Of a stretch of DNA of 64,000 nucleotides, positions 1 to 64,000 are shown piece by piece. A program made the position numbers and the translations under genes. Numbering within the stretch: the stretch's first letter is position 1; every line of letters starts with the position of its first letter. The stretch is from Dehalococcoidia bacterium (GTDB lineage Bacteria > Chloroflexota > Dehalococcoidia > Bin125), in assembly GCA_022826965.1 (NCBI GenBank), contig JAJDTU010000005.1, positions 620,001 to 684,000 on the forward strand. Direction: 5' to 3'. Under the pieces are notes generated by a model. It searched no databases, was not told the DNA's origin, and saw only the letters and a program-made list of their open reading frames with translations.

Positions 1-2
1 TC

Positions 3-368
3 TGCCTGGAGTCGGCCGACTACCACTTCCTCGCCGCCGACGTACGCAAGGCGCGCCCAGAGTTCGACATGATGCCCTCGGACTACTTCCGCCGCCAGGT
101 CTACGCCTGCTACTGGTTCGAACGGATCGCGCCGCGCAAGCTGATCGACGACATCGGCGCGGACAACATCCTCTTCGAGACTGACTTCCCCCACCCCACC
201 TGCCTCTACGGCAACGTGCAGGAGACCATCGAAGACGGCCTCGAGGGCCAGCCCGAGGAAATCCGCCGCAAGATCCTCTGGGAGAACTCGGCCAAGCTCT
301 ACAACATCGACATTCCCGAAGTCATGCCCGCCGGCCTCGCCGCAGCAGCCGCCGCCGGCGGCGGATAA
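3..368 (+). CDS. Amidohydrolase 2 family protein, C-terminal part (cut by window edge)
   Basis: The reading frame is open from the left edge (first full codon at base 3), so the N-terminus lies outside the window. The visible 121 residues include FETDFPHP, which matches the last barrel-strand metal/catalytic Asp region of the amidohydrolase-2 (TIM-barrel, metal-dependent) superfamily. The following ENSAKLYNI segment is the usual C-terminal helix of that family. The protein ends in an Ala/Gly-rich tail. The family includes decarboxylases and hydrolases, and the substrate cannot be told from this fragment. A methionine at base 69 is internal, not the start. Confidence 0.8.
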   Translation, partial: CLESADYHFLAADVRKARPEFDMMPSDYFRRQVYACYWFERIAPRKLIDDIGADNILFETDFPHPTCLYGNVQETIEDGLEGQPEEIRRKILWENSAKLYNIDIPEVMPAGLAAAAAAGGG

Positions 369-382
369 CCCCGGGTTCAATC

Positions 383-422
383 TCTCCCCCCGCTCCGCGG
401 GGGGAGATGTCCCGTAGGGACA
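383..422. repeat. Double-hairpin dispersed repeat, copy 1
   Basis: Two adjacent perfect hairpins. The first is an 11-bp C/G-run stem with loop TCC (383-407); the second is a 6-bp stem TGTCCC/GGGACA with loop GTA (408-422). A G-run follows. The same architecture recurs at 45470-45517, so this is a dispersed REP-like element. It could also act as a transcription barrier after the amidohydrolase gene, although no T-run follows. Confidence 0.7.
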
Positions 423-444
423 GAGGGGGGCTCCCCGAACGATC

Positions 445-472
445 AGAGGCCGCTCCCGCGGGAGCGGCCTCT
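445..472. terminator. Perfect 28-bp palindrome, terminator-like
   Basis: The stem AGAGGCCGCTCCC pairs perfectly with its reverse complement and there is no unpaired centre. It lies 25 bases upstream of the SDR start codon. There is no T-run on either side, so Rho-independent termination is uncertain. A cruciform or protein-binding site is also possible. Confidence 0.4.
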
Positions 473-497
473 CGCATGTGTAAACGGAGACACAGAC

Positions 498-1259
498 ATG
501 GACATCAACGGCAAGGTCGCAGTCGTCACCGGATCATCCTCAGGAGTCGGTGAGGCCACCGCCAAGCTCCTCGCCTCCTTGGGAGCCTCAGTCGTCGTCA
601 ACTACTTCCGCGGCGCCGACGCTGGACAGCGAGTCGTTGACGAGATCCAGGCCGCCGGAGGTTCCGCGATCGCCGTACAGTCCGACACCCGCTCCGACGC
701 CGACTGCCGCAAGCTCATCCAGGCCGCCATCGACGAGTACGGCCACCTCGAAATCCTCGTCAACAACGCCGGCATGACCCACTTCATCGCCCACGACGAC
801 CTCGAGGGCGTCACCGACGACGTCTGGGACGACATCATCGGCGCAAACCTCCGCGGTGTCTTCAACTGCACCCGCGCCGCCGCGCCGCACATGCGGGCCG
901 CCGGCGAAGGCGCGGTCGTCAACGTCAGTAGTGTCGCCGGAGCCGGCGGCGGAGGCTCCTGTATCCCCTACGCCGCCAGCAAGGCCGGCGTCAACGTGAT
1001 CACCAAGTCCCTCGCCCGCGTCCTCGGCCCCGAGATCCGCATCAACACCATCGCCCCCGGCTTCATCGAAGGACGCTGGCTCCGCGGCGGACTCGGAGAG
1101 GACACCTACGAAGCCGGCCGCAAACGCCTCGGCGAAACCGCCCCACTCAGAGGCGTCGCCACACCCGAAACCTGCGCCGACGCCATCGTTGCCCTGATCG
1201 AACGGAACGTCTTCGTCACCGGCCAGACCATCACCGTCGACGGCGGCGCAACGCTGTAG
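498..1259 (+). CDS. Short-chain dehydrogenase/reductase (SDR)
   Basis: The 253-residue length is normal for a classical SDR. The nucleotide-binding motif TGSSSGVG lies at residues 11-18, the structural NNAG near residue 90, and the catalytic Ser-Tyr-Lys set in VSSVAG and PYAASKAG near residues 142-161. The C-terminus ends FVTGQTITVDGGATL, typical of FabG-like reductases. It probably interconverts a hydroxyl and a keto group with NAD(P)H; the substrate is unknown. A purine-rich ACGGAGA precedes the ATG. It stands alone on the plus strand, convergent with the P450 gene. Confidence 0.88.
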   Translation: MDINGKVAVVTGSSSGVGEATAKLLASLGASVVVNYFRGADAGQRVVDEIQAAGGSAIAVQSDTRSDADCRKLIQAAIDEYGHLEILVNNAGMTHFIAHDDLEGVTDDVWDDIIGANLRGVFNCTRAAAPHMRAAGEGAVVNVSSVAGAGGGGSCIPYAASKAGVNVITKSLARVLGPEIRINTIAPGFIEGRWLRGGLGEDTYEAGRKRLGETAPLRGVATPETCADAIVALIERNVFVTGQTITVDGGATL

Positions 1260-1271
1260 AACAGGATCGGC

Positions 1272-2543
1272 CTAGCGGACTGAGTAGCTCACCGGCAGCC
1301 GCTTGATCCCGCCGATCAATCCCGAAGACAGCCGCTCGACCTCGCCCTCAACGGCGAAGTCGTCCAGCTTCGCAATCAGGTGACGGAAGACCGAGCGCAT
1401 CTCCAACCTCGCCAGGTTCGCGCCAAGGCAGAAGTGCTCACCAAAGCCGCCGAAGGCAAGGTGCTCGTTCGGCGAACGCCCGATATCGAACGTATCCGGA
1501 TCCTCGAACACGTCCTCGTCACGGTTCGCCGACGGATACCACATCGCCAGCGTCTCTCCCGCCTTCATCGGGACGCCGCGCACCTCGGTGTCCTGGGTCA
1601 CCGTCCGCGCGAAATGCACGACTGGCGACGTCCAGCGCAGCATCTCCTCGACCGCGCTGTCCAGCAGCTCAGGCTGATCCCGCAGCCGCTCAAACTGCTC
1701 AGGATGCTCAATCAGCGCCTGCATCCCGCCCGAGGTCGCATTCCGCGTCGTCTCGTTCCCGGCCAGGATCAGCAGGACGGCATATGAGATGACCTGGTGC
1801 TCGGGCATCGGTTCGCCGTCAATCTCGGCCTGCACGAGCGCAGTCATCACGCTCTGGTCCGGCTCGCGCCGCTTGCGCTCGATATGGCCCATGAAGTAGC
1901 CCTGCAGCCCGCGCATCCCCGACTGCCACGTCTCCCGGCGCGTGCGGCCCTGCTGGTACTCGGGATCTTCAGAGCCCAGGAACTCGTTCGTCCAGTGGAA
2001 CAGGTCGTCCCACGATTCGTGGTCGACGGCTAGCAGCTCGCAGATCGCTGCGAGCGGCATGCGCGCCGCGACATCGCGGACAAAGTCGGCCTCCCGCCGA
2101 TCACTCAGTTGATCGACGACATGCGCAGCAGCATCGTCGACGACGTCTTCCGCAATCTCGTCAATCCGATCCTCCAGCAGCCGCATGCCGCGAGGCGAGA
2201 AGCGACGGCTGGTCGCGTTGCGATACTTACCGTGCTCGGGCGGGTCCATGTTGATCAGGTTGGGAACGGTAAGTGCTGGGTCGTTGGCGCCGCCGTCTCC
2301 GGATCCGGCCTCGCGGATGACCAGACGTTGGCTGCTGATGAACGTCTCCGGATCGCGCGAGATCTGCTGGATGTCGTCGTACTTGGTGATCGCCCAGAAC
2401 GGCGTGACACCGGGCCGCTCGTACCAATAAACGGGCGCTTCGCGGCGCAGCAGCGCCCATCCCTCCCATGGATAGCCCCGCTCCGCGTAAAGCTCAGGAG
2501 TCACCAGGTCAATCTGATCGAGTCCGCTCGCCATCGTCGTCAT
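1272..2543 (-). CDS. Cytochrome P450
   Basis: A 423-residue soluble bacterial-type P450 heme monooxygenase. Visible motifs are the I-helix oxygen-activation motif AGNETT near residue 260, the K-helix ExxR in EEMLRW near 295, and the heme-thiolate loop FGGFGEHFCLG near 363-373 with Cys as iron ligand. There is no N-terminal membrane anchor. The ATG is supported by GGAGGG six bases upstream. No ferredoxin or reductase gene is adjacent, so redox partners must lie elsewhere. The gene diverges from the CocE-type hydrolase. Substrate unknown; many relatives act on terpenoids, steroids or fatty acids. Confidence 0.93.
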   Translation of the reverse strand: MTTMASGLDQIDLVTPELYAERGYPWEGWALLRREAPVYWYERPGVTPFWAITKYDDIQQISRDPETFISSQRLVIREAGSGDGGANDPALTVPNLINMDPPEHGKYRNATSRRFSPRGMRLLEDRIDEIAEDVVDDAAAHVVDQLSDRREADFVRDVAARMPLAAICELLAVDHESWDDLFHWTNEFLGSEDPEYQQGRTRRETWQSGMRGLQGYFMGHIERKRREPDQSVMTALVQAEIDGEPMPEHQVISYAVLLILAGNETTRNATSGGMQALIEHPEQFERLRDQPELLDSAVEEMLRWTSPVVHFARTVTQDTEVRGVPMKAGETLAMWYPSANRDEDVFEDPDTFDIGRSPNEHLAFGGFGEHFCLGANLARLEMRSVFRHLIAKLDDFAVEGEVERLSSGLIGGIKRLPVSYSVR

Positions 2544-2638
2544 GAGCGCCCTCCGCAGTCGCCGGCCATCGCGTCGCTATCCTCGTCCTGAGCGTATCAA
2601 TCCAGAACAGCGACGCACGTGCTCTTGCGAGGTGAGCC

Positions 2639-4531
2639 ATGAACGACAAACGATCACTCCTGGGTGTCTACGAGGGATACACGGAGCAGGTGGCCGACGG
2701 CTACGAGCGCGAGTCGCTGTACCTGACGATGCAGGACGGCTGCCGGATCGCCATCGACGTCCTGCATCCCGCGCTCGCCGGCCGGCGGATCGAGTCTGCG
2801 TCGCCGACCGTGCTGCACTGCACGCCGTACCGCCGCTCGTTCGTCCTGACCGGCGAGGGGACTTCGGCTGCGCGCTACCAGCAAGAGCTGCGCGCGATAG
2901 AGCCGGGAGAGCTGGTCACGCAGTACGAGGAGCGCCCAATTGCGCGCGACCTGATCCACCACGGCTATCGCTTTGTCTCGCTCGACCTGCGCGGCACCGG
3001 CGCGTCCTTCGGCGAGCTGTACAACGACTCATGGCTGGCCGGCCACGACATCGCCGAGGTGATCGACTGGATCTGCGCACAGGACTGGTCCACTGGCCGC
3101 GTCGGCATGGTCGGCATTTCCTATGAGGGGATGATCCAGTTCTTCACGGCCGCGCACCAGCCCGAGGGGCTCAAGTGCATCGCTCCGCAGTACCCGGGCC
3201 TGCCGCAGTGTTATGTCGACGGCGGGCTGGCTATCAGCAGCTTCGCCCGCGTCTGGGAACAGTTGCACAAGGGCCTCTCCGAACACGAGCCGTCCGCCCC
3301 CGTTGACGGAACCGACGGCGACGCCCTGCAACGAGACGCCATGGACTCGCACTCGCCCGACGGGTATCGCTGGGTCGAAGCGTTCTCGGAGATGGATCCG
3401 CGCGATGTCACGCGGATGTCGTCGTACGACGGCCTGATGCGTCGCAAGCCGCGACCCGACATCGGCCTGGGCGAGGTCGCCAGCGGCTGGTTCGACTCCA
3501 CCGACACGATCAACGCGAGTGGCGTCCCCACCTATCTCGTTACCGGCTGGTGGGACCTGACCTTCCCGGGATACCTGATCGATGCATTCAATCGTCTGGA
3601 CGTGCCCAAGAAGCTGATTGTCGGTCCCTGGAATCACGGACAGGGCGGCGACCCGGAGCTGCTGCGCTGGTTCGACTACTGGCTCAAGGACGTCGACAAC
3701 GGCGTGATGGACGATCCGCAGGTCCACTACGGCGCAAGCGAGCCGTCGGGCGCAACGCAGTGGAAGTCGGCCCCGCGCCTGCCGCTGCCTGAGGCGCGAA
3801 GTCGGTCGCACTGGCTCGACGCCGACGGAACACTCTCCGCCTCTCGCCCGAATGCCACCGCGCGGCTTACGTACGAGGTGGATCACGAGGTGAGCCTGGG
3901 CACGATGAGCCGGCACAGCTACTACAGCCAGGACCTGTACATCAACACGGTCGACCTCAACGCCCGCGCCGAGCGCTGCCTGAGCTTCACCAGCGAGCCC
4001 GTGGCGGAAGACGTCGAGATCACCGGATGGCCGGCCGTCCAGCTTGAGCTCGCGACCACCTCAGACCGCGGCGCGGTCGTCGTGACGTTGGAGCAGATCG
4101 GCGCGGACGGCTCGGCCGCCTACCTCTCCGAAGGCTTCCTCAACTTCGCCCATCGCCGAGCCGGCGACGATCCGGGTGGTCACGAGGGTCCGGTCTGGCA
4201 TAGCTGGAGCAAGGCCGACCTCGCGCCGGTCAACCCCGGCGAAGCGATGGACATCCAGGTCGAGATGTATCCCATCTCCGCCATCGTCCGGGCCGGTCAG
4301 CGCATCCGTCTCACCGTCGCTGCCGCCGACGCCGACAACCTCGTCGTCCCGACCCAGGGAGACGAGGCGACGCTCACCATCACCATCGGCGGCGAGCGCG
4401 CAGCAAGGCTGATCCTGCCCATCGTCAACGAGTCGGTGACGCCTACGGCGCAGGTCGTCGAAGGAGGCTTCAACGGAGAGTCCGACGGCTTCGCCTTCCG
4501 CCGCCCGGTCGACGCGCCGATGTCCCCCTAG
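2639..4531 (+). CDS. CocE/NonD family hydrolase (X-Pro dipeptidyl-peptidase S15 type)
   Basis: A 630-residue protein with the two-part layout of the CocE/S15 family: an alpha/beta-hydrolase domain followed by a beta-rich X-Pro-dipeptidyl-peptidase C-terminal domain (about residues 380-620). The nucleophile elbow is GISYEG (Ser near 160). The likely acid is the Asp in TGWWDLT (near 306) and the likely base the His in GPWNHGQG (near 332). Members hydrolyse acyl esters or amides, such as cocaine esterase and glutaryl acylase. No signal peptide is seen, so it is probably cytosolic. GAGGTGA lies just upstream of the ATG. Confidence 0.88.
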   Translation: MNDKRSLLGVYEGYTEQVADGYERESLYLTMQDGCRIAIDVLHPALAGRRIESASPTVLHCTPYRRSFVLTGEGTSAARYQQELRAIEPGELVTQYEERPIARDLIHHGYRFVSLDLRGTGASFGELYNDSWLAGHDIAEVIDWICAQDWSTGRVGMVGISYEGMIQFFTAAHQPEGLKCIAPQYPGLPQCYVDGGLAISSFARVWEQLHKGLSEHEPSAPVDGTDGDALQRDAMDSHSPDGYRWVEAFSEMDPRDVTRMSSYDGLMRRKPRPDIGLGEVASGWFDSTDTINASGVPTYLVTGWWDLTFPGYLIDAFNRLDVPKKLIVGPWNHGQGGDPELLRWFDYWLKDVDNGVMDDPQVHYGASEPSGATQWKSAPRLPLPEARSRSHWLDADGTLSASRPNATARLTYEVDHEVSLGTMSRHSYYSQDLYINTVDLNARAERCLSFTSEPVAEDVEITGWPAVQLELATTSDRGAVVVTLEQIGADGSAAYLSEGFLNFAHRRAGDDPGGHEGPVWHSWSKADLAPVNPGEAMDIQVEMYPISAIVRAGQRIRLTVAAADADNLVVPTQGDEATLTITIGGERAARLILPIVNESVTPTAQVVEGGFNGESDGFAFRRPVDAPMSP

Positions 4532-4543
4532 CAGGCCGCTCAG

Positions 4544-5305
4544 CTACTCGCCGGCGAATGCCGGCGGGCGGCGCTCGAACAGGGCTCGGATGCCCTCTCT
4601 GGCGTCGTTGGAGTTCCTGGCGGCGGCGACCAGTTCGTCCACATCCTCGTGCGGGATGTGATCACGGAAATCCATCTCGCGAACGATCAGCGCTTTCATC
4701 GCGACCAGGCTGAGCGGCGCGTTGTTGCTCAGCCGGTCGATGACCTTGGCCGAAGCATCTTCGAGTTCCTCGGTGTTCGCCACTCTGGCAATGACGCCCC
4801 ACTCATGCATCCGCCAGGCGGGAATACGATCGCCGAGCAACAGGATCTCGCGAGTCGCGACGGGTCCAGCGACCTCCAGCAGCTTCTTCGCCAGGAACCA
4901 CGAGGGGGCCAGGCCGATCTGCGCCAGCGACATGCCGAACTTCGCATCGACGCTCGCGACGACGAAATCGCAGTGCAGCGCCAGCTCGTTGCCGCCGGCG
5001 ATCGCGTCGCCCTGGACCACCGCAACCACCGGCAGCGGCCAATGTTGGATCGCGTCGAGCATCTGCTCGATCGAGACCTCACCGCCGGGCAGACCCTCCT
5101 CGCGCTCACGCAGGTCGAGCCCAGCGCAGAACACGGCCCCACTCGCGCGGATCACCGCGACGCGCTCCTCCGCCGACGGCTCACCGGCGAAGGCGGCGTG
5201 CAACTCGGTCAGCATCTCACTATTCAGCGCGTTGCGCTTCTCCGGTCGGTTCAGCGTCACGGTGCGCACCGCTCCGTCAACGACAACCTCAATGATCTCG
5301 CTCAT
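4544..5305 (-). CDS. Enoyl-CoA hydratase/isomerase family protein
   Basis: A 253-residue crotonase-fold protein. It shows the N-terminal TLNRPEKRNALN signature, the first oxyanion-hole region CAGLDLRE, and the second in GDAIAGGNELAL. Such enzymes hydrate 2-enoyl-CoA in beta-oxidation, though crotonase members also isomerise or hydrolyse CoA esters. It is the last gene of a minus-strand acyl-CoA operon, 36 bases after the acyl-CoA dehydrogenase. Start choice: AGGAG sits six bases before the ATG at 5305; a GTG one codon upstream is possible but worse placed. Confidence 0.88.
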   Translation of the reverse strand: MSEIIEVVVDGAVRTVTLNRPEKRNALNSEMLTELHAAFAGEPSAEERVAVIRASGAVFCAGLDLREREEGLPGGEVSIEQMLDAIQHWPLPVVAVVQGDAIAGGNELALHCDFVVASVDAKFGMSLAQIGLAPSWFLAKKLLEVAGPVATREILLLGDRIPAWRMHEWGVIARVANTEELEDASAKVIDRLSNNAPLSLVAMKALIVREMDFRDHIPHEDVDELVAAARNSNDAREGIRALFERRPPAFAGE

Positions 5306-5341
5306 CACAATCTCCTGGTCTGATCCTGCAACCCGCGCAGA

Positions 5342-6511
5342 TTACCCGCTGCTTCCGCGACCGAGCAGGTCGCGGGCCATGATGATTCGCTGCACCTCCG
5401 ACGGACCCTCGCCAATCCGACGGATGCGCATCTCCCGGTACCAGCGCTCGAGCGGCAGGTCCTTCGTCACGCCGATGCCGCCGTGAATCTGGATCGCACG
5501 GTCCACAACCCGGCTGGCGCCCTCGGTCGAGGTCAGCTTGGCCATCGCCGCTTCGAAGCGGAACGGATCGCCCTGCTCCGCCTTCTCGGCCGCGGCCAGG
5601 TACATCATCCGACCGGTGCGGATGTCGATCTCGTTATCGACAATCATCCACTGGATCGCCTGCCTCGAGGCGAGCGCCGCCCCAAACGTCTCGCGCTGCT
5701 GGGAGTAGGAGATCGCCATCTCCTGCGCCGCCACTGCGACGCCGACGCAGCTCGCCGAGTAGGGAATCCGCTGGCGGGTCAGGTTGTTGTTGGCCAGCGA
5801 AAATCCGCCGCCCTCCTCTCCGACCAGGTTGGCCGCCGGCACACGGACATCGTCGAACGACAACTCGGTGCCGTAGTTGGCGGAGCGCAGCGTGTGTACA
5901 ACACGCCGTACCTCGAAGCCGGGCGAGTCTGTATCAACCAGGAACGCGGAAATGCCGCGGCGCCCCTTCTCCGGATCGGTACGAGCGAAGACCAGGCCGA
6001 AGTCAGCCCGATCGGCGCCCGAGCTGAATAGCTTCGAGCCGTTGAGGATCCAGTCGTCGCCGTCCTTGACTGCCTTGGTCTGAATCGCACGAGCCGGGTC
6101 TGAGCCGCCCGACGGCTCGGTCAGGCCGAAGAACGCCCGCTTCTCGCCCTCCAGCATCGGATAGAGATACCGCTGCTTCTGGTCATCCGAGGCCGCATAC
6201 AACTGCGCCAGGCCGGCCGATCCGAACGCCCCGTAGCAGGGCAGATAGAGTCCGGCGCGGTGCTGCGACATCTCCTCGGCCACCAGACCGCGGGTCGTCA
6301 GCGGCAGACCGGGCCCGCCGTAATCCTCGGGCACGTCGATGTGATAGAGACCCATCTGCTGCACGATGTCCTTGAGTCGGTCCAACTCACCCGGTGGCAG
6401 TTCGACCGCGTCAGGATCCAGGTCTCGCTCCAATGGCTGGACTTCCTCTCGCACGAACCGCTTGACCGCCTGGGTGATCATTCGTTGCTCTTCGGACATC
6501 AGGATGTCCAT
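5342..6511 (-). CDS. Acyl-CoA dehydrogenase
   Basis: A 389-residue flavoprotein of the acyl-CoA dehydrogenase family, the FAD-dependent alpha,beta-dehydrogenation step of fatty-acyl or branched-acyl-CoA breakdown. The substrate/FAD loop FGLTEPSGGSDPA is visible, as are the C-terminal GGIGVTKDLPLERWYREMR region and the GEGPSEVQ segment that carries a Glu at the place used for catalysis in medium-chain enzymes. The open frame extends upstream, but the family N-terminus and GAGGAGG near 6518 place the start at the ATG at 6511. It sits between the GIY-YIG-like gene and the enoyl-CoA hydratase in one operon. Acyl chain preference is unknown. Confidence 0.92.
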   Translation of the reverse strand: MDILMSEEQRMITQAVKRFVREEVQPLERDLDPDAVELPPGELDRLKDIVQQMGLYHIDVPEDYGGPGLPLTTRGLVAEEMSQHRAGLYLPCYGAFGSAGLAQLYAASDDQKQRYLYPMLEGEKRAFFGLTEPSGGSDPARAIQTKAVKDGDDWILNGSKLFSSGADRADFGLVFARTDPEKGRRGISAFLVDTDSPGFEVRRVVHTLRSANYGTELSFDDVRVPAANLVGEEGGGFSLANNNLTRQRIPYSASCVGVAVAAQEMAISYSQQRETFGAALASRQAIQWMIVDNEIDIRTGRMMYLAAAEKAEQGDPFRFEAAMAKLTSTEGASRVVDRAIQIHGGIGVTKDLPLERWYREMRIRRIGEGPSEVQRIIMARDLLGRGSSG

Positions 6512-6533
6512 GACATGCCTCCTCTGCCGTCCT

Positions 6534-6920
6534 CTAGCCGTCCGCCGGCCTGACCGGCTGCGACCGCCGCAGCCGACCGAGCTGGGGCGTATCGCGCCAA
6601 TCTCCGACCGGATGGGCCGGCGGCCACTCGACGCCCTCATCGCGCTGGAACTGCATGAGCATCTCCAGCCGCTTGGTCGTGTACTGCTGATTGGCCTCCC
6701 AGCGAAACTGGGCCGCTCGTTCGCGCAGCACGGCATTTGGGTCGTCGCCGCCGAAGTGCAGCGCAATCCGCGTGCGCAGACCGAACGGCTCGCGGCCGCC
6801 GGCCTGTCCGATGTAGAGCAGATTGCCCCCGGCATCGGCGATCTCGTACACGCCGACGACGGCGGGAATCGCGCGAATCGACTCCGGCGACGGCTGAATC
6901 CAGGGTTTGCGAATGGGCAT
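6534..6920 (-). CDS. GIY-YIG-like small protein
   Basis: A 128-residue protein with a GIY-YIG-like core: VGVYEI, then about ten residues later LLYIGQAG, then an Arg in GLRTRIALHF. These match the first strands and catalytic Tyr/Arg positions of the GIY-YIG nuclease fold. No DNA-binding domain is fused. It lies 24 bases after a CoA-transferase gene and 22 bases before the acyl-CoA dehydrogenase, so it is co-transcribed with acyl-CoA catabolism, an odd setting for a nuclease. It may be a repair nuclease or a non-catalytic relative; the C-terminal half has no recognised motif. Confidence 0.6.
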   Translation of the reverse strand: MPIRKPWIQPSPESIRAIPAVVGVYEIADAGGNLLYIGQAGGREPFGLRTRIALHFGGDDPNAVLRERAAQFRWEANQQYTTKRLEMLMQFQRDEGVEWPPAHPVGDWRDTPQLGRLRRSQPVRPADG

Positions 6921-6944
6921 CGAGACCTCGCTCTCAGCGGGTAG

Positions 6945-8231
6945 TCAGCGCGGACGCAACCGGTCGCTCGCGGCCCCCGAGTCGATCAACTCCGCAACGC
7001 GTTCGTCTGAGTATCCCAAGATCTCGCGCATGACGGGCACGGTATCGGCTGCAAACAACGGAGCGGCGTTCCTGGGCGGCGACGGTGTCTCGGACAGACG
7101 AAATGCGGCTTGCGGCGCCGGCGACAGGCCGAGCTGCGGATGCGGCAACCCGCCAACCGATTGTCTGGCCCAAACCTGCTCGTCACGCAGCAAGGTTCGC
7201 GCACCCATGACAGGCGAAGCCGGGACGCCGGCCTCCTGCAGTCGATCGGTGAGCTCGAACGGGTCGAACTCGAACGCCCACGCGCCCAGCAACTCGTCGA
7301 GTTCCGCTCGATTGTGCCAGCGTCGCAGACCTGTGCGGAAGCGGCGGTCAACGCAAACGGCCGAGTCCTCCCAGACCTCCAACAACCCGTCCCACTCCGC
7401 ATCGTCGCGGCAGGCGATAGCAATCCATGAATCGGCATCGTCAAGCACCGGCTGCGTCGGATAAACGCCATGTGGGGCTGCAGACGAGTGTTCGTTGCCG
7501 CGCCGCGTCGGTTCGCGACCGGAAAGCTGCTGTCCGACCATCGCGTCTCCGATCAGTTGCAGCTCTCCTTCAAGCATGGCCAGTTCGACGGTCTGCCCGC
7601 CGATGCGACATCGGGCAATCAGCGCCGCCACGGTCGATAGCGCCGCGCTGAGTCCTGCGTTCTGGTCGCAATAGAAGTTGCCCGGCTTGAGCGGCGAGCC
7701 GTCGGCATAGCCGGTCAGCCAGGACATGCCGCTCATCGCGTCGATGCCGGGGCCATACGAGATCCGGTCGCGCCAGGGACCGGACTTGCCGAACGCGGGC
7801 ATCGACACGTAGACGAGCTGTGGATTGCGCTTGCTCAACTCGTCCCACTCGAGCCCGAAGTTGCCCATCACTCGGGGCGAGTAGTTCTCCAGTACAACGT
7901 CCGACCGCTCGACCAGGTCTAGGAACACCTCGCGGCCGGCCTGTGCCGTCAGGTTGAGCGCCATCGAGCGCTTGCTGTTCGCCAGTTCGTTCTGTCGCGG
8001 CTCGCGGTTCCAGGGTTCGTCGGGGCCTCCTCCGCGATGCGGCAGCGCCGAAGCGGGATGAACCGGCCGAGCCCACGGGGTCTCGATCCTGATGACCTCG
8101 GCGCCCAACGCGCCGAGCAGAACGGTCGCGGTTGGCCCCGCAACTGCCGTGGTCAAATCGAGGACCCGGATCCCGTCCAGTGGGCGGCAGTTCGAGCGCG
8201 GGTACGGCAACAGCTGAGGCTCAGGCAACAC
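6945..8231 (-). CDS. CaiB/BaiF (class III) CoA-transferase, catalytic Asp present
   Basis: A 428-residue class III CoA-transferase with the N-terminal Rossmann segment LDGIRVLDLTTAVAGPTAT. The position used for covalent catalysis in formyl-CoA transferase is occupied by Asp in FYCDQNAGL. The family moves CoA from an acyl-CoA donor to an organic acid, activating it for beta-oxidation. The start codon overlaps the end of the neighbouring CoA-transferase gene by 11 bases, implying translational coupling and perhaps a hetero-oligomer. Substrates cannot be told from sequence; the acyl-CoA dehydrogenase and hydratase downstream suggest activation of a carboxylic acid for oxidation. Confidence 0.9.
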   Translation of the reverse strand: MLPEPQLLPYPRSNCRPLDGIRVLDLTTAVAGPTATVLLGALGAEVIRIETPWARPVHPASALPHRGGGPDEPWNREPRQNELANSKRSMALNLTAQAGREVFLDLVERSDVVLENYSPRVMGNFGLEWDELSKRNPQLVYVSMPAFGKSGPWRDRISYGPGIDAMSGMSWLTGYADGSPLKPGNFYCDQNAGLSAALSTVAALIARCRIGGQTVELAMLEGELQLIGDAMVGQQLSGREPTRRGNEHSSAAPHGVYPTQPVLDDADSWIAIACRDDAEWDGLLEVWEDSAVCVDRRFRTGLRRWHNRAELDELLGAWAFEFDPFELTDRLQEAGVPASPVMGARTLLRDEQVWARQSVGGLPHPQLGLSPAPQAAFRLSETPSPPRNAAPLFAADTVPVMREILGYSDERVAELIDSGAASDRLRPR

Positions 8232-9423
8232 CGGCGCGCCTCCACCGAACCCGCTCGGCCCGCGAGCCGAGTGTTGCGTTGCTCGCCCCCAATGCTGGCG
8301 GATCGTCGTCCGACCAGGCGGAACGGCCGAATCGGACGGCAGGGCCGGGCGCTAGGTATTCACCACCGCGCGGATGCTGCAGGGCCTGCCAGAATCCTCT
8401 GGATTCATGATGATGGTCGATGTCTGCCATCACCTCCGACGGCGCCAGAACTTCCGTGAAGGGAATCCTCATCTCCTGCGCTCGTCTCACGACCTCGCGC
8501 CGCGGAGTCTCGATCAGCATCGGAGCCATGAGCTCATCGACCTCGTCCGCGCGCCCCATGAGACTGGTCAGCAAATCGGGCTCTGCCAATCGAGGTTCGT
8601 CGAACAGCACCGCCATTGCATCGGGATAACGGTTGTTGCAGTGCGCATGCACCCAGCCGTCGGCGCACGGGCGGATCGTCGAGGGATACAGGTGTCCGGG
8701 GCCGAAACCAACCAGCCGGGCGCCGTTACGGACCGGCTCGCGGTCGGAGAACCACGCATGTTGATAGCCGCCGCCCAGCAGGAACGCGACCGCCTCGAAG
8801 ACGGCGGTGTCGACGAGCTGTCCGCCCCGGTTGGCGTGGATCGCCGAGAGTATGCCGACGGCTGCATGCAATCCGGCCTGCAGATGACCCTGCTCGCCCC
8901 ATGCCTTGACCGGTTCGCGATCCGGCTCGCCTCCGATCCGCAGGTATCCCCCCGCCGCGTAGAGGGTGAGCTCGGACGCCAACCACCCTGACTTTGGGCC
9001 GTCCGCCCCGTAGGGGGTGATCGTACAAACCTGAAGATCGGGGTGCTGACTGCGAATGGCCAAGGGATCCAGTCCGAGTTCCTCCCAATGGCGTTGATCG
9101 AGGTCGACGATCAGGACGTCCGACTCCGACAACATCCCGCGCAACAGTCGACGGCCAGCCGCGCTGGCGACCTCCACTCGTACGGATCCCTTTCGCCGGT
9201 TCAGATGCAGATGCGTCGCGCCGCCCTCAGTGTCGGGCCGGTCTTCGCGAAACGGACCCTGACGTCGCAGCGGAGTGCCTGACGGTGGCTCGACCATCGT
9301 GACGGTCGCGCCGAAGCCGGCGAGCAATCGACCGCAGTACGCGCCAGCCGCCGTCTCCGAGATCTCGACGACGCGGACTCCGTCCAACGGGCCTGCGCCG
9401 GGAGGGGGTGCTCGCTCAGTCAC
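8221..9423 (-). CDS. CaiB/BaiF (class III) CoA-transferase, catalytic Asp replaced
   Basis: A roughly 400-residue class III CoA-transferase with LDGVRVVEISETAAGAYCGR at its N-terminus. Aligning its GHLQAGLHAA with CDQNAGLSAA of the overlapping paralogue puts His where the catalytic Asp should be, so it is probably a non-catalytic partner. The GTG at 9423 is chosen because it directly precedes the family N-terminus; the frame stays open upstream but crosses into the divergent dehydrogenase gene. No strong ribosome-binding site is visible, so this start is uncertain. Two-subunit class III CoA-transferases are known in other systems (for example BbsEF). Confidence 0.85.
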   Translation of the reverse strand: MTERAPPPGAGPLDGVRVVEISETAAGAYCGRLLAGFGATVTMVEPPSGTPLRRQGPFREDRPDTEGGATHLHLNRRKGSVRVEVASAAGRRLLRGMLSESDVLIVDLDQRHWEELGLDPLAIRSQHPDLQVCTITPYGADGPKSGWLASELTLYAAGGYLRIGGEPDREPVKAWGEQGHLQAGLHAAVGILSAIHANRGGQLVDTAVFEAVAFLLGGGYQHAWFSDREPVRNGARLVGFGPGHLYPSTIRPCADGWVHAHCNNRYPDAMAVLFDEPRLAEPDLLTSLMGRADEVDELMAPMLIETPRREVVRRAQEMRIPFTEVLAPSEVMADIDHHHESRGFWQALQHPRGGEYLAPGPAVRFGRSAWSDDDPPALGASNATLGSRAERVRWRRAGVA

Positions 9424-9496
9424 CGAGGCAGGATACCGCCGGACCCGCGTTACCCTGCCTGTCACACCGTTCCCACCAGTGATCCAGGAGCAGACC

Positions 9497-10375
9497 ATGA
9501 CGGACGTTGGCTTCATCGGCGTCGGTAAGATCGGCAATCCCATGTGCGCGAACGTGATCAAGGGCGGTCACCGCGTCGTCGTCAACGACCTCGTAGAAGA
9601 GCACGCCGCCAATCTGATCGAACTTGGCGCGGTCTGGGCTGAATCTCCCGCCGAGGTCGCGTCCCAGAGCGAGGTCGTGCTGACCTCCCTGCCGGGACCA
9701 CCCGAAGTGACGGCGGTGCTTCGCGGCGCAGACGGCATCCTTGCCGGCGCTGAGCCGGGGCTGGTCTGCTTCGACCTCTCGACCAACCTACCCTCGACGG
9801 TCAAACTGCTCGCCGAACGCGCAGAGGAGCGCGGAGTGACCTTCCTCGATTCGCCGGTCTCCAATGGAGTACAGGGCGCGATCGACGCGACACTCGCCGT
9901 GATGGTCGGTGGCGACGAGGCGTCCTTCGAGCGTTACAAGCCGGTGCTGGAGTGCATCGGCAACAACGTGTTTCACATGGGCGATCTCGGCATGGGCGCG
10001 CTGACCAAGATCGTCAACAACATGGTCAGCATCACCTCCATACAAGTGCTCGTTGAGGCGACCGTCATCGCCGAGGCAGCTGGGCTGGATCCGCAGAGGG
10101 CCTATGACGTGTTGAGCGTCGCCTCGGCGCAGAACTACGTCGGTAACATGCCGACGCTACTCGAGCGCGACTTCGACGAGTCATCCTTCTTCCTCAAGTG
10201 GGCGGCGAAGGACGTCTCGCTGGCAGTGCAGGTTGCCCGCGAGGCCGGCATCCCCTCCCCGATCGCCTCTGCGGCCAGCGATACCTTGAATCGCGCGAAG
10301 AACCGCGGCCACGACATGAAGTCTGTGATGGCCACGCTGCTCTCTGCCGAGGAAGACGCGGGCGTGTCTCACTAG
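9497..10375 (+). CDS. 3-hydroxyisobutyrate dehydrogenase-like NAD(P)-dependent oxidoreductase
   Basis: A 292-residue beta-hydroxyacid dehydrogenase. The Rossmann motif GFIGVGKIGNP is at residues 5-15, the substrate-binding DSPVSNG segment near 118, and the catalytic Lys in TKIVNNMV near 172. The family oxidises 3-hydroxyisobutyrate, tartronate semialdehyde or related hydroxyacids. The ATG at 9497 follows CAGGAGCAGACC and gives the family's usual length. It diverges from the CoA-transferase operon and precedes the CcdA-like gene by about 45 bases. A role in valine or branched-chain acid breakdown is plausible but not shown. Confidence 0.9.
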   Translation: MTDVGFIGVGKIGNPMCANVIKGGHRVVVNDLVEEHAANLIELGAVWAESPAEVASQSEVVLTSLPGPPEVTAVLRGADGILAGAEPGLVCFDLSTNLPSTVKLLAERAEERGVTFLDSPVSNGVQGAIDATLAVMVGGDEASFERYKPVLECIGNNVFHMGDLGMGALTKIVNNMVSITSIQVLVEATVIAEAAGLDPQRAYDVLSVASAQNYVGNMPTLLERDFDESSFFLKWAAKDVSLAVQVAREAGIPSPIASAASDTLNRAKNRGHDMKSVMATLLSAEEDAGVSH

Positions 10376-10420
10376 ACCCGGGGTGTCTCTGGCGACCCAT
10401 GGTTGACGTACACTAAGCCC

Positions 10421-11257
10421 ATGGCGATCGCAACCGGCACGGCAGTCGGCGGGCAGACGACGGCACGGCGGGTCGTCTTCCTCCACGCCGCAGCATTTGT
10501 ACTCGGCTTCAGCGTCGTATTCGTCGCCCTCGGCGCCCTGCTTGGCGCCCTGGGCTCGGCGTTCCAGAACGAGCTGATCTGGTTCCAGCGCGTCGCCGGC
10601 GCGCTGCTGGTCGTGCTCGGCCTGCATCTGGCCGAGGTGATCACGATCCCCTTCCTCTACCGCAGCTTCCAGGTCGGAGCGCCCGGCGGTCCCGCCGCGG
10701 AGGCGCCGGCGGAGGGAGCTTCCCGAGCGCGTGCCGCCGCCGACTACGGACGCTCCCTCGTCGTGGGCGTCGCATTTTCCGTCGGCTGGACGCCCTGCGT
10801 CGGCCCGATCCTGGCCGGCATTCTCGTGCTCGCGCTCGACTCCGCGTCGCTCTTCCAGGCCGTGATCTTGCTCATCTGCTACGCGGCCGGACTGGGTATT
10901 CCCTTCCTGCTGGTCGGCGCGACCTTCGGCGCATCCACCAAGTTCCTGCGCAAACTCAACCGCTGGATGCCGTTGATCGGTGTCGTCTCGGGAGTGCTGC
11001 TCGTCTTTGTCGGTATGTTGATCGCGCTTGACCGAGTGGTCGTCCTGAACGAGGCGCTGGGCAGCTTCGGCGTGGACATCGTCGCCGGCTCGGACGGCTC
11101 TTCGACCGAGATGCTGGACCTCAACGCCGGCTCGGCCGCGATCGCCTTCGTCGGCGGATTCGTGAGCTTCATCAGCCCGTGTGTCTTGCCGCTCGTCCCG
11201 ATCTACCTCGGCCACCTGGCCGGGATCGGCTCCGAGCAGACCATGCGCTCCGCCTAG
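10421..11257 (+). CDS. CcdA-like cytochrome c biogenesis membrane protein, circularly permuted
   Basis: A 278-residue multi-pass membrane protein. CcdA carries reducing equivalents across the membrane through two intramembrane Cys. Here the protein begins with what is normally the second segment (RRVVFLHAAAFVLGF), continues with the GWTPCVGPILAG half-site near residue 128, and ends with the canonical first helix FVSFISPCVLPLVPIYLG near residues 246-263. Both redox Cys are therefore kept but the order is rotated. The C-terminal end, GHLAGIGSEQT, matches the segment that normally leads into the N-terminal one. A TACACT six bases before the ATG could be a -10 of a leaderless transcript; a TTG at 10403 is an alternative start. 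Its stop codon overlaps that of the convergent antiporter gene. Confidence 0.82.
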   Translation: MAIATGTAVGGQTTARRVVFLHAAAFVLGFSVVFVALGALLGALGSAFQNELIWFQRVAGALLVVLGLHLAEVITIPFLYRSFQVGAPGGPAAEAPAEGASRARAAADYGRSLVVGVAFSVGWTPCVGPILAGILVLALDSASLFQAVILLICYAAGLGIPFLLVGATFGASTKFLRKLNRWMPLIGVVSGVLLVFVGMLIALDRVVVLNEALGSFGVDIVAGSDGSSTEMLDLNAGSAAIAFVGGFVSFISPCVLPLVPIYLGHLAGIGSEQTMRSA

Positions 11258-13188
11258 AACTCCGTCTCAAACTTCCGCGTTGTTCGCACATCGACGAACC
11301 ACCGGTTCCGCTTGCGCTCCTGTAGCCGGTTCCCCATCAATGCCACGGCCGAGGGTTCACCAGCCAGCGTCAGCCGGTCGTGCAGGAAGACCGTCGTGTC
11401 GCCAGCCGCGACGCTGGACTCACCGTCGCGCATGACGACCAGGACCCGGACATCACCTTCGAAGTCAATGTCTCGGAGTTCCTGGCCGTCAAACTCGCGA
11501 TTGAGCATCTCCACCTCGACCAGCCCGGAGTCGGGATCGCTGCGAGCAGCGTGCAGTCCGGGTCGCAGGACTGCCTCCTCGAGGGCCAGCGCGGTCACGT
11601 CGGACAGTGAGTACGTTTCGATCCCCAGGTGCTCAAGTTCGGTATCACGGTCGGACACCCAGGTCACGACCCTGAGCGTGGGATGAATCCGACGCATCGA
11701 CCTCGTGTAGTCGGCCACAAGGTCCGTGCGTTCCTCATCAACGATCACGGCCACCTCGGTCTGCAGCAGACGAACGCTGATCAGCGTCAAGGCGTCGAGC
11801 GGATCGCCGACGACGCTCTCAATCCCTCGCGGTCGCCATCGCTCCGCCGCGTTCGGATCGCGATCGAGCACGATCACACGGCGACCACCGGCCATGAGCC
11901 GATCGGCCAGGGTGGCAGCGAGATCTCCGCCGCCGACAACGAGCGTGTGTCCGTCTTCCTGTTCTGGAGCTCGGCCGGCAATCGTCGAGAACAAGAGCGG
12001 TGCGAGCACAGTCGTGAGCAAGGCCATGAGCAGGAGGGCGCCGTGTAGGCCATCGTCGATCAGCGCCAGATCGGCCGCGATCGCCCCAGCCGCGAGTACC
12101 AGAGACAGATTGGCGCTCAGGAGCGAGCCCCCGGCGAGGCCGGGACGGAAACCCCAGGCGGGCACCAGTCCCAGCAACGACGGCGCGAGCTTGGCTCCGA
12201 ACGCGACCAGGAGCAGCACGGGCACCAGAATCAGAGAGTCCGCGGAGTCGAACACAGCGCCCAGATCGAGCGTCGCGCCTGCGTGGATAAAGAAGATGGG
12301 CACAAAGAACCCATAACCCAGCGCATCCAGTTTGCCTCGAAGCGATGAGCCATGGCGCGGCGACACCACCGTGACGGCCAGGCCCGCGACGAACGCCCCC
12401 AGCACCATCTCGGTGCCGGCCACCTGCGATAGCGCCACGAACACGACAAGCAGCGCCAGGGACGCTCGAATCTTCAGTTGCGACGAGGTCTGGGCGAGCT
12501 CGTGCATCGTCCGAGGGATGATCGGGAAGCGACCGCTGCCGACCCGCGATAGCCAGATCATCAGGAACAGCGCCGCCGGGACTGCGAGGATGAGGAAGAT
12601 CTTCCAGCTGATGCCCTCGCGCTCCAGCGCCGAGACCACGCCGACGCCGACGATCGCGACGAATTCGAGCAGGAAGCCGCCGACCAGCAGGGACTGTCCC
12701 ATTCGACCGAGATCCGGTCGATCTTTCAACACGGGCACCACTACTCCGACCGCTGTGGCAATCAGGATGAAGAGCAGCATCGGAATCTGGTTGGAGTCGA
12801 TCAGCCCGACCTGCCGCATCAGGTGCAGCGCGACGAAGGTGAATGCGACCACCATTCCGAGCAACACCGCGCCCGAGATCAACGGATGACGAAGCGCGAC
12901 CCTGGGCACAAACCAGCGTTGCCCTGGTGATCGGCCGAGCAGGCTGAGGTTGATCTCCAGGCCGGAGAGGAACATCAAGTAGGCGAAGCCGAAGAGGGCG
13001 AGAAATGTCAGCCAGATGTGGTCTCGGTTGATGATGCCGAGCAGCGGTTCGCCGAAGATGATCCCGACCAGGACTTCCCCAACCACCGCCGGAACCAGGC
13101 CGCCGGTCAACCGCCACGCGACGAACGGCACCAACACCGCCATCACGCTGACCAGTAGGAGCGGCGTGAAATCTACCGATTCTTCCAC
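11254..13188 (-). CDS. CPA2-family cation/proton antiporter with TrkA-N and TrkA-C domains
   Basis: A 644-residue KefB/CPA2-type transporter. The first ~400 residues are hydrophobic with about a dozen membrane spans. A TrkA-N Rossmann domain (HTLVVGGGDLAATLADRL near 415, then VIVLDRDP) and a C-terminal TrkA-C-like domain follow. The family exchanges K+ or Na+ for protons, gated by nucleotides bound to the TrkA-N domain. The GTG start is preceded by GAGGA. It is convergent with the CcdA-like gene and the two stop codons overlap. Ion specificity is unknown. Confidence 0.88.
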   Translation of the reverse strand: MEESVDFTPLLLVSVMAVLVPFVAWRLTGGLVPAVVGEVLVGIIFGEPLLGIINRDHIWLTFLALFGFAYLMFLSGLEINLSLLGRSPGQRWFVPRVALRHPLISGAVLLGMVVAFTFVALHLMRQVGLIDSNQIPMLLFILIATAVGVVVPVLKDRPDLGRMGQSLLVGGFLLEFVAIVGVGVVSALEREGISWKIFLILAVPAALFLMIWLSRVGSGRFPIIPRTMHELAQTSSQLKIRASLALLVVFVALSQVAGTEMVLGAFVAGLAVTVVSPRHGSSLRGKLDALGYGFFVPIFFIHAGATLDLGAVFDSADSLILVPVLLLVAFGAKLAPSLLGLVPAWGFRPGLAGGSLLSANLSLVLAAGAIAADLALIDDGLHGALLLMALLTTVLAPLLFSTIAGRAPEQEDGHTLVVGGGDLAATLADRLMAGGRRVIVLDRDPNAAERWRPRGIESVVGDPLDALTLISVRLLQTEVAVIVDEERTDLVADYTRSMRRIHPTLRVVTWVSDRDTELEHLGIETYSLSDVTALALEEAVLRPGLHAARSDPDSGLVEVEMLNREFDGQELRDIDFEGDVRVLVVMRDGESSVAAGDTTVFLHDRLTLAGEPSAVALMGNRLQERKRNRWFVDVRTTRKFETEF

Positions 13189-13215
13189 GAACCCATCCTC
13201 ACGCCCCTTGGTTGC

Positions 13216-14010
13216 TTACATATACTCCGCCAGAAACTTTAGCGAGATTCTATTGAAATCCTCGGCCGCGCTGACATTGACGGCGTGCGTCGCCGACACT
13301 CGCTCAACCCGGAAGTTGGCGGCATTGCTCTCGACCCACTCACGCGCGGGTGTGAATGCCTCTTCGCGGTCGCCGGCGATCAACAGGGTGTCAACCGGAT
13401 TGGTCGGCAATCGGTGCCGCAGCGGCGTGTGCGGAGACGTGTACATCATGGTTCGAGCGATGCCCACCGGCGTGCTGAGCAGCATGGCGTCATCGAACTC
13501 GGCGCGATGCGCCTGATCGAAGGCTCGCGCTCGGCGAGGATTGAGCGGGTGCCTCATGACCGCGTCGATTCCGCCGTCGATCATCATCTGCGCGCGTTCG
13601 CGGGCGGCCTCTGGGTTACGAATTCGTTCGAGCTCGCCAAAGGCCGAGTGGGAGTTGGTGACAACATGCGCGATCACTTCGTCGGGCCGTGACATGGCGT
13701 AGTTGAGCGTCAGGGCGGCGCCCAACGACTGACCGACGACGAACCAACGCTCGGCCTCGACCAGTTGGCGGAGCACACTGAACTGCTCCGAGTATCGATC
13801 CGGGTGATAGTCGGCTTCCTCCTGAGGAGCAGGAGACGAGCCGTGTCCGAACAGCTCAACCGTGATACTGCGGAATCCTGCGTCGTGGAACGCCGGGAGG
13901 TTGAGCAGCCAGTGCGCGCGACAGGTGAGAATGCCGTGGACGAATAGCACGGGGCGACCATCGGACGGGCCGTCAATGACGTAGTTCAGCCCGATCTGCG
14001 ATGCGTCCAC
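13216..14010 (-). CDS. Alpha/beta hydrolase
   Basis: A 264-residue single-domain alpha/beta hydrolase. It shows the oxyanion motif LFVHGIL near residue 24, ELFGHGSS, the nucleophile elbow GQSLGA near 92 (Ser), the acid Asp in LIAGDREE, and the base His in SATHAVN near the C-terminus. Start codon is GTG. It is the third gene of an operon, 35 bases after the degenerate R2-like gene, so it may act on the product of that system. The specific ester, lactone or C-C substrate is unknown. Confidence 0.85.
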   Translation of the reverse strand: MDASQIGLNYVIDGPSDGRPVLFVHGILTCRAHWLLNLPAFHDAGFRSITVELFGHGSSPAPQEEADYHPDRYSEQFSVLRQLVEAERWFVVGQSLGAALTLNYAMSRPDEVIAHVVTNSHSAFGELERIRNPEAARERAQMMIDGGIDAVMRHPLNPRRARAFDQAHRAEFDDAMLLSTPVGIARTMMYTSPHTPLRHRLPTNPVDTLLIAGDREEAFTPAREWVESNAANFRVERVSATHAVNVSAAEDFNRISLKFLAEYM

Positions 14011-14045
14011 GGCGCGGCGGTGCGTAGTCCGGAGTTCGGGTCGCG

Positions 14046-15305
14046 CTAGTCGCTGCCGGCGGTAGCGCCCTGGACGAGTGCGTCGGGATCGAGGGCCTTG
14101 AGCAGGGGATCCTGTGTGGCCAAACCGAGGATGCCGAACGTCTCGCCGATGCGGTTGAATCCGTGCTCGTGGAGTCGATGCAGGTAGTCGTGGTACTGCT
14201 TCTCGCGCAGCTTGCGCAACTCTTCGACACCGGCGTCGAGGCGTTCAACCCCATCTGCGTAGAGCACCGCCAACGCTTCCCGCTCCAGCGGCGATTGCGC
14301 CATCTCCGAGGCCAGACCGGCCTCCGCCTTGACGAGGAAGATTGGCAACTCCATCTCCGCGCGCTCGGCGTAGCGGTGGTACCACTCGAGATGCTTCAGG
14401 CCGTACTCGAGGTGGCGCTTGCTGTCTCCCGCGAGCCGGGCGAAGAGATCGCGGTCGAAGTCCGAACGGGCCCAGTCGGTGGCGCACTCAAACGCGGTCA
14501 GCTCATAGGACTTGTAGACCACGTCCAGCGCGACGATCATGTCGGTGAACGTCAAAGCGCTGTACCAGGCCTCGGAAACGTCCGAGAGCGGCGCTTTGCC
14601 GATAATCCCCGAGCCGTGCAAGGCGCGCTTGCGCAGCGACTCGACTTTGCGGCCCGCGTCGTAAACCTGTGTCGCGAGGAACAGCTTCACCTCGTGAAAG
14701 CCGTAGGAGATGTCTTCCAGCCACTTGGAGATGACTTTCTGCTCGGCGATGCCGTAGGTCGAGTAGACGGCGCAGATCTGGCCGGTCGCGCGCTCGACCT
14801 CAGGCGAGAGTTCCTCGCGGCTCTCCCAGTCGAGGTCGGTGGCCGGAATCCAGCGGTCGCGGATCGCGTCTTCGTAAAGGTCGGCGACGCCGTCGGCCCA
14901 GACTTCGGTACGTTCGTAGATGGCGTAACCAGCGGGCATGTACATGCCGGGCACCGGTCGGGTGCCGCGCGGCAGGTCGTTGCGGTAGTTCCATACGTCC
15001 GGCACGTGACCGTACGAGCCGATGTCGACATCGCTGAGCCGCATGCCGTCGTCAGAGGGCGTGGGCTTGAGGCCGGTCTCGCCCCCGTCCTCGAACATGA
15101 TGAACTGCGCCCTCGCGTACGGGTGATCGGGGTTGTCTTCCACAAACTCCAACCATTTGCTGACGCGATCCGGTTCGATCGAGATGTTGAGCACATTGTC
15201 GATCTGATGACTCAGCGCGACCGATTGCTCGACCCGCTCGATCAGTTCCGGGGACCAACCGCGGACCTGGGCGCGCATCTTTTGGGCGGGAGAGAGTGTC
15301 GGCAT
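14046..15305 (-). CDS. R2/ferritin-like protein with degenerate diiron site
   Basis: A 419-residue paralogue of the gene directly upstream. Shared landmarks are LYEDAIRDRW near residue 140, LFLATQVYDAGRKVESLRKR and LAGDSKRHLEYGL. Aligned with the upstream protein, four of six diiron ligands are gone: the helix-C ExxH reads AGRK, the helix-E Glu is Lys (VVYKS), and the helix-F Glu is Ser (DSKRH). Only the first Glu and last His remain. It is therefore probably a non-catalytic structural or regulatory partner. Both proteins sit in one operon (79-base gap). Some annotations may call it ribonucleotide reductase beta; no class I alpha subunit is nearby. Confidence 0.75.
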   Translation of the reverse strand: MPTLSPAQKMRAQVRGWSPELIERVEQSVALSHQIDNVLNISIEPDRVSKWLEFVEDNPDHPYARAQFIMFEDGGETGLKPTPSDDGMRLSDVDIGSYGHVPDVWNYRNDLPRGTRPVPGMYMPAGYAIYERTEVWADGVADLYEDAIRDRWIPATDLDWESREELSPEVERATGQICAVYSTYGIAEQKVISKWLEDISYGFHEVKLFLATQVYDAGRKVESLRKRALHGSGIIGKAPLSDVSEAWYSALTFTDMIVALDVVYKSYELTAFECATDWARSDFDRDLFARLAGDSKRHLEYGLKHLEWYHRYAERAEMELPIFLVKAEAGLASEMAQSPLEREALAVLYADGVERLDAGVEELRKLREKQYHDYLHRLHEHGFNRIGETFGILGLATQDPLLKALDPDALVQGATAGSD

Positions 15306-15384
15306 CAGGTGTTCCCGTGTGTTTCAGGCCGTACGGCCTTCTGAAGGCCCAGGGGTGTCCGCAGCTGTTCCGGATCCTCCCGGG

Positions 15385-16419
15385 CTAGACCGTAATCAGC
15401 TCGCGCATCGCGGGAGCCATGCGATCGATCCGGTCTCCGAGACCGACCACCTGGAGACGGTGGTAGTACTCGTTGATCTGCTTCTTGCGCATCAACAGGA
15501 GCAGGTTGTAGCCCTCGTCGATGTGCTCAATGCCGCCGCCGGCCAGGACGGCGAGGGCTTCGCCCGTGATCGGGTTGGTCGTCAGCCCGGCCTGCGTGTT
15601 CTGGACGGTTTCGTTGGCGTCGAGATAGTGATGCAGTTCTTCCTTGCGCCACGGCTGGGTCTCGACGGTGTACTTGGTGTGGGTGACGCCGAATGCGAGG
15701 TGGCGCGATTCGTCCTGTGCTGAGAGACGGAACATGCGCTTTTCGGCCTCGTTCTGGCCAATCAGTTCACCCATGCGGAAGAGCGACTGCACCAGACCCT
15801 CGGCGAAGAGATGGAGCACCGCTGTCATCTCCGTGAAATCGTCGATCGACAGCAGTCCAACGGCTCCGAAGCCGGCCGGCGACATGCCGCCGCCATTGAC
15901 GAGCACCCGCTTACGGAAGACGTCGAGGTGACGTGCCTCGTCCATGAGCTGTGTGCCGAGGAAGAGCTGCGATTCGAAGTAGTCGGGCTGGACCGTCTCG
16001 AGGAAGCGGCCCGGAACGTCGCCGGCGATGAACTCGACCTGGGTGAGGAAAGTGCACAACGTGCACATGGCCTTTTCGATGTCGTCGGGCTGGTCGCCGA
16101 TCGTGTCCCAGGGGATATCGCGGGCCGAGGACCACTGGCGCTGCAGGGCTTCCTCGTAGAGCAGCATCGCAGACTCGGACCACACGTCGCCCTTGTCCCG
16201 GTACTGTCGCGCGTGAGTATTGGAGCGCGGGTCGGCCTCGACCCCGCGCGGCGCGAACGACCGCCGGTCCCCCTCGTCAACGGCATCGACGCCGGCCATG
16301 CGCTGGTTGATTGACTGCAGCGTGATGCCCTTGCGGCCGACCTGGATGTCGAACTCGTCGTCGGTCTCCAGATTCAACCAGCCGAGGTCGAGGCCCGGAT
16401 TCTCAATCGCGGTGACCAT
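15385..16419 (-). CDS. R2-like ferritin-superfamily diiron oxygenase/oxidase, intact site
   Basis: A 344-residue protein with a complete set of candidate diiron ligands: Glu in LTQVEF (near 127), ExxH in DEARHL (near 159-162), Glu in LFAEGL (near 205) and ExxH in DESRHL (near 236-239). The spacing is that of the R2/rubrerythrin-like four-helix bundle. Upstream, LLYEEALQRQW and ARDIPWD form a motif shared with its neighbour. It probably activates O2 at a diiron or Mn/Fe centre. AGGAA precedes the ATG by seven bases. It is the first gene of an operon with its degenerate paralogue and an alpha/beta hydrolase. Substrate unknown; no reductase or ferredoxin is adjacent. Confidence 0.8.
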   Translation of the reverse strand: MVTAIENPGLDLGWLNLETDDEFDIQVGRKGITLQSINQRMAGVDAVDEGDRRSFAPRGVEADPRSNTHARQYRDKGDVWSESAMLLYEEALQRQWSSARDIPWDTIGDQPDDIEKAMCTLCTFLTQVEFIAGDVPGRFLETVQPDYFESQLFLGTQLMDEARHLDVFRKRVLVNGGGMSPAGFGAVGLLSIDDFTEMTAVLHLFAEGLVQSLFRMGELIGQNEAEKRMFRLSAQDESRHLAFGVTHTKYTVETQPWRKEELHHYLDANETVQNTQAGLTTNPITGEALAVLAGGGIEHIDEGYNLLLLMRKKQINEYYHRLQVVGLGDRIDRMAPAMRELITV

Positions 16420-16616
16420 GTTGCGTTCCTGTCATGCGCCCGTCTCGGTGAATCAGCTTCAGCGTATCAGGGGGAACGGCGCTGGTTGGCCACTGCTTCG
16501 CGCGCCGGAACGTTTTCGCAGTGGGCCCAGTGCACTCTGTTCCTCAGTGACATCTCCGTTGCCAATCGAGTCGAGCCCAGCCTGCCCTGCGCGCGAGACG
16601 CAGCCTGCGAGGCGCG

Positions 16617-18815
16617 TCACTGCGTCGCGAGGGGATCGAAGTTGGCGCGCAGGTAGTTGACCAGGTCCCAGCGCTCCTGGTCCGACAACTGCGGCGACCA
16701 GCCGGGCATCCCCGTGCCGCGAATGCCATCCGTGATCCACGCGTACAGCACCCCGTCGGGATGGAACGGGACATGAATGGTGAAGTTGGCCGGTGGGGCG
16801 GGCAACGAGTAGGCCAGCGGACCGTCGCCCGCGCCGGTGCCTCCGTGACAGGAAACGCAGTTCGCTGCAAACAGGGCGGAGCCTCGTTCGACGGAATCCG
16901 CCGTCAACGCAACCGGATTGGCCAGCGTTCGTCCGGGCTCGACATGCAACCCGGTCAGCAAGACGACCGCCACGATCAAACCAAGTACTGCACCGACGAA
17001 CGCGCCGTCTGCGACGCGCGGGCCGAAGCGGTCCCTGAGGTTGGGCCGATTGATCCAGGCCAGGCCGCCAACGATCAGCGCCCAGAGCGCGCCGACTCCG
17101 TTCCAGTCCATCTGGGTCAAGGGAAGCGCGAGCGCGCCCCCGCGATCGGCCGCGAACGGCGATGCCTGGTACCCGGACTCCACGCTCGTCCTCACGGCTG
17201 CCACGAGGTCGTCGCCCGAGGCCCGGCGCAGTTCCATCTCGACGGTCCAGTCCCCGGGCAAGCCGAAGTAGGCGCCCTCGAGTTGGAAGCGCCCGTCCCC
17301 GATTGGGGTCGTGTTGACAGTCACCGGACCGACCGCCGCATCCTGATAGCGGAAGCGCAGCAGCAGATCCTCCACCGGATTATCCGAGGGTGCATCGACC
17401 GTCGCCGTCCAGGTGTTGAAACCGACCAGATTAGGCGAGATCTCCAGCGACACCACGACATCACCGCGCGCAACCGTCTCAACGACGGTGTTGTCCTTCT
17501 GTTCTATCTCCGGTTGGGCGCTGGCGGGAGAAGGCAACTGGGTCAGCACGGCGGAGACGACGATCACAACCAGTCCCAGTGCCGTTTCGATGCGCATCAT
17601 CCTGCGGAAGCGGCGGGCCAGATCCTCGTCCTGTCCATCGGAGTCGGCGTCACGCGGACGAAGCAGGAACGCGTTCGTGGCGGCCGCCGAGAACAGGGCC
17701 AGCAGGACGACAACTTTGACGATGAAGACCAGGCCCCAGTCCGTGTCGACCAGCCCGCCGACATCGGGGATCTGAATCAGCGCCGAAAGCAGTCCGGCGG
17801 CGAACAGCACGGGCACCGACGCCGCCGCCACGAGCGAGAAACGCCTGACCGCTTCGACGCGGACCTCTGGCCTGTCTTTCAGGGCCAGGATCAGGCTCGC
17901 CAGACCGCCGATCCAGACCGCGACCAACGAGAGGTGCAGGGCATCGAACAACGTTCCCCAGATCCAGCCGGAGCCGATCGCTGCGCCGTGCGAGACCGCC
18001 GACGTCGAAGCCAACCAGGCCAACGCCAGAACCGCCAACAGGCGCAGCAACATCCGAGAATCAACGCTTCGCGGCCAGATCAGGCGAGCGCTGAGCGCCA
18101 GCGCCGCCAGGATCAGCGCGTACCAGCGTTGCTGCAACCAGAGACCGTTGCGCGAGTCGAACAGCACGTCGCCGAGAAATCCGATGTCGCCCAGGCGCAG
18201 CGCTCCCGCGATCGACTCGTAGGCCGTCCCCGCAATCGCGATCGCCAGCGTTCCCGCCATCAACGGCAGCAACGTCGGCAACGGCGACGGTCGCAGCAGC
18301 CAACCGATCAGCACCGCGCCCACAAACAGCACCAACGCGGCGAGACCAATTGCTTTCACCACCGCATCCGCGGCAACTGGCGGTCCGGGACGGTCGAGGT
18401 CAATGGCGATTCCGCTGCCCGACGGCGCGGAGCCGTCCTGGTTCAGCACCGAGAAGACGTACGAGCCGGTCCACGTGTGACCGTCAACCTCGGACAACGT
18501 TTCCCAGACGACCGTGTAGACCCCGGGCTCAAGTTTGAGCACGCGGACGCCCATCTGGGTGGGTACTTCGTCCGAAAACTCGGTCTCGCCGATATCGCGC
18601 CGCTGTGCCGCGCTGTCGAGTACCTGTACCGAGCTGTGGGTGCGCTGCAACTGTTCGGTCATGAACAGCGTCACCAGGGTCGGCGACTCACGTAGCGAGG
18701 CATTGACGGGCGGATCGGCGCGGGCCAACAGCGCGTGCGCGTCGGCGCTCTGCGGCCAGAGCCAGACCGCGAGCACGGCAGCCACGGCGAGGAGCACGGC
18801 GACTGCGCGTGTCAT
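16617..18815 (-). CDS. CopC-CopD-cytochrome c fusion protein
   Basis: A 732-residue envelope protein. Order: signal peptide ending ADA; CopC domain whose first mature residue is His and which keeps the DGH motif (copper ligands); eight or so CopD membrane helices (about 150-420); a beta-rich periplasmic domain (about 435-545); two more helices; and a C-terminal cytochrome c domain with CVSCH and a candidate axial Met in GTGMPGW. The combination links copper uptake or sensing with electron transfer. It is the last gene of a minus-strand operon and overlaps the upstream propeller gene by four bases (ATGA). Confidence 0.88.
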   Translation of the reverse strand: MTRAVAVLLAVAAVLAVWLWPQSADAHALLARADPPVNASLRESPTLVTLFMTEQLQRTHSSVQVLDSAAQRRDIGETEFSDEVPTQMGVRVLKLEPGVYTVVWETLSEVDGHTWTGSYVFSVLNQDGSAPSGSGIAIDLDRPGPPVAADAVVKAIGLAALVLFVGAVLIGWLLRPSPLPTLLPLMAGTLAIAIAGTAYESIAGALRLGDIGFLGDVLFDSRNGLWLQQRWYALILAALALSARLIWPRSVDSRMLLRLLAVLALAWLASTSAVSHGAAIGSGWIWGTLFDALHLSLVAVWIGGLASLILALKDRPEVRVEAVRRFSLVAAASVPVLFAAGLLSALIQIPDVGGLVDTDWGLVFIVKVVVLLALFSAAATNAFLLRPRDADSDGQDEDLARRFRRMMRIETALGLVVIVVSAVLTQLPSPASAQPEIEQKDNTVVETVARGDVVVSLEISPNLVGFNTWTATVDAPSDNPVEDLLLRFRYQDAAVGPVTVNTTPIGDGRFQLEGAYFGLPGDWTVEMELRRASGDDLVAAVRTSVESGYQASPFAADRGGALALPLTQMDWNGVGALWALIVGGLAWINRPNLRDRFGPRVADGAFVGAVLGLIVAVVLLTGLHVEPGRTLANPVALTADSVERGSALFAANCVSCHGGTGAGDGPLAYSLPAPPANFTIHVPFHPDGVLYAWITDGIRGTGMPGWSPQLSDQERWDLVNYLRANFDPLATQ

Positions 18816-19828
18816 TCCGGGCCGTCTGGCAACTCAAAGACCGACTCGCGAATGGTCTGCCACTCCTGCCCGGAGACATTGCCGGTCCAGTCGATACCAC
18901 CGTGGAACTCGCCGGGCGCGATCGCATAGGGCGGGTCCCTGGGGGCGGCCTCAACCAGGTACATGCCGAATGCGCCCATGATCAGCACGTGTCGTCCGTC
19001 ATCAGAGATGGCGAAATCGGGCTGATCCTCCCCGATCGCGGCGAGTTGGGTCAGAGCGCCGGTGTCGAATCGATAGCTCCAGATGTCCTCCGGTCCGTTC
19101 AGGCCCAGTGCCCGCGCGGAGACCTGCGGCAGGGACTGTCCGCCGGAGAACACGACGGATTCGCCGTCAGGAGCGAAGCGTGGGATGCGAACCGGTATCG
19201 GCGGCCACTCCCGTCCAGGGTCGAGAACAGTTTCCGATCCATCGGACATGTTCCGGACCACGAGGTGTGGATCGCCGCTGTGGGGAGTGTTGACGAACAC
19301 GAGGCGCGTGCCGTCAGGTGATATGTCGGCGTCACGGGCGTCTTCGCGCAAGACTTCCGCTTCCCGCCGCTGCAGATCGAGCCGGACGATGCGAATCGTG
19401 AGCTCGGCCGGCTCGTGGGTGAAGATCAGGGACTGACCGTCGGGCGTCCAGCGCGGAGTCCAGACAAACTCCGCCTGTCGGGAGTGCCTGACCACGATCT
19501 CCTGCTGGGGATCATCCAGGCTCGCAACCGCGAGGTCGGTCCCGATCGTCGTGCCCTCGGCGTTTGTCAGTTGGAAGACGACGTAGGCCACTCGTTTCCC
19601 GTCCGGGGAGATGGCCGGCTGCAGCAGTTGTTGGTCCTGTTCTGCCTCAATCAGCGGGCGTGCGCCCTGCTCGTCCTGGATCCAGAGATCAACGCCCACA
19701 GTGAACACCAGAAGCCCCGAAACCGGGATCCGGGGCTCTGCGCTTCCGGGGCCCGACGCATCATTGCCGCAGGCGACGATCGCCCATGCGCCTACGAACA
19801 ACGCCAACCAGCGCAGACGGAGCATCAT
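18812..19828 (-). CDS. TolB/WD40-like beta-propeller lipoprotein
   Basis: A 338-residue exported protein. A signal peptide ends in the lipobox IVACG (Cys near 20). At least five PD40/TolB-type blades follow, each with a PDG or DDG turn: AISPDGKRVAY, PRWTPDGQSLIF, ISPDGTRLVF, PRFAPDGESVVF and FAISDDGRHVLI. Propellers of this kind are protein-interaction scaffolds. It overlaps both neighbours by four bases, so it is translationally coupled between the CopC-like gene and the CopCD-cytochrome fusion. A role in the same envelope copper or cytochrome complex is inferred from position only. Confidence 0.82.
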   Translation of the reverse strand: MMLRLRWLALFVGAWAIVACGNDASGPGSAEPRIPVSGLLVFTVGVDLWIQDEQGARPLIEAEQDQQLLQPAISPDGKRVAYVVFQLTNAEGTTIGTDLAVASLDDPQQEIVVRHSRQAEFVWTPRWTPDGQSLIFTHEPAELTIRIVRLDLQRREAEVLREDARDADISPDGTRLVFVNTPHSGDPHLVVRNMSDGSETVLDPGREWPPIPVRIPRFAPDGESVVFSGGQSLPQVSARALGLNGPEDIWSYRFDTGALTQLAAIGEDQPDFAISDDGRHVLIMGAFGMYLVEAAPRDPPYAIAPGEFHGGIDWTGNVSGQEWQTIRESVFELPDGPE

Positions 19829-20496
19829 CGCCGCGTCCGTCCGCGGCCGAGATAGAAGCCGAACGATCCGCCCAACAGCAACGCCGCTGCGATACCCACG
19901 ACCAACCAGACGATCGGACCAACGCCGAGATTCGCGCCATCCACCGACTCCGCACGCACGACTGTCGGCCCCCGCCTCTCCGTCGCTTCCTGTTCGCTGG
20001 AGACCTGCGGGTCGTCTCCCGGATAGACGATCAACAGGTCGGCAGCGTTCAGGCGGTCCTGCTCGACTTCATCGAGACTCGGGTCTTGTCCGACGTAGAA
20101 CGGGTAGGACCCCGCATCCGAGTCGCCGTCTTCTGCGGAGAGATTAGTCCAGGAGACGATGTAGCGGCCCGGCTCCAGCGCCTCATTGACCGACACCGTC
20201 ATGACATGTCGGTCCTGGTTGCCGATCTCGGGTTCGCCCAGGCTGACTTCGCGCCCACCGTCGGCACGTGTCAGCGTGATCGCGTTCGCCCCCTCTCGGC
20301 GGAATAGCTCCTGCGTGAAGCGGATGCTGATCTCGGTGGGTGACTGGTCGAGCACCTCCGCGAACTCGGGTACCGACGACTCATAGGCGGCATGCGCGGA
20401 CGCATTGGACGCCGCCAGCCAGCAGGCCGACGCGCCCAGGACGAGCGCGAGTAGCAGGCGCCACCTACTCCGCGTGTCCGTCATGTTCGCCGCCAT
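19825..20496 (-). CDS. CopC-domain protein with C-terminal membrane anchor
   Basis: About 220 residues: a signal peptide ending ASA before His, a CopC beta-barrel (HAAYESSVP to GSYPFYVG), a Ser/Glu/Asp-rich linker and one C-terminal membrane helix with an RGRTRR tail. CopC binds copper through the N-terminal His and a DxH pair. Here the usual DGH is DGDSDAG, so the second His is missing and copper affinity may be altered. The start is ambiguous between 20496 and the ATG at 20484; both overlap the upstream lipoprotein gene. It overlaps the next gene by four bases. Confidence 0.82.
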   Translation of the reverse strand: MAANMTDTRSRWRLLLALVLGASACWLAASNASAHAAYESSVPEFAEVLDQSPTEISIRFTQELFRREGANAITLTRADGGREVSLGEPEIGNQDRHVMTVSVNEALEPGRYIVSWTNLSAEDGDSDAGSYPFYVGQDPSLDEVEQDRLNAADLLIVYPGDDPQVSSEQEATERRGPTVVRAESVDGANLGVGPIVWLVVGIAAALLLGGSFGFYLGRGRTRR

Positions 20497-20989
20497 CGTG
20501 GCTCGGAGGTTCCAGCCCGGCCAGTTGCGGTACTGCCGGCAAGGATTCGTTGCTCAGCCATGCCTCCAGCGTCGCCTCGAAGGTGTGCGCCAGGGCATGG
20601 ACGATCTTTGATGGGTCGGCCGCCGCGTGTGCGTCGTCGTTGCGGAACGCGGCCAGCAGCGAGTCCAGCCATTCCCGGTATTGCTCGACGTGATCACTCA
20701 GCTCAAGCGGCCAGTCCACCCAATCGAGCACCTCCTGGGCACGGTTCGCCCAGACCACCGCGTCGGCCGGAATCCGATGCTCCTCGCGGATGATCCGGTC
20801 GAGATGGTGGTAGCGCAACGGGTCGAGCGGCTCGAGCGCGGCAAGGATTTGCGCTCGCTGAGCGGCCTCCTGCGCTCGCGCCGCCTCCACTTCGATGTCA
20901 TCGATATCGTTGACGTTCGGCGTGCTGCACGCGCTGATTACAGCGGCCAACACGCCCAGAACCACGAGAGACGAAAGAATCTTCACCAC
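20465..20989 (-). CDS. Lipoprotein with His/Asp-rich C-terminus, unknown function
   Basis: A 174-residue exported protein with signal peptide and lipobox ISACS (Cys near 21). The mature part is predicted helical and acidic. The extreme C-terminus is rich in potential metal ligands (SHDGGEHDGHAE). I do not recognise the fold. It starts at GTG, with AAGG seven bases upstream, and begins the operon of CopC, propeller and CopCD-cytochrome genes, so a role in periplasmic copper binding or delivery is plausible. Its 3' end overlaps the CopC-like gene. Confidence 0.7.
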   Translation of the reverse strand: MVKILSSLVVLGVLAAVISACSTPNVNDIDDIEVEAARAQEAAQRAQILAALEPLDPLRYHHLDRIIREEHRIPADAVVWANRAQEVLDWVDWPLELSDHVEQYREWLDSLLAAFRNDDAHAAADPSKIVHALAHTFEATLEAWLSNESLPAVPQLAGLEPPSHDGGEHDGHAE

Positions 20990-21040
20990 ACCACCTTCTC
21001 ACTGCGCGAACGTCCGCGCATGCTCGGCTTCAGCAGACGA

Positions 21041-21412
21041 CTAGAAAATCTGCGGCGCAGGTGGAGGCCGAATGGTGTTGCGGGACGAGTCAACGGTCGA
21101 TCGCGGCGGTCTGAAATCGAGATCAGGGAAGAATGCGAGGCTGCGTTCGTCGGCCTGCGGCGATACGGCGATGTCGACCGAGTTGGCCGGCGCGGGCGCG
21201 AACAGCTGGGCAACCTCGTGTGTGGCCAGGCTCGACGCGTTCTCGGCGCCAATGGTGCAACTGCCAAGTGAAGCCTCAGAGACGACCGAGCCCGCGAACC
21301 CTGCATGTTGAACGGCGGCAACGGCCTCAACCTCCGACGCCGCAGTACGCAGCAGCACCGCGATCGCGACTGCGCACGTCAAGGCTGTGAGTAGCGAGAG
21401 TCGTCGCCTCAT
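21041..21412 (-). CDS. Small exported protein of unknown function
   Basis: A 123-residue protein with an N-terminal hydrophobic segment (LSLLTALTCAVAIAVLLR) that looks like a signal peptide or anchor, followed by a low-complexity Ala/Ser-rich and then Pro-rich tail. No family recognised. It lies 51 bases upstream of the copper/cytochrome operon in the same direction and probably belongs to that transcript. The ATG lies two bases after a 13-bp inverted repeat and has no clear ribosome-binding site, so a leaderless message is possible. Confidence 0.5.
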   Translation of the reverse strand: MRRRLSLLTALTCAVAIAVLLRTAASEVEAVAAVQHAGFAGSVVSEASLGSCTIGAENASSLATHEVAQLFAPAPANSVDIAVSPQADERSLAFFPDLDFRPPRSTVDSSRNTIRPPPAPQIF

Positions 21413-21413
21413 C

Positions 21414-21426
21414 TAGACTCAGTCTA
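21414..21426. promoter_or_regulatory. Inverted repeat TAGACTcAGTCTA between divergent genes
   Basis: A perfect 6-bp inverted repeat with a one-base centre sits two bases upstream of the minus-strand ATG at 21412, in the 77-base gap between the exported-protein gene and the heme-monooxygenase-like gene. It could be an operator. On the minus strand TAGACT is also placed like a -10 box of a leaderless transcript. Confidence 0.4.
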
Positions 21427-21489
21427 TGCGCGGCCGCCTCGGCGTGGCGGCGTGAATGACGTGGCTGTCAACTGAATGCGAGACGCACC

Positions 21490-21849
21490 GTGTATCTGGC
21501 CATGAACCGCTTCAGTGTCAATATCGAGCGCGAGGCCGAGTGGGAAGAAATCTGGAGGAATCGCGAAACCTATCTGCAGGAGGTGCCCGGTTTCGTCCAG
21601 TTCATGCTGCTGCGAGGCGCGGAGCCGGGCGACTACATCTCCTATTCGGTCTGGGAGGATCAGGCTGCATTCCATGCCTGGACGCAGTCCGAAGCCTTCC
21701 GCAGGGGCCACGCCCAGGGAACCGTTGCCGGCGTGCTGATGGGCCCTCCGCAGTTGGGTCTGTACGAACCGGTGATCAATGAGACCGCGACCAGCAGGGA
21801 GCTGATCGACACCGCGCCCGATCCGAACCGCCGCGGTCCGCGCCACTAG
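21490..21849 (+). CDS. Antibiotic-biosynthesis/heme-degrading monooxygenase-like (ABM domain)
   Basis: A 119-residue ferredoxin-like-fold protein. AMNRF (Asn near 6), the WEEIW segment, VPGFVQFMLLRG, the Trp in SVWEDQAAFHAW and SEAFRRGHA (His near 75) follow the pattern of IsdG/HmoA-type heme-degrading monooxygenases, where Asn, Trp and His are key. The start is taken at GTG 21490 because relatives begin M-x-x-AMNRF; the next ATG (21502) would trim this. Proximity to heme-protein and copper genes makes heme turnover plausible, but other ABM proteins have different roles. Confidence 0.8.
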   Translation: MYLAMNRFSVNIEREAEWEEIWRNRETYLQEVPGFVQFMLLRGAEPGDYISYSVWEDQAAFHAWTQSEAFRRGHAQGTVAGVLMGPPQLGLYEPVINETATSRELIDTAPDPNRRGPRH

Positions 21850-21855
21850 CCCATT

Positions 21856-22022
21856 CCGTCATTCCTGCGCAGGCAGGAATCACGCGGCACCAAACGGATT
21901 GTGGAGCACTGACTCTAGCCGTCCCGCAAACGGCGCGCGCAGACACCACACAGGTACGGCAGCGGTTCTCGCTGCGTAGTGTCAGCGGAGGAACGCGATT
22001 CCTGCCTGCGCAGGGATGACGG
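21856..22022. repeat. Paired inverted-repeat element A (BIME/MITE-like)
   Basis: Two 26-base arms (21856-21881 and 21997-22022) are inverted copies with one mismatch. Each contains its own hairpin (ATTCCTGC...GCAGGAAT). The core GTCATTCC(T/C)GC...G(C/G)AGGAAT resembles the widespread intergenic repeat family that includes Neisseria dRS3. It fills most of the 278-base gap between the ABM gene and the first SDR. No coding sequence is seen inside. Confidence 0.75.
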
Positions 22023-22127
22023 AAGTGCGACCAGAAGCTACCGAAGCGCGGTGATAGCCTGTGCCTGCCTGTGAAATTTTTCCCGCACGTCCGACCTGAC
22101 GGCGTTGTGGGCTGAGAGGAATCACAC

Positions 22128-23033
22128 ATGGGAATGCTTGATGGCCGGGTGGCGATCATCACCGGCGCGGGTCGTGGGATCGGGGCCGAGACGGCCAAGT
22201 TGTTCGCCTCCGAGGGCGCCAAGGTCGTCGTCAACGACCTCGGCGGCGCGGTCGACGGCTCTGGCGCTGCGGCTGCGCCGGCCGATGAGGTGGTCGCCGC
22301 GATCCGCGACGCCGGCGGTGAAGCGGTAGCCAACTACTCGTCGGTCGCCGACTACGACGCGGCCGAGGGCATCGTCAAGGCGGCGCTGGACAACTTCGGC
22401 GACCTCGACATCGTCGTCAACACAGCCGGCATCCTGCGCGACCGGATGGTCTTCAACATGACCGAAGCCGAGTGGGACGCCGTGCTCGACGTCCACCTCA
22501 AGGGTCACTTCAACCTGACCAAGTACGCCTCAATCCACTGGCGTTCCGAGCGCAAGGGTCACTACCGACTGATCAACTTCTCCTCGGTCTCCGGCATCTT
22601 CGGCGCGCCCGGCCAGCCCAACTACGCCGCGGCAAAGATGGGCATCGTCGGCTTCACCTACAGCTGCGCCAACGCCCTCGGCCGCTACGGCGCGACCGCC
22701 AACGCGATCTCGCCCGGAGCCTCAACTCGCATGACCGACACCGTGCCCGAGGAACGCCGCCGCGCCGGCAGCGACATCGGCGACTCGAGCGAAGAGGACC
22801 CGCAGCGCTCACCGGCCAACGTCGCCGTGCCGCTGGTCTACATCGCCTCCGAGCAATCCGACTGGCTCAACGGCCAGATCGTCGGGGCATCGGGCTACGA
22901 GCTACAGCTCTTCAACAAACCCGCCGTGATCCGCCAGGTCCGCGGAACCGAGCGCTGGACAACTGAGGGCGCAGCCCAGCAGATCGAGGAACTGTTCAAG
23001 CCCGCCGTCGGCGGCGGCGGCTTCTACGGATAG
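22128..23033 (+). CDS. SDR, MFE-2 dehydrogenase-like, paralogue 1
   Basis: A 301-residue short-chain dehydrogenase. The motif TGAGRGIG is near residues 12-19, the extended VVVNDLGG strand is typical of the 3-hydroxyacyl-CoA dehydrogenase unit of multifunctional enzyme 2, the NAG motif reads NTAG, and the catalytic Ser-Tyr-Lys lie in FSSVSG and NYAAAKMG. About 40 residues beyond a minimal SDR follow the active site. Likely role: NAD-dependent oxidation of a 3-hydroxyacyl-CoA or similar alcohol. The next gene is a close paralogue, separated only by a repeat element. ATG follows GAGAGGAATCACAC. Confidence 0.88.
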   Translation: MGMLDGRVAIITGAGRGIGAETAKLFASEGAKVVVNDLGGAVDGSGAAAAPADEVVAAIRDAGGEAVANYSSVADYDAAEGIVKAALDNFGDLDIVVNTAGILRDRMVFNMTEAEWDAVLDVHLKGHFNLTKYASIHWRSERKGHYRLINFSSVSGIFGAPGQPNYAAAKMGIVGFTYSCANALGRYGATANAISPGASTRMTDTVPEERRRAGSDIGDSSEEDPQRSPANVAVPLVYIASEQSDWLNGQIVGASGYELQLFNKPAVIRQVRGTERWTTEGAAQQIEELFKPAVGGGGFYG

Positions 23034-23056
23034 CGCGACGACCCCGCGTTCTCTTC

Positions 23057-23136
23057 CCGTCATTCCCGCGCAGGCGGGAATCCATCCAGGAAGACGACAG
23101 CGGGGCATCGAAATTCCCGCCTCGCGGGAATGACGG
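23057..23136. repeat. Paired inverted-repeat element B
   Basis: An 80-base element with the same core family as element A: a left arm CCGTCATTCCCGCGCAGGCG... (23057-23083) and an inverted right arm (23113-23136) differing by a small deletion. Each arm forms a hairpin. It fills the 125-base gap between the two SDR paralogues and ends 22 bases before the second ATG. Confidence 0.75.
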
Positions 23137-23158
23137 AACTGAGTAAGGAAACAACATC

Positions 23159-24064
23159 ATGGGAATGCTTGACAATCGCGTCGCAATCGTGACCGGTGCG
23201 GGACGCGGAATCGGTTCCGAAGTCGCCAAGCTGTTCGCCGCCAACGGCGCCAGCGTCGTCGTCAACGACCTCGGCGGCGCGGTCGACGGCACCGGCGGCG
23301 AGGCCGGCCCGGCCGACGAGACCGTCGCGACGATCCGCGACGCCGGCGGCAACGCCGTCGCCAACTACACGTCGGTCGCCGACTACGACGGCGCCGAGGG
23401 CATCATCCAGCAGGCGCTGGACGAGTACGGACGCCTCGACATCCTGGTCAACGTCGCCGGCAACCTGCGCGACCGGATGGTCTTCAACATGACCGAAGCG
23501 GAATGGGACGCGGTCGTCGCGGTGCACATGAAGGGCACATTCAACACCACCAAGTACGCCTCGATCTACTGGCGCGCCAATCGCGAGGGTCACTACCGGC
23601 TGATCAACTTCACCTCCGGCTCCGGCCTGCACGGAGCCCCGGGACAGCCCAACTATGCGGCCGCCAAGCTCGGCATCGTCGGCTTCACCTACAGCTGCGC
23701 CAATGCGCTGGGACGCTACGGCGTCACCTCCAACGCCATCGGCCCGGGCGCGTCCACGCGGATGACCGACACCGTGCCCACCGATCGCCGCTCGCGCGGC
23801 TTCGACGAGGACTCAGAGACGACCGTCGACCCGCGCCGCTCGCCGGCCAACGTCGCCGTGCCGATCGTCTACATGGCCTCTGAGGCCTCCGACTGGCTCA
23901 ACGGCCAGGTGATCCAGGCGATGGGCTACGACATCGGCCTCTACAACCAGTACGAGATCATCCGCAACCTCTCGAGCAACGAGCGCTGGACCGTTGAGCG
24001 GGCCGGCGAAGAGATCGAGCGGGTGTTCAAACCGGCCATCGAAGGCAGCCGCCTCTTCGGCTAA
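23159..24064 (+). CDS. SDR, MFE-2 dehydrogenase-like, paralogue 2
   Basis: A 301-residue paralogue of the preceding gene, alignable end to end without gaps and about three quarters identical by eye. It keeps TGAGRGIG, NVAG, the catalytic Ser in FTSGSG and the Tyr/Lys in NYAAAKLG. The two differ most after residue 205. Tandem duplication with divergence suggests related substrates or a heteromer. GTAAGGAAACAACATC precedes the ATG. A clear terminator lies 29 bases downstream. Confidence 0.88.
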   Translation: MGMLDNRVAIVTGAGRGIGSEVAKLFAANGASVVVNDLGGAVDGTGGEAGPADETVATIRDAGGNAVANYTSVADYDGAEGIIQQALDEYGRLDILVNVAGNLRDRMVFNMTEAEWDAVVAVHMKGTFNTTKYASIYWRANREGHYRLINFTSGSGLHGAPGQPNYAAAKLGIVGFTYSCANALGRYGVTSNAIGPGASTRMTDTVPTDRRSRGFDEDSETTVDPRRSPANVAVPIVYMASEASDWLNGQVIQAMGYDIGLYNQYEIIRNLSSNERWTVERAGEEIERVFKPAIEGSRLFG

Positions 24065-24092
24065 GCCTCTCGGTCGCAGTTCACATACGCTG

Positions 24093-24119
24093 ACGGCGGA
24101 CCTCCGGGTCCGCCGTTTT
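24093..24119 (+). terminator. Rho-independent terminator after tandem SDR genes
   Basis: The 10-bp stem ACGGCGGACC / GGTCCGCCGT with loop TCCG is followed by TTTT. It closes the tandem SDR transcription unit before the GNAT gene. Confidence 0.85.
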
Positions 24120-24145
24120 GCGTTCCTTCACCCACGGATACTTCC

Positions 24146-24667
24146 ATGACTGACGATTTGATCATTCGCGCCGCGGTCGATGCCGATATTCCCCAGTTGG
24201 CCGACCTTTACAACCACTACATCCTGACCAGCGCCGCCACGTTCGACACCGAACCGCATACCGTCGAAGCGAAGCGAGAGTGGTTCTCGAAGTACTCCGA
24301 CACCGGACCGTTCCGCGTGATGGTCGCGGTCGAGTCCGACGGCCAGATCGTCGGTCACTCATACTCCAGCGCGCTCTACCCCAAGGCGGCCTACGACAGC
24401 AGCGTCGCCACCAGCGTCTATTTGCTGCCCGGCGAGGTTGGTCGCGGCGTCGGCACTCGGCTCTGGTACGCGCTCTACGACGAGCTGCGCAAGGTCGATG
24501 AGCTGCATCAACTGTTCGCCCTGATCACTTTGCCCAACGACGCCTCAGTCGCCATGACCGAAAAGGTCGGCTACACCCTCTCCGGAGTCTGGAAAGAGTG
24601 CGGCCGAAAGTTCGACCAGTACTGGGACGTCGGAATCTGGCAACGACCGATGCGCCTCACGGAGTAA
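24146..24667 (+). CDS. GNAT N-acetyltransferase (phosphinothricin-acetyltransferase-like)
   Basis: A 173-residue GNAT-fold enzyme that would transfer acetyl from acetyl-CoA to a small amine. It follows the PAT/bar subfamily layout: IRAAVDADIPQLADLYNHY at the N-terminus, TFDTEPHTVEAKREWF, then the acetyl-CoA-binding motif VYLLPGEVGRGVGTRL near residue 92. The FALITLPNDASVAMTEKVGY stretch near the C-terminus is also typical. Substrate could be methionine sulfone/sulfoximine-like compounds, but this family is often mis-specified. It starts a short plus-strand run with the DUF4389 and LLM genes. Confidence 0.85.
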   Translation: MTDDLIIRAAVDADIPQLADLYNHYILTSAATFDTEPHTVEAKREWFSKYSDTGPFRVMVAVESDGQIVGHSYSSALYPKAAYDSSVATSVYLLPGEVGRGVGTRLWYALYDELRKVDELHQLFALITLPNDASVAMTEKVGYTLSGVWKECGRKFDQYWDVGIWQRPMRLTE

Positions 24668-24691
24668 CATTCGCGCAACTGGAGGTGATCG

Positions 24692-25336
24692 ATGGAACAC
24701 CCCCCTGACGCATATCCGGCACGTCTTGTGATTGACTACCCGGAATCGCGCGACCGACTCAGCGTCCTGCTCCGCATCCCGTTCGCCATCCCCATTGCAA
24801 TCATTTCGTATCTGATGCCGGTGGCGCCCCTGCTGGCTGTCAGCCTCGCCGTGGAAGGCTACATCGACGACTCCGGCAGCGGCTGGTTCGCCGCCGCGTT
24901 CTTTCTCCCGCTGATCTTGATGCTCCTCTTTCGGCGAAAATACCCGCGTTGGTGGTTCGACTTCCTGCTCAACCTGTCCCGATTCCAATATCGCGTTGCT
25001 GCCTACATCAGCTTGCTCACCGATCAGTATCCGTCCACCGACGACGAACAGAGCGTTCACCTGGAACTGGACTATCCGGATGCCGAGCAGCTCAACCAGT
25101 TCTTCCCGGTCGTCAAGTGGCTTCTGCTGATTCCGCACTACATCGCGCTCGTGATCCTCGGCGTCCTGGCATTCCTCGCAACGATCGTCGCCTGGTTCTC
25201 CATTGTGATCACAGGCAGGCATCCGAAGCCGTTGTTTGATTTCGCCGTCGGCGTCGGCCGCTACTGGTTGCGGGTCGAAGCCTACGGCTTCCTGCTGATC
25301 ACCGACCGCTACCCGCCGTTTAGGCTGGATGCATAG
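24692..25336 (+). CDS. DUF4389 membrane protein
   Basis: A 214-residue integral membrane protein with two DUF4389-like halves. Each half has a hydrophobic segment followed by RFQYRVAAY or RYWLRVEAYGFLLITDRYPPF, the family signature. About four membrane helices are evident (35-60, 65-80, 130-175). The family has no established biochemical role. An AACTGGAGGTGATCG ribosome-binding site precedes the ATG. The LLM gene start lies 28 bases after its stop, so the two are probably co-transcribed. Confidence 0.82.
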   Translation: MEHPPDAYPARLVIDYPESRDRLSVLLRIPFAIPIAIISYLMPVAPLLAVSLAVEGYIDDSGSGWFAAAFFLPLILMLLFRRKYPRWWFDFLLNLSRFQYRVAAYISLLTDQYPSTDDEQSVHLELDYPDAEQLNQFFPVVKWLLLIPHYIALVILGVLAFLATIVAWFSIVITGRHPKPLFDFAVGVGRYWLRVEAYGFLLITDRYPPFRLDA

Positions 25337-25364
25337 ACGACGCTGGCAACTGGAGGAACCGACG

Positions 25365-26288
25365 ATGAGCGACCGGATCGGCATGGGCCTGGCCAACTTT
25401 CCCTTCACCGACGTCGACACGATGTGGCGTTGGATCGACCTCTGCGAAGACAACGATGTCGACTCGATCTGGCAAACCGATCGCCTGATCTCCCGGGAAC
25501 CGATCCTCGAGTCGATGACCTTCATGGCCGCACTGGCCGCTCGCACGGAAAAGCTGAAGTTCGGCATGAACGTGGTCGTCGTCGGCTTCCGCGACCCGCT
25601 CGTCCTGGCCAAGCAGTGCGCCACCATCGACTTCCTCTCCAACGGTCGAATGCTGCCCGCCTTCGGGGTCGGCAGTGGATTCGCGCCGGAGTGGAACGTC
25701 ACGCATCGCCAGCTCCGCGGTCGCGCACCAATCGCCGACGAGATGCTCGACATCATCAACGGACTCTGGAACGAGGAATCGTTCACCTACCACGGCGAGC
25801 ACTTCACCTACGACAACGCCACGATTTCACCGAAGCCGGTACAGGATCCGCTGCCGCTCTGGATCGGCGGTCACAGCAAGGCCGCGATCCGACGCACTGC
25901 GCGGATCGGAACCGGCTGGGTCGCCGGCATCCAGTCGGCGCACGAGGTCGGGCCGATCATCCAGCAGATCCGCGCCGCCCTGGCCGAAGCTGGGCGCACA
26001 GACTACGAGCCGGACCACTTCGGCGCCGGCTTCGGCTACCACTTCGGTTCCTGGGACGACGAAGACGTGCAGATGACGATCAAAGGGATCAAGGCCCGCT
26101 TGCCTGAGGTGAATCCCGACACCTACTTCGCGGTCGGCGACGCCGACGAGATCCTCAGGCGCGTCAACGAATACCGAGCCGCCGGCGTGAGCAAGTTCAT
26201 CATGCGGCCGATGGCCCGCGGCGACGACGCGATCATGTACCAGTCACAGCGCCTGTTCGACGAGGTGCTGCCCGTCGTCCACGCCTGA
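25365..26288 (+). CDS. LLM (luciferase-like) flavin- or F420-dependent oxidoreductase
   Basis: A 307-residue TIM-barrel protein of the bacterial-luciferase-like family. Visible family features: IGMGLANFPFTDVD at the N-terminus, the LKFGMNVVVVGFRDP strand, FGVGSGFAPEW (cofactor region) and KPVQDPLPLWIGGH near residue 163. Members oxidise or reduce small organics using FMNH2 or F420. The start is the ATG at 25365, directly preceded by TGGAGGAACCGACG; an earlier in-frame ATG would overlap the DUF4389 gene end. Substrate unknown. Confidence 0.87.
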   Translation: MSDRIGMGLANFPFTDVDTMWRWIDLCEDNDVDSIWQTDRLISREPILESMTFMAALAARTEKLKFGMNVVVVGFRDPLVLAKQCATIDFLSNGRMLPAFGVGSGFAPEWNVTHRQLRGRAPIADEMLDIINGLWNEESFTYHGEHFTYDNATISPKPVQDPLPLWIGGHSKAAIRRTARIGTGWVAGIQSAHEVGPIIQQIRAALAEAGRTDYEPDHFGAGFGYHFGSWDDEDVQMTIKGIKARLPEVNPDTYFAVGDADEILRRVNEYRAAGVSKFIMRPMARGDDAIMYQSQRLFDEVLPVVHA

Positions 26289-26301
26289 CCGGAGTCAAGG
26301 T

Positions 26302-27282
26302 CTAGGGATAAGACGGCAGCGGCAGGTTCGGGAACGCCCGCTTGACGCTCTTGACCGCTGCACGTTTTGCGGTTGCAGCGACGCTCTGTTCCCGCTTCAG
26401 GTCCGACGCCGAACTGGGTAGCACCTCGGCGTCGCCGGCCACCAATGGATCGCTCCAGGCGCGCAACTTCGACATCGTGATTGGGCCCTCGACCCGGTCG
26501 CAGAAGCGAGTGAATGGCCGCCAGCCCGCGTCTGTGCGCCTTGGTTTGGTGTAGACCGCTCGACCGGCAGCGATGCAGAGAGCGACCCCGCCGGCAACGT
26601 CCCAGATTCGCGAACCGTCAAACAGCGCCATCTGCACCGAACCCTCCGCCGCGAGCGCCAGTTCAGTCGCCGTGCTGCCGAACGTCCGGGCAATGCCGAA
26701 TCGGCGACCCGCCGGACCGGTCACGCCGCCGGTCCCGGCTGGCACGGTGCTCAATCGAGAGGCCGCCTGCAGGGCCGGAGCGCCGCAATCGACTTCCTCC
26801 CCATTGAACATCAGGCCACTCCCCGCTCTCGCGTGGTAGACCCCTGGAGTGAGAAATCGGTTGGATGGCAGCCACATCGCACCGGCGATCGGCATCCCTC
26901 GATGGAGAATGCCAATCGAGCATGCAAACATGCCGATCCCGTTGATGAAGTTTGAGGTGCCGTCGAGCGGATCGATGACCCAGACGATCTCCGCACCACT
27001 TGGACCGCCGTTTTCGCGCTCCTCACCGAGTACACCATGGTCCGGAAAACAGTCGTGCACTTCCGCCCGAATCAGGTCCTCGATTGCGTGATCGACTTCC
27101 GTTACGGGATCGTGAGCGTTCTGGCCCTTGAACGAGATTTCTATCGTCGCGTGGAAGCGATCCATGAGGATGTCGCCGCCTCGCTGCGCGAGACCGCGTG
27201 CGGCGTCGGCAAGTTCGTCCAGTCGGTCAGCGGGCAAGTCTGATAGATCCGATACATCCGTCCCGCTTGGAGTCTGCGTCAT
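26302..27282 (-). CDS. Inositol monophosphatase family phosphatase
   Basis: A 326-residue Mg2+-dependent phosphatase of the IMPase fold. The metal-binding motifs are GEE (near 93), WVIDPLDGTSNF (near 105-116) and IWDVAGG (near 228). It is longer than typical IMPases (about 260) because of an extra ~60-residue basic C-terminal tail. Substrates in the family include myo-inositol phosphate, histidinol phosphate and PAP. AGGA lies six bases upstream of the ATG at 27282; a TTG five codons earlier is less likely. It is convergent with the LLM gene. Confidence 0.88.
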   Translation of the reverse strand: MTQTPSGTDVSDLSDLPADRLDELADAARGLAQRGGDILMDRFHATIEISFKGQNAHDPVTEVDHAIEDLIRAEVHDCFPDHGVLGEERENGGPSGAEIVWVIDPLDGTSNFINGIGMFACSIGILHRGMPIAGAMWLPSNRFLTPGVYHARAGSGLMFNGEEVDCGAPALQAASRLSTVPAGTGGVTGPAGRRFGIARTFGSTATELALAAEGSVQMALFDGSRIWDVAGGVALCIAAGRAVYTKPRRTDAGWRPFTRFCDRVEGPITMSKLRAWSDPLVAGDAEVLPSSASDLKREQSVAATAKRAAVKSVKRAFPNLPLPSYP

Positions 27283-27346
27283 ATGATTCCTGTTCAAGGG
27301 CTACCCTTTGGATGCTAGCCGTAGTGGTGGTGAACGGAGTGTTCAA

Positions 27347-28576
27347 ATGGCTAACGAGTCGTCAACAACGGAGGACACAATCCGTCGCTCAAGCGGCCCG
27401 GGTCAGGCGACCGTGGAGACCAGGACCGCCAGCGCATCGGCAGCGGTGGCCTTCGAAGCGGAGTGGGAGTCCGCCTGCGAATCTGCCCTGCGCGGTATGG
27501 ACCTCACCACGTCACCCGACCTGCTGCTGGTCTTCATCGACTCCCGCTACGCCGAACACTACGCCGAGATCATCCAGCGACTGAGAGGATCCACCGGTGC
27601 TCGCCACCTGATCGGCGCATCGGGGCAGAGCGTCATCGGGTCGTCACTGGAAGCCGAGGAAGGATCCGCAATCGCGATCCTCGGATTCTCGCTGCCGGGA
27701 GCAGAGTTCACACCGCTGGCCATCGATCCGGAATCAATGACGGACGACGTCTTCGAACCAATCCAGGACGGTCCTGAGGTCTGGTTGATGTTCAGCAACC
27801 CGTTCACGGTGATGACCGACCGGCTGGTCGGGCACTTGCAGCAGTTGCGTCCCGAGATCGTCCTGCTGGGCGGCATGGCATCCTCCCATCAGCAGCAAGC
27901 CGGTTGCGGGGTCTTCATCGACGACCAGGCGCTGAGCAGCGGCGCCGTGATGATGGGTCTGACGGGGGTCTCAGTGCGGCCGATCGTCGCACAGGGCGCG
28001 GAGCCGCTGGGTCAGCCGTGGATCGTGACCGACTGCGAGAACAACACGGTCAAGACCCTGGGCTCACGGCCAGCGCTCGAAGTCCTGCAAGAGACCTTGA
28101 TGGAACTCGACGACGAGACACGTGACCGAGCCGCGCGAAACCTGCTGGTCGGACTCGCGATGAACGAGTACAAGGAGACCCACGAGCGCGGCGATTTCCT
28201 CATCCGCAACGTGATGGGCGCCGATCGCGAGTCCGGAATCGTTGCAATCAACCCGATCCCGAGGGTCGGACAGACCTTCCAGTTCCAGTTCCGCGACGCG
28301 CAGGCCGCCGATGACGATCTGCGCACCCGGCTCTCCGACCTCCGCGACACGCTGGCGCAAGACGAAGAGGTCCTCGGAGCGCTGCTCTGCTCATGCAACG
28401 GCCGCGGTCGAGGCCTCTTCGGAGAGCCGGACCACGATGCCGCGGCACTCTCCGAAATCTTCGGCCCCGTGCCAACCGCCGGCTTCTTCTGCAACGGAGA
28501 GATCGGTCCCGTCGGAGGCGAGAACTACCTCCACGGGTTCACAGCCTCGATCGCGGTACTGACCTCGGAGTCGTAA
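27347..28576 (+). CDS. FIST-domain sensory protein
   Basis: A 409-residue protein with FIST_N (about 45-235) and FIST_C (about 240-390) domains. Clues are LLLVFIDSRYAEHYAEII, LLGGMASSHQQQAGCGVF, the NLLVGLAMNEYK segment and the C-terminal LLCSCNGRGRGLFGEPDHDA followed by GFFCNGEIGPVGG, a FIST_C hallmark. FIST domains bind small ligands, perhaps amino acids, in signal transduction; here no output domain is fused. The ATG at 27347 is preferred; a TTG at 27308 would add 13 residues. It is convergent with the MoaD-like gene. Confidence 0.85.
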   Translation: MANESSTTEDTIRRSSGPGQATVETRTASASAAVAFEAEWESACESALRGMDLTTSPDLLLVFIDSRYAEHYAEIIQRLRGSTGARHLIGASGQSVIGSSLEAEEGSAIAILGFSLPGAEFTPLAIDPESMTDDVFEPIQDGPEVWLMFSNPFTVMTDRLVGHLQQLRPEIVLLGGMASSHQQQAGCGVFIDDQALSSGAVMMGLTGVSVRPIVAQGAEPLGQPWIVTDCENNTVKTLGSRPALEVLQETLMELDDETRDRAARNLLVGLAMNEYKETHERGDFLIRNVMGADRESGIVAINPIPRVGQTFQFQFRDAQAADDDLRTRLSDLRDTLAQDEEVLGALLCSCNGRGRGLFGEPDHDAAALSEIFGPVPTAGFFCNGEIGPVGGENYLHGFTASIAVLTSES

Positions 28577-28581
28577 CGGCG

Positions 28582-28845
28582 TCAGCCCCCGCTGATTTGC
28601 GGCACGATCGCAATCTCCGCACCCTCCGGCACCTTCGTGATCAGGCCCGTCGAGACGACGTCCCCGTTGATCGCCAGCGAGATGCCTCGCCCAATCTTGC
28701 CTTCGTTGACAAGCCGGTCAGCGAGTTCGGGGTAGCGCGGCGCGAGATCTCGGATGACGGCGCGGATGTTGTGGCCCTCGGCCATCAGCACCGGTTCACC
28801 ATCGGTGAGCGTCCTGAGTGGCTGGGGGATCAGGACGGTGACCAT
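28582..28845 (-). CDS. MoaD/ThiS-family sulfur-carrier protein
   Basis: An 87-residue ubiquitin-like beta-grasp protein ending in Gly-Gly, the residue pair that is adenylated and thiocarboxylated in MoaD and ThiS. GRGISLAINGDVVSTGL and GAEIAIVPQISGG are typical. It follows, on the same strand, the molybdenum hydroxylase genes after a 54-base gap that holds a hairpin. A role in molybdopterin synthesis for that enzyme is plausible. It could also donate sulfur in another pathway, because no MoaE is adjacent. Confidence 0.82.
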   Translation of the reverse strand: MVTVLIPQPLRTLTDGEPVLMAEGHNIRAVIRDLAPRYPELADRLVNEGKIGRGISLAINGDVVSTGLITKVPEGAEIAIVPQISGG

Positions 28846-28856
28846 GAGTGCCCTCG

Positions 28857-28889
28857 CCCAATCCCTCTCCCAAAGGGAGAGGGATTGGG
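28857..28889. repeat. 15-bp perfect hairpin, REP-like and possible terminator
   Basis: CCCAATCCCTCTCCC is followed by loop AAA and its exact inverted copy. It sits between the molybdenum hydroxylase large-subunit gene and the MoaD-like gene. A related CCCTCTCCC/GGGAGAGGG core recurs at 58356-58376. There is no T-run, so it may attenuate rather than terminate. Confidence 0.65.
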
Positions 28890-28899
28890 GGTAGACGGC

Positions 28900-31191
28900 T
28901 CAGTCCCCCGACGGCAGCGTCGCGTCGAGGATGGCGCGCGGCGACATCGGCAGCTCGTTCATGTGCACACCGATCGCGTTGGCGATCGCGGCCCGCACGG
29001 CGGGCGCCGGAGGGATAATCGGAACCTCGCCAACCCCGCGCACACCGTACGGGTGACCGGGGTTCGGGACTTCGACGATGTTCGTCTCGATCATCGGCAA
29101 GTCGAGCGCGGTCGGCATCCGGTAGTCGAGCAGGCTGGCGTTCTTCAGATCGCCGGACTCGTCGTAGTAGTACTCCTCGTTCAGCGCCATACCGACGCCC
29201 TGCGCGACGCCGCCCTGCATCTGTCCCTCAACGTATGCCGGGTGGATCGCCGTACCGGCGTCCTGGACGGCGGTGTAACGAAGAATGTCGACCTTGCCGG
29301 TGTCTGGGTCGACCTCGACATCGACAATGTGCGTCGCGAACGCGGGCCCGCTAGACGTCTTGTTCACGTCTGCCCGGCCGACGATGTGACCACCCGAGGT
29401 GACCAGCTGGCCGGCGAGCTCCTTGAACGTGAACTGCTGATCGTTGCCGTCCTCGTCCTGGGGACCGCGGATGATGGCGTCGTCGCCGTATGTCACGTCG
29501 GCTGCGTCGCACTCCCAGATCTGGGCGGCGCGCTCCTCCATCTGGCGGCGAATGTCCATCGCGCACTCATACGCGGCCCAGCCTCCGGCGAAGGTCGTGC
29601 GGCTGCCGCCGGTGACCTGCGTGTAGCCGACCGAGTTGGTATCGACCACGTGCGGGTGCACTTCCTCGGCCGAGATGCCGAGCGTCTCGGCGAGCTGCAT
29701 AGCGATCGAAGCGCGGGTGCCGCCGATATCGGTCGAACCGAGCACCAGCGGGACCGTGCCGTCCCCGTTGACCTGTGCGTAAGCGGATGATTCGAAGCCG
29801 ATGTTGAACCAGAATCCCTGGGCGATGCCGCGGCCCCGGTTCGGTCCCTGGAGCTCCGACTGCCAATGCGGCGATTCCTGTGCGGCCTCGAGGCACTCGA
29901 CGTTGCCGATGACGCCGTACGTGAAGCCGTCGGCGCGTTGCGCGCCTTCGACGCAGGCGTTTTGCAGCCGCATCTCGAGCGGATCGAGGCCCAACTCTTC
30001 CGCGAGCTCGTTCAACACCGACTCGGTGGCGAACTCCGACTGTGGAGCGCCGGGAGCTCGGTAGGCGGCGGTCTTCGGCTTGTTGACGACCACGTCGTAA
30101 CCGTCGATCCGCTGGTTGGGAATGTCGTAGGGAGCAAGCGCGCACATCGCGCCGGCCCCGACGGGTGAGCCCGGGTACGCCCCCGCCTCGAACGCGAGAT
30201 GCACGTCGGCGGCCGTGATCGTGCCGTCGCGCTTGGCGCCCATCCGCACGCGCATGTAGGTACCGGAGGTCGGGCCGGTCGCGAGCAGCACTTCCTCGCG
30301 GTTCATGGTCAGCTTGACCGGGCGACCCGTCTTCTGCGAGAGCAGCGCCGCCACGGGCTCCAGGTAGACCGGAATCTTGCCGCCGAAGCCGCCGCCGATC
30401 TCCATGGGCGTGACCTTCACCTGCGAGGGTGAGAGTTGCAGCAGTGGCGCGACCGAGTCGCGAACCACGAATGCGCCCTGGGTTGAGGTCCAGATGTCGA
30501 GCGTGCCATCGGCCCGGTAAAAGGCGGTGCCGTTGTGCGGCTCGATGTAGCCCTGGTGCGCCATGGAGGTCTCGAACTCGCGCTCGAGGACCACATCCGC
30601 TTCGGCGAAGCCGGAGTCGAGGTCGCCCTTGGTGAACTGCAGATGCGACGCAGTGTTGCTGGGGTTGTCGCTCTGGGAACCGTCCATCGCGGCCGTGTGC
30701 AGGCCGTCGTGAAGCAACGGCGAGCCGTCCACCATCGCATCGCGGACGTCGAGCACTGGCGTCAGCAACTCGTACTCGACCTCAATCAACTCGAGCGCGT
30801 CCTCCGCGATGTGGTGGTCGGCCGCGGCCACAGCGGCGACGGCGTGTCCCTTGTAGAGCACCTTGTCGGACGCGATAACGTTGTCCAGCACCCACTTGAG
30901 GTTGGCGGTGCCTTCGCCGGTGTCGATCTCTTCATCGCCGGCGCGCGGGAAGTCGGCATTGGTAATCACGGCCTGCACGCCCTCCAGCGCCTCGGCCTTG
31001 GACGTGTCAATGCTGACGATCCGGGCGTGCGCGTGCGGGCTGCGCAGGACTCGGCCGGCGAGCATCCCGGGCAGATTCAGGTCGGCGCCGTACTGCGCCG
31101 CGCCGGTGACTTTGTCGACACCGTCGTGACGGATCGGCCGTGTGCCGATGACGTTGTATTGTTCGGTTTCCTTCGACTGAGCGGTGACCAT
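28900..31191 (-). CDS. Xanthine dehydrogenase-family molybdopterin-binding subunit
   Basis: A 763-residue large subunit of a molybdenum hydroxylase, which hydroxylates aromatic or heterocyclic carbon with water-derived oxygen. Motifs: VTGAAQYGADLNLPGM near the N-terminus, GGGFGGK in the molybdopterin site, AYRAPGAPQSEFATE (XDH/hydroxybenzoyl-CoA-reductase-like, not the AYRCSFR of carbon monoxide dehydrogenase), and the catalytic Glu region GVRGVGEVPIIPPAPAV. AAGGA precedes the ATG at 31191; the frame is open further upstream but overlaps the FeS gene. It is the third gene of an FAD-FeS-Mo operon. Substrate not assignable. Confidence 0.92.
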   Translation of the reverse strand: MVTAQSKETEQYNVIGTRPIRHDGVDKVTGAAQYGADLNLPGMLAGRVLRSPHAHARIVSIDTSKAEALEGVQAVITNADFPRAGDEEIDTGEGTANLKWVLDNVIASDKVLYKGHAVAAVAAADHHIAEDALELIEVEYELLTPVLDVRDAMVDGSPLLHDGLHTAAMDGSQSDNPSNTASHLQFTKGDLDSGFAEADVVLEREFETSMAHQGYIEPHNGTAFYRADGTLDIWTSTQGAFVVRDSVAPLLQLSPSQVKVTPMEIGGGFGGKIPVYLEPVAALLSQKTGRPVKLTMNREEVLLATGPTSGTYMRVRMGAKRDGTITAADVHLAFEAGAYPGSPVGAGAMCALAPYDIPNQRIDGYDVVVNKPKTAAYRAPGAPQSEFATESVLNELAEELGLDPLEMRLQNACVEGAQRADGFTYGVIGNVECLEAAQESPHWQSELQGPNRGRGIAQGFWFNIGFESSAYAQVNGDGTVPLVLGSTDIGGTRASIAMQLAETLGISAEEVHPHVVDTNSVGYTQVTGGSRTTFAGGWAAYECAMDIRRQMEERAAQIWECDAADVTYGDDAIIRGPQDEDGNDQQFTFKELAGQLVTSGGHIVGRADVNKTSSGPAFATHIVDVEVDPDTGKVDILRYTAVQDAGTAIHPAYVEGQMQGGVAQGVGMALNEEYYYDESGDLKNASLLDYRMPTALDLPMIETNIVEVPNPGHPYGVRGVGEVPIIPPAPAVRAAIANAIGVHMNELPMSPRAILDATLPSGD

Positions 31192-31226
31192 GACGAATGT
31201 CCTTTCGATCAGCGTGGCGGGTGTGG

Positions 31227-31706
31227 TTAGACGACGCTCTGTCCAGCGGCCTGTTGGACGGCCTTGATGATCTTGTCGTAGCCGGTGCAGCGACAGAGGT
31301 TGCCGGCCAGCCAGTAGCGAATCTCGTGTTCGCTGGGATCGGGATTCTGTTCCAACAGCGCTTCGGCTGCAACGAGGAAGCCGGGCGTGCAGATGCCGCA
31401 CTGCAGCGCAGCCTGCTCGAGGAACGCGTTCTGTAGCGGCGAAAGCTGGTCGCCTTCGGCCAGACCCTCGACCGTGCGAATCTCGGAACCCTCGCACTCG
31501 GCCGCCATCACGAGGCAGCTGTTGACGATGCGGCCGTCCATGTTGACGCAGCACGCGCCGCAGTTGCCGTTGTTACAGCCCTCTTTCGCGCCGGTCAGAC
31601 CGATCCGGTCGCGCAGCGCTTCGAGCAGTGAGTCGCGCTCGTTGGCCAGGAAAACCTGTTGTTCTCCGTTGATCGTGCAGTTGACGACGATGTGTTCGCT
31701 TGCCAT
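31227..31706 (-). CDS. (2Fe-2S) subunit of molybdenum hydroxylase
   Basis: A 159-residue CoxS-type subunit carrying two [2Fe-2S] clusters. The plant-ferredoxin-type cluster is in GCNNGNCGACCV with a further Cys in VNSCLVM; the second is in CGICTPGF and NLCRCTGY. It passes electrons from the molybdenum centre to the FAD subunit. It lies between the FAD and molybdopterin subunits with 35-40-base gaps. Start ATG at 31706 after AAAGGACAGGTACTTC. Confidence 0.94.
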   Translation of the reverse strand: MASEHIVVNCTINGEQQVFLANERDSLLEALRDRIGLTGAKEGCNNGNCGACCVNMDGRIVNSCLVMAAECEGSEIRTVEGLAEGDQLSPLQNAFLEQAALQCGICTPGFLVAAEALLEQNPDPSEHEIRYWLAGNLCRCTGYDKIIKAVQQAAGQSVV

Positions 31707-31745
31707 GAAGTACCTGTCCTTTGTCGTTGATTCAAACTTGCTCGA

Positions 31746-32612
31746 TCAGCCGGCGCGCTCGGCGGCCTGCCGAATGGTCCGCTCGGTCAGCACACCGGCG
31801 AGGTGGACTCGCTGGCGGATGCTGCCGCGCATGTCGGTAATGGGATTCGCGGCAGCGCTTGAGGCTGCGGCCGCGGCGGCGATCGACTCCTCGCTCAGCG
31901 GCTGGCCCACGATCGCGTCCGCGGCGTCAGCGACGAGCAGCGGCGTCGGTGCAATGGCTCCGACAGACACCCGCGCCCAGCTCACGTTGCCGTCCCCGTC
32001 GAGGCGTACGGCCGAGGCCGCGTTGGCCACAGCGATATCCATCTCGTTGCGCGGGATGAAGCGCAGGAAGCGCGCGCCCGACCGCTCGGCCGGCGCCGGG
32101 AAGTGAAGCTTGACCACGAACTCGCCGTCGGCCAGCACATTCTGTCCCGGGCCGGTGCAGAAGTCCTCCACCGCCACCGTGCGACGCCCGTTCGGCCCGG
32201 CAATCTCTACCTGGCCCTCGAGCACGATCAGCGAAGGGATCCCGTCCGCTGCGGGGGACGAGTTGCACAGATTCCCACCGAGCGAGGCCCGGCCTTGGAT
32301 CGCCGTCCCCCCGATCAGCGAGCAGGAGTCCACCAGCACGGGATACTTCTCCGAGATGGTGTCGTCCCCATAGATCTGGTAGCACGGCGTTGCCGCGCCG
32401 ATCGTCAGACCCGAGTCGTCCGAGTACTCGATGCTGATCACTTCTGGGATGTGCTTGATGTCGACGAACAGGTCGATATCGCGCGTTCGCTCCCTCGCCT
32501 GGACGATCACGTCAGTGCCGCCGGCCAGCGGACGCGCGCCGTCGCCGCCGTCCTGCAGCAGGCTGACGGCCTCTTCCACGCTCTCGGCGCGGGCATATTT
32601 CACCGCTTGCAC
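31746..32612 (-). CDS. FAD-binding subunit of molybdenum hydroxylase
   Basis: A 288-residue CoxM-type flavoprotein. The FAD motifs are RPLAGGTDVIVQARER near residue 30 and IGGTAIQGRASLGGNLCNSSPAAD near 100. A C-terminal CODH-FAD domain follows. The GTG at 32612 is chosen because GAGGAGG lies eight bases upstream and relatives start here; the open frame before it has no family similarity. It is the first gene of the three-subunit operon, the usual order for several bacterial molybdenum hydroxylases. Confidence 0.9.
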   Translation of the reverse strand: MQAVKYARAESVEEAVSLLQDGGDGARPLAGGTDVIVQARERTRDIDLFVDIKHIPEVISIEYSDDSGLTIGAATPCYQIYGDDTISEKYPVLVDSCSLIGGTAIQGRASLGGNLCNSSPAADGIPSLIVLEGQVEIAGPNGRRTVAVEDFCTGPGQNVLADGEFVVKLHFPAPAERSGARFLRFIPRNEMDIAVANAASAVRLDGDGNVSWARVSVGAIAPTPLLVADAADAIVGQPLSEESIAAAAAASSAAANPITDMRGSIRQRVHLAGVLTERTIRQAAERAG

Positions 32613-32753
32613 GTAGTCCGCCTCCTCATAATCAGCGCCGCACGGCGCTCGCTTTCGATCATTGGAACGATGCCACCGCCATGCGTCGGCACGGGAGCCC
32701 ACGCGGCGGCTAGCCGTGCAAAGTGTAACGCACCTGCGAACAGGCAAGAAACG

Positions 32754-34106
32754 TCAGAAGCGCGGTCTCACGGCGCGCAGCACTGCGAATCCGAGCACCG
32801 CAGCGACAATCGAGGCGGCAAAGATCCCGATCTTCGCGCCTTCCAGCAAATCGGCTTGACCTGCGCCAAAGCTGAGGTTGGCGATGAAGATGGCCACCGT
32901 GAATCCGATCCCTGCCAGGAGCGCGGCTCCGCCGAGGTGCGACCACTGCAGCTGCTGCGGCTTGAACGCGATCCCGAGCCGGATCGCGAGCGCCGAAGCG
33001 CCGACAATGCCGAAGAACTTGCCGATCAGAAGGCCCAGGAATATGCCCCAGGCGATGTTCGACCCCAGAGCAGCGTCAATGCTCTCGCCGGTGATGTGAA
33101 TCCCCGCGTTGGCGAGCGCGAAGAGCGGGACGACGACAAACGCCGAGACCGGCGCGATACCTTCCTCCAGCCGCTCCAGCGGGCTCACCCCTTCGCGGGC
33201 GACATGTTCGATGTTGCGTAGCGCATCGTGCGAGTCGTGCTCGCGGACCGCGGGATCGGGATCCTCCTGGACATATCGCAGCCGTTGAAGCAGATAGTCG
33301 ATGCGGCGGGTAATGCCCTTGTCGTCATAGAGCGCATCGGCCGGCACAATCAACCCGAGGATGACACCGGCGAGGGTCGCGTGCACGCCGGCTTCCCAGA
33401 GGGTCAACCAGAGGAACACGCCGCCAAACAGATGGATGCCGATGTGGCGGAAGCCAACCTGCTTGACCAGCAACAGGAACGCGATTGCGCCGACCATCCC
33501 GGCGATCCACTCGAGTTGGATCGATTCCGAGTAGAAGATGGCGATGATCAGGATGCCGCCGACGTCGTCGGCCACCGCGAGCGTGAGCAGGAACACTTTC
33601 AGCTGGACCGGTACCCCGCGACCAACCAGGGCCAGGACTCCCAGGGCAAATGCGATGTCGGTGGCGACCGGGATGCCCCAGCCAGAGCTGCCCTCGCCGC
33701 CGGCGTTGAGCGCCGCGTAGAACGCCGCCGGAACCACCATCCCGCCCAGCGCGGCGAAAATCGGCAGTGCGGCCTGGCGTGGATCCCGCAACTCGCCGTG
33801 CGTGACCTCGCGCTTGATCTCGGCGCCCACGACGAGGAAGAAGACCACCATCAGGACGTCGTTGACGACGTGTTGCAGCGACTGGTCGAACGACCAGATC
33901 CCCAGGTCGAGCTCGATATGGCTGTGCCAGAACGAGTCGTATGAACCGATGTCGAGATTGGCCCAGATCAACGCGATCGCGGCCGCAATAACCAGTACGA
34001 TCCCGCCCGCCGCCTCGACTTCCATGAACCGCAACGTCGTTTGCACGACGATCCGTCGGAAGGGATCATTACCCTCGCGCCAGCGTGGTCGGAAGAGGTC
34101 AGCCAT
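32754..34106 (-). CDS. nhaA: Na+/H+ antiporter NhaA
   Basis: A 450-residue NhaA-family transporter with about twelve membrane helices. The ion-binding region reads VATDIAFALG, then FLLTLAVADDVGGIL near residue 180, whose Asp-Asp pair corresponds to Asp163/Asp164 of E. coli NhaA. It is longer than E. coli NhaA (388) because of a charged loop near 285-325. Exports Na+ in exchange for protons, so salt or pH homeostasis is expected. It stands alone in its orientation between the molybdenum hydroxylase operon and metH. Confidence 0.92.
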   Translation of the reverse strand: MADLFRPRWREGNDPFRRIVVQTTLRFMEVEAAGGIVLVIAAAIALIWANLDIGSYDSFWHSHIELDLGIWSFDQSLQHVVNDVLMVVFFLVVGAEIKREVTHGELRDPRQAALPIFAALGGMVVPAAFYAALNAGGEGSSGWGIPVATDIAFALGVLALVGRGVPVQLKVFLLTLAVADDVGGILIIAIFYSESIQLEWIAGMVGAIAFLLLVKQVGFRHIGIHLFGGVFLWLTLWEAGVHATLAGVILGLIVPADALYDDKGITRRIDYLLQRLRYVQEDPDPAVREHDSHDALRNIEHVAREGVSPLERLEEGIAPVSAFVVVPLFALANAGIHITGESIDAALGSNIAWGIFLGLLIGKFFGIVGASALAIRLGIAFKPQQLQWSHLGGAALLAGIGFTVAIFIANLSFGAGQADLLEGAKIGIFAASIVAAVLGFAVLRAVRPRF

Positions 34107-34201
34107 ACCGCGCCTGCGACTTCACCGCTCGGTCCCTCTTCATTTCGAGTGAGTCGAGTTCAACCGAACGCAGCCTACCGCGCTCCAAGCCTAGATTCCG
34201 A

Positions 34202-37200
34202 TCAAATGCTGAAGTAACGAGCCTCGGGATGGTGCACGATCAATGCCGAAGTCGACTGTTCGGGATGCATCTGGAACTCTTCGCTCAGCCTGACGCCGAT
34301 TCGTTCGGGCTCGAGCAGCTGCCAGAGCACCGCCTGATCCTCCAGGTTCGGGCACGCGGGATAGCCAAATGAGTAACGGGCGCCCTGGTAGTTAGTCTTG
34401 AACAGTTCCTCCGGCGACGCGCCGTCTGAGCCGTCGATCTTCAGCTCCTGCCGAATCCGGCGGTGCCAGTACTCGGCCAGCGCTTCCGCAATCTCGACGC
34501 CAAACCCGTGCCAGTAAAGGTAGTCCTGGTAGCGATTGTCCGCGTACAGCTCCTGCGCATAGTCCCCAACCCGCGAACCCATCGTCACGACGTGGAAGCC
34601 GATGACATCCATCTCACCCGAGTCGGCAGAGCGGAAGTAGTCGGCCAGACAGCGTCCCTGTTTGCCCTGTTGTCGTGGGAATGTGAACCGCGCGGCCTCC
34701 GTCCGAGCATCGCCCGGCGCGTAGACGATGAGGTCGTCGCCGTCCGATTGCGCCGGAAAGTAGCCATAGACCACCGCCGGTTCCAACACCCCATCGCGCA
34801 ACGCCTGTTGCTGTATCTCCGACAGCGCCAGTTCGGCCCGAGCCGCTGTCTCGGCATCTCGTTCCTTGAAACCCCACTGTCCGCGTAGCAGCGCCGTGCG
34901 ATTGATGTACGGAAACACATCGGTCAGCGGCAGTCCCCGCACGACGCGAGAGCCATAGAACGGAGCAACCGGAATCGTCTCGGCAGGAGCAAGCGTGGGG
35001 CGAGCTGCCGTGGCCGTCCCGCTCGACGCTCGCGATGTCGGAGCCGGCGCCGGTTCGACCGGGGCAGCGTTCAACTCCACTCCGTCGCTGAGCGCATTCA
35101 TGATCCGCAGGCCGTCGAATGCATCCTGGCCGTAGAACACATCGCCGTGGAAGGTGTTGCGCAGGTCCCACTCGACGTACTTCCGAGTCAGCGCCGCGCC
35201 CCCGAGCAGGACCGGCCAACGGCCCGACAGTTCGCGTCGATTCAACTCCTCCAGGTCCTCTTTCATCACCAGGGTCGACTTGACCAGCAATCCCGAGAGC
35301 CCGATCGCGTCGGCGTTGTGTTCAAGCGCCGCTTCGATCACATTCGCGATCGGCTGCTTGATCCCCAGATTGATCGTCGTGAAGCCGTTGTTCGAGAGGA
35401 TGATCTCGACCAGGTTCTTGCCGATGTCGTGCACGTCGCCGCGAACCGTGGCGAGCACGATCGATCCCTTGCTGGTCGATTCCAGCCGGTCCATGTGCGG
35501 CTCGAGATAGGCAACCGCCTTCTTCATCGTCTCCGCCGACTGCAGCACAAACGGCAACTGCATGTCGCCGGCGCCGAACAGGTCGCCGACCTCCTGCATC
35601 GCAGGCAAGAGCAGGTCATTGATGATCGGAATCGCCTCACGCCGCACGAGCGCCTCGTCCAGATCACGCTCGAGACCCTCTCTCTGACCGTCCACGATGC
35701 GTCGATGCAGCCGCTCTTCGAGAGGCAAGTCGTCCAGGCTCTCGCGCTGTTGCGTGGTCGCCTGCTGGTCCTCAAACAGCGCCATGAAAGCCGGCAGGGG
35801 ATCAACCGGACCGTCCGGTCCCTCGACCCACTCATCAACGATCAACCGGCGAGCGGCCGCGAGTTGCTCGTCCGGAATCCGATTGATCGGCAGGATCTGA
35901 GCCGCGTGCACGATGGCGGCCTTGAGCCCGCGTTCCACCGCGTCGTGCAGGAACACCGAGTTCAACACCTGTCGGGCGGCCGGATTCAGCCCGAACGAGA
36001 TGTTGGAGATGCCCAGAATCGTCTGGGCGCGGGGAAACTCCTGCGTGATCGCCTCAACCGCGTTCAGCGTTTCCAGCCCGTCGCGGCGGAGGTCTTCCTG
36101 GCCGGTGCTGACCGGCAACGTCAGTGCGTCGAAGAACAGATCTTCAGGTGCGAGTCCGTAGTCCTCGGTAGCGATTCGATAGAGCCGCCGCGCGATTTCC
36201 AGCTTGCGCTCGCAGGTGCGGGCCTGGCCCTCCTCGTCGATCACCAGCGCCACCACTCCAGCGCCGAAGCGAATCGCAGACGACAGCGTCTGATCGAGGC
36301 GCTGGCCGCCGTCCTCGAGATTGATCGAGTTCACGAGCGCCTTGCCGCCGAGTTGCTTCAGGCCCGCTTCCAGCACGGCCGGTTCCGTCGAGTCGAGCAT
36401 CAACGGCAGTGTCGACAACCCACGGGCGCGGCTCACCAACTCCGCCATGTCGGGCGTGCCGTCGCGGCCGACGAAGTCAACGCAGACATCGGCAATGTGC
36501 GCTCCCTCGGAGGCCTGGTCGCGGATCACGTTCGCCATCTGCTCCCACTCTTCGTTCTGCAGGAGGCGCTTGAAGCGCCGCGAGCCGTTGGCGTTGGCTC
36601 GCTCGCCCACGATCAGGAACGAGGCATCCTGCCGATACGGCGTCGAAACGAACAGCGACGCCGCGGACGCTTCCGGCTCGGGATGGCGCTTGACCGCGTG
36701 CATTCCGTTCATCGCTTCACGCATCGCGCGAACGTGATCCGGCGTCGTGCCGCAGCAGCCACCGACGATCCCGACGCCGTACTCGCTGACAAAGGTGCGA
36801 TGGGCATCCGCCAGTTCGGACGGCTGCAGGTCGTAGATCATCTGCCCGTCTTCGGTGCGCGGCAGACCCGCGTTCGGCGAACACAGCAGCGTCGTTTCAG
36901 CGTTGCCGGCGAGGTATCGCAGCGGCTCGTGCATCAGATCCGGACCGGTCGCGCAATTCAGCCCGATGCCGTCCAGCCCGAGCGGCGCCAACGCAGTGAA
37001 TGCTGCGCCGATCTCGCTGCCGACCAGCATCTGACCCGTGGTCTCGATTGTGACCGTGGCGAACAGCGGAGTGCTGCTGTTGAACTCGGCCAGCGCATCT
37101 TTGCAGGCGAGGATGGCCGCCTTCCCCTGGAGCAGGTCGTAGACCGTCTCGACCAGCAACGCATCAACACCGCCCTCCAGCAGGCCGCGCGCCTGCTCCA

Positions 37201-37624
37201 GGTAGGCCGCGTGGAGCTCGTCGAACCCGACATGGCCCAGCGACGGCAACTTCGTACCGGGACCCAGCGAGCCGAGCACGAACCGCGGCCGGTTGGACGT
37301 GGAGAATCGCTCGGCAACCTCGAGGGCGATCCTCGCGGACTCGCGGTTGATCTCTCGCGTGCGCTCGGCCAGATCGTATTCACCGAGCGTGATCGACGAA
37401 CCGCCGAACGTGTTCGTCAGCACCGCGTCCGCTCCGGCCTCGAGATAAGACTCGTGCAGAGACGCGACGGCGTCCGGGCGCGAGACGTTGAGGACTTCGT
37501 TGCAGCCTTCAAGTCCGTCGAAGTCGGACAGCGAGAGGTCAAGCAACTGCAGGCCGGTACCCGTCGCGCCATCGAGCACGATCACTCGCTCAGCAGCAGC
37601 CGCGCGCAAGTCGGGACGTTGCAT
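34202..37624 (-). CDS. metH: Cobalamin-dependent methionine synthase
   Basis: A 1140-residue four-module MetH that transfers a methyl group from methyl-tetrahydrofolate to homocysteine. The homocysteine domain (1-310) has the Zn-binding Cys in GLNCATG and GGCCGTTPDHV. The pterin-binding domain (330-600), the cobalamin cap and B12 domain (610-840, DVHDIGKN with the cobalt-ligating His) and the C-terminal SAM-reactivation domain (900-1140, RGLPLTDVFPYINR and GYPACPNLEDQ) follow. No cobalamin or SAM riboswitch was recognised upstream. A short gap separates it from the coiled-coil gene, which could share its transcript. Confidence 0.96.
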   Translation of the reverse strand: MQRPDLRAAAAERVIVLDGATGTGLQLLDLSLSDFDGLEGCNEVLNVSRPDAVASLHESYLEAGADAVLTNTFGGSSITLGEYDLAERTREINRESARIALEVAERFSTSNRPRFVLGSLGPGTKLPSLGHVGFDELHAAYLEQARGLLEGGVDALLVETVYDLLQGKAAILACKDALAEFNSSTPLFATVTIETTGQMLVGSEIGAAFTALAPLGLDGIGLNCATGPDLMHEPLRYLAGNAETTLLCSPNAGLPRTEDGQMIYDLQPSELADAHRTFVSEYGVGIVGGCCGTTPDHVRAMREAMNGMHAVKRHPEPEASAASLFVSTPYRQDASFLIVGERANANGSRRFKRLLQNEEWEQMANVIRDQASEGAHIADVCVDFVGRDGTPDMAELVSRARGLSTLPLMLDSTEPAVLEAGLKQLGGKALVNSINLEDGGQRLDQTLSSAIRFGAGVVALVIDEEGQARTCERKLEIARRLYRIATEDYGLAPEDLFFDALTLPVSTGQEDLRRDGLETLNAVEAITQEFPRAQTILGISNISFGLNPAARQVLNSVFLHDAVERGLKAAIVHAAQILPINRIPDEQLAAARRLIVDEWVEGPDGPVDPLPAFMALFEDQQATTQQRESLDDLPLEERLHRRIVDGQREGLERDLDEALVRREAIPIINDLLLPAMQEVGDLFGAGDMQLPFVLQSAETMKKAVAYLEPHMDRLESTSKGSIVLATVRGDVHDIGKNLVEIILSNNGFTTINLGIKQPIANVIEAALEHNADAIGLSGLLVKSTLVMKEDLEELNRRELSGRWPVLLGGAALTRKYVEWDLRNTFHGDVFYGQDAFDGLRIMNALSDGVELNAAPVEPAPAPTSRASSGTATAARPTLAPAETIPVAPFYGSRVVRGLPLTDVFPYINRTALLRGQWGFKERDAETAARAELALSEIQQQALRDGVLEPAVVYGYFPAQSDGDDLIVYAPGDARTEAARFTFPRQQGKQGRCLADYFRSADSGEMDVIGFHVVTMGSRVGDYAQELYADNRYQDYLYWHGFGVEIAEALAEYWHRRIRQELKIDGSDGASPEELFKTNYQGARYSFGYPACPNLEDQAVLWQLLEPERIGVRLSEEFQMHPEQSTSALIVHHPEARYFSI

Positions 37625-37690
37625 CCGTTGATCGTATCCAGCAAAGCAAGGCGCGGCAGTATCGCGCGAACAGTCCGTTCGGTGAGCGAT

Positions 37691-38317
37691 CTATCCGCGG
37701 ATACGACGTCGCAGTGCGCCGCCGATCCCCGCTCTCGACGCCTCCAGCTCCGACTCTACCCGCTGCACCTGCTTCTGCAGCCGCTCGTTCTCCCGGCTGA
37801 GCCGATTGCGCTCCTGCCGAAACTCTTCGTGTCTCGCGTCGAGCGTCGACTCCAGTTCCGAGGCCTTGTTCTCGGCCTCGGTCTGAGCGGCGGATGCAGC
37901 GGCCAGCGAGGATGACGCTTCCTTCGCCGCCTGTTCGTAGAACGTCGACTTCTCTGTCAGCGCCTGCCGCTCGTCCTGCAGCCGGTCGCGTTCGTGCTCC
38001 GCCGACTCCGCCCGTGCTTGAAGCTCTGCGACCTTCGCAGTGGCGGCTTCAGCGGGTGACTCGGCCGATTCCGCCGTCTGTCGAAGGGATTCCAGCTCGC
38101 TCTTCGCGTCGCGCAGTTCGTTGCGCAGCGGCTCAACCTCTTCGCCGGACTTCGACAACCGGTCGGCCAGCCGATCGAGATGAGCGCGGAGATCGCGCGA
38201 TTGTTTCTCCGCTCGCTTGGCGCGATCTTCGAGCGAGTTGGCGCGCTCGACAGCGGCCTTGCGGCCCGCTTCCGCACGCTCCGCTCGAGCTCGTTCAACT
38301 CGAACTGAGTCCGCCAT
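37691..38317 (-). CDS. Coiled-coil protein of unknown function
   Basis: A 208-residue protein that is almost entirely Glu/Arg/Ala/Leu-rich heptad-like sequence from residue 5 to about 190, with a short basic tail (GGALRRRIRG). No signal peptide, membrane helix or enzyme motif is visible. A long dimeric coiled coil is likely. It lies 8 bases after the isocitrate-dehydrogenase-like gene and upstream of metH on the same strand. Function cannot be assigned. Confidence 0.7.
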   Translation of the reverse strand: MADSVRVERARAERAEAGRKAAVERANSLEDRAKRAEKQSRDLRAHLDRLADRLSKSGEEVEPLRNELRDAKSELESLRQTAESAESPAEAATAKVAELQARAESAEHERDRLQDERQALTEKSTFYEQAAKEASSSLAAASAAQTEAENKASELESTLDARHEEFRQERNRLSRENERLQKQVQRVESELEASRAGIGGALRRRIRG

Positions 38318-38325
38318 GGGTCGAC

Positions 38326-39540
38326 CTACGAGCCGGCGCGCACGGCCTCGATCGCGGCCGTCCAGCGGTCGTCCAACGTGGAATCGTTGACCGTGGCCAG
38401 TACGTAGTCGCCGTACTCGGCCGTGGTCGCGCCGCTATCCCGGCCGGTCATCACGAGTTCCTTCTCGTACTGGCCGCAGAGGTCCATCGCTTTGTCGAGC
38501 TTGCCGCCGAGCTCGGGGAAACCGATGTGCGAGAGCATCATCGCGCCGGCTCGCAGCATCGACGATGGGTCGGCGTAGATGTCCCGACCCTCACGCACCA
38601 TGCGCGGCGCGGAGCCGTGGATCGCCTCGAACATCGCCGTCTTGGTGCCAATGTTGCCCGCGCCGGCCGTGCCGACGCCGCCCTGAAACTCGGCCGCCTC
38701 GTCGGTCAGGATGTCGCCGTAGAGGTTGGGCAGCGCGAACACCTGGAAGTTGGTCCGACGCTTGGGGTCGACCAGCTTCGCCGTCATGATGTCGATGTAC
38801 CAACCCTCCCACTCGATCCCCTCGTAGTCCTCCGCCACCTTGCGCGCCGCGTCGAGGAAGGCCCCGTCGGTCGTCTTGACCACATTCGCCTTGGTCACGA
38901 TCGTGACGGAGTTCTTGCCGTTGGTCTGGGCGTAGTCGAAGGCGGCGCGGATGATCCGCTCGGATCCCGGGTTGGAGAGAATCTTGAAGTCGATGTTCAG
39001 GTCGCCCAGCGAGAATCCCTCCGAGCCGACGGCGTAGAGGTCCTCGGTGTTCTCGCGGAAAAACGTCCAGTCGATGCCCTCGGCCGGCACGCGCACCGGG
39101 CGCACATTCGCGTAGAGGTCAAGCACCTTCCGCATCGCCACATTCGCCGACTCGATGTTGGGCCAACCGTCGCCCTGTTCAGGCGTCGTGGTTGGACCCT
39201 TCAGCGTCACATCGCACTCGTGGATTTCCTTGAGCACACCCTCGGGAATCGCGGCCATCTCTTCCGCCCGGCGCTCAATCGTCAGTCCGTCAATGGTGCG
39301 GAATGTGACTCGGCCGGACGAGACCTGTTCCTCCAACAGCGTCTCGAGCACGCGCTGCGACTCATGCGCGATCGACGGGCCGATCCCGTCGCCGCCGAGC
39401 ACCCCGATTTCGATGTGGTCGAGTTGCGTGAAGTCTGTCGGCTCGCCCTCCGCCTTGATCGCGTCCACCCGCGTCTGTTGAGCCTCGAGCAGTTCACCAA
39501 AGCGCTGCTTGGCCTGCTCGATCGAGCCAATGTCGGGCAT
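38326..39540 (-). CDS. Isocitrate/isopropylmalate dehydrogenase family, isocitrate dehydrogenase-like
   Basis: A 404-residue beta-decarboxylating dehydrogenase. After an N-terminal ~45-residue extension comes GVLGGDGIGP, then VTLKGPTTTPEQGDGWPNIE, VRPVRVPAEGIDW, FRENTEDLYA and ITKANV-like ANVVKTTDG, with NLYGDILTDEAA near the C-terminus carrying the metal-binding Asp. The substrate loop and length favour isocitrate over isopropylmalate. It would feed the TCA cycle branch that competes with the isocitrate lyase encoded at 52-53 kb. GAGGAG lies eight bases upstream of the ATG. Confidence 0.85.
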   Translation of the reverse strand: MPDIGSIEQAKQRFGELLEAQQTRVDAIKAEGEPTDFTQLDHIEIGVLGGDGIGPSIAHESQRVLETLLEEQVSSGRVTFRTIDGLTIERRAEEMAAIPEGVLKEIHECDVTLKGPTTTPEQGDGWPNIESANVAMRKVLDLYANVRPVRVPAEGIDWTFFRENTEDLYAVGSEGFSLGDLNIDFKILSNPGSERIIRAAFDYAQTNGKNSVTIVTKANVVKTTDGAFLDAARKVAEDYEGIEWEGWYIDIMTAKLVDPKRRTNFQVFALPNLYGDILTDEAAEFQGGVGTAGAGNIGTKTAMFEAIHGSAPRMVREGRDIYADPSSMLRAGAMMLSHIGFPELGGKLDKAMDLCGQYEKELVMTGRDSGATTAEYGDYVLATVNDSTLDDRWTAAIEAVRAGS

Positions 39541-39635
39541 GTTCTTTCTCCTCGCCGAATCAACCGCGTCGCAGTTCCGTCGGCAGTGTACCTGCTGCGC
39601 AGACCAGAAATGGAGGGAGTATGGCTACAACCGGG

Positions 39636-41618
39636 TTACGTCGATAGGCCAAGCTCACGCAGGAATGCGTCGGCATTGGGCTCACGACCGAGGAACCGGA
39701 GAATCAACTCGTCGGCATCGGCAGTGCCGCCCGGCTCGAGGATCTGCTGGCGATATTCCGCGCCCACGCTCGAGACGGACGCGCCCGGCGCCTCAAAGCG
39801 AGTAAACATGTCGTCGCCGAAGACGCGCGACCAGAGATAGCCGTAGTAGCCCGCGTCGTAGCCGAAGAGATGGCCGAACCCCGCCTGGAAATGCGTGTCT
39901 TCGGGGAACGGGAAGCCCGTGATCGGATGCAACTCGCGAGCGATGTCGTCGGTGCTCCGACCTGACTCGGAGTGATAGGCAAGATCAAGCCGCGAGAAAT
40001 ACACCTGGCGCAGGGTCGCAATTGCAGATGACGTGTGTTTGGCCTCGATCATCCGGTTGATCAGCGATATCGGCAGCGGCTCTCCGGTCTCATGGTGACG
40101 GCTGAAGCTGCTCAGCATGTCCGGCTGCCAGCACCAGTGCTCCAGCATTTGCGAGGGCGCTTCGACGAAATCGCGTTCGACCCGCGTCCCGCTGAATCGT
40201 GTGAAGCGCGACGTCGTCAGCGTCTGGTGCAGGATGTGCCCGAATTCGTGGAACAGCGTCACCACTTCCGTGTGGCGCAGCAGCGACGGCGACGCCTCGG
40301 TCGGCTTGGTGAAGTTGGCCACGATCGCTGAGATCGGCCGCTGGTAGGCATCGCCGCCCAGGCTGCGACCGCCGCGCAGCGTGAACGCTGCCGCGTGACC
40401 AAACTTCCCCGTGCGCGGATACAGGTCCATGTAGAACCGCGCCAGCGCCTCGCCGCTGGTTGGATCAACGATGTCAAACGGCTGAGCATCCTCGTGCCAG
40501 GCCGAGTCCACAACGTCGGGACGCCTGACGAACTTGACCCCGACCAGTCCCTCGTAAATCCGGAACATGCCATCCAGCACCGCGTCGAGCGGGAAGTAGG
40601 CCGCCACTTCAAACGGATCGACCTGGTACTGCTCCTGGATGACCTGGCTGGTGTAGTAGCGCCAGTCCGCGATGCCGACCGGACCCTTCACGCCGGTGCG
40701 CCGTTCCAGTTGCTCCCCCAGGCGCGTCAGGTCGCTCGCCAACTTCGATTGCAGTCGCGCTTCCAGGTCCTCAAGGAACTCGAGTACCGCGTCGGCCTGC
40801 TTGGCCATCTTGATCTCAAGGGCGTACGCCGCCCACGATTCGAACCCGAGCAACGTCGCCATCGACGAACGAACGCCCAGCGCCTCCTCGAGGATCTCAA
40901 TGTTCGTATCCGCCGCCTTGTTGTGGTTCTTGTGGAATAGCTCGCGACGGAGCTCACCATCATGGGCACTGTCCAGAAACGGATGTAGCTCCGGATAATC
41001 CAGCCCGACCCGGTATCGCACCGCGCCTTCGACCTCCGTCGTACGCAGCCGGTCGATGTACGAGTCGGGCAGGCCGTCGAGATCTGCGCGGCTGACCTCG
41101 ATCTGGTCCTCGTAATCGTCGATGTTCTTGCGGAACCGGATACCCAGGCCAACCAGACGCTCCTGCAGCGACTGCAACTCCTCACGTGTTTCCTTGTCCA
41201 GGTCGAGCCCGTTGCGTCGATAATCCCGCAAAGCAAACTCCAGCAGCCGACGCGCATCGTCCGGCAGTGCCTCAAGTTCGGCCCGAGTGGCGTACGCCTT
41301 CAGCGCCCGGTCGATGTCTTCGCGGAAGCCCAACCCCGCCGCAAAGACGCTCAACCGCTCCTCTTGCCGATGGGCGACGCCACGCAACTCATCGTCGGCT
41401 GACACCTGCGAGAGAAAGCCAAACTGACCGGATGCCTGCCCCAGAACGTTGCCGATCTCGTCCAGCGGCAGCACGGTGTTCTCAAAGTTGCGGCGTCCGT
41501 CCGGCACGGACACCAGCTCGTCTGCCAACCGGTCGACCGTTCGCATCGCCTCGTCGACGCCCCGTTCGATGTCGTCGGCAGTAGTCGCGGCCCAGTCCGG
41601 TGTGTCGATCGTCATCAT
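39636..41618 (-). CDS. M3-family zinc metallopeptidase (oligopeptidase)
   Basis: A 660-residue M3 peptidase related to thimet oligopeptidase and dipeptidyl carboxypeptidase. The zinc motif is TLFHEFGHILHQ near residue 455, and a downstream Glu in FVEAPSQMLEHW supplies the third ligand. GHLFGYDAGYYGYLWSRVF near the C-terminus is a further family hallmark. It degrades short peptides in the cytosol; no signal peptide is present. GGGAG precedes an ATGATG; either ATG (41618 or 41615) could start. It diverges from the epoxide-hydrolase-like gene. Confidence 0.92.
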   Translation of the reverse strand: MMTIDTPDWAATTADDIERGVDEAMRTVDRLADELVSVPDGRRNFENTVLPLDEIGNVLGQASGQFGFLSQVSADDELRGVAHRQEERLSVFAAGLGFREDIDRALKAYATRAELEALPDDARRLLEFALRDYRRNGLDLDKETREELQSLQERLVGLGIRFRKNIDDYEDQIEVSRADLDGLPDSYIDRLRTTEVEGAVRYRVGLDYPELHPFLDSAHDGELRRELFHKNHNKAADTNIEILEEALGVRSSMATLLGFESWAAYALEIKMAKQADAVLEFLEDLEARLQSKLASDLTRLGEQLERRTGVKGPVGIADWRYYTSQVIQEQYQVDPFEVAAYFPLDAVLDGMFRIYEGLVGVKFVRRPDVVDSAWHEDAQPFDIVDPTSGEALARFYMDLYPRTGKFGHAAAFTLRGGRSLGGDAYQRPISAIVANFTKPTEASPSLLRHTEVVTLFHEFGHILHQTLTTSRFTRFSGTRVERDFVEAPSQMLEHWCWQPDMLSSFSRHHETGEPLPISLINRMIEAKHTSSAIATLRQVYFSRLDLAYHSESGRSTDDIARELHPITGFPFPEDTHFQAGFGHLFGYDAGYYGYLWSRVFGDDMFTRFEAPGASVSSVGAEYRQQILEPGGTADADELILRFLGREPNADAFLRELGLST

Positions 41619-41724
41619 CGTTCTCCCGTCGGAGCTACGGTATCCGCAGTTGCAGCTACTGCGTATGATCGTGCGAGCGTGGAGCCCCGCTCCTCCGCTT
41701 CGAATCCAGTGGCAAGGCCGCCAA

Positions 41725-42678
41725 ATGACCGACATCACTCACTCTCAGATCGATCTCTCCACCGGCATCAACATGCACATCGCCGAGGCCGGTGATGGTC
41801 CGGCCGTCGTCTTCTGCCACGGATTCCCCGAGCTCTGGTACTCGTGGCGCCACCAGCTGCCGGTGGTCGCCGAGGCGGGATTCCGCGCGATCGCCCCCGA
41901 CATGCGCGGCTACGGCGACACCGATGCGCCGCCAAACGCCGAGGACTACACCCAGGAACGAATCTGCGCCGACATGGTCGCCCTACTCGACGCGCTCGGC
42001 ATCGATGACGCCGTCTTCGTCGGCCACGACTGGGGCGGTGCGGTCATCTGGAACATGGCCAAGCACCATCCCTCGCGCGTGCGTGCCGTCGCGGGCATCA
42101 ACACGCCGGCCGGCCGGCGACCGCCGATCAATCCACTCGAAGCGATGAAGATGGATCCGGGCCGCTTCGACTACCAGCTCTACTTCCAGGACGAAGGCGT
42201 CGCCGAGGCGGAACTCGGCGGCAACGTGCGCCGCACCATGACCCTCATGTTGCGTACGTCCAAGCCCGAGGACCGCCTCGACGTAATCGGCATGACCTCC
42301 GGCGTCCGAGCGCGCGGCGGCCTGCTGGTCGGCCTGCCCGACGACGCCGAGCGCTCGATCATGCTCAGCGAAGCAGACCTCGATACGTTCGTCGGCGCCT
42401 TCGAGAAGACCGGCTTCCGCGGCGGACTCAACTGGTACCGAAATCACGGCCGAAACTGGGAATGGGACGCCGCCGTCGAGGGCAACAACATCGAGCAGCC
42501 TGCCCTGATGGTCACCGCCGGCAAGGACGGCGTCCTCCTCCCCTCAATGACCGAAGGCATGGAGGACTGGATCCCCAACCTCAGCCGAGGCCACATCGAA
42601 GACTGCGGCCACTGGACCCAGCAGGAAGAGCCGGAGGAACTGAACCGCATCCTCGTGGATTGGCTCAAGTCTCTCTAG
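41725..42678 (+). CDS. Alpha/beta hydrolase, epoxide-hydrolase-like
   Basis: A 317-residue protein with the epoxide hydrolase layout: oxyanion motif HGFPE near 35, DMRGYGDTDAP, the nucleophile elbow GHDWGG with Asp as nucleophile near 105, a cap domain with Tyr in GLNWYRN near 240, and the base His in DCGHWTQQEEP near 297. An Asp nucleophile supports epoxide hydrolase or dehalogenase chemistry rather than esterase. The ATG at 41725 is taken because the conserved protein begins here; the open frame upstream runs into the divergent M3 peptidase gene. Confidence 0.88.
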   Translation: MTDITHSQIDLSTGINMHIAEAGDGPAVVFCHGFPELWYSWRHQLPVVAEAGFRAIAPDMRGYGDTDAPPNAEDYTQERICADMVALLDALGIDDAVFVGHDWGGAVIWNMAKHHPSRVRAVAGINTPAGRRPPINPLEAMKMDPGRFDYQLYFQDEGVAEAELGGNVRRTMTLMLRTSKPEDRLDVIGMTSGVRARGGLLVGLPDDAERSIMLSEADLDTFVGAFEKTGFRGGLNWYRNHGRNWEWDAAVEGNNIEQPALMVTAGKDGVLLPSMTEGMEDWIPNLSRGHIEDCGHWTQQEEPEELNRILVDWLKSL

Positions 42679-42697
42679 CCCGTCGAACTCCATCGGT

Positions 42698-43621
42698 TCA
42701 GGCGGGGAAGCGTTCCCAGCCAGCGCCTTCGTGCCGACGCTTGGCAATGTCTGGATTGATGATTTCAGCGATGATTTCAAGTGTCTGCACGACTCGCGGG
42801 CCGGGACGATTGACGTACTGGTTGCCGTCGATCAGTGCGACCTGGCCTTGTTGGACCGCGCGGAGCGCTCGCCAGTCTTCCCGTTCGTCAAGCAATGTGG
42901 CGTCTTCGCGCGTTCTCGCGAGGTCGTAACCACACGGCGCGATGATGATGAAATCCGGGTCCGCCGCGGCCAACTCGGACATCTCGAAATGCAGCGACGG
43001 GCCTCCCGGGGATCCAACGACAGGAATCCCGCCTGCCCGTTCAACCAACTCCATCGTCCAGTGGCCGGCCGTCATCAGCGGAACGGCCCACTCGACGACT
43101 GCAACCCGAGGCGCACCTGAGGTCCTCGGCACAGCGTCGATCCGTTCCTGAAGTTCCGTAACGAGCGCGCGGCCGTCCACCCCGGTGCCCAGCGCCTCGG
43201 CGGTGCGCTGGATGTCATCCCAGATGTCGTCCAGCGAGTTCGGAGCAAGCGGGATCAGCCTGGTGTCGAAGCCGGTCAGTTTCTCGACAGCGCGCTCGAC
43301 GTCGCGCAGGCTGACCGCGCAGACCTCACATTGGGTCTGTGTCACGATGTGCGTCGGCGCCAACTCCTCCAGCAAGTCCATGTCGATCGCGTATATCCCC
43401 AGCGCATCCTCGGCCCGAGCTTCGAGCGCCAGCTCCCGCACCTGTCGGTCAATTTCTCCGCTGCTCGCGGCAGGCAGGAACCTGGGCCGAGTCAGCGCCG
43501 GAAGATGCTGAATCTCGGCGGGAAAGTCGCACTCGTGCGAGCGGCCGACGAGGTCGTCCCCTGCGCCGAGAGCGCAAACAATCTCGGTCGCGCTGGGCAG
43601 CAGGGAAACAATCCGCGACAT
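42698..43621 (-). CDS. BtuF-like cobalamin/siderophore-binding protein without signal peptide
   Basis: A 307-residue class III periplasmic-binding-protein fold. MSRIVSLLPSATEIVCALG, the VGRSHECDFP segment and QTQCEVCAV place it in the cobalamin-binding BtuF-like group. There is no signal peptide and no permease or ATPase nearby, so it may act in the cytosol or use an unlinked transporter. Its start is 9 bases after the Gfo/Idh/MocA gene stop, with GAGG upstream, so the two are co-transcribed. A link to B12 use by MetH is possible. Confidence 0.8.
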   Translation of the reverse strand: MSRIVSLLPSATEIVCALGAGDDLVGRSHECDFPAEIQHLPALTRPRFLPAASSGEIDRQVRELALEARAEDALGIYAIDMDLLEELAPTHIVTQTQCEVCAVSLRDVERAVEKLTGFDTRLIPLAPNSLDDIWDDIQRTAEALGTGVDGRALVTELQERIDAVPRTSGAPRVAVVEWAVPLMTAGHWTMELVERAGGIPVVGSPGGPSLHFEMSELAAADPDFIIIAPCGYDLARTREDATLLDEREDWRALRAVQQGQVALIDGNQYVNRPGPRVVQTLEIIAEIINPDIAKRRHEGAGWERFPA

Positions 43622-43630
43622 CTTCGGCCT

Positions 43631-44671
43631 CTACTCGGCGAGCGGCTCAATCTCACGGCGTTGGCCGCTGTTCCACGACTCCCACACGGCGTCGGTGAAG
43701 CGCATGTAGCGGACGCCGTCGGCGAAGTTGGTTAACTCAACCGGCGCTCCATCTCGAACCGAGTGCATGAAGTCCGCCTCGACCTGCCAGCCGTGCGCGG
43801 TGCCGGGATCGGGCCGGATCTCCTGAACGTCGTCACCGTGCTTGCCCCACTCACCGGTGTCGCCGAAGCGCCAGTGCAACCGACCTTCGGAGCCGTAGAT
43901 GTCGATGCTCGGCGGCTGCGGCGCACCCTCGGTCACGGCGCTAACCCGGTAGGTGCAGCGAGCCCCGTTGGCCATGTCGGCGAAGATGCCCAGGCTGTCG
44001 GGAATCACAATGTCGTAGCGCTCGCCGGTCTCTGCGTCGACTCGCGAAGGCACGAAGGTTCTCGCGTGCGCAGTCACGCGCGTCGTGTCGCCGAGCCAGC
44101 GCTGGATGGTCTCGTTGAAGATGCCGAGCTGCATCATGTTATGTCCGGAATAGTCGCTTCGGTGACGCCAGTGCAGCGGCCCAGACTCGTCCAGCCCCGA
44201 TCCGTTGAGCAACGTCAGATGCACCTCAAGAACGCTGCCCAGCGAGCCGTCTTCGCAGAGCCGCTTGATCGTCTTGCCCAGGCGGAAGTCGAACGGCGCC
44301 GGCACGAGTTGTGCGACGAGGTCGGGATGCTGCCGGCTGATCGCCAGCATCGCTTCGGCCTCGGTCGAATTCGAGGCCATCCGCGCCTCGCACAGCACGT
44401 GCTTGCCCGCTTCCAGCGCTGCGCGCGTGTACTCGAGATGCATGTACGGCCAGGTACCGATGCTGACGGCGTCGACATCCGGGTCGGCGAGCAGCTCGTC
44501 GACGGACTCCGAGACGTTGGGAATGTCCCACTCCGAGGCAACCCGCTCGCTCGATTCGCGTGAGCGATTGACCACATTGACCACCTCGACGTCGTCGATC
44601 TCGCGGAAGCCCGGGATGTGGCGCAGCTTCTGGTTGCCGCCCGCTCCGATCAGTCCGATGCCGAATGCCAT
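43631..44671 (-). CDS. Gfo/Idh/MocA family oxidoreductase
   Basis: A 346-residue NAD(P)-dependent sugar or cyclitol dehydrogenase-like protein. The Rossmann motif GLIGAGGNQK is at residues 6-15, followed by VVNVVNRSRE, and CEARMAS occupies the usual E-K-P cofactor loop with Ala-Arg instead of Lys-Pro. The C-terminal beta-sheet domain includes SEGRLHWRFGD. The catalytic Lys of the EKP motif appears to be replaced, so activity may differ from classic members. AAGGAG lies seven bases upstream of the ATG at 44671. It precedes the BtuF-like gene. Confidence 0.85.
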   Translation of the reverse strand: MAFGIGLIGAGGNQKLRHIPGFREIDDVEVVNVVNRSRESSERVASEWDIPNVSESVDELLADPDVDAVSIGTWPYMHLEYTRAALEAGKHVLCEARMASNSTEAEAMLAISRQHPDLVAQLVPAPFDFRLGKTIKRLCEDGSLGSVLEVHLTLLNGSGLDESGPLHWRHRSDYSGHNMMQLGIFNETIQRWLGDTTRVTAHARTFVPSRVDAETGERYDIVIPDSLGIFADMANGARCTYRVSAVTEGAPQPPSIDIYGSEGRLHWRFGDTGEWGKHGDDVQEIRPDPGTAHGWQVEADFMHSVRDGAPVELTNFADGVRYMRFTDAVWESWNSGQRREIEPLAE

Positions 44672-44795
44672 AGCCTGCTCCTTCGCCAACTACCCGCCGT
44701 CATCAGGGTCTGAAGATGTGAGGTCAGGGTAGTCCGACCCTGTCCTATGCTGCTTGAGAACGACCCGAACACACCCCAACCAAGGAGTACAGGAA

Positions 44796-45239
44796 ATGCC
44801 GACTGCCGACGAACTGCGAGCCGGAATTGATGGTGCCCGCGCCGCCCTGCGCGTTGCGATCCAGACCTCCGGCGACGCCTGGGAAACCCCCAAGGGCACG
44901 GCCGATGACGGTGAGGCCGGCTGGTCGCCGCGCCAGACCGCCGAGCACGTGATCCCGGCCGAGATGATGTTCGCCAGTGGCGTCTGCGCGGCCTGCGGCT
45001 ACGACGGCCCCGATAACCCCCTGACCAGTACCGAGTTCGCCACCGCCGACGACGCGCTGGCCGCCCTCGACGCCATCGCCGAGGCGACCAACAGCAAGAT
45101 CAAGTACGTGCAAGACGAAGAGCTGGGGAAGTCCCAGGGTGGCGAGGGCATGGCCGCGGTCCCGGTGGCCGGTCTGATGGCCATGAACACCTGGCACCTG
45201 GCCGACCACGCCGCACAGATCAGCCGCCCGGCCTTCTAG
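44796..45239 (+). CDS. DinB-superfamily (four-helix, metal-binding) protein
   Basis: A 147-residue helical protein. WSPRQTAEHVIPAE near residue 47 and MNTWHLADHAAQIS near the C-terminus supply three His at the positions used for metal binding in the DinB/YfiT fold. Members include thiol S-transferases and maleylpyruvate isomerases; others have no known activity. The ATG at 44796 follows CAAGGAGTACAGGAA, a good ribosome-binding site. The small membrane-protein gene follows 20 bases later. Confidence 0.75.
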   Translation: MPTADELRAGIDGARAALRVAIQTSGDAWETPKGTADDGEAGWSPRQTAEHVIPAEMMFASGVCAACGYDGPDNPLTSTEFATADDALAALDAIAEATNSKIKYVQDEELGKSQGGEGMAAVPVAGLMAMNTWHLADHAAQISRPAF

Positions 45240-45259
45240 TCGCGGGAGCGAGTCTCGCC

Positions 45260-45451
45260 ATGTTGCGCACCTTAACTCTGGCCGTTGCAGTCATCGCCGC
45301 CGTCCTGCTGGGCGGAGTGGCGATGGCCGCTGGCGAGGGCGGCGGCCTCCACGCCGGACAGATCGTGGCGATTGTGATCGGAATCACGATGGCCGCCATC
45401 CTGCTCGGACTCTCGGCCGCCTACATCCTCCCCAAGCCGCCCAAGTTCTAG
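45260..45451 (+). CDS. Small two-helix membrane protein
   Basis: A 63-residue protein with two hydrophobic helices (residues 4-24 and 34-55) separated by a Gly-rich turn, and a short KPPKF tail. No family recognised. The hydrophobic pattern and its position 20 bases after the DinB-like gene support a real co-transcribed gene. Confidence 0.55.
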   Translation: MLRTLTLAVAVIAAVLLGGVAMAAGEGGGLHAGQIVAIVIGITMAAILLGLSAAYILPKPPKF

Positions 45452-45469
45452 CCTGGCCCCAGGTTCCCC

Positions 45470-45517
45470 CCTCCCCCCGCACAGCGGGGGGAGGTGTCCC
45501 ATAGGGACGGAGGGGGG
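45470..45517. repeat. Double-hairpin dispersed repeat, copy 2, carrying a ribosome-binding site
   Basis: The first hairpin (45470-45494) has an 11-bp stem and loop ACA. The second (45496-45508) is GTCCC-ATA-GGGAC. The trailing GGAGGGGGG (45509-45517) is homologous to the same place in the copy at 383-430. That G-run lies six bases before the GTG of the methyltransferase gene and is its only visible ribosome-binding site. Confidence 0.72.
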
Positions 45518-45523
45518 TCCGAC

Positions 45524-46168
45524 GTGACGAAACCACTGGACGATCCCCCCTTCGAAGACGCTCACTTCAAGCGCGCCGACGATTCCGACGACGCCAACTT
45601 CTACGTCCAGCCTCGCCTCGTCACCCACATCGACGACGCCGCAATCGGCGCCCTGCGCGACCACTACTCCAGATTCCTGCCAATACAGGGCCGCCTGCTC
45701 GACCTGATGTCGTCGTGGGTCTCGCACTATCCCGACGACCTGGAGTCGCAGCGGGTCGCCGGTCTCGGCATGAACGCCGACGAGCTCGCCGAGAACCCGC
45801 AGCTCACCGAGTGGGTCGTCCACGACCTCAACACCGACCCGGTCCTGCCCTACGGAGACGATGAATTCGACGTCGTCACGATCGCGGTCTCGGTCCAGTA
45901 CCTGACCCGCCCGCTGCAGGTCTTCCGCGAGATCGGCCGGGTCCTCCGACCCGGCGGCGGCTGCATCGTCTCGTTCTCAAACCGCTGCTTCCCGACCAAA
46001 GCCGTCTGGCTCTGGCAAGGCATGGGAGACGAAGGCCACGTCCAGCTCGTCGGAGCCTACTTCCACTACTCGAATGCCTTCGACCCACCCCAATGGCACG
46101 ACATCTCCCCCGCCAAGGGCAAAAGCGACCCAGTCTACGTGGTCCAATCGCGAACGCCGACGGTGTAA
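45524..46168 (+). CDS. SAM-dependent methyltransferase-like protein
   Basis: A 214-residue protein with a methyltransferase-11-like layout. VVHDLNTDPVLPYGDDEFDVVTIAVSVQYL is the acidic-loop and post-IV region, and EIGRVLRPGGGCIVSFSNR is motif post-V. Motif I is weak: LLDLMSSWVSHYP lacks the usual GxGxG, as in some relatives that act on small acceptors. The GTG start is set by the G-rich ribosome-binding site inside the upstream repeat; an upstream in-frame GTG (45494) lies inside the hairpin and is less likely. Substrate unknown. Confidence 0.75.
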   Translation: MTKPLDDPPFEDAHFKRADDSDDANFYVQPRLVTHIDDAAIGALRDHYSRFLPIQGRLLDLMSSWVSHYPDDLESQRVAGLGMNADELAENPQLTEWVVHDLNTDPVLPYGDDEFDVVTIAVSVQYLTRPLQVFREIGRVLRPGGGCIVSFSNRCFPTKAVWLWQGMGDEGHVQLVGAYFHYSNAFDPPQWHDISPAKGKSDPVYVVQSRTPTV

Positions 46169-46240
46169 GCGGCCACCTGGTAGACGGCCAAATCGCTCTC
46201 AGCCAAACCGAGCGAACGCAAGCAGGAGCAGCTCGGGGTC

Positions 46241-47182
46241 CTACCGGAACTCGGGGATCACCGTCTCGGCGAACATCTGCGCCGGCTCGATCGTGTCTCG
46301 GCCAAAGAACTCGATCATGAACATGTCGCAGCCGAGCTCGACGTGCTTCTCGATCCGCTCTTTGATCATCGAGGGGGTTCCGGTCAGGGCCATGTCGCCG
46401 GCCGGGTTGCCCATGTGACCGCCGAAGATCTTCTGGGCTCGCTCGACCATCGGGCCGACCTTTTCGTCGTCGTCGACAATCGTGACCAGGCACTGCTGCG
46501 AGACGCGGATCTCGGAGGGATCGCGGCCCAGGCGCTCCGCGTGGCCGTGGAGGACGGAGACCTTGTGCTCGAGGTTGTCCTGGGCGCCGGCGGAGTTGTT
46601 CCAGATGTCGGCGTACTGCGCCGCGATGCGCATCGTCACCTGCTCGCCGCCGCCGCCGACGAGGATCGGCATGTCGCGCGGAGGCTTGGGTTGGGTGACG
46701 AGGTTCTCGGTGTGGAAGAACTCGCCCTCGAAGGAGAACTCATCCTGGTCGGCGTCGAACATGCCCTTGAAGATCTGCAGGCCCTCTTCGAGCTGGCGCA
46801 GTCGGTCGCGGGTCGAGACGAAGGGCATGCCGAAGTCGGAGAACTCGCGCGCCATCCAGCCGGAGCCGAAGCCGGGGATCACGCGTCCGCCGGCGATGTT
46901 GTCGACGGTGGCGATCATCTTGCCGGTGTGGGCCGGATTGCGCATGCCGACGGGGGTGACCAGCGTGCCTATCTCGGGCGTCTCGGTCACTGCGGCGATG
47001 CCGGCGGCGAGGGTCCAGGCCTCGAGCATGGGGATCGCGGGCGACTGCGGGCCGTAGAGGTGGTCGTTGACCCAGAGCGAGTCGAAGCCCATCTCCTCAA
47101 AGGCCGACGCCGCACGCTGCGTCTCCTGCCAGGTGCGCTTGATCTGCGGAACCATGACGCCGAAGTGGGGGCTGTTGGTCAC
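46241..47182 (-). CDS. LLM (luciferase-like) oxidoreductase
   Basis: A 313-residue luciferase-like TIM-barrel protein. The N-terminus reads HFGVMVPQIKRTWQE; further features are MGFDSLWVNDHLYGP, IGTLVTPVGMRNPAHTGKM, GFGSGWMAREF, and ILVGGGGEQVTMRIAAQYAD near residue 175. It belongs to the F420/FMN-dependent TIGR03560-like class by overall pattern, but substrate and cofactor are unassigned. Start is GTG. Its first 24 coding bases are repeated at 47884-47907, beyond the toxin-antitoxin genes. Confidence 0.85.
   Translation of the reverse strand: MTNSPHFGVMVPQIKRTWQETQRAASAFEEMGFDSLWVNDHLYGPQSPAIPMLEAWTLAAGIAAVTETPEIGTLVTPVGMRNPAHTGKMIATVDNIAGGRVIPGFGSGWMAREFSDFGMPFVSTRDRLRQLEEGLQIFKGMFDADQDEFSFEGEFFHTENLVTQPKPPRDMPILVGGGGEQVTMRIAAQYADIWNNSAGAQDNLEHKVSVLHGHAERLGRDPSEIRVSQQCLVTIVDDDEKVGPMVERAQKIFGGHMGNPAGDMALTGTPSMIKERIEKHVELGCDMFMIEFFGRDTIEPAQMFAETVIPEFR
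47158..47181. repeat. 24-base direct repeat, copy 1 (start of LLM gene)
   Basis: This segment of the LLM gene start matches 47884-47907 at 23 of 24 positions in the same orientation. The two copies flank the toxin-antitoxin-like gene pair. Confidence 0.6.
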
Positions 47183-47251
47183 GAGACGATCCTCTCTCCG
47201 CTGAGGCGGTTGATGGTGTTATCGAATGTCTGCTGAAGGGTAGCAGCGGAG

Positions 47252-47512
47252 TCAGTCGGCTTCGCGGAGGTCGTCGGAGGCAAGAGGCTTGGCTTCGCGG
47301 TCGGCGGCTTCCAGGGCTGCTCGCTTGATGAAGCGACCGAGCGGCTCTTCGCCTCGTGACTTGCGGGCATTCAGGCGTTCCATCTCTTCGCGGCTGAAAT
47401 TGATTTCCATGCCGAACAATCCAGGACCCTGTTGGGCAGGGTCATAAGGGATCTCTTTCGCCTCGGCAACTGGCGGATTCATAATGTGGACAGGCCGTTC
47501 AGTGTCGGTCAT
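47252..47512 (-). CDS. BrnA-like antitoxin (putative)
   Basis: An 86-residue protein. An unstructured, Pro-rich N-terminus is followed by FGMEINFSREEMERLNARK and a helix GRFIKRAALEAADRE, compatible with a short ribbon-helix-helix or related antitoxin fold. Its start overlaps the stop of the upstream BrnT-like gene by four bases (ATGA), the toxin-first order seen in brnTA. The assignment rests on this arrangement and on the neighbour; the fold is inferred. Confidence 0.5.
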   Translation of the reverse strand: MTDTERPVHIMNPPVAEAKEIPYDPAQQGPGLFGMEINFSREEMERLNARKSRGEEPLGRFIKRAALEAADREAKPLASDDLREAD

Positions 47513-47847
47513 CGCGTTCGCATCCTTCCTCCAGATCGATGGTATCGAGTTTGGTCGTCACGAGTTGCAGGCCAACCCGTCACGACTCGAGAACGTTTGT
47601 CATGGTCTGGCAGCGCGAGAATGAACGTCAGTAAACGTCCGCTAAAGTCCGGGCCAACCATTACCACGCGCTCCGGCTGAGTCCACAGTTGACCGAAGTC
47701 GTCGATTTCTTGCCGCTCTCTCTGCTCAAAGTACTTGGCCGGCCCTAACCACACCTCCTCCGCGTCGGAGAAATCCAGCCGATGCCGCCAGAGATGCTCC
47801 TGGTCCAAGTCTCTGGCCGTTACGCCGCCATCCGGGATCGCCGCCAT
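47509..47847 (-). CDS. BrnT-like toxin (putative)
   Basis: A 112-residue protein. HRLDFSDAEEVWLGPAKYF resembles the BrnT HG-x-F-x-x-A-x-x-VF segment, and the C-terminal SRVVTGWPATRDDQTRYH resembles the BrnT R-x-I-S-A-R-x-A-T-x-x-E-x-x-x-Y tail. The central LLTFILAL would be a core strand. BrnT is a RelE-fold ribonuclease. Key basic residues are only partly conserved, so this may be a divergent or inactive member. The ATG at 47847 is preferred, with GAGGGA upstream; a TTG lies eight codons earlier. Confidence 0.5.
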   Translation of the reverse strand: MAAIPDGGVTARDLDQEHLWRHRLDFSDAEEVWLGPAKYFEQRERQEIDDFGQLWTQPERVVMVGPDFSGRLLTFILALPDHDKRSRVVTGWPATRDDQTRYHRSGGRMRTR

Positions 47848-47883
47848 CGTGTTGCTTCCCTCAACTCGCAATCGACGAAGTCC

Positions 47884-47907
47884 CGCCGACGTGGGGGCTG
47901 TTGGTCA
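47884..47907. repeat. 24-base direct repeat, copy 2 (orphan LLM 5' end)
   Basis: On the minus strand this reads ATG-ACC-AAC-AGC-CCC-CAC, the first codons of an LLM gene, but similarity stops after eight codons. It is either a truncated LLM relic or a duplication flanking the toxin-antitoxin-like pair. Confidence 0.55.
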
Positions 47908-48092
47908 TTAGAGGTGTCCCCACGGAGATGCGATCGCGTGCGGGCACGGTATCAGTGGGTGCGGGCAGGACCGCTTCGGGGCGGGCGACTTGACAAATGG
48001 CGCGGGGGGGGCTGCGTATGCGTTACATCGCCGCTCTGGTCGAGTTCCGGCACATACGGGAACACAGGGCGATGAGGAATCGGAGCAGCTCG

Positions 48093-49979
48093 ATGAGCGA
48101 ACGAAACTACTGGCAGCGAATACGGCGCAACAGGATGTCGCGGCGGTCGCTCTTGCGAGCCTCGGCGCGGGCCGGGGTCGGCGCCGCCGGTCTGGCGCTG
48201 GTCGGTTGCGGCGGCGATGACGACGACGACGGCCAGGAGGCCGCCGCGCAGACTCAGCAGCAGGTCCAGCAACAGCAGCAGGCCGCCGAGCAGCAAGCGA
48301 TGCAACAGGAGCAGCAGCAGCAAACCCAGCAGGAACAACAGGAACAGGCCGCTGTCGCCCAGGCGCAACAGCAACAGCAGGCGCAGGCGGCATCGGACGC
48401 CCGACGCGGCGGCACCTGGCGGATCTCCGATGCGTTCGCACCGCAGTGGGGATTCGATCCCCTGGTCACGCCCTCCGGCGGCGACCACTACCAGTCGATC
48501 CCGATCTTCTACGACCGCCTGCTCAACTACGACGCGCAGGGCGCGGCGTTGCCGATGCTGGCTGAAGCCTGGGAAATTCCCGACGACGTCACCTACGTCT
48601 TCAGCCTGCGGCCTGGATTGACCTATCACGATGGGTCAGCCGTTGACGCCGCTTCGATTCAGACCAACATGGACCGGATCGTCAATATCGAGGAGGAGAG
48701 CGTCGAGGCGACGCCGAACCAGCGCGCGGTGACGCTCGGCCAGACGATGGCCAACTCCGAGGCGATCGACGAGGTGACCTGGCGCTATGTGGCCAATGAG
48801 GTCTTCGCGCCGACCTTGTCGCTGTTCTACGGGAAACCGCCGGGCATCGCGCCGATTGCGCCGAACTCGTTCGATACGGCGGTGACGCATCCAGTTGGGG
48901 CTGGTCCGTTCACCTTTGACAACTACATCGAAGGTCAGGAGTTGACCGCGTCCGGGTTCCCGGATTACTGGAACGCCGAGAACATCGACCTGGAGAACTA
49001 CAGCTTCGAGATCTTGCCGGATTCGAACACGCAGTGGCTGGCGTTCCTGGGCGGCGACCACGATGTGGTCCGTGTTCCGGGCTCCCTGGCTGCCGACGCC
49101 GACCAAATGTCGGACATCGAAGATGACGGTTTCGTGGTACTGGGCGACGTTTCGAGCGTGTTTGTTCAGACCTGGTTCAATATCAACCCGAGCGGACCAC
49201 CGGAATTGACGATCTGGCGCGATCCGCGGATGCGCCATGCGAGCAACCTGGCCACCGACCGCCACGCGATTAACGATGCTGCCTTCAACGGAACCGGCGC
49301 TGCGTCACGAGCACCGATCGGCGTGACCACGCCGCTGCTGCCCAAGGATGTCGACTGGTACGACGACTCGCCCAACCCGGCCGAAGCCGTCAAACTGATC
49401 GACGCCGCCGGCTACACCGGTCAGGTGACCGGCGACATGATGACCTACAGCATCGATCCGCTCTATCTGGGTACGCGGCCGATGCATGCCCAGCTTGCCG
49501 AGGTGGGGATGGACTTCAACCTGGTCGAGGGCACGATCGCGGGCATCGTCGATCGTCTCTTCGCGGCGGAGGACTATTCGATCGCTGTGCTCAGTTGGGA
49601 GTCGCCCTTCGATCCCGATCAGATCCTGCGGCCCAGCATGAATGGTCTGCGGGAGTGGTACTACAGCGGCGGCCGCGAGCAGTACGACGAGTTGCTGGCG
49701 GCAGGCAGCGAGTACGAGGTTGGACTGGAAGAGGCTTCACGGCTGCAAGACCTGACGGCGCGCACGACCGACTTTGAGGAACGTGTGAAACGTTACGCCG
49801 ATTTCTTTGAGGTCTATGTCGAAGGCGCATACACCGTGCCGATCATCCATTACCCGCTCAACTACGGTTTCTCGCCGGGCGTGCGACATACCGGAGACAT
49901 CAACAGTCTGTTCCGAGGCTGCGACGGAATTGGAGGGACGGCCGACATGCTGGCGGGCGTCTACAAGGCGGATACGTAG
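48093..49979 (+). CDS. Peptide/nickel-type ABC transporter substrate-binding lipoprotein
   Basis: A 628-residue SBP_bac_5 family protein. It has a twin-arginine-type lipoprotein signal: RRSLLRAS, then the lipobox LVGCGG (Cys near 39). A run of Asp and a ~75-residue Gln/Ala/Glu-rich linker follow, before the binding domain (about 105-620) with LAEAWEIPDDVTYVFSLRPG and TVPIIHYPL. The linker probably spaces the domain from the membrane. The ATG at 48093 has GGAG eight bases upstream and gives a clean Tat signal; earlier in-frame starts are unlikely. Permease genes follow, but no ATPase gene. Confidence 0.88.
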   Translation: MSERNYWQRIRRNRMSRRSLLRASARAGVGAAGLALVGCGGDDDDDGQEAAAQTQQQVQQQQQAAEQQAMQQEQQQQTQQEQQEQAAVAQAQQQQQAQAASDARRGGTWRISDAFAPQWGFDPLVTPSGGDHYQSIPIFYDRLLNYDAQGAALPMLAEAWEIPDDVTYVFSLRPGLTYHDGSAVDAASIQTNMDRIVNIEEESVEATPNQRAVTLGQTMANSEAIDEVTWRYVANEVFAPTLSLFYGKPPGIAPIAPNSFDTAVTHPVGAGPFTFDNYIEGQELTASGFPDYWNAENIDLENYSFEILPDSNTQWLAFLGGDHDVVRVPGSLAADADQMSDIEDDGFVVLGDVSSVFVQTWFNINPSGPPELTIWRDPRMRHASNLATDRHAINDAAFNGTGAASRAPIGVTTPLLPKDVDWYDDSPNPAEAVKLIDAAGYTGQVTGDMMTYSIDPLYLGTRPMHAQLAEVGMDFNLVEGTIAGIVDRLFAAEDYSIAVLSWESPFDPDQILRPSMNGLREWYYSGGREQYDELLAAGSEYEVGLEEASRLQDLTARTTDFEERVKRYADFFEVYVEGAYTVPIIHYPLNYGFSPGVRHTGDINSLFRGCDGIGGTADMLAGVYKADT

Positions 49980-50094
49980 CGGACGTCGCAGACGTCGCGT
50001 GACGATTCTCCGGCCCGGGGACCGACGCGCTGCGAACTGCCGACGGCCTGAACCACGGACACCTTGCCCGACGAGTAGGCCCGGAGTCTGACCG

Positions 50095-51051
50095 ATGATC
50101 AGCTACATCGGGGCGCGATTTCTTTCGTCGTTGTTGGTTCTGTTCATTGTCAGCGTGGTCGCCTTTGTCTTGATGAACGTAGTCGAAGGCGACCCGGCCC
50201 GGGCGATGCTGGAGCTGAACGCCACCGAGGAGAAGATCGCGGCCGTGCGGGCCAGCCTCGGTCTGGACAAGCCGCTGCATGAGCGCTACGCCCACTGGAT
50301 CTACAACGCGTTTCAGGGCGACCTGGGTTTGGCGCTTACGTCCAGAATTCCGATCACCGAGCTGTTCCGGGAAAAGCTCGTGCCGACGATGCAGTTGGGC
50401 ATTCTCGCCCTGATTGTCGTGCTCAGTCTCTCGATTCCTGTCGGCGTACTGGCCGCGCTGCGGCCAGGGTCCAAGACCGAGGTTGCGGCCAGCACGACGA
50501 TGATCGTCGGCGCCTCGATTCCCGAGTATCTCAGCGGCATTGCGCTGGTCTACATCGTCGGCTTCGAGCTCGAATGGTTGCCGCGCTCCGGCTACGTGCC
50601 GTTAGGCGACGATGTGATCGAGAGCCTGAAGCACATGGTTCTGCCCGTGATCGCGCTGTCGTTGATCTCGACCACGTTGGTCACGCGCCAGACTCGCTCG
50701 GCGATGATCAACGTGCTGCAGGACGACTACATCCGTACGGCGCGGGCCAAGGGCCTGCGCGACCGGGCCGTAATCATCCGCCACGGACTTCGCAACGCGA
50801 TGATCCCGGTGATCACCGTGTTTGGCTTCCAGGTCGGCGTCGTCTTCGGCGGCGCGGTGATCACTGAGCAGGTCTTCGCCATCCCCGGCATGGGCCGACT
50901 ATTCGTGCAGTCGGTCGTGCAGGTCCAGGACTATTCCGTGGTTCAGAACTTGGTGATGTTCTTTGCGATCATCACGGTCGCGGTCAATCTGTTGGTGGAT
51001 CTGACGTACCCCTTGATTGATCCGCGGATCCGGCAAGGGATCAGCGCATGA
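50095..51051 (+). CDS. ABC transporter permease (DppB-like)
   Basis: A 318-residue membrane protein of the oligopeptide/dipeptide permease B class. It begins with the typical MISYIGARFLSSLLVLFIVS helix and has a further five helices. The cytoplasmic EAA-like coupling loop is DDYIRTARAKGLRDRAVIIRH near residue 210. It forms the channel with the second permease, whose start codon overlaps its stop by four bases. The cognate ATP-binding proteins are not in the neighbourhood. Confidence 0.92.
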   Translation: MISYIGARFLSSLLVLFIVSVVAFVLMNVVEGDPARAMLELNATEEKIAAVRASLGLDKPLHERYAHWIYNAFQGDLGLALTSRIPITELFREKLVPTMQLGILALIVVLSLSIPVGVLAALRPGSKTEVAASTTMIVGASIPEYLSGIALVYIVGFELEWLPRSGYVPLGDDVIESLKHMVLPVIALSLISTTLVTRQTRSAMINVLQDDYIRTARAKGLRDRAVIIRHGLRNAMIPVITVFGFQVGVVFGGAVITEQVFAIPGMGRLFVQSVVQVQDYSVVQNLVMFFAIITVAVNLLVDLTYPLIDPRIRQGISA

Positions 51052-51977
51052 GCGTCACCTCCGAGCCGACAACCGAGACGTTGCGGATTGGGGCGCCGGA
51101 ATCCTGGCGCGACAATCCGCGGGTCGAACTCGCGCTGCGCGTGCTGCGCATCTACGTGCGCAACCGACCTGCGGTGTTCGGCGCGTTCATCCTGTTCGGC
51201 CTGGGCATCGTGGCGGCGTTCGCCCCGTTTGTGGCGCCTTATCCCCCGCTGGAGGCCGTCCTGTGCAGCGAATGCGTCTTCCAGGCGCCAACTCTCGATC
51301 ATGTCGCCGGCACCGACTTGCTCGGACGCGACGTGCTCAGCCGCACAATTTTCGGCGCCCGGATCGCCTGGCAGGTGGTGGTGGTTGCGATCGGGGTGGC
51401 GATCTGCATTGGCGTGCCAACCGGCCTGGTCGCGGGCTACGTCGGCGGCAAGCTGGACGAACTGCTGATCATGCGCATCGTCGACGCGCTGATGGCGATG
51501 CCGGCGCTGATCCTGATCCTGGCGATGACCGCCGCGGTCGGCCCCAACATCATCAACACGATGCTGATTATCGGCATCGTCTGGTCGGCCGGCTACGCGC
51601 GGCTGACGCGAGGGGTCGTGCTATCGATCATGCAGGAACCGTACGTCGACGCCGCAAGGTGTATGGGCGCGGGACCAAGGCGGATTATCATCCGACACCT
51701 GATGCCCAACGTGGTCGCGCCGGTGGTGGTGCTGGCCTCGCTGTCGGCGGCGGCGATCATCCTCGTTGAGGCCGGCCTCAGTTTCATCGGCGCGGGCGTC
51801 CAGCAACCGCCGCCGGCCTGGGGCGGCATGGTCTTCGAGGGCTACAGCAACCTGTTCCGCTCGGCCTGGCCGATCGCCGCGCCGGGGATTGCCGTCGTGC
51901 TGATGGTGGTCAGCTTCAACTTCGTCGGCGACGGCCTGCGCGACGCCATGGATCCGCGCCTGCGCAACATCCGCTAG
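51048..51977 (+). CDS. ABC transporter permease (DppC-like)
   Basis: A 309-residue permease C-type subunit. A cytoplasmic N-terminus of about 40 residues and one helix (FGAFILFGLGIVAAFAPFVA) precede the GTDLLGRDVLSR motif characteristic of DppC. The coupling loop is EPYVDAARCMGAGPRRIIIRH. The C-terminal GDGLRDAMDPRLRN is also typical. It overlaps the DppB-like gene (ATGA). It is followed by an SDR relic on the opposite strand and a terminator rather than by dppD/dppF-type ATPases. Confidence 0.92.
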   Translation: MSVTSEPTTETLRIGAPESWRDNPRVELALRVLRIYVRNRPAVFGAFILFGLGIVAAFAPFVAPYPPLEAVLCSECVFQAPTLDHVAGTDLLGRDVLSRTIFGARIAWQVVVVAIGVAICIGVPTGLVAGYVGGKLDELLIMRIVDALMAMPALILILAMTAAVGPNIINTMLIIGIVWSAGYARLTRGVVLSIMQEPYVDAARCMGAGPRRIIIRHLMPNVVAPVVVLASLSAAAIILVEAGLSFIGAGVQQPPPAWGGMVFEGYSNLFRSAWPIAAPGIAVVLMVVSFNFVGDGLRDAMDPRLRNIR

Positions 51978-52069
51978 TGCATGATCAGGCCGCCGTCGAC
52001 GTTGAAGGCCTGGCCGGTGATGTTGCGGGCTCCGGGACCGGCGATGTCCTCGGCCTCCGCGGCAGCGGC
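51974..52069 (-). pseudogene. 3' remnant of an SDR gene
   Basis: On the minus strand 31 codons and a stop are legible, ending NITGQAFNVDGGLIMH, the canonical C-terminus of FabG-like SDRs. There is no Rossmann or catalytic region upstream; the frame runs straight into the terminator at 52088. This is the tail of a deleted gene. Its stop codon overlaps the stop of the DppC-like gene. Confidence 0.75.
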
Positions 52070-52087
52070 TAGGCCCCGCGGCCAAGA

Positions 52088-52113
52088 CAAAGCCCCGCCG
52101 GAGCGGGGCTTTG
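52088..52113. terminator. Bidirectional Rho-independent terminator
   Basis: The 11-bp stem CAAAGCCCCGC / GCGGGGCTTTG has loop CGGA, with A/T-rich bases at both stem ends. It is placed to end both the plus-strand permease transcript and the minus-strand isocitrate lyase transcript. Confidence 0.8.
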
Positions 52114-52137
52114 TTGTGAGCGCTGGGCAAGCCTCGC

Positions 52138-53466
<1,329 letters not shown>

Positions 53467-53519
53467 CAGGGATCCTCCGTGGCTCTCCGTGTCCGAACCT
53501 TGGCGTCGGGTCACTTCTT

Positions 53520-53538
53520 CGGCGGATGGCGTCCGCCG
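53520..53538. promoter_or_regulatory. Small hairpin between malate synthase and isocitrate lyase
   Basis: The 7-bp stem CGGCGGA / TCCGCCG with loop TGGCG sits in the 123-base gap. There is no T-run on the transcribed strand. It may stabilise or partially attenuate the downstream aceA message; evidence is limited to the fold. Confidence 0.3.
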
Positions 53539-53589
53539 TTATGCCTGCTGTTGGTGATTGCCCACTCTCGCCCGTTTCATCCTGACCGT

Positions 53590-55185
53590 CTAGTCGAGGT
53601 ACTCGTAGGCGGGCAGGGTCAGGAACTCGGTGAACTCCTCGTTGAGAATCAGTTGGTCGAGAATCTCGACCGCGTCGCCGTAACGCGATTCGCTCGCGCC
53701 GCCCAGCGACTCCAGCTCCTCGTCCCGCAGCGATTCATACAACTCGGCCGTGATCGAGCGGCCGTCGTCGAGTTCGGCATTGTGGCGAATCCACTGCCAG
53801 ATCTGCCCGCGCGAGATTTCGGCCGTCGCGGCATCCTCCATCAGGTTGTTGATCCCAGCCGCGCCGACGCCGTTGAGCCAGCTGTTGATGTACTGCAGCG
53901 CCACCGAGATGTTCGCTCTCAACCCCACCTCAGACACAGTGCCGCCGGACTCGTCAAGCGAGACCAGTTCGCCGGCGCTCACCTCGACGTCTTCACGCAT
54001 CCGCTCGCGCTGGTTGCGGGCCCCGTTGAGATTCGTCTCGAAAATGTCGCGCGCGACGGAAACCAGGTCGGGATGCGCGACCCAGGTGCCGTCGAAGCCG
54101 TCGGTCGACTCGCGTTCCTTGTCGGCTCGAACGCCGGTCAGCGCGATCTCGTTGATCTCCGGGTCGCGGCGCGACGGGATGAATGCCGCCATGCCGCCCA
54201 TCGCGTGCGCGCCGCGCTTGTGGCAGGTGCGCACCAGCAGTTCGGTGTATGCGCGCATGAACGGCGTCGTCATGGTCACCTGCACGCGGTCGGGCAGGGT
54301 GAAGGTCGGCTGCGACTTGAAGCGCTTGACCGCCGAGAAGATGTAGTCCCAGCGGCCCGCGTTGAGCCCCGCCGAGTGGTCGCGCAGCTCGTAGAGGATC
54401 TCCTCCATCTCGAACGCCGCCGGCAGCGTCTCAATCAGCACCGTTGCGCGGATGCTGCCCTGCGGCACGCCGAGGTCGTCCTGCGCCTTGATGAACGCAT
54501 CGTTCCAGAGCCGCGCCTCGAGGTGCGACTCAAGCTTGGGCAGGTAGAAGTACGGACCCGTGCCGCGGGCGACGCGCTCGGCGGCGTTGTGGAACATGTA
54601 CATGCCGAAGTCGAACAGGGAGGCTGAGATCGGCGCGCCGTCGACCAGCACGTGCTTCTCGTCGAGGTGCCAGCCGCGCGGCCGGATCAGCAGCGTGGCG
54701 ATCGTCTCGTTCAGCGTTCGCACCGAGCCGTCCGGGTTCTCGAAAGTGATTTCTCGCCGGACCGCGTCGCGGGCGTTGATCTGCCCGCTGACAATGTTGT
54801 CCCACGTCGGCGAGAGCGCATCCTCGAAATCAGCCATGAACGCGTCGGCGCCCGAATTGAGCGCGCCGATCATCATCTTGCGGTCCGCCGGACCCGTGAT
54901 CTCGGCCCAACGCTGCTGCAGATCCTCCGGCGTCGGCGCAACTTGCCAGGAGCCGAAGCGGACCTCCTCCGTGTCCGACAGGAAGTCGGGCAGCGCGCCG
55001 TTGTCGAACTCGACCTGCCGCTCATCGCGGCGCTGCAGCAGTTCCTTGCGCCGTGCGTCGAACGCACGATGCAGCCCCGCGATGAACGCGAGCGCATCCT
55101 CGGTCAGAATCGCGTCGTACCCCTCCTGCAGGGCTCCAACGACTTCCACGCCGTCGGGGATTGATATTTCACTGGTCTGGGTCAT
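53590..55185 (-). CDS. aceB: Malate synthase A
   Basis: A 531-residue malate synthase, which condenses glyoxylate with acetyl-CoA. It matches the A-type in length and motifs: [14 protein letters not shown] near residue 115, [20 protein letters not shown] with the catalytic-site Glu near 260, RWDYIFS, and [11 protein letters not shown] near 352. The C-terminal [13 protein letters not shown] carries the likely catalytic Asp. The ATG at 55185 fits the family start, though the ribosome-binding site is weak. It precedes aceA in the same direction. Confidence 0.96.
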
Positions 55186-55297
55186 CGGACTGCTCGGTCT
55201 CTGTGTGCGGCCTCTGTGCCGCATGTCCCTGCTCTGGATTGCGGTCGGCCGTCTCGGAACGGCCGCCGTTGAGAGTATCGTTTGTGAACGTTGGATT

Positions 55298-55325
55298 AAG
55301 GTATGGACTATCTAGGTTTCGTCAA
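55298..55325 (-). promoter_or_regulatory. Candidate aceB promoter
   Basis: On the minus strand TTGACG (55325-55320) is followed after 16 bases by TACCTT (55303-55298). The -35 is five of six consensus bases and the -10 is weak. It is about 115 bases upstream of the malate synthase start. Confidence 0.35.
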
Positions 55326-55584
55326 TAGTTCCCCTGCATCACGATAGACAACTTTGATACCACAAGTAACCCAGTCGATACAAGGCACACGCTTCCATCG
55401 CCGCATCTCCGACGGTGGCCTGCTCCCAACCGGCCTGCGAATCAGGCTCTTGACCACCTCGCTTACACATCGTACACTTGTTCTTCAATGAGGCACTCGA
55501 TGACCAGCCGCGGGCGTGTGGAGATAGTGCTGCCCGTACCCTCGCCGACCGCTCGCCCCTTCGTCCAGCCCCGTCGCCGGCAAC

Positions 55585-55619
55585 CGAACCAGATCGAACA
55601 AAACCGAACAGAATCGAAC
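55585..55619. promoter_or_regulatory. Four CGAAC direct repeats at exact 10-bp spacing
   Basis: CGAAC starts at 55585, 55595, 55605 and 55615, with related flanks (aaCCGAACc, gaTCGAACa, aaCCGAACa, aaTCGAACa). Helical phasing places every copy on one face of DNA. There is no inverted GTTCG partner, so it is not a LexA-type box. It is likely an operator bound cooperatively. Confidence 0.55.
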
Positions 55620-55659
55620 AACTCCACACACAACGACGGCCGTACAAACCAACCAGAAC

Positions 55660-55684
55660 TGACCAAAATTGACCAAAATTGACC
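55660..55684. promoter_or_regulatory. Three TGACC direct repeats at exact 10-bp spacing
   Basis: TGACC starts at 55660, 55670 and 55680, separated by CAAAATT-type spacers. On the other strand this reads GGTCAATTTT repeated. The array is 45 bases from the CGAAC array and has the same period. Confidence 0.5.
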
Positions 55685-55739
55685 ACCCTCAACCGCCCAT
55701 CCCCAGCGAAACACTGAAGATCCCGCCGTACGGACCTCA

Positions 55740-55782
55740 GAAAAAATTCCTCGCTGAACAGCCGAACGCCGAGGATTTTTTC
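55740..55782. terminator. Bidirectional terminator-like inverted repeat with A- and T-tracts
   Basis: GAAAAAATTCCTCG (55740-55753) pairs with CGAGGATTTTTTC (55770-55782) with one bulged base and a 16-base loop. The T6 run supports termination on either strand. It lies 78 bases upstream of the VOC gene, so it may be a leader attenuator or may insulate the divergent promoters. Confidence 0.5.
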
Positions 55783-55859
55783 TCCCGCCGAACACAGCCC
55801 GCAAACCGTTGGTCGGGGGCGTATTCTGAGAGTCCGAGAAGCAACGAGGAGCGACCCCG

Positions 55860-56459
55860 ATGACGACTACGAATAAGCAGCCGGCCAAGAACCGCGTCGG
55901 GAACTTCAACGTCGGCGGTATCAACCACCTCGCCCTCGTCTGTCGCGACATGCAGCAAACCGTGGACTTCTACCAGGGCGTGCTCGGCTTCCCCCTGGTC
56001 AAGACGATCGAGTTGCCCGGCGACATGGGCCAGCACTTTTTCTTCGACATCGGAAACGGCGACTGCATCGCCTTCTTCAACTTTCCCAACGCTCCAGAAC
56101 CGGCGCCCGGCATCGCCTCGCCTGATCCGAACACCTTCTTCGACCCTTCCGCGGAACTGGTCACGGCGATCGCATCGATGAACCACGTCGCCTTCGACGT
56201 CGACCCCGACGAGATCGAGGAGATGCGCGAGCGGCTGATCGAGGCCGGAATCCGCTGCACGCCCATCCTCAACCACGACGATTCACCGCGCGGCATCGCC
56301 CGAGAGAATCACGAAGGCGTCTTCGTTCGCTCGGTCTACTTCTACGATCCCGACGGGATCATGCTCGAACTAGCCGCCTGGACACGCGCGATGCGTCCCG
56401 ACGACGTTCGTCATGCGCCGGCTAGAGCAGTGAAGGCGGCGGCCGTCCTGGCGGATTAA
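55860..56459 (+). CDS. VOC-family (glyoxalase/dioxygenase fold) protein
   Basis: A 199-residue vicinal-oxygen-chelate protein. The repeated beta-alpha-beta-beta-beta modules start with GGINHLALVCRDM (near 19) and SMNHVAFDVDPDEI (near 102), giving two metal-binding His, and a Glu in GIMLELAAW near 172 completes the usual site. The second-module loop YFYDPDGIMLE is typical of glyoxalase-like and extradiol-dioxygenase-like members. Reaction unknown. GAGGAG precedes the ATG. It is transcribed away from the malate synthase gene. Confidence 0.85.
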   Translation: MTTTNKQPAKNRVGNFNVGGINHLALVCRDMQQTVDFYQGVLGFPLVKTIELPGDMGQHFFFDIGNGDCIAFFNFPNAPEPAPGIASPDPNTFFDPSAELVTAIASMNHVAFDVDPDEIEEMRERLIEAGIRCTPILNHDDSPRGIARENHEGVFVRSVYFYDPDGIMLELAAWTRAMRPDDVRHAPARAVKAAAVLAD

Positions 56460-56493
56460 CCGCCACAACCGCCACAACCGCCACAACCGCCAA
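56460..56493. repeat. Tandem 9-bp repeat CCGCCACAA
   Basis: Three full copies and a partial fourth begin immediately after the VOC gene stop codon. The unit length is a multiple of three and the segment is non-coding on the plus strand. Likely slippage-generated. Confidence 0.7.
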
Positions 56494-56719
56494 GCGGACT
56501 GACTTCGACTGAGTCGCCCGCGCTACACCAAAACTGTCACTGGTAGACGGTGCCGCTTCACGAGTGGCGGCGGACGCATGTTCGGCGTACAGCCGATTGC
56601 ACTTTCCCTTGACGCGGGAACAAATGCGTGTCCATTTCCGTACTGTCGTTAAGCGCGCTGGTTCGTCGGTGCACGGAGCATCGGGCGAGCGTGGTAGCAC
56701 TGAACGAAAGGGGGATCGG

Positions 56720-58327
<1,608 letters not shown>

Positions 58328-58355
58328 AAGCGAGTTCCCCCTCCCCTTTCAGGTC

Positions 58356-58376
58356 CCCTCTCCCTCTGGGAGAGGG
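58356..58376. repeat. REP-like hairpin CCCTCTCCC/GGGAGAGGG
   Basis: A 9-bp perfect stem with loop TCT lies 29 bases after the sigma-factor stop, within a longer imperfect inverted repeat (about 58333-58392) ending in GTGAGGGGGC. It shares its core with the hairpin at 28857-28889. It may serve as the terminator of the sigma gene. Confidence 0.65.
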
Positions 58377-58414
58377 TTAGGGTGAGGGGGCTCCCGCTAA
58401 GCTGGACTCGGCCA

Positions 58415-58499
58415 GCGGGGGTAGCTCAGGGGTAGAGCTCCTGCCTTCCAGGCAGGCGGCCGCGCCCCAAAAGACCGAACAGCGAATCCCGTCCCCCGC
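58415..58499 (+). pseudogene. Disrupted tRNA-Gly(TCC) copy
   Basis: Bases 58415-58464 match the intact tRNA-Gly downstream except one base in the anticodon loop. GGTT at the T-stem/loop is then replaced by 18 unrelated bases (58465-58482), after which CGAATCCCGTCCCCCGC of the 3' half resumes. The acceptor stem still pairs, but the T-stem is destroyed and no CCA is encoded. Best read as a broken duplicate; processing to a functional tRNA is doubtful. Confidence 0.75.
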
Positions 58500-58526
58500 G
58501 CATCCGATACGCTCAGTCAGACCCGT

Positions 58527-58601
58527 GCGGGGGTAGCTCAGGGGTAGAGCTCCTGCCTTCCAAGCAGGCGGCCGCGGGTTCGAATCCCGTCCCCCGCTCC
58601 A
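58527..58601 (+). tRNA. tRNA-Gly (anticodon TCC)
   Basis: A complete cloverleaf: acceptor GCGGGGG/CCCCCGC, D-arm GCTC...GAGC, anticodon stem CCTGC/GCAGG with loop CTTCCAA (anticodon TCC, reads GGA), T-arm GCGGG-TTCGAAT-CCCGT. Discriminator T is followed by encoded CCA (58599-58601). The tRNA body is 72 bases. Confidence 0.95.
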
Positions 58602-58614
58602 CGCTTCCCGGGGC

Positions 58615-59067
58615 CTACTGCAGCGGCAACAGAATCTCCGTGTGCCACTTCGCCTGGTCGGGCTCCGCCTCAGGATCGGTGATGTAGCGCTCAATCGGAC
58701 CCGAGATCGGCGCCCGACCAAGTTCCTGCACAAACGCCCACACCGCCTCGTGGGTCCGACCGAGTTCCTCGTACGGGCCGAAATGGTCTGCCTTGACCGC
58801 GTCGCAGGCGGGCAGCTCCAACAGCTCAACCGGTTCGCTCGGCTCGACCCCGTCGCCGATCTCGATACCCGCCGACAGCTCCATCTGGTTCGCATCCATC
58901 GAGTGATAGACGGCGGACACATGACCCATGTCGGTCACACCTTGCTCGGTCAACGCGGAGTACACGGCCGGGAAGATGCGAGCGAAGGTCGCGGGCAACT
59001 CCTCCGTCGAAGCATTGGCATGCATCACCGCCATTCGGCGGGCCGGCAACTGAACAACTTCCGGCAT
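58615..59067 (-). CDS. GyrI-like small-molecule-binding domain protein, paralogue 1
   Basis: A 150-residue stand-alone GyrI/AraC-effector-type domain. Typical features are LPARRMAVMHA at the N-terminus, the central VSAVYHSMDANQMELSAGIEI strand pair, DHFGPYEEL, and the C-terminal ERYITDPEAEP...WHTEILLPL. Such domains bind small molecules or inhibit gyrase; no DNA-binding domain is fused. The second ATG (59067) is preferred because GGAGGG is too close to the first. It lies 37 bases after paralogue 2. Confidence 0.8.
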   Translation of the reverse strand: MPEVVQLPARRMAVMHANASTEELPATFARIFPAVYSALTEQGVTDMGHVSAVYHSMDANQMELSAGIEIGDGVEPSEPVELLELPACDAVKADHFGPYEELGRTHEAVWAFVQELGRAPISGPIERYITDPEAEPDQAKWHTEILLPLQ

Positions 59068-59104
59068 CATTCCCTCCGTTCATCTTCGCACGTCAACCTG
59101 AATG

Positions 59105-59563
59105 CTAGGTCAAGGGCAGCCAGATTTCGCTGTGCCATTTCGAGTGGTCCGGTTCGGCGTCCGGCATCGTCAGGTAGCGCTCGATCACCGTGCCGCTGGG
59201 TGTCCGACCCAGCTTGGCGAGTTCGGACTCAAGCCGCGACTGAGTTCGGCGGAGGTCGTCGAAGACGTACGGGCCGAAGTGATCGATCATGCCCGCCTCA
59301 CCGCCGCCCAACTCGAGCATCGCCAACGGTGCGGCCGGCTCGAAGTCGTCGGGCACTTCCATCCCTGCCGACAGCACGAGTTCGTCCGCCTCGATCGAGT
59401 GATACACCGCGATCACTTCGCCCAACTCGGGAGGCCCCTGCTCCTGCAATGCACCCCAGACTGCGGGGTACATCTGGGCGAAGGCCGACACCAACTCCGA
59501 CCGCGTCGTCACGGCGTGCAGCACCGCGGACCGACGCCGGGGCATCCAGCAGATCAGCGACAT
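59105..59563 (-). CDS. GyrI-like small-molecule-binding domain protein, paralogue 2
   Basis: A 152-residue paralogue of the next gene, with the same order of landmarks: AVLHAVTTRSE, VIAVYHSIEADELVLSAGMEV, DHFGPYVFDDL and ERYLTMPDAEP...WHSEIWLPL. Its N-terminus is shorter and less typical. It overlaps the 5-formyl-THF cyclo-ligase gene by ten bases, so it is translationally coupled. Together the two may form a heterodimeric sensor; ligand unknown. Confidence 0.8.
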   Translation of the reverse strand: MSLICWMPRRRSAVLHAVTTRSELVSAFAQMYPAVWGALQEQGPPELGEVIAVYHSIEADELVLSAGMEVPDDFEPAAPLAMLELGGGEAGMIDHFGPYVFDDLRRTQSRLESELAKLGRTPSGTVIERYLTMPDAEPDHSKWHSEIWLPLT

Positions 59564-60117
59564 CGAATCACCCGGAGCTCGGTCACGATGATGTCCACCC
59601 GCTGATCATGCGCTGAGAGCGGTAGCACGTCGACCATCTGCATCTCGTAAGCCAATCCGACGATCGGAGCCGAGACCTGGGACAGAAACCGGTCATAGTA
59701 GCCGCCGCCCATCCCCAGCCGCCCGCCGCCCGGAGTGAACGCCACCCCCGGCGCGATGACCAACCCGGCTGCATCCGGATCCGCGGGTGCAGCAAGAGCG
59801 GGATCCGGTTCGCGAAGGCCAAACGTGGAGGCAACCACATCCGACAGATCGGTGATCTCGCGATGCTCAAGTTGGCCGTGTGCCCGCACCCGAGGACAGA
59901 TCACACCCTTGCGATCGCTCAGCGCACGAACGATGAGCTCGCCGGTCCCAACCTCACCCGGCAACGAACTGGCGTAGCAATGAACGACATGAGCGCGAAG
60001 ATACTCGTCCAACACGACAAGTCGGGAGGCGATTGCGGCCGACCATCCGCCGATCAGCTCTGGCGTGAGGGCGGCGCGCCTCTGACGAAACTCGCGTCGC
60101 AACTCGGCTTTGGACAT
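59554..60117 (-). CDS. 5-formyltetrahydrofolate cyclo-ligase
   Basis: A 187-residue enzyme that converts 5-formyl-THF to 5,10-methenyl-THF with ATP, linking to the one-carbon pool that also serves MetH. The ATP/folate signature GGGRLGMGGGYYDRFL is near residue 130; the N-terminal RREFRQRRAALTPE and VICPRV are also typical. Length is normal for the family. It sits between the SMP-30 gene (17-base gap) and the GyrI-like gene (overlap) in a long minus-strand operon. Confidence 0.93.
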   Translation of the reverse strand: MSKAELRREFRQRRAALTPELIGGWSAAIASRLVVLDEYLRAHVVHCYASSLPGEVGTGELIVRALSDRKGVICPRVRAHGQLEHREITDLSDVVASTFGLREPDPALAAPADPDAAGLVIAPGVAFTPGGGRLGMGGGYYDRFLSQVSAPIVGLAYEMQMVDVLPLSAHDQRVDIIVTELRVIRCR

Positions 60118-60134
60118 CTGATCTGCCGCGGGCG

Positions 60135-60980
60135 CTAGGGCAGTCCCGCTCCCCCGACTTCGACGTCGAATGCGCGGATGCGGCCGCGTCGCGGATCGCC
60201 TGGTTGCGGGTTCGACGTCGGCGCTTCAAGCGAGAACAGCGTCTTGCGCTCGTCGCCGCCGAGCATGCAGGCGTAGACGCCCATGTCGGAGACCTCGATT
60301 CGCTCCAGAATCTCGCCACCCTCTGCTACCCGCACCAGCGCGCCAGGGTTGGTCGGCACAGCGACCCAGATCGCGCCGTCGGCGTCGAGCGCGATGCCGT
60401 CGGGCGGGAAGCCCAAATCGGCCCAGACTCGCTGGTTCGACAACGAGCCGTCGCCCGCGACATCGAACGCGGTCAGTCGCTGACCCCAGCTTTCGCCGAC
60501 CACGAGCGTCCTGCCGTCCGGAGTGATCACCGTGCCGTTGGGGAACTGCAGGCCGTCGGCGACGACCGACGATTCGCCGTCAGGCGTGACCATCACGATC
60601 GTGGTCGCACGAGGCGCCGATCCGTCCGTGATGTCGAAGCCGAAGTTGCCGATGTACGAGTTGCCGACCGCGTCGGTCACCATGTCGTTGCAGTGGTACG
60701 GAGCCTTGTCCGAGATGTCGGCCACCTCCCACAACCCGTCCGGATCCAACCGAAGCAGCTTTCGATCGGTCATCGAGACGATCAGCAGACGCCCGTCGGG
60801 CAGGAATCCCAGTCCGGACGGCTGATTGGGCACTTCGACAATCGTCTCGCGCTCACCGTCGGGAGTAACGGCGACCACCTCGTGCGCGTGCATGTCCGAG
60901 AACCACAGCCGGCCCTCATTCCATCGCGGCCCCTCCGGGAAGACCAACCTATCCAGCACTAACCGTCCTTCGCGCGCCAT
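60135..60980 (-). CDS. SMP-30/gluconolactonase family protein
   Basis: A 281-residue six-bladed beta-propeller of the SMP-30 lactonase family. The metal ligands appear as Glu in FPEGPRW (near 16), Asn in HCNDMV (near 97), Asn in FPNGTV (near 145) and Asp in PPDGIALDADG (near 195). Members hydrolyse sugar lactones; others act on organophosphates or have no known activity. Cytosolic, with no signal peptide. It lies 42 bases after pyrK in the same operon, an unusual partner for pyrimidine genes. Confidence 0.88.
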   Translation of the reverse strand: MAREGRLVLDRLVFPEGPRWNEGRLWFSDMHAHEVVAVTPDGERETIVEVPNQPSGLGFLPDGRLLIVSMTDRKLLRLDPDGLWEVADISDKAPYHCNDMVTDAVGNSYIGNFGFDITDGSAPRATTIVMVTPDGESSVVADGLQFPNGTVITPDGRTLVVGESWGQRLTAFDVAGDGSLSNQRVWADLGFPPDGIALDADGAIWVAVPTNPGALVRVAEGGEILERIEVSDMGVYACMLGGDERKTLFSLEAPTSNPQPGDPRRGRIRAFDVEVGGAGLP

Positions 60981-61022
60981 TGCTCTGCTCCAGTTTGGAC
61001 TCGGCTCAAGCCAAGATAGGCC

Positions 61023-61829
61023 TCAACCGTTCGGATAGACATCCAGCAACTCAAACCGTGGGCCGTCCTTACAGCAGAGCTTGACGCCCCGCTTGGTGAA
61101 CACGGCACAGCCGTAGCAAATGCCCGTTCCGCAGGCCATCTCGGTCTCCATCAGGATCTGCACCGGACGGTTCATGCCGTCGCGCCGGACGATCGGCGAC
61201 ATCGCGCGGAACATGGGCACGGGACCGCAGGCGAAGGATTGGTCCGCCCAGGAGAGATACTCGGCGAACAGGTCGGTGACGAATCCTGCCGTCCCCATCG
61301 AGCCGTCCTCCGTTGAGACCTGGTACTCGACCTGGGGCGGCAGCAGCTCGGCGGGATAGACGCCGTCGGCGCTGCGTGCGCCAAAGCAAAGCACAATCGA
61401 CCGCGAGCGAGACGAACTCTCCGACTCCGCGTCGGCCAGCGCGACCAACGGCGCGATGCCGACACCGCCGCCAACCAGCAGCAGGTTCGAGGCTGATCGT
61501 CGCACATCAAACCCGCGACCGAGCGGTCCGGTCATCCATACGCGCTGGCCCGGCTGCGTCAGCGCCATCTGCTCAGTCACGCGGCCAATTACGGTGTAGA
61601 GCAACGCAAACTGGCGCTCGGCGTCGCGAGGCGATGTGTAGCGGAACCGGTAGTACGAGAACGCGCGCGGCAGCAGTGGATCGAGCGTCCCCTGCCCCGA
61701 TCCGGGATCGACCATCACGAACTGGCCGGGTCGCGCATGTTGAGTCAACGGCGGGGCGTCGTACCAGGTGACGAACGTGCCGGGATAAATCTCCTCGGTC
61801 TCGATCACGCGGGCGGCGACTCGGCGCAC
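61023..61829 (-). CDS. pyrK: Dihydroorotate dehydrogenase electron-transfer subunit
   Basis: A 268-residue PyrK-type flavoprotein. The FAD-binding region has RAFSYYRFRYTSP (near 56), the NAD-binding motif is LLLVGGGVGIAPLVALAD (near 117), and the C-terminal [2Fe-2S] Cys are in CGTGICYGCAVFTK and LCCKDGP. It passes electrons from dihydroorotate dehydrogenase B to NAD. The GTG start lies 20 bases after carB, with GGAAG eight bases upstream. No pyrD follows directly, so that catalytic subunit must be elsewhere. Confidence 0.9.
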   Translation of the reverse strand: MRRVAARVIETEEIYPGTFVTWYDAPPLTQHARPGQFVMVDPGSGQGTLDPLLPRAFSYYRFRYTSPRDAERQFALLYTVIGRVTEQMALTQPGQRVWMTGPLGRGFDVRRSASNLLLVGGGVGIAPLVALADAESESSSRSRSIVLCFGARSADGVYPAELLPPQVEYQVSTEDGSMGTAGFVTDLFAEYLSWADQSFACGPVPMFRAMSPIVRRDGMNRPVQILMETEMACGTGICYGCAVFTKRGVKLCCKDGPRFELLDVYPNG

Positions 61830-61849
61830 CTGGTTGACTTCCGAACTCG

Positions 61850-64000
61850 TTAGACGCGACCTGCCGTGTAGTCGGGCAGCGGAGCGATGTTGTAGTCGGC
61901 GCCGCCCTCGAGCATCGCGCCAACCGCGTGGTGTGCCGTGTCGATCGACGTGAAGCAGGGAATTCGCTGTTCGGCCGCCGCGCGGCGTATGTGGAATCCG
62001 TCGCGAATGTGGCTGCTGATCTGCTCGGGCGTGTTGATCACCATGTCGATCTGACCCGAGCGGATCAAGTCGATTACGTCGGGGTCGCCGCCGACCTCGC
62101 GCTTCGGCGCTTCGTGCACCTCGTAGCCGAGACCGCGAATCAGGTTGGCGGTGCCGACGGTCGCGTGGAGCTCATACCCGGCCTCGCCCAGTTCGCGAAT
62201 CAGGCGCATCGCGCCGGGCTTGTCCTGGTCGGCGATGCTCAGCAACGCTCGACCCCGAGGCGGCACCGCCATGCCGGCCGCGATCAGCGCCTTGTTCAGC
62301 GCCTTGTCGTAGTCCACGTCGACGCCCATCACCTCGCCGGTCGACTTCATCTCTGGACCGAGATGCGTATCCACGCCGGACAGCTTGGACATCGAGAACA
62401 CCGGAGCCTTCACCGCGACCAGTGGCGTGGCCGGCCAGAGGCCGCCAGCATAGCCCTGCTCGGCCAGGCTCTGCCCCAGCATCGCCCGCACCGCCACCTC
62501 GACCATCGGGACGCCGGTGATCTTGCTCAGGAATGGGACGGTGCGGCTGGCGCGTGGATTCACCTCAAGCACGAAGACATCGCCTTCGCGGTCCTCGGAA
62601 TCCCGCATGATCACGTACTGAATGTTCATCAGGCCCGCGACGCCCAGGCCGACGCCGATCTGACGCGTGTACTCGATTAGCGTCTCCACCTCACCGCCGC
62701 GCAGGTTTGGAGCCGGGTAGACCGCCATCGAGTCGCCCGAGTGGACGCCGGCCCGCTCGATGTGTTCCATGATCCCCGGGATCAGGACAGCGTCGTCGTT
62801 CGGACCGCCGCAGATCGCGTCAACCTCGACCTCGATCCCGGCGAGGTACTTGTCGATCAGGATTGGCTTGCCCGGCGCCGCAGCCTGCGCCTGAGTCACG
62901 TAGCGGGCCAAGTCGCCGACGCCCTGCACAATCTCCATCGCTCGACCGCCCAGCACGTACGACGGCCGGACCAGCACCGGATAGCCAATCGCGTCGGCGG
63001 CCAGCACTGCCTCGTCCACGCTGCTCACAGCCGTGCCTGGCGGTTGCGGAATGCCGAGATCGGCCAGGAAGCGCTCGAACCGCTTGCGATCCTCTGCCAG
63101 GTCAATCACATCGGCCTGCGAGCCGAGTATCGGGCGCGCCGCCTTGGTCAACGGACCAGCGAGATTGATCGCCGTCTGACCACCGAACTGCAGGATGGAC
63201 GCGACCTCACCATTCACCTGCCCGTTGCCGTTCAGCGAACCATCCTCGTTCTCGAGGATGTCGCGCACTGCCTCCTCGTCGAGCGGTTCGAAGTAGAGCC
63301 GGTCCGAGGTGTCGAAGTCGGTCGAGACGGTCTCGGGATTGCTGTTCGCCATCACGGCTCCCCAGCCGGCCGCTCGCAGCGCCTGCGCCGCTTTGACCGA
63401 GGCGTAGTCGAACTCGATCCCCTGGCCAATCCGAATCGGCCCGGACCCGACCACCAGCGCACGCTTGCCGACCTCGGGTTCGGCCTCGTTCTCATCCTCG
63501 TAGGTGGAGTAGAAGTACGGCGTGACGGCATCGAACTCAGCCGCGCACGTGTCGACCATCTTGTAGACCGGCGCGATCCCCCAACTCAGGCGCTGCTCGC
63601 GCACGCGTTCGTCGACACTGCCGGCCAGATTGGCGATCTGTTCATCGGCGAAGCCCATCCGCTTGGCGCGGCGCATCAGCGTCGGCGTGAGCGGCTCGGC
63701 GAGCAGCCGCCGCTCCATCTGCACGATTGCTTCCAGCCGCTCGAGGAACCACGGATCGACTCCCGAACGGCGAGCAATCTCTTCGATCGACACATCGGCG
63801 CGCACCGCCGCCAACAGATGCCAGAGTCGGATGTCGGTCGGCGTCTCTGCAGCCAGCGTTGGCTCGTCCTCGGCCTCGGCGTCCTCCCACAGAACGGAGC
63901 GTCCGCCAACCTCCAGCGAACGCACGGCCTTTTGCAGCGCCGCCTCGAAGGTGCGGTCAATCGCCATGACCTCGCCCGTAGCCTTCATCTGTGTACCGAG
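61850..64000 (-). CDS. carB: Carbamoyl-phosphate synthase large subunit, C-terminal part (cut by window edge)
   Basis: The frame runs off the right edge; about 716 residues are visible. They begin with LGTQMKATGEV, the end of the first ATP-grasp domain, then the oligomerisation domain, the second ATP-grasp domain (RKRFERFLADLGIPQPPGTA onward; MEIVQGVGDL, VFVLEVNPRASRT) and the C-terminal allosteric MGS-like domain (LIRSGQIDMVINTP). The enzyme makes carbamoyl phosphate for pyrimidines and arginine. It is followed 20 bases later by pyrK, as in other bacterial pyr operons. Confidence 0.95.
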   Translation of the reverse strand, partial: LGTQMKATGEVMAIDRTFEAALQKAVRSLEVGGRSVLWEDAEAEDEPTLAAETPTDIRLWHLLAAVRADVSIEEIARRSGVDPWFLERLEAIVQMERRLLAEPLTPTLMRRAKRMGFADEQIANLAGSVDERVREQRLSWGIAPVYKMVDTCAAEFDAVTPYFYSTYEDENEAEPEVGKRALVVGSGPIRIGQGIEFDYASVKAAQALRAAGWGAVMANSNPETVSTDFDTSDRLYFEPLDEEAVRDILENEDGSLNGNGQVNGEVASILQFGGQTAINLAGPLTKAARPILGSQADVIDLAEDRKRFERFLADLGIPQPPGTAVSSVDEAVLAADAIGYPVLVRPSYVLGGRAMEIVQGVGDLARYVTQAQAAAPGKPILIDKYLAGIEVEVDAICGGPNDDAVLIPGIMEHIERAGVHSGDSMAVYPAPNLRGGEVETLIEYTRQIGVGLGVAGLMNIQYVIMRDSEDREGDVFVLEVNPRASRTVPFLSKITGVPMVEVAVRAMLGQSLAEQGYAGGLWPATPLVAVKAPVFSMSKLSGVDTHLGPEMKSTGEVMGVDVDYDKALNKALIAAGMAVPPRGRALLSIADQDKPGAMRLIRELGEAGYELHATVGTANLIRGLGYEVHEAPKREVGGDPDVIDLIRSGQIDMVINTPEQISSHIRDGFHIRRAAAEQRIPCFTSIDTAHHAVGAMLEGGADYNIAPLPDYTAGRV

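Follow-up and report, generated by a model that had tools for sequence, protein, structure and literature searches.

PaaA and PaaC have the same fold at 17% sequence identity and form heterodimers in which only PaaA is catalytic; PaaA has the iron site, PaaC is structural, and the small protein PaaB binds both (PMC4498308). In the multicomponent monooxygenases, such as sMMO and the toluene/phenol hydroxylases, an active alpha subunit is accompanied by a degenerate homologous beta subunit. PaaA has been reported to be insoluble or inactive without PaaC. R2lox and R2 proteins are homodimers.

Here we analysed a window of 64,000 nucleotides (the whole stretch of DNA presented above) from a Dehalococcoidia bacterium, in which an intact R2-like diiron protein (alpha) is encoded next to a degenerate R2-like paralogue (beta). 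Like PaaA/PaaC, the pair combines a putatively catalytic diiron subunit with a low-identity homologue (27% identity here), the partner in Paa being metal-free. Unlike PaaA/PaaC, neither the window proteins nor the genome gave a PF05138 match, and the third ligand, Asp126 in PaaA, is Glu in alpha. Membership of the Paa family was ruled out on the missing PF05138 match. The pair also resembles the multicomponent monooxygenases in having a putatively active alpha and a degenerate homologous beta, with weak profile and fold similarity. However, alpha has about 340 aa, whereas theirs have about 510-527 aa, and only 43 residues lie between the first His ligand of alpha and Glu3. As the genome has no match to PF02332 or PF02406 (MmoB/DmpM) and no dedicated FNR-type reductase, membership of this group was rejected as well, in agreement with the initial annotation, which had likened the pair to these enzymes while setting it apart from them. 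No curated Pfam or NCBIfam family describes the alpha-beta pair, and it was not found described in a literature term search that covered few subscription journals. The system, which in many lineages includes a small third protein (gamma), thus appears to be undescribed, as had been suggested.

Gene organization and metal-site residues of the locus

The open reading frames of alpha, beta, and an alpha/beta hydrolase are arranged head to tail on the minus strand of the window. Alpha (344 aa; 15385..16419), recognized by its reading frame and ligands, is followed after 79 bp by beta (419 aa; 14046..15305), recognized by its reading frame and alignment, and after a further 35 bp by the hydrolase (264 aa; 13216..14010; PF00561, E 9.5e-17). 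BLASTP aligned alpha with beta at 27% identity across 283 aa (E 2e-31), and, judged from the sequences, their homology is beyond chance. Both contain the motifs LFLxTQxxD and RKRxL, and scaffold residues W80, Y88, E89, W96, W104, E115, R163, RKR, D236, and R239 are conserved in alpha and beta.

The ligands of alpha are E129, E161xxH164, E207, and E237xxH240. Their codons span 15700..16035 on the minus strand (E129, 16033-16035; E161, 15937-15939; H164, 15928-15930; E207, 15799-15801; E237, 15709-15711; H240, 15700-15702), and all six residues are invariant in the 27-row alpha alignment A1. At the same sites, beta has G185 (placed by multiple alignment), A217, K220, K265, S295, and H298. By alignment with alpha, the degenerate codons occupy 14412..14657 on the minus strand (A217, 14655-14657; K220, 14646-14648; K265, 14511-14513; S295, 14421-14423; H298, 14412-14414), and the final His, H298, is the one ligand clearly left. 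The initial annotation had described two homologous R2-like proteins in tandem, sharing these two motifs, the first retaining E, ExxH, E, ExxH and the second with A and K for ExxH, K for the third Glu, and S for the fourth. This description was confirmed in full.

A gene for a CopC-CopD-cytochrome c fusion (732 aa; 16617-18815), also on the minus strand, precedes alpha by 197 bp, and in loci L002 and L013 alpha is likewise preceded by genes of similar size. A gene for a Na+/H+ antiporter with TrkA domains (11254-13188, same strand) starts 27 bp past the hydrolase; its place is occupied in L002 by a 644-aa gene. The window also contains tandem duplicate SDR-like genes (301 aa; 22128-23033 and 23159-24064) with almost identical N-termini.

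Distribution and co-divergence of alpha and beta

The genome of the window (3.0 Mb), whose near relatives are Dehalococcoidia, carries three alpha-beta pairs: that of the window and those at C6:104032-106300 and C14:307703-309847. A contig scan of genomes identified 37 loci, in Chloroflexota only and in two ortholog groups. Alpha matches were found in 13 of 301 genomes across the phylum, and beta profile matches in 115 of the 393 genomes of the class. Plasmid searches returned just remote lone ferritin-like proteins. The carriers form a large group of bacteria, mostly uncultivated, marine and sponge-associated. In adjacent pairs (n = 75), alpha is upstream with a median gap of about 80 bp. The intact/degenerate arrangement is far beyond chance because it recurs in dozens of genomes. 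Some loci are more elaborate: the contig of L131 (G476:C191) carries two full alpha-beta-gamma operons that are separated by about 10 kb, a luciferase-type gene lying in the interval, and in L146 (6309-10332) a single beta and a single gamma come after two tandem alphas.

In a 120-row tree, 61 of the 62 betas formed a single clade (SH-aLRT 100) opposite the alphas (93), the long-branched pair L084 being the only one unresolved. The branching order of the beta clade mirrors that of alpha. The distances within alpha and beta correlated with r = 0.886 over 44 pairs (shuffle maximum 0.16), a value to which shared species history contributes. The three paralogous pairs within the genome of the window stay matched by locus, so the matching of the pairs is not explained by species history. 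The dN/dS of beta, about 0.06-0.22, indicates purifying selection, although beta evolves faster than alpha; together with conservation across the class, this value rules out a recent pseudogene. Thus, the betas form a single ancient clade that is maintained by purifying selection and has co-diverged with alpha. No beta among the 89 compared has a full ligand set, which supports the earlier proposal of a dedicated degenerate partner. Intact and degenerate homologues co-occur and co-evolve, as would subunits of a dimetal oxygenase that includes a pseudoenzyme.

Alpha and beta have co-evolved for a very long time and therefore probably belong to one enzyme complex. We consider it reasonably likely that they assemble into a heteromeric non-heme dimetal oxygenase in which beta is a pseudoenzyme. 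Operon pairing is not universal, since some alphas have no adjacent beta (L077, L080, and L081) and beta-gamma units without an adjacent alpha are common (L078, L129, L133, L134, L136, L143, L145, L150, L160, and L161). These cases, together with the homodimeric nature of the nearest folds, R2lox and R2, are what would be expected if alpha alone were a homodimeric R2lox-like oxidase and beta a separate non-metal protein (for example a substrate carrier, regulator, or chaperone) linked to it by no more than co-transcription. However, two genomes with a lone alpha (G291 and G277) carry beta elsewhere, and the co-divergence of the pair and its fixed gene order favour direct interaction, which makes a solitary alpha unlikely.

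Comparison of alpha with R2, R2lox, and related proteins

Neither alpha nor beta had a Pfam match, even at E ≤ 1. Among the 86 alphas compared, the ligand set EEHEEH is present in all 85 complete sequences; the sole exception, L162, has a broken frame. Searched with the profile of 27 alphas, the PDB gave the VlmB homologue/protein 60 (1.9e-12), R2lox (1.6e-11), and sMMO alpha (1.9e-4). The AF2 model of alpha (pLDDT 75, pTM 0.77; single chain, shallow alignment) found its best PDB fold matches in R2lox, and R2 folds were also matched; confidence in this model and in that of beta is medium, and their fold matches are moderate (TM-score about 0.4-0.65).

Alpha resembles R2lox in its six ligands, E, ExxH, E, ExxH, which are of the same types and in the same order. 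In contrast to alpha, R2lox stands alone, and alpha lacks the Val and Tyr of the R2lox ether crosslink. Of 83 alphas, 82 have Ala at the Val position (E1+3) and 82 have Leu/Met at the Tyr position (E3-5). Alpha matched the NCBIfam R2lox model only weakly (34.5 bits, 1.2e-8; equivalog cut-off 194), and this score and the missing crosslink residues rule out R2lox membership. The radical Tyr of class Ia/b RNR R2, four residues past the first His, was not found either, the position being Phe in 82 of 83 alphas; class Ic RNR R2 likewise has no radical Tyr.

The best PDB profile match, the aldehyde-deformylating VlmB homologue/protein 60 of Kitasatospora setae (PDB 6d9f), shares the DEARH and E...DExRH motifs. 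Its identity with alpha is 18-19%, and its spacing from the first ExxH to Glu3 is longer by about 20 residues. We know of no beta partner for this protein.

The nearest profiles include R2lox and, as a sub-threshold match only, RNR R2 (PF00268), and they would also accord with a function other than oxygenation, namely that of a ferritin-superfamily protein serving as radical or oxidase cofactor, as ferroxidase, or in oxidative stress. We regard such a function as quite unlikely, as the residues at the radical and crosslink sites argue against it, and so do the catabolic genes near the pair in other lineages (SDR, luciferase-type monooxygenase, thiolase, and ChsH2-like genes), none of them universal. 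The presence of three divergent copies per genome also speaks against it and suggests substrate diversification.

Loss of the metal site in beta

At most two of the six ligands are retained in each of the 89 betas. None of them has Glu3 or Glu4, Glu1 is retained in one and Glu2 in one, and the His positions are partly retained. The residues that replace the ligands are uniform inside each beta subfamily: GAKKSH in that of the window's beta, and ALHDRM, NAHDKH, QQHTLH, AAHGKH, and others elsewhere. K220 and K265 are invariant in the window's subfamily, and the positions of D294 and H298 are widely conserved among betas. E188 lies one helical turn past G185. That beta is itself catalytic, by other chemistry or with a metal bound through other residues (e.g., E188, H298, and acidic neighbours), is very improbable: purifying selection, the conserved H298 and D294 positions, and the invariant replacing lysines would agree with it, but E188 is found in fewer than half of the betas, and the replacements vary between subfamilies and therefore fit loss of the site rather than one new site.

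Ahead of the part shared with alpha, beta has an extra N-terminal helical region of ~65 aa (residues 1-65). The beta of L078 (9496-10875) carries two copies of a ~45-aa motif, KAQEKGWPLDLVxxAL...GVTxEQAxxYL, possibly a small helical interaction domain. The AF2 model of beta (pLDDT 78, pTM 0.71; single chain, shallow alignment) matched the folds of R2, R2lox, and sMMO beta. Comparison of the beta profile with the PDB gave no credible match.

A small third component, gamma

In many other lineages, the gene after beta encodes gamma, a protein of about 145 aa to which no Pfam family matched. Mostly, no more than about 60 bp separate beta from gamma, and this also holds for units without a neighbouring alpha. 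Gamma matches occur in 112 of the 393 genomes of the class, and 109 of these also have beta; three genomes have gamma only and six beta only (Fisher p about 2e-85, which overstates independence because the genomes are related). The genome of the window has one gamma, at G000:C14:248466-248897 (L125:9436-9894), unlinked and far from all three pairs. Of the neighbours tested, one is PIG-L and two lack a Pfam match. For gamma, two SCP2 entries (E about 1) give no more than a hint of a sterol-carrier-like fold, and PF02036 (SCP2) does not match. The earlier statement that a coupling protein is missing holds insofar as the genome has no PF02406 match, but it needs amending because a conserved small protein follows beta elsewhere and is present, unlinked, in this genome.

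Hydrolase, neighbouring genes, and electron supply

The hydrolase is nearest to the NCBIfam models MenH and PcaD, both far below cut-off. It is found beside the pair in the close ortholog group only and is absent from L013 (sister genus, 88% alpha identity) and from beside all other pairs. A general link between the hydrolase and the intact/degenerate pair, as initially supposed, was therefore not borne out; this restriction rules it out as a core component, and it is an accessory gene.

The genome gave no match to PF02332 (at E ≤ 1), PF02406, or PF05138. Its one PF00175 (NAD_binding_1) match, at 61023-61829 of the window, is probably PyrK because it adjoins CarB. No reductase is linked to the pair and no PaaE-type reductase was found, consistent with the earlier view that a dedicated reductase is missing. 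Neighbour clustering identified no universal electron-transfer partner. In other lineages, ferredoxin and a zinc-ribbon protein occur among the neighbours, as do SDRs, luciferase-type monooxygenases, thiolase, and ChsH2-like OB proteins; none is universal.

In two genomes from another family of the phylum, a gene for a 100-aa zinc-ribbon protein (PF09723) lies between beta and gamma (L085:4360-4662 and L086:6062-6364); its product might act as a partner resembling rubredoxin. At L084:11200-12847, gamma is directly followed by genes for thiolase and ChsH2-like OB-fold proteins, which hint at substrates of the acyl-CoA or steroid type for that lineage. Genes for an iron/B12-type ABC transporter, a cobalamin adenosyltransferase, and a rhomboid protein adjoin one beta-gamma lineage and look incidental.

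Working model of the alpha-beta-gamma system

Our best-supported reading takes PaaA/PaaC/PaaB as a working model, a similar mode of operation having probably been reached here from the R2/R2lox side. Alpha would bind an Fe/Fe (or Mn/Fe) cluster through E129, E161, H164, E207, E237, and H240, activate O2, and oxidize an organic, probably hydrophobic, substrate. Beta would have arisen by an old duplication of alpha, keeping the four-helix scaffold and its motifs while the metal site was filled by other residues (here two lysines). Most likely it replaces the second protomer of the R2-type dimer, where it would stabilize alpha and dock gamma and an electron donor. Gamma, as a small subunit or carrier, would act in trans in the genome of the window. 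The hydrolase would have joined the operon in the close ortholog group, where the product may be its substrate.

A broader proposal, which we offer tentatively, is that alpha, the pseudoenzyme beta, and gamma constitute a three-part dimetal oxygenase family from the R2/R2lox side. The catalytic/structural heterodimer would then have been invented independently of the multicomponent monooxygenases and Paa, without their reductase, and in Chloroflexota the family may have diversified into several parallel copies per genome that serve different refractory substrates.

It has been proposed that SAR202 and related Dehalococcoidia live on refractory dissolved organic matter by means of expanded oxidative enzyme families. 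A term search of two papers on this subject (PMC6946804, PMC10444878) returned no mention of a diiron or ferritin-like oxygenase. If real, the system would add a widespread oxygenase to the oxidative repertoire of SAR202/Dehalococcoidia. It would also provide a further example from nature with which to study why metal-free partner subunits arise in diiron oxygenases, and the deep set of co-diverged pairs would make the contacts at their interface predictable and testable.
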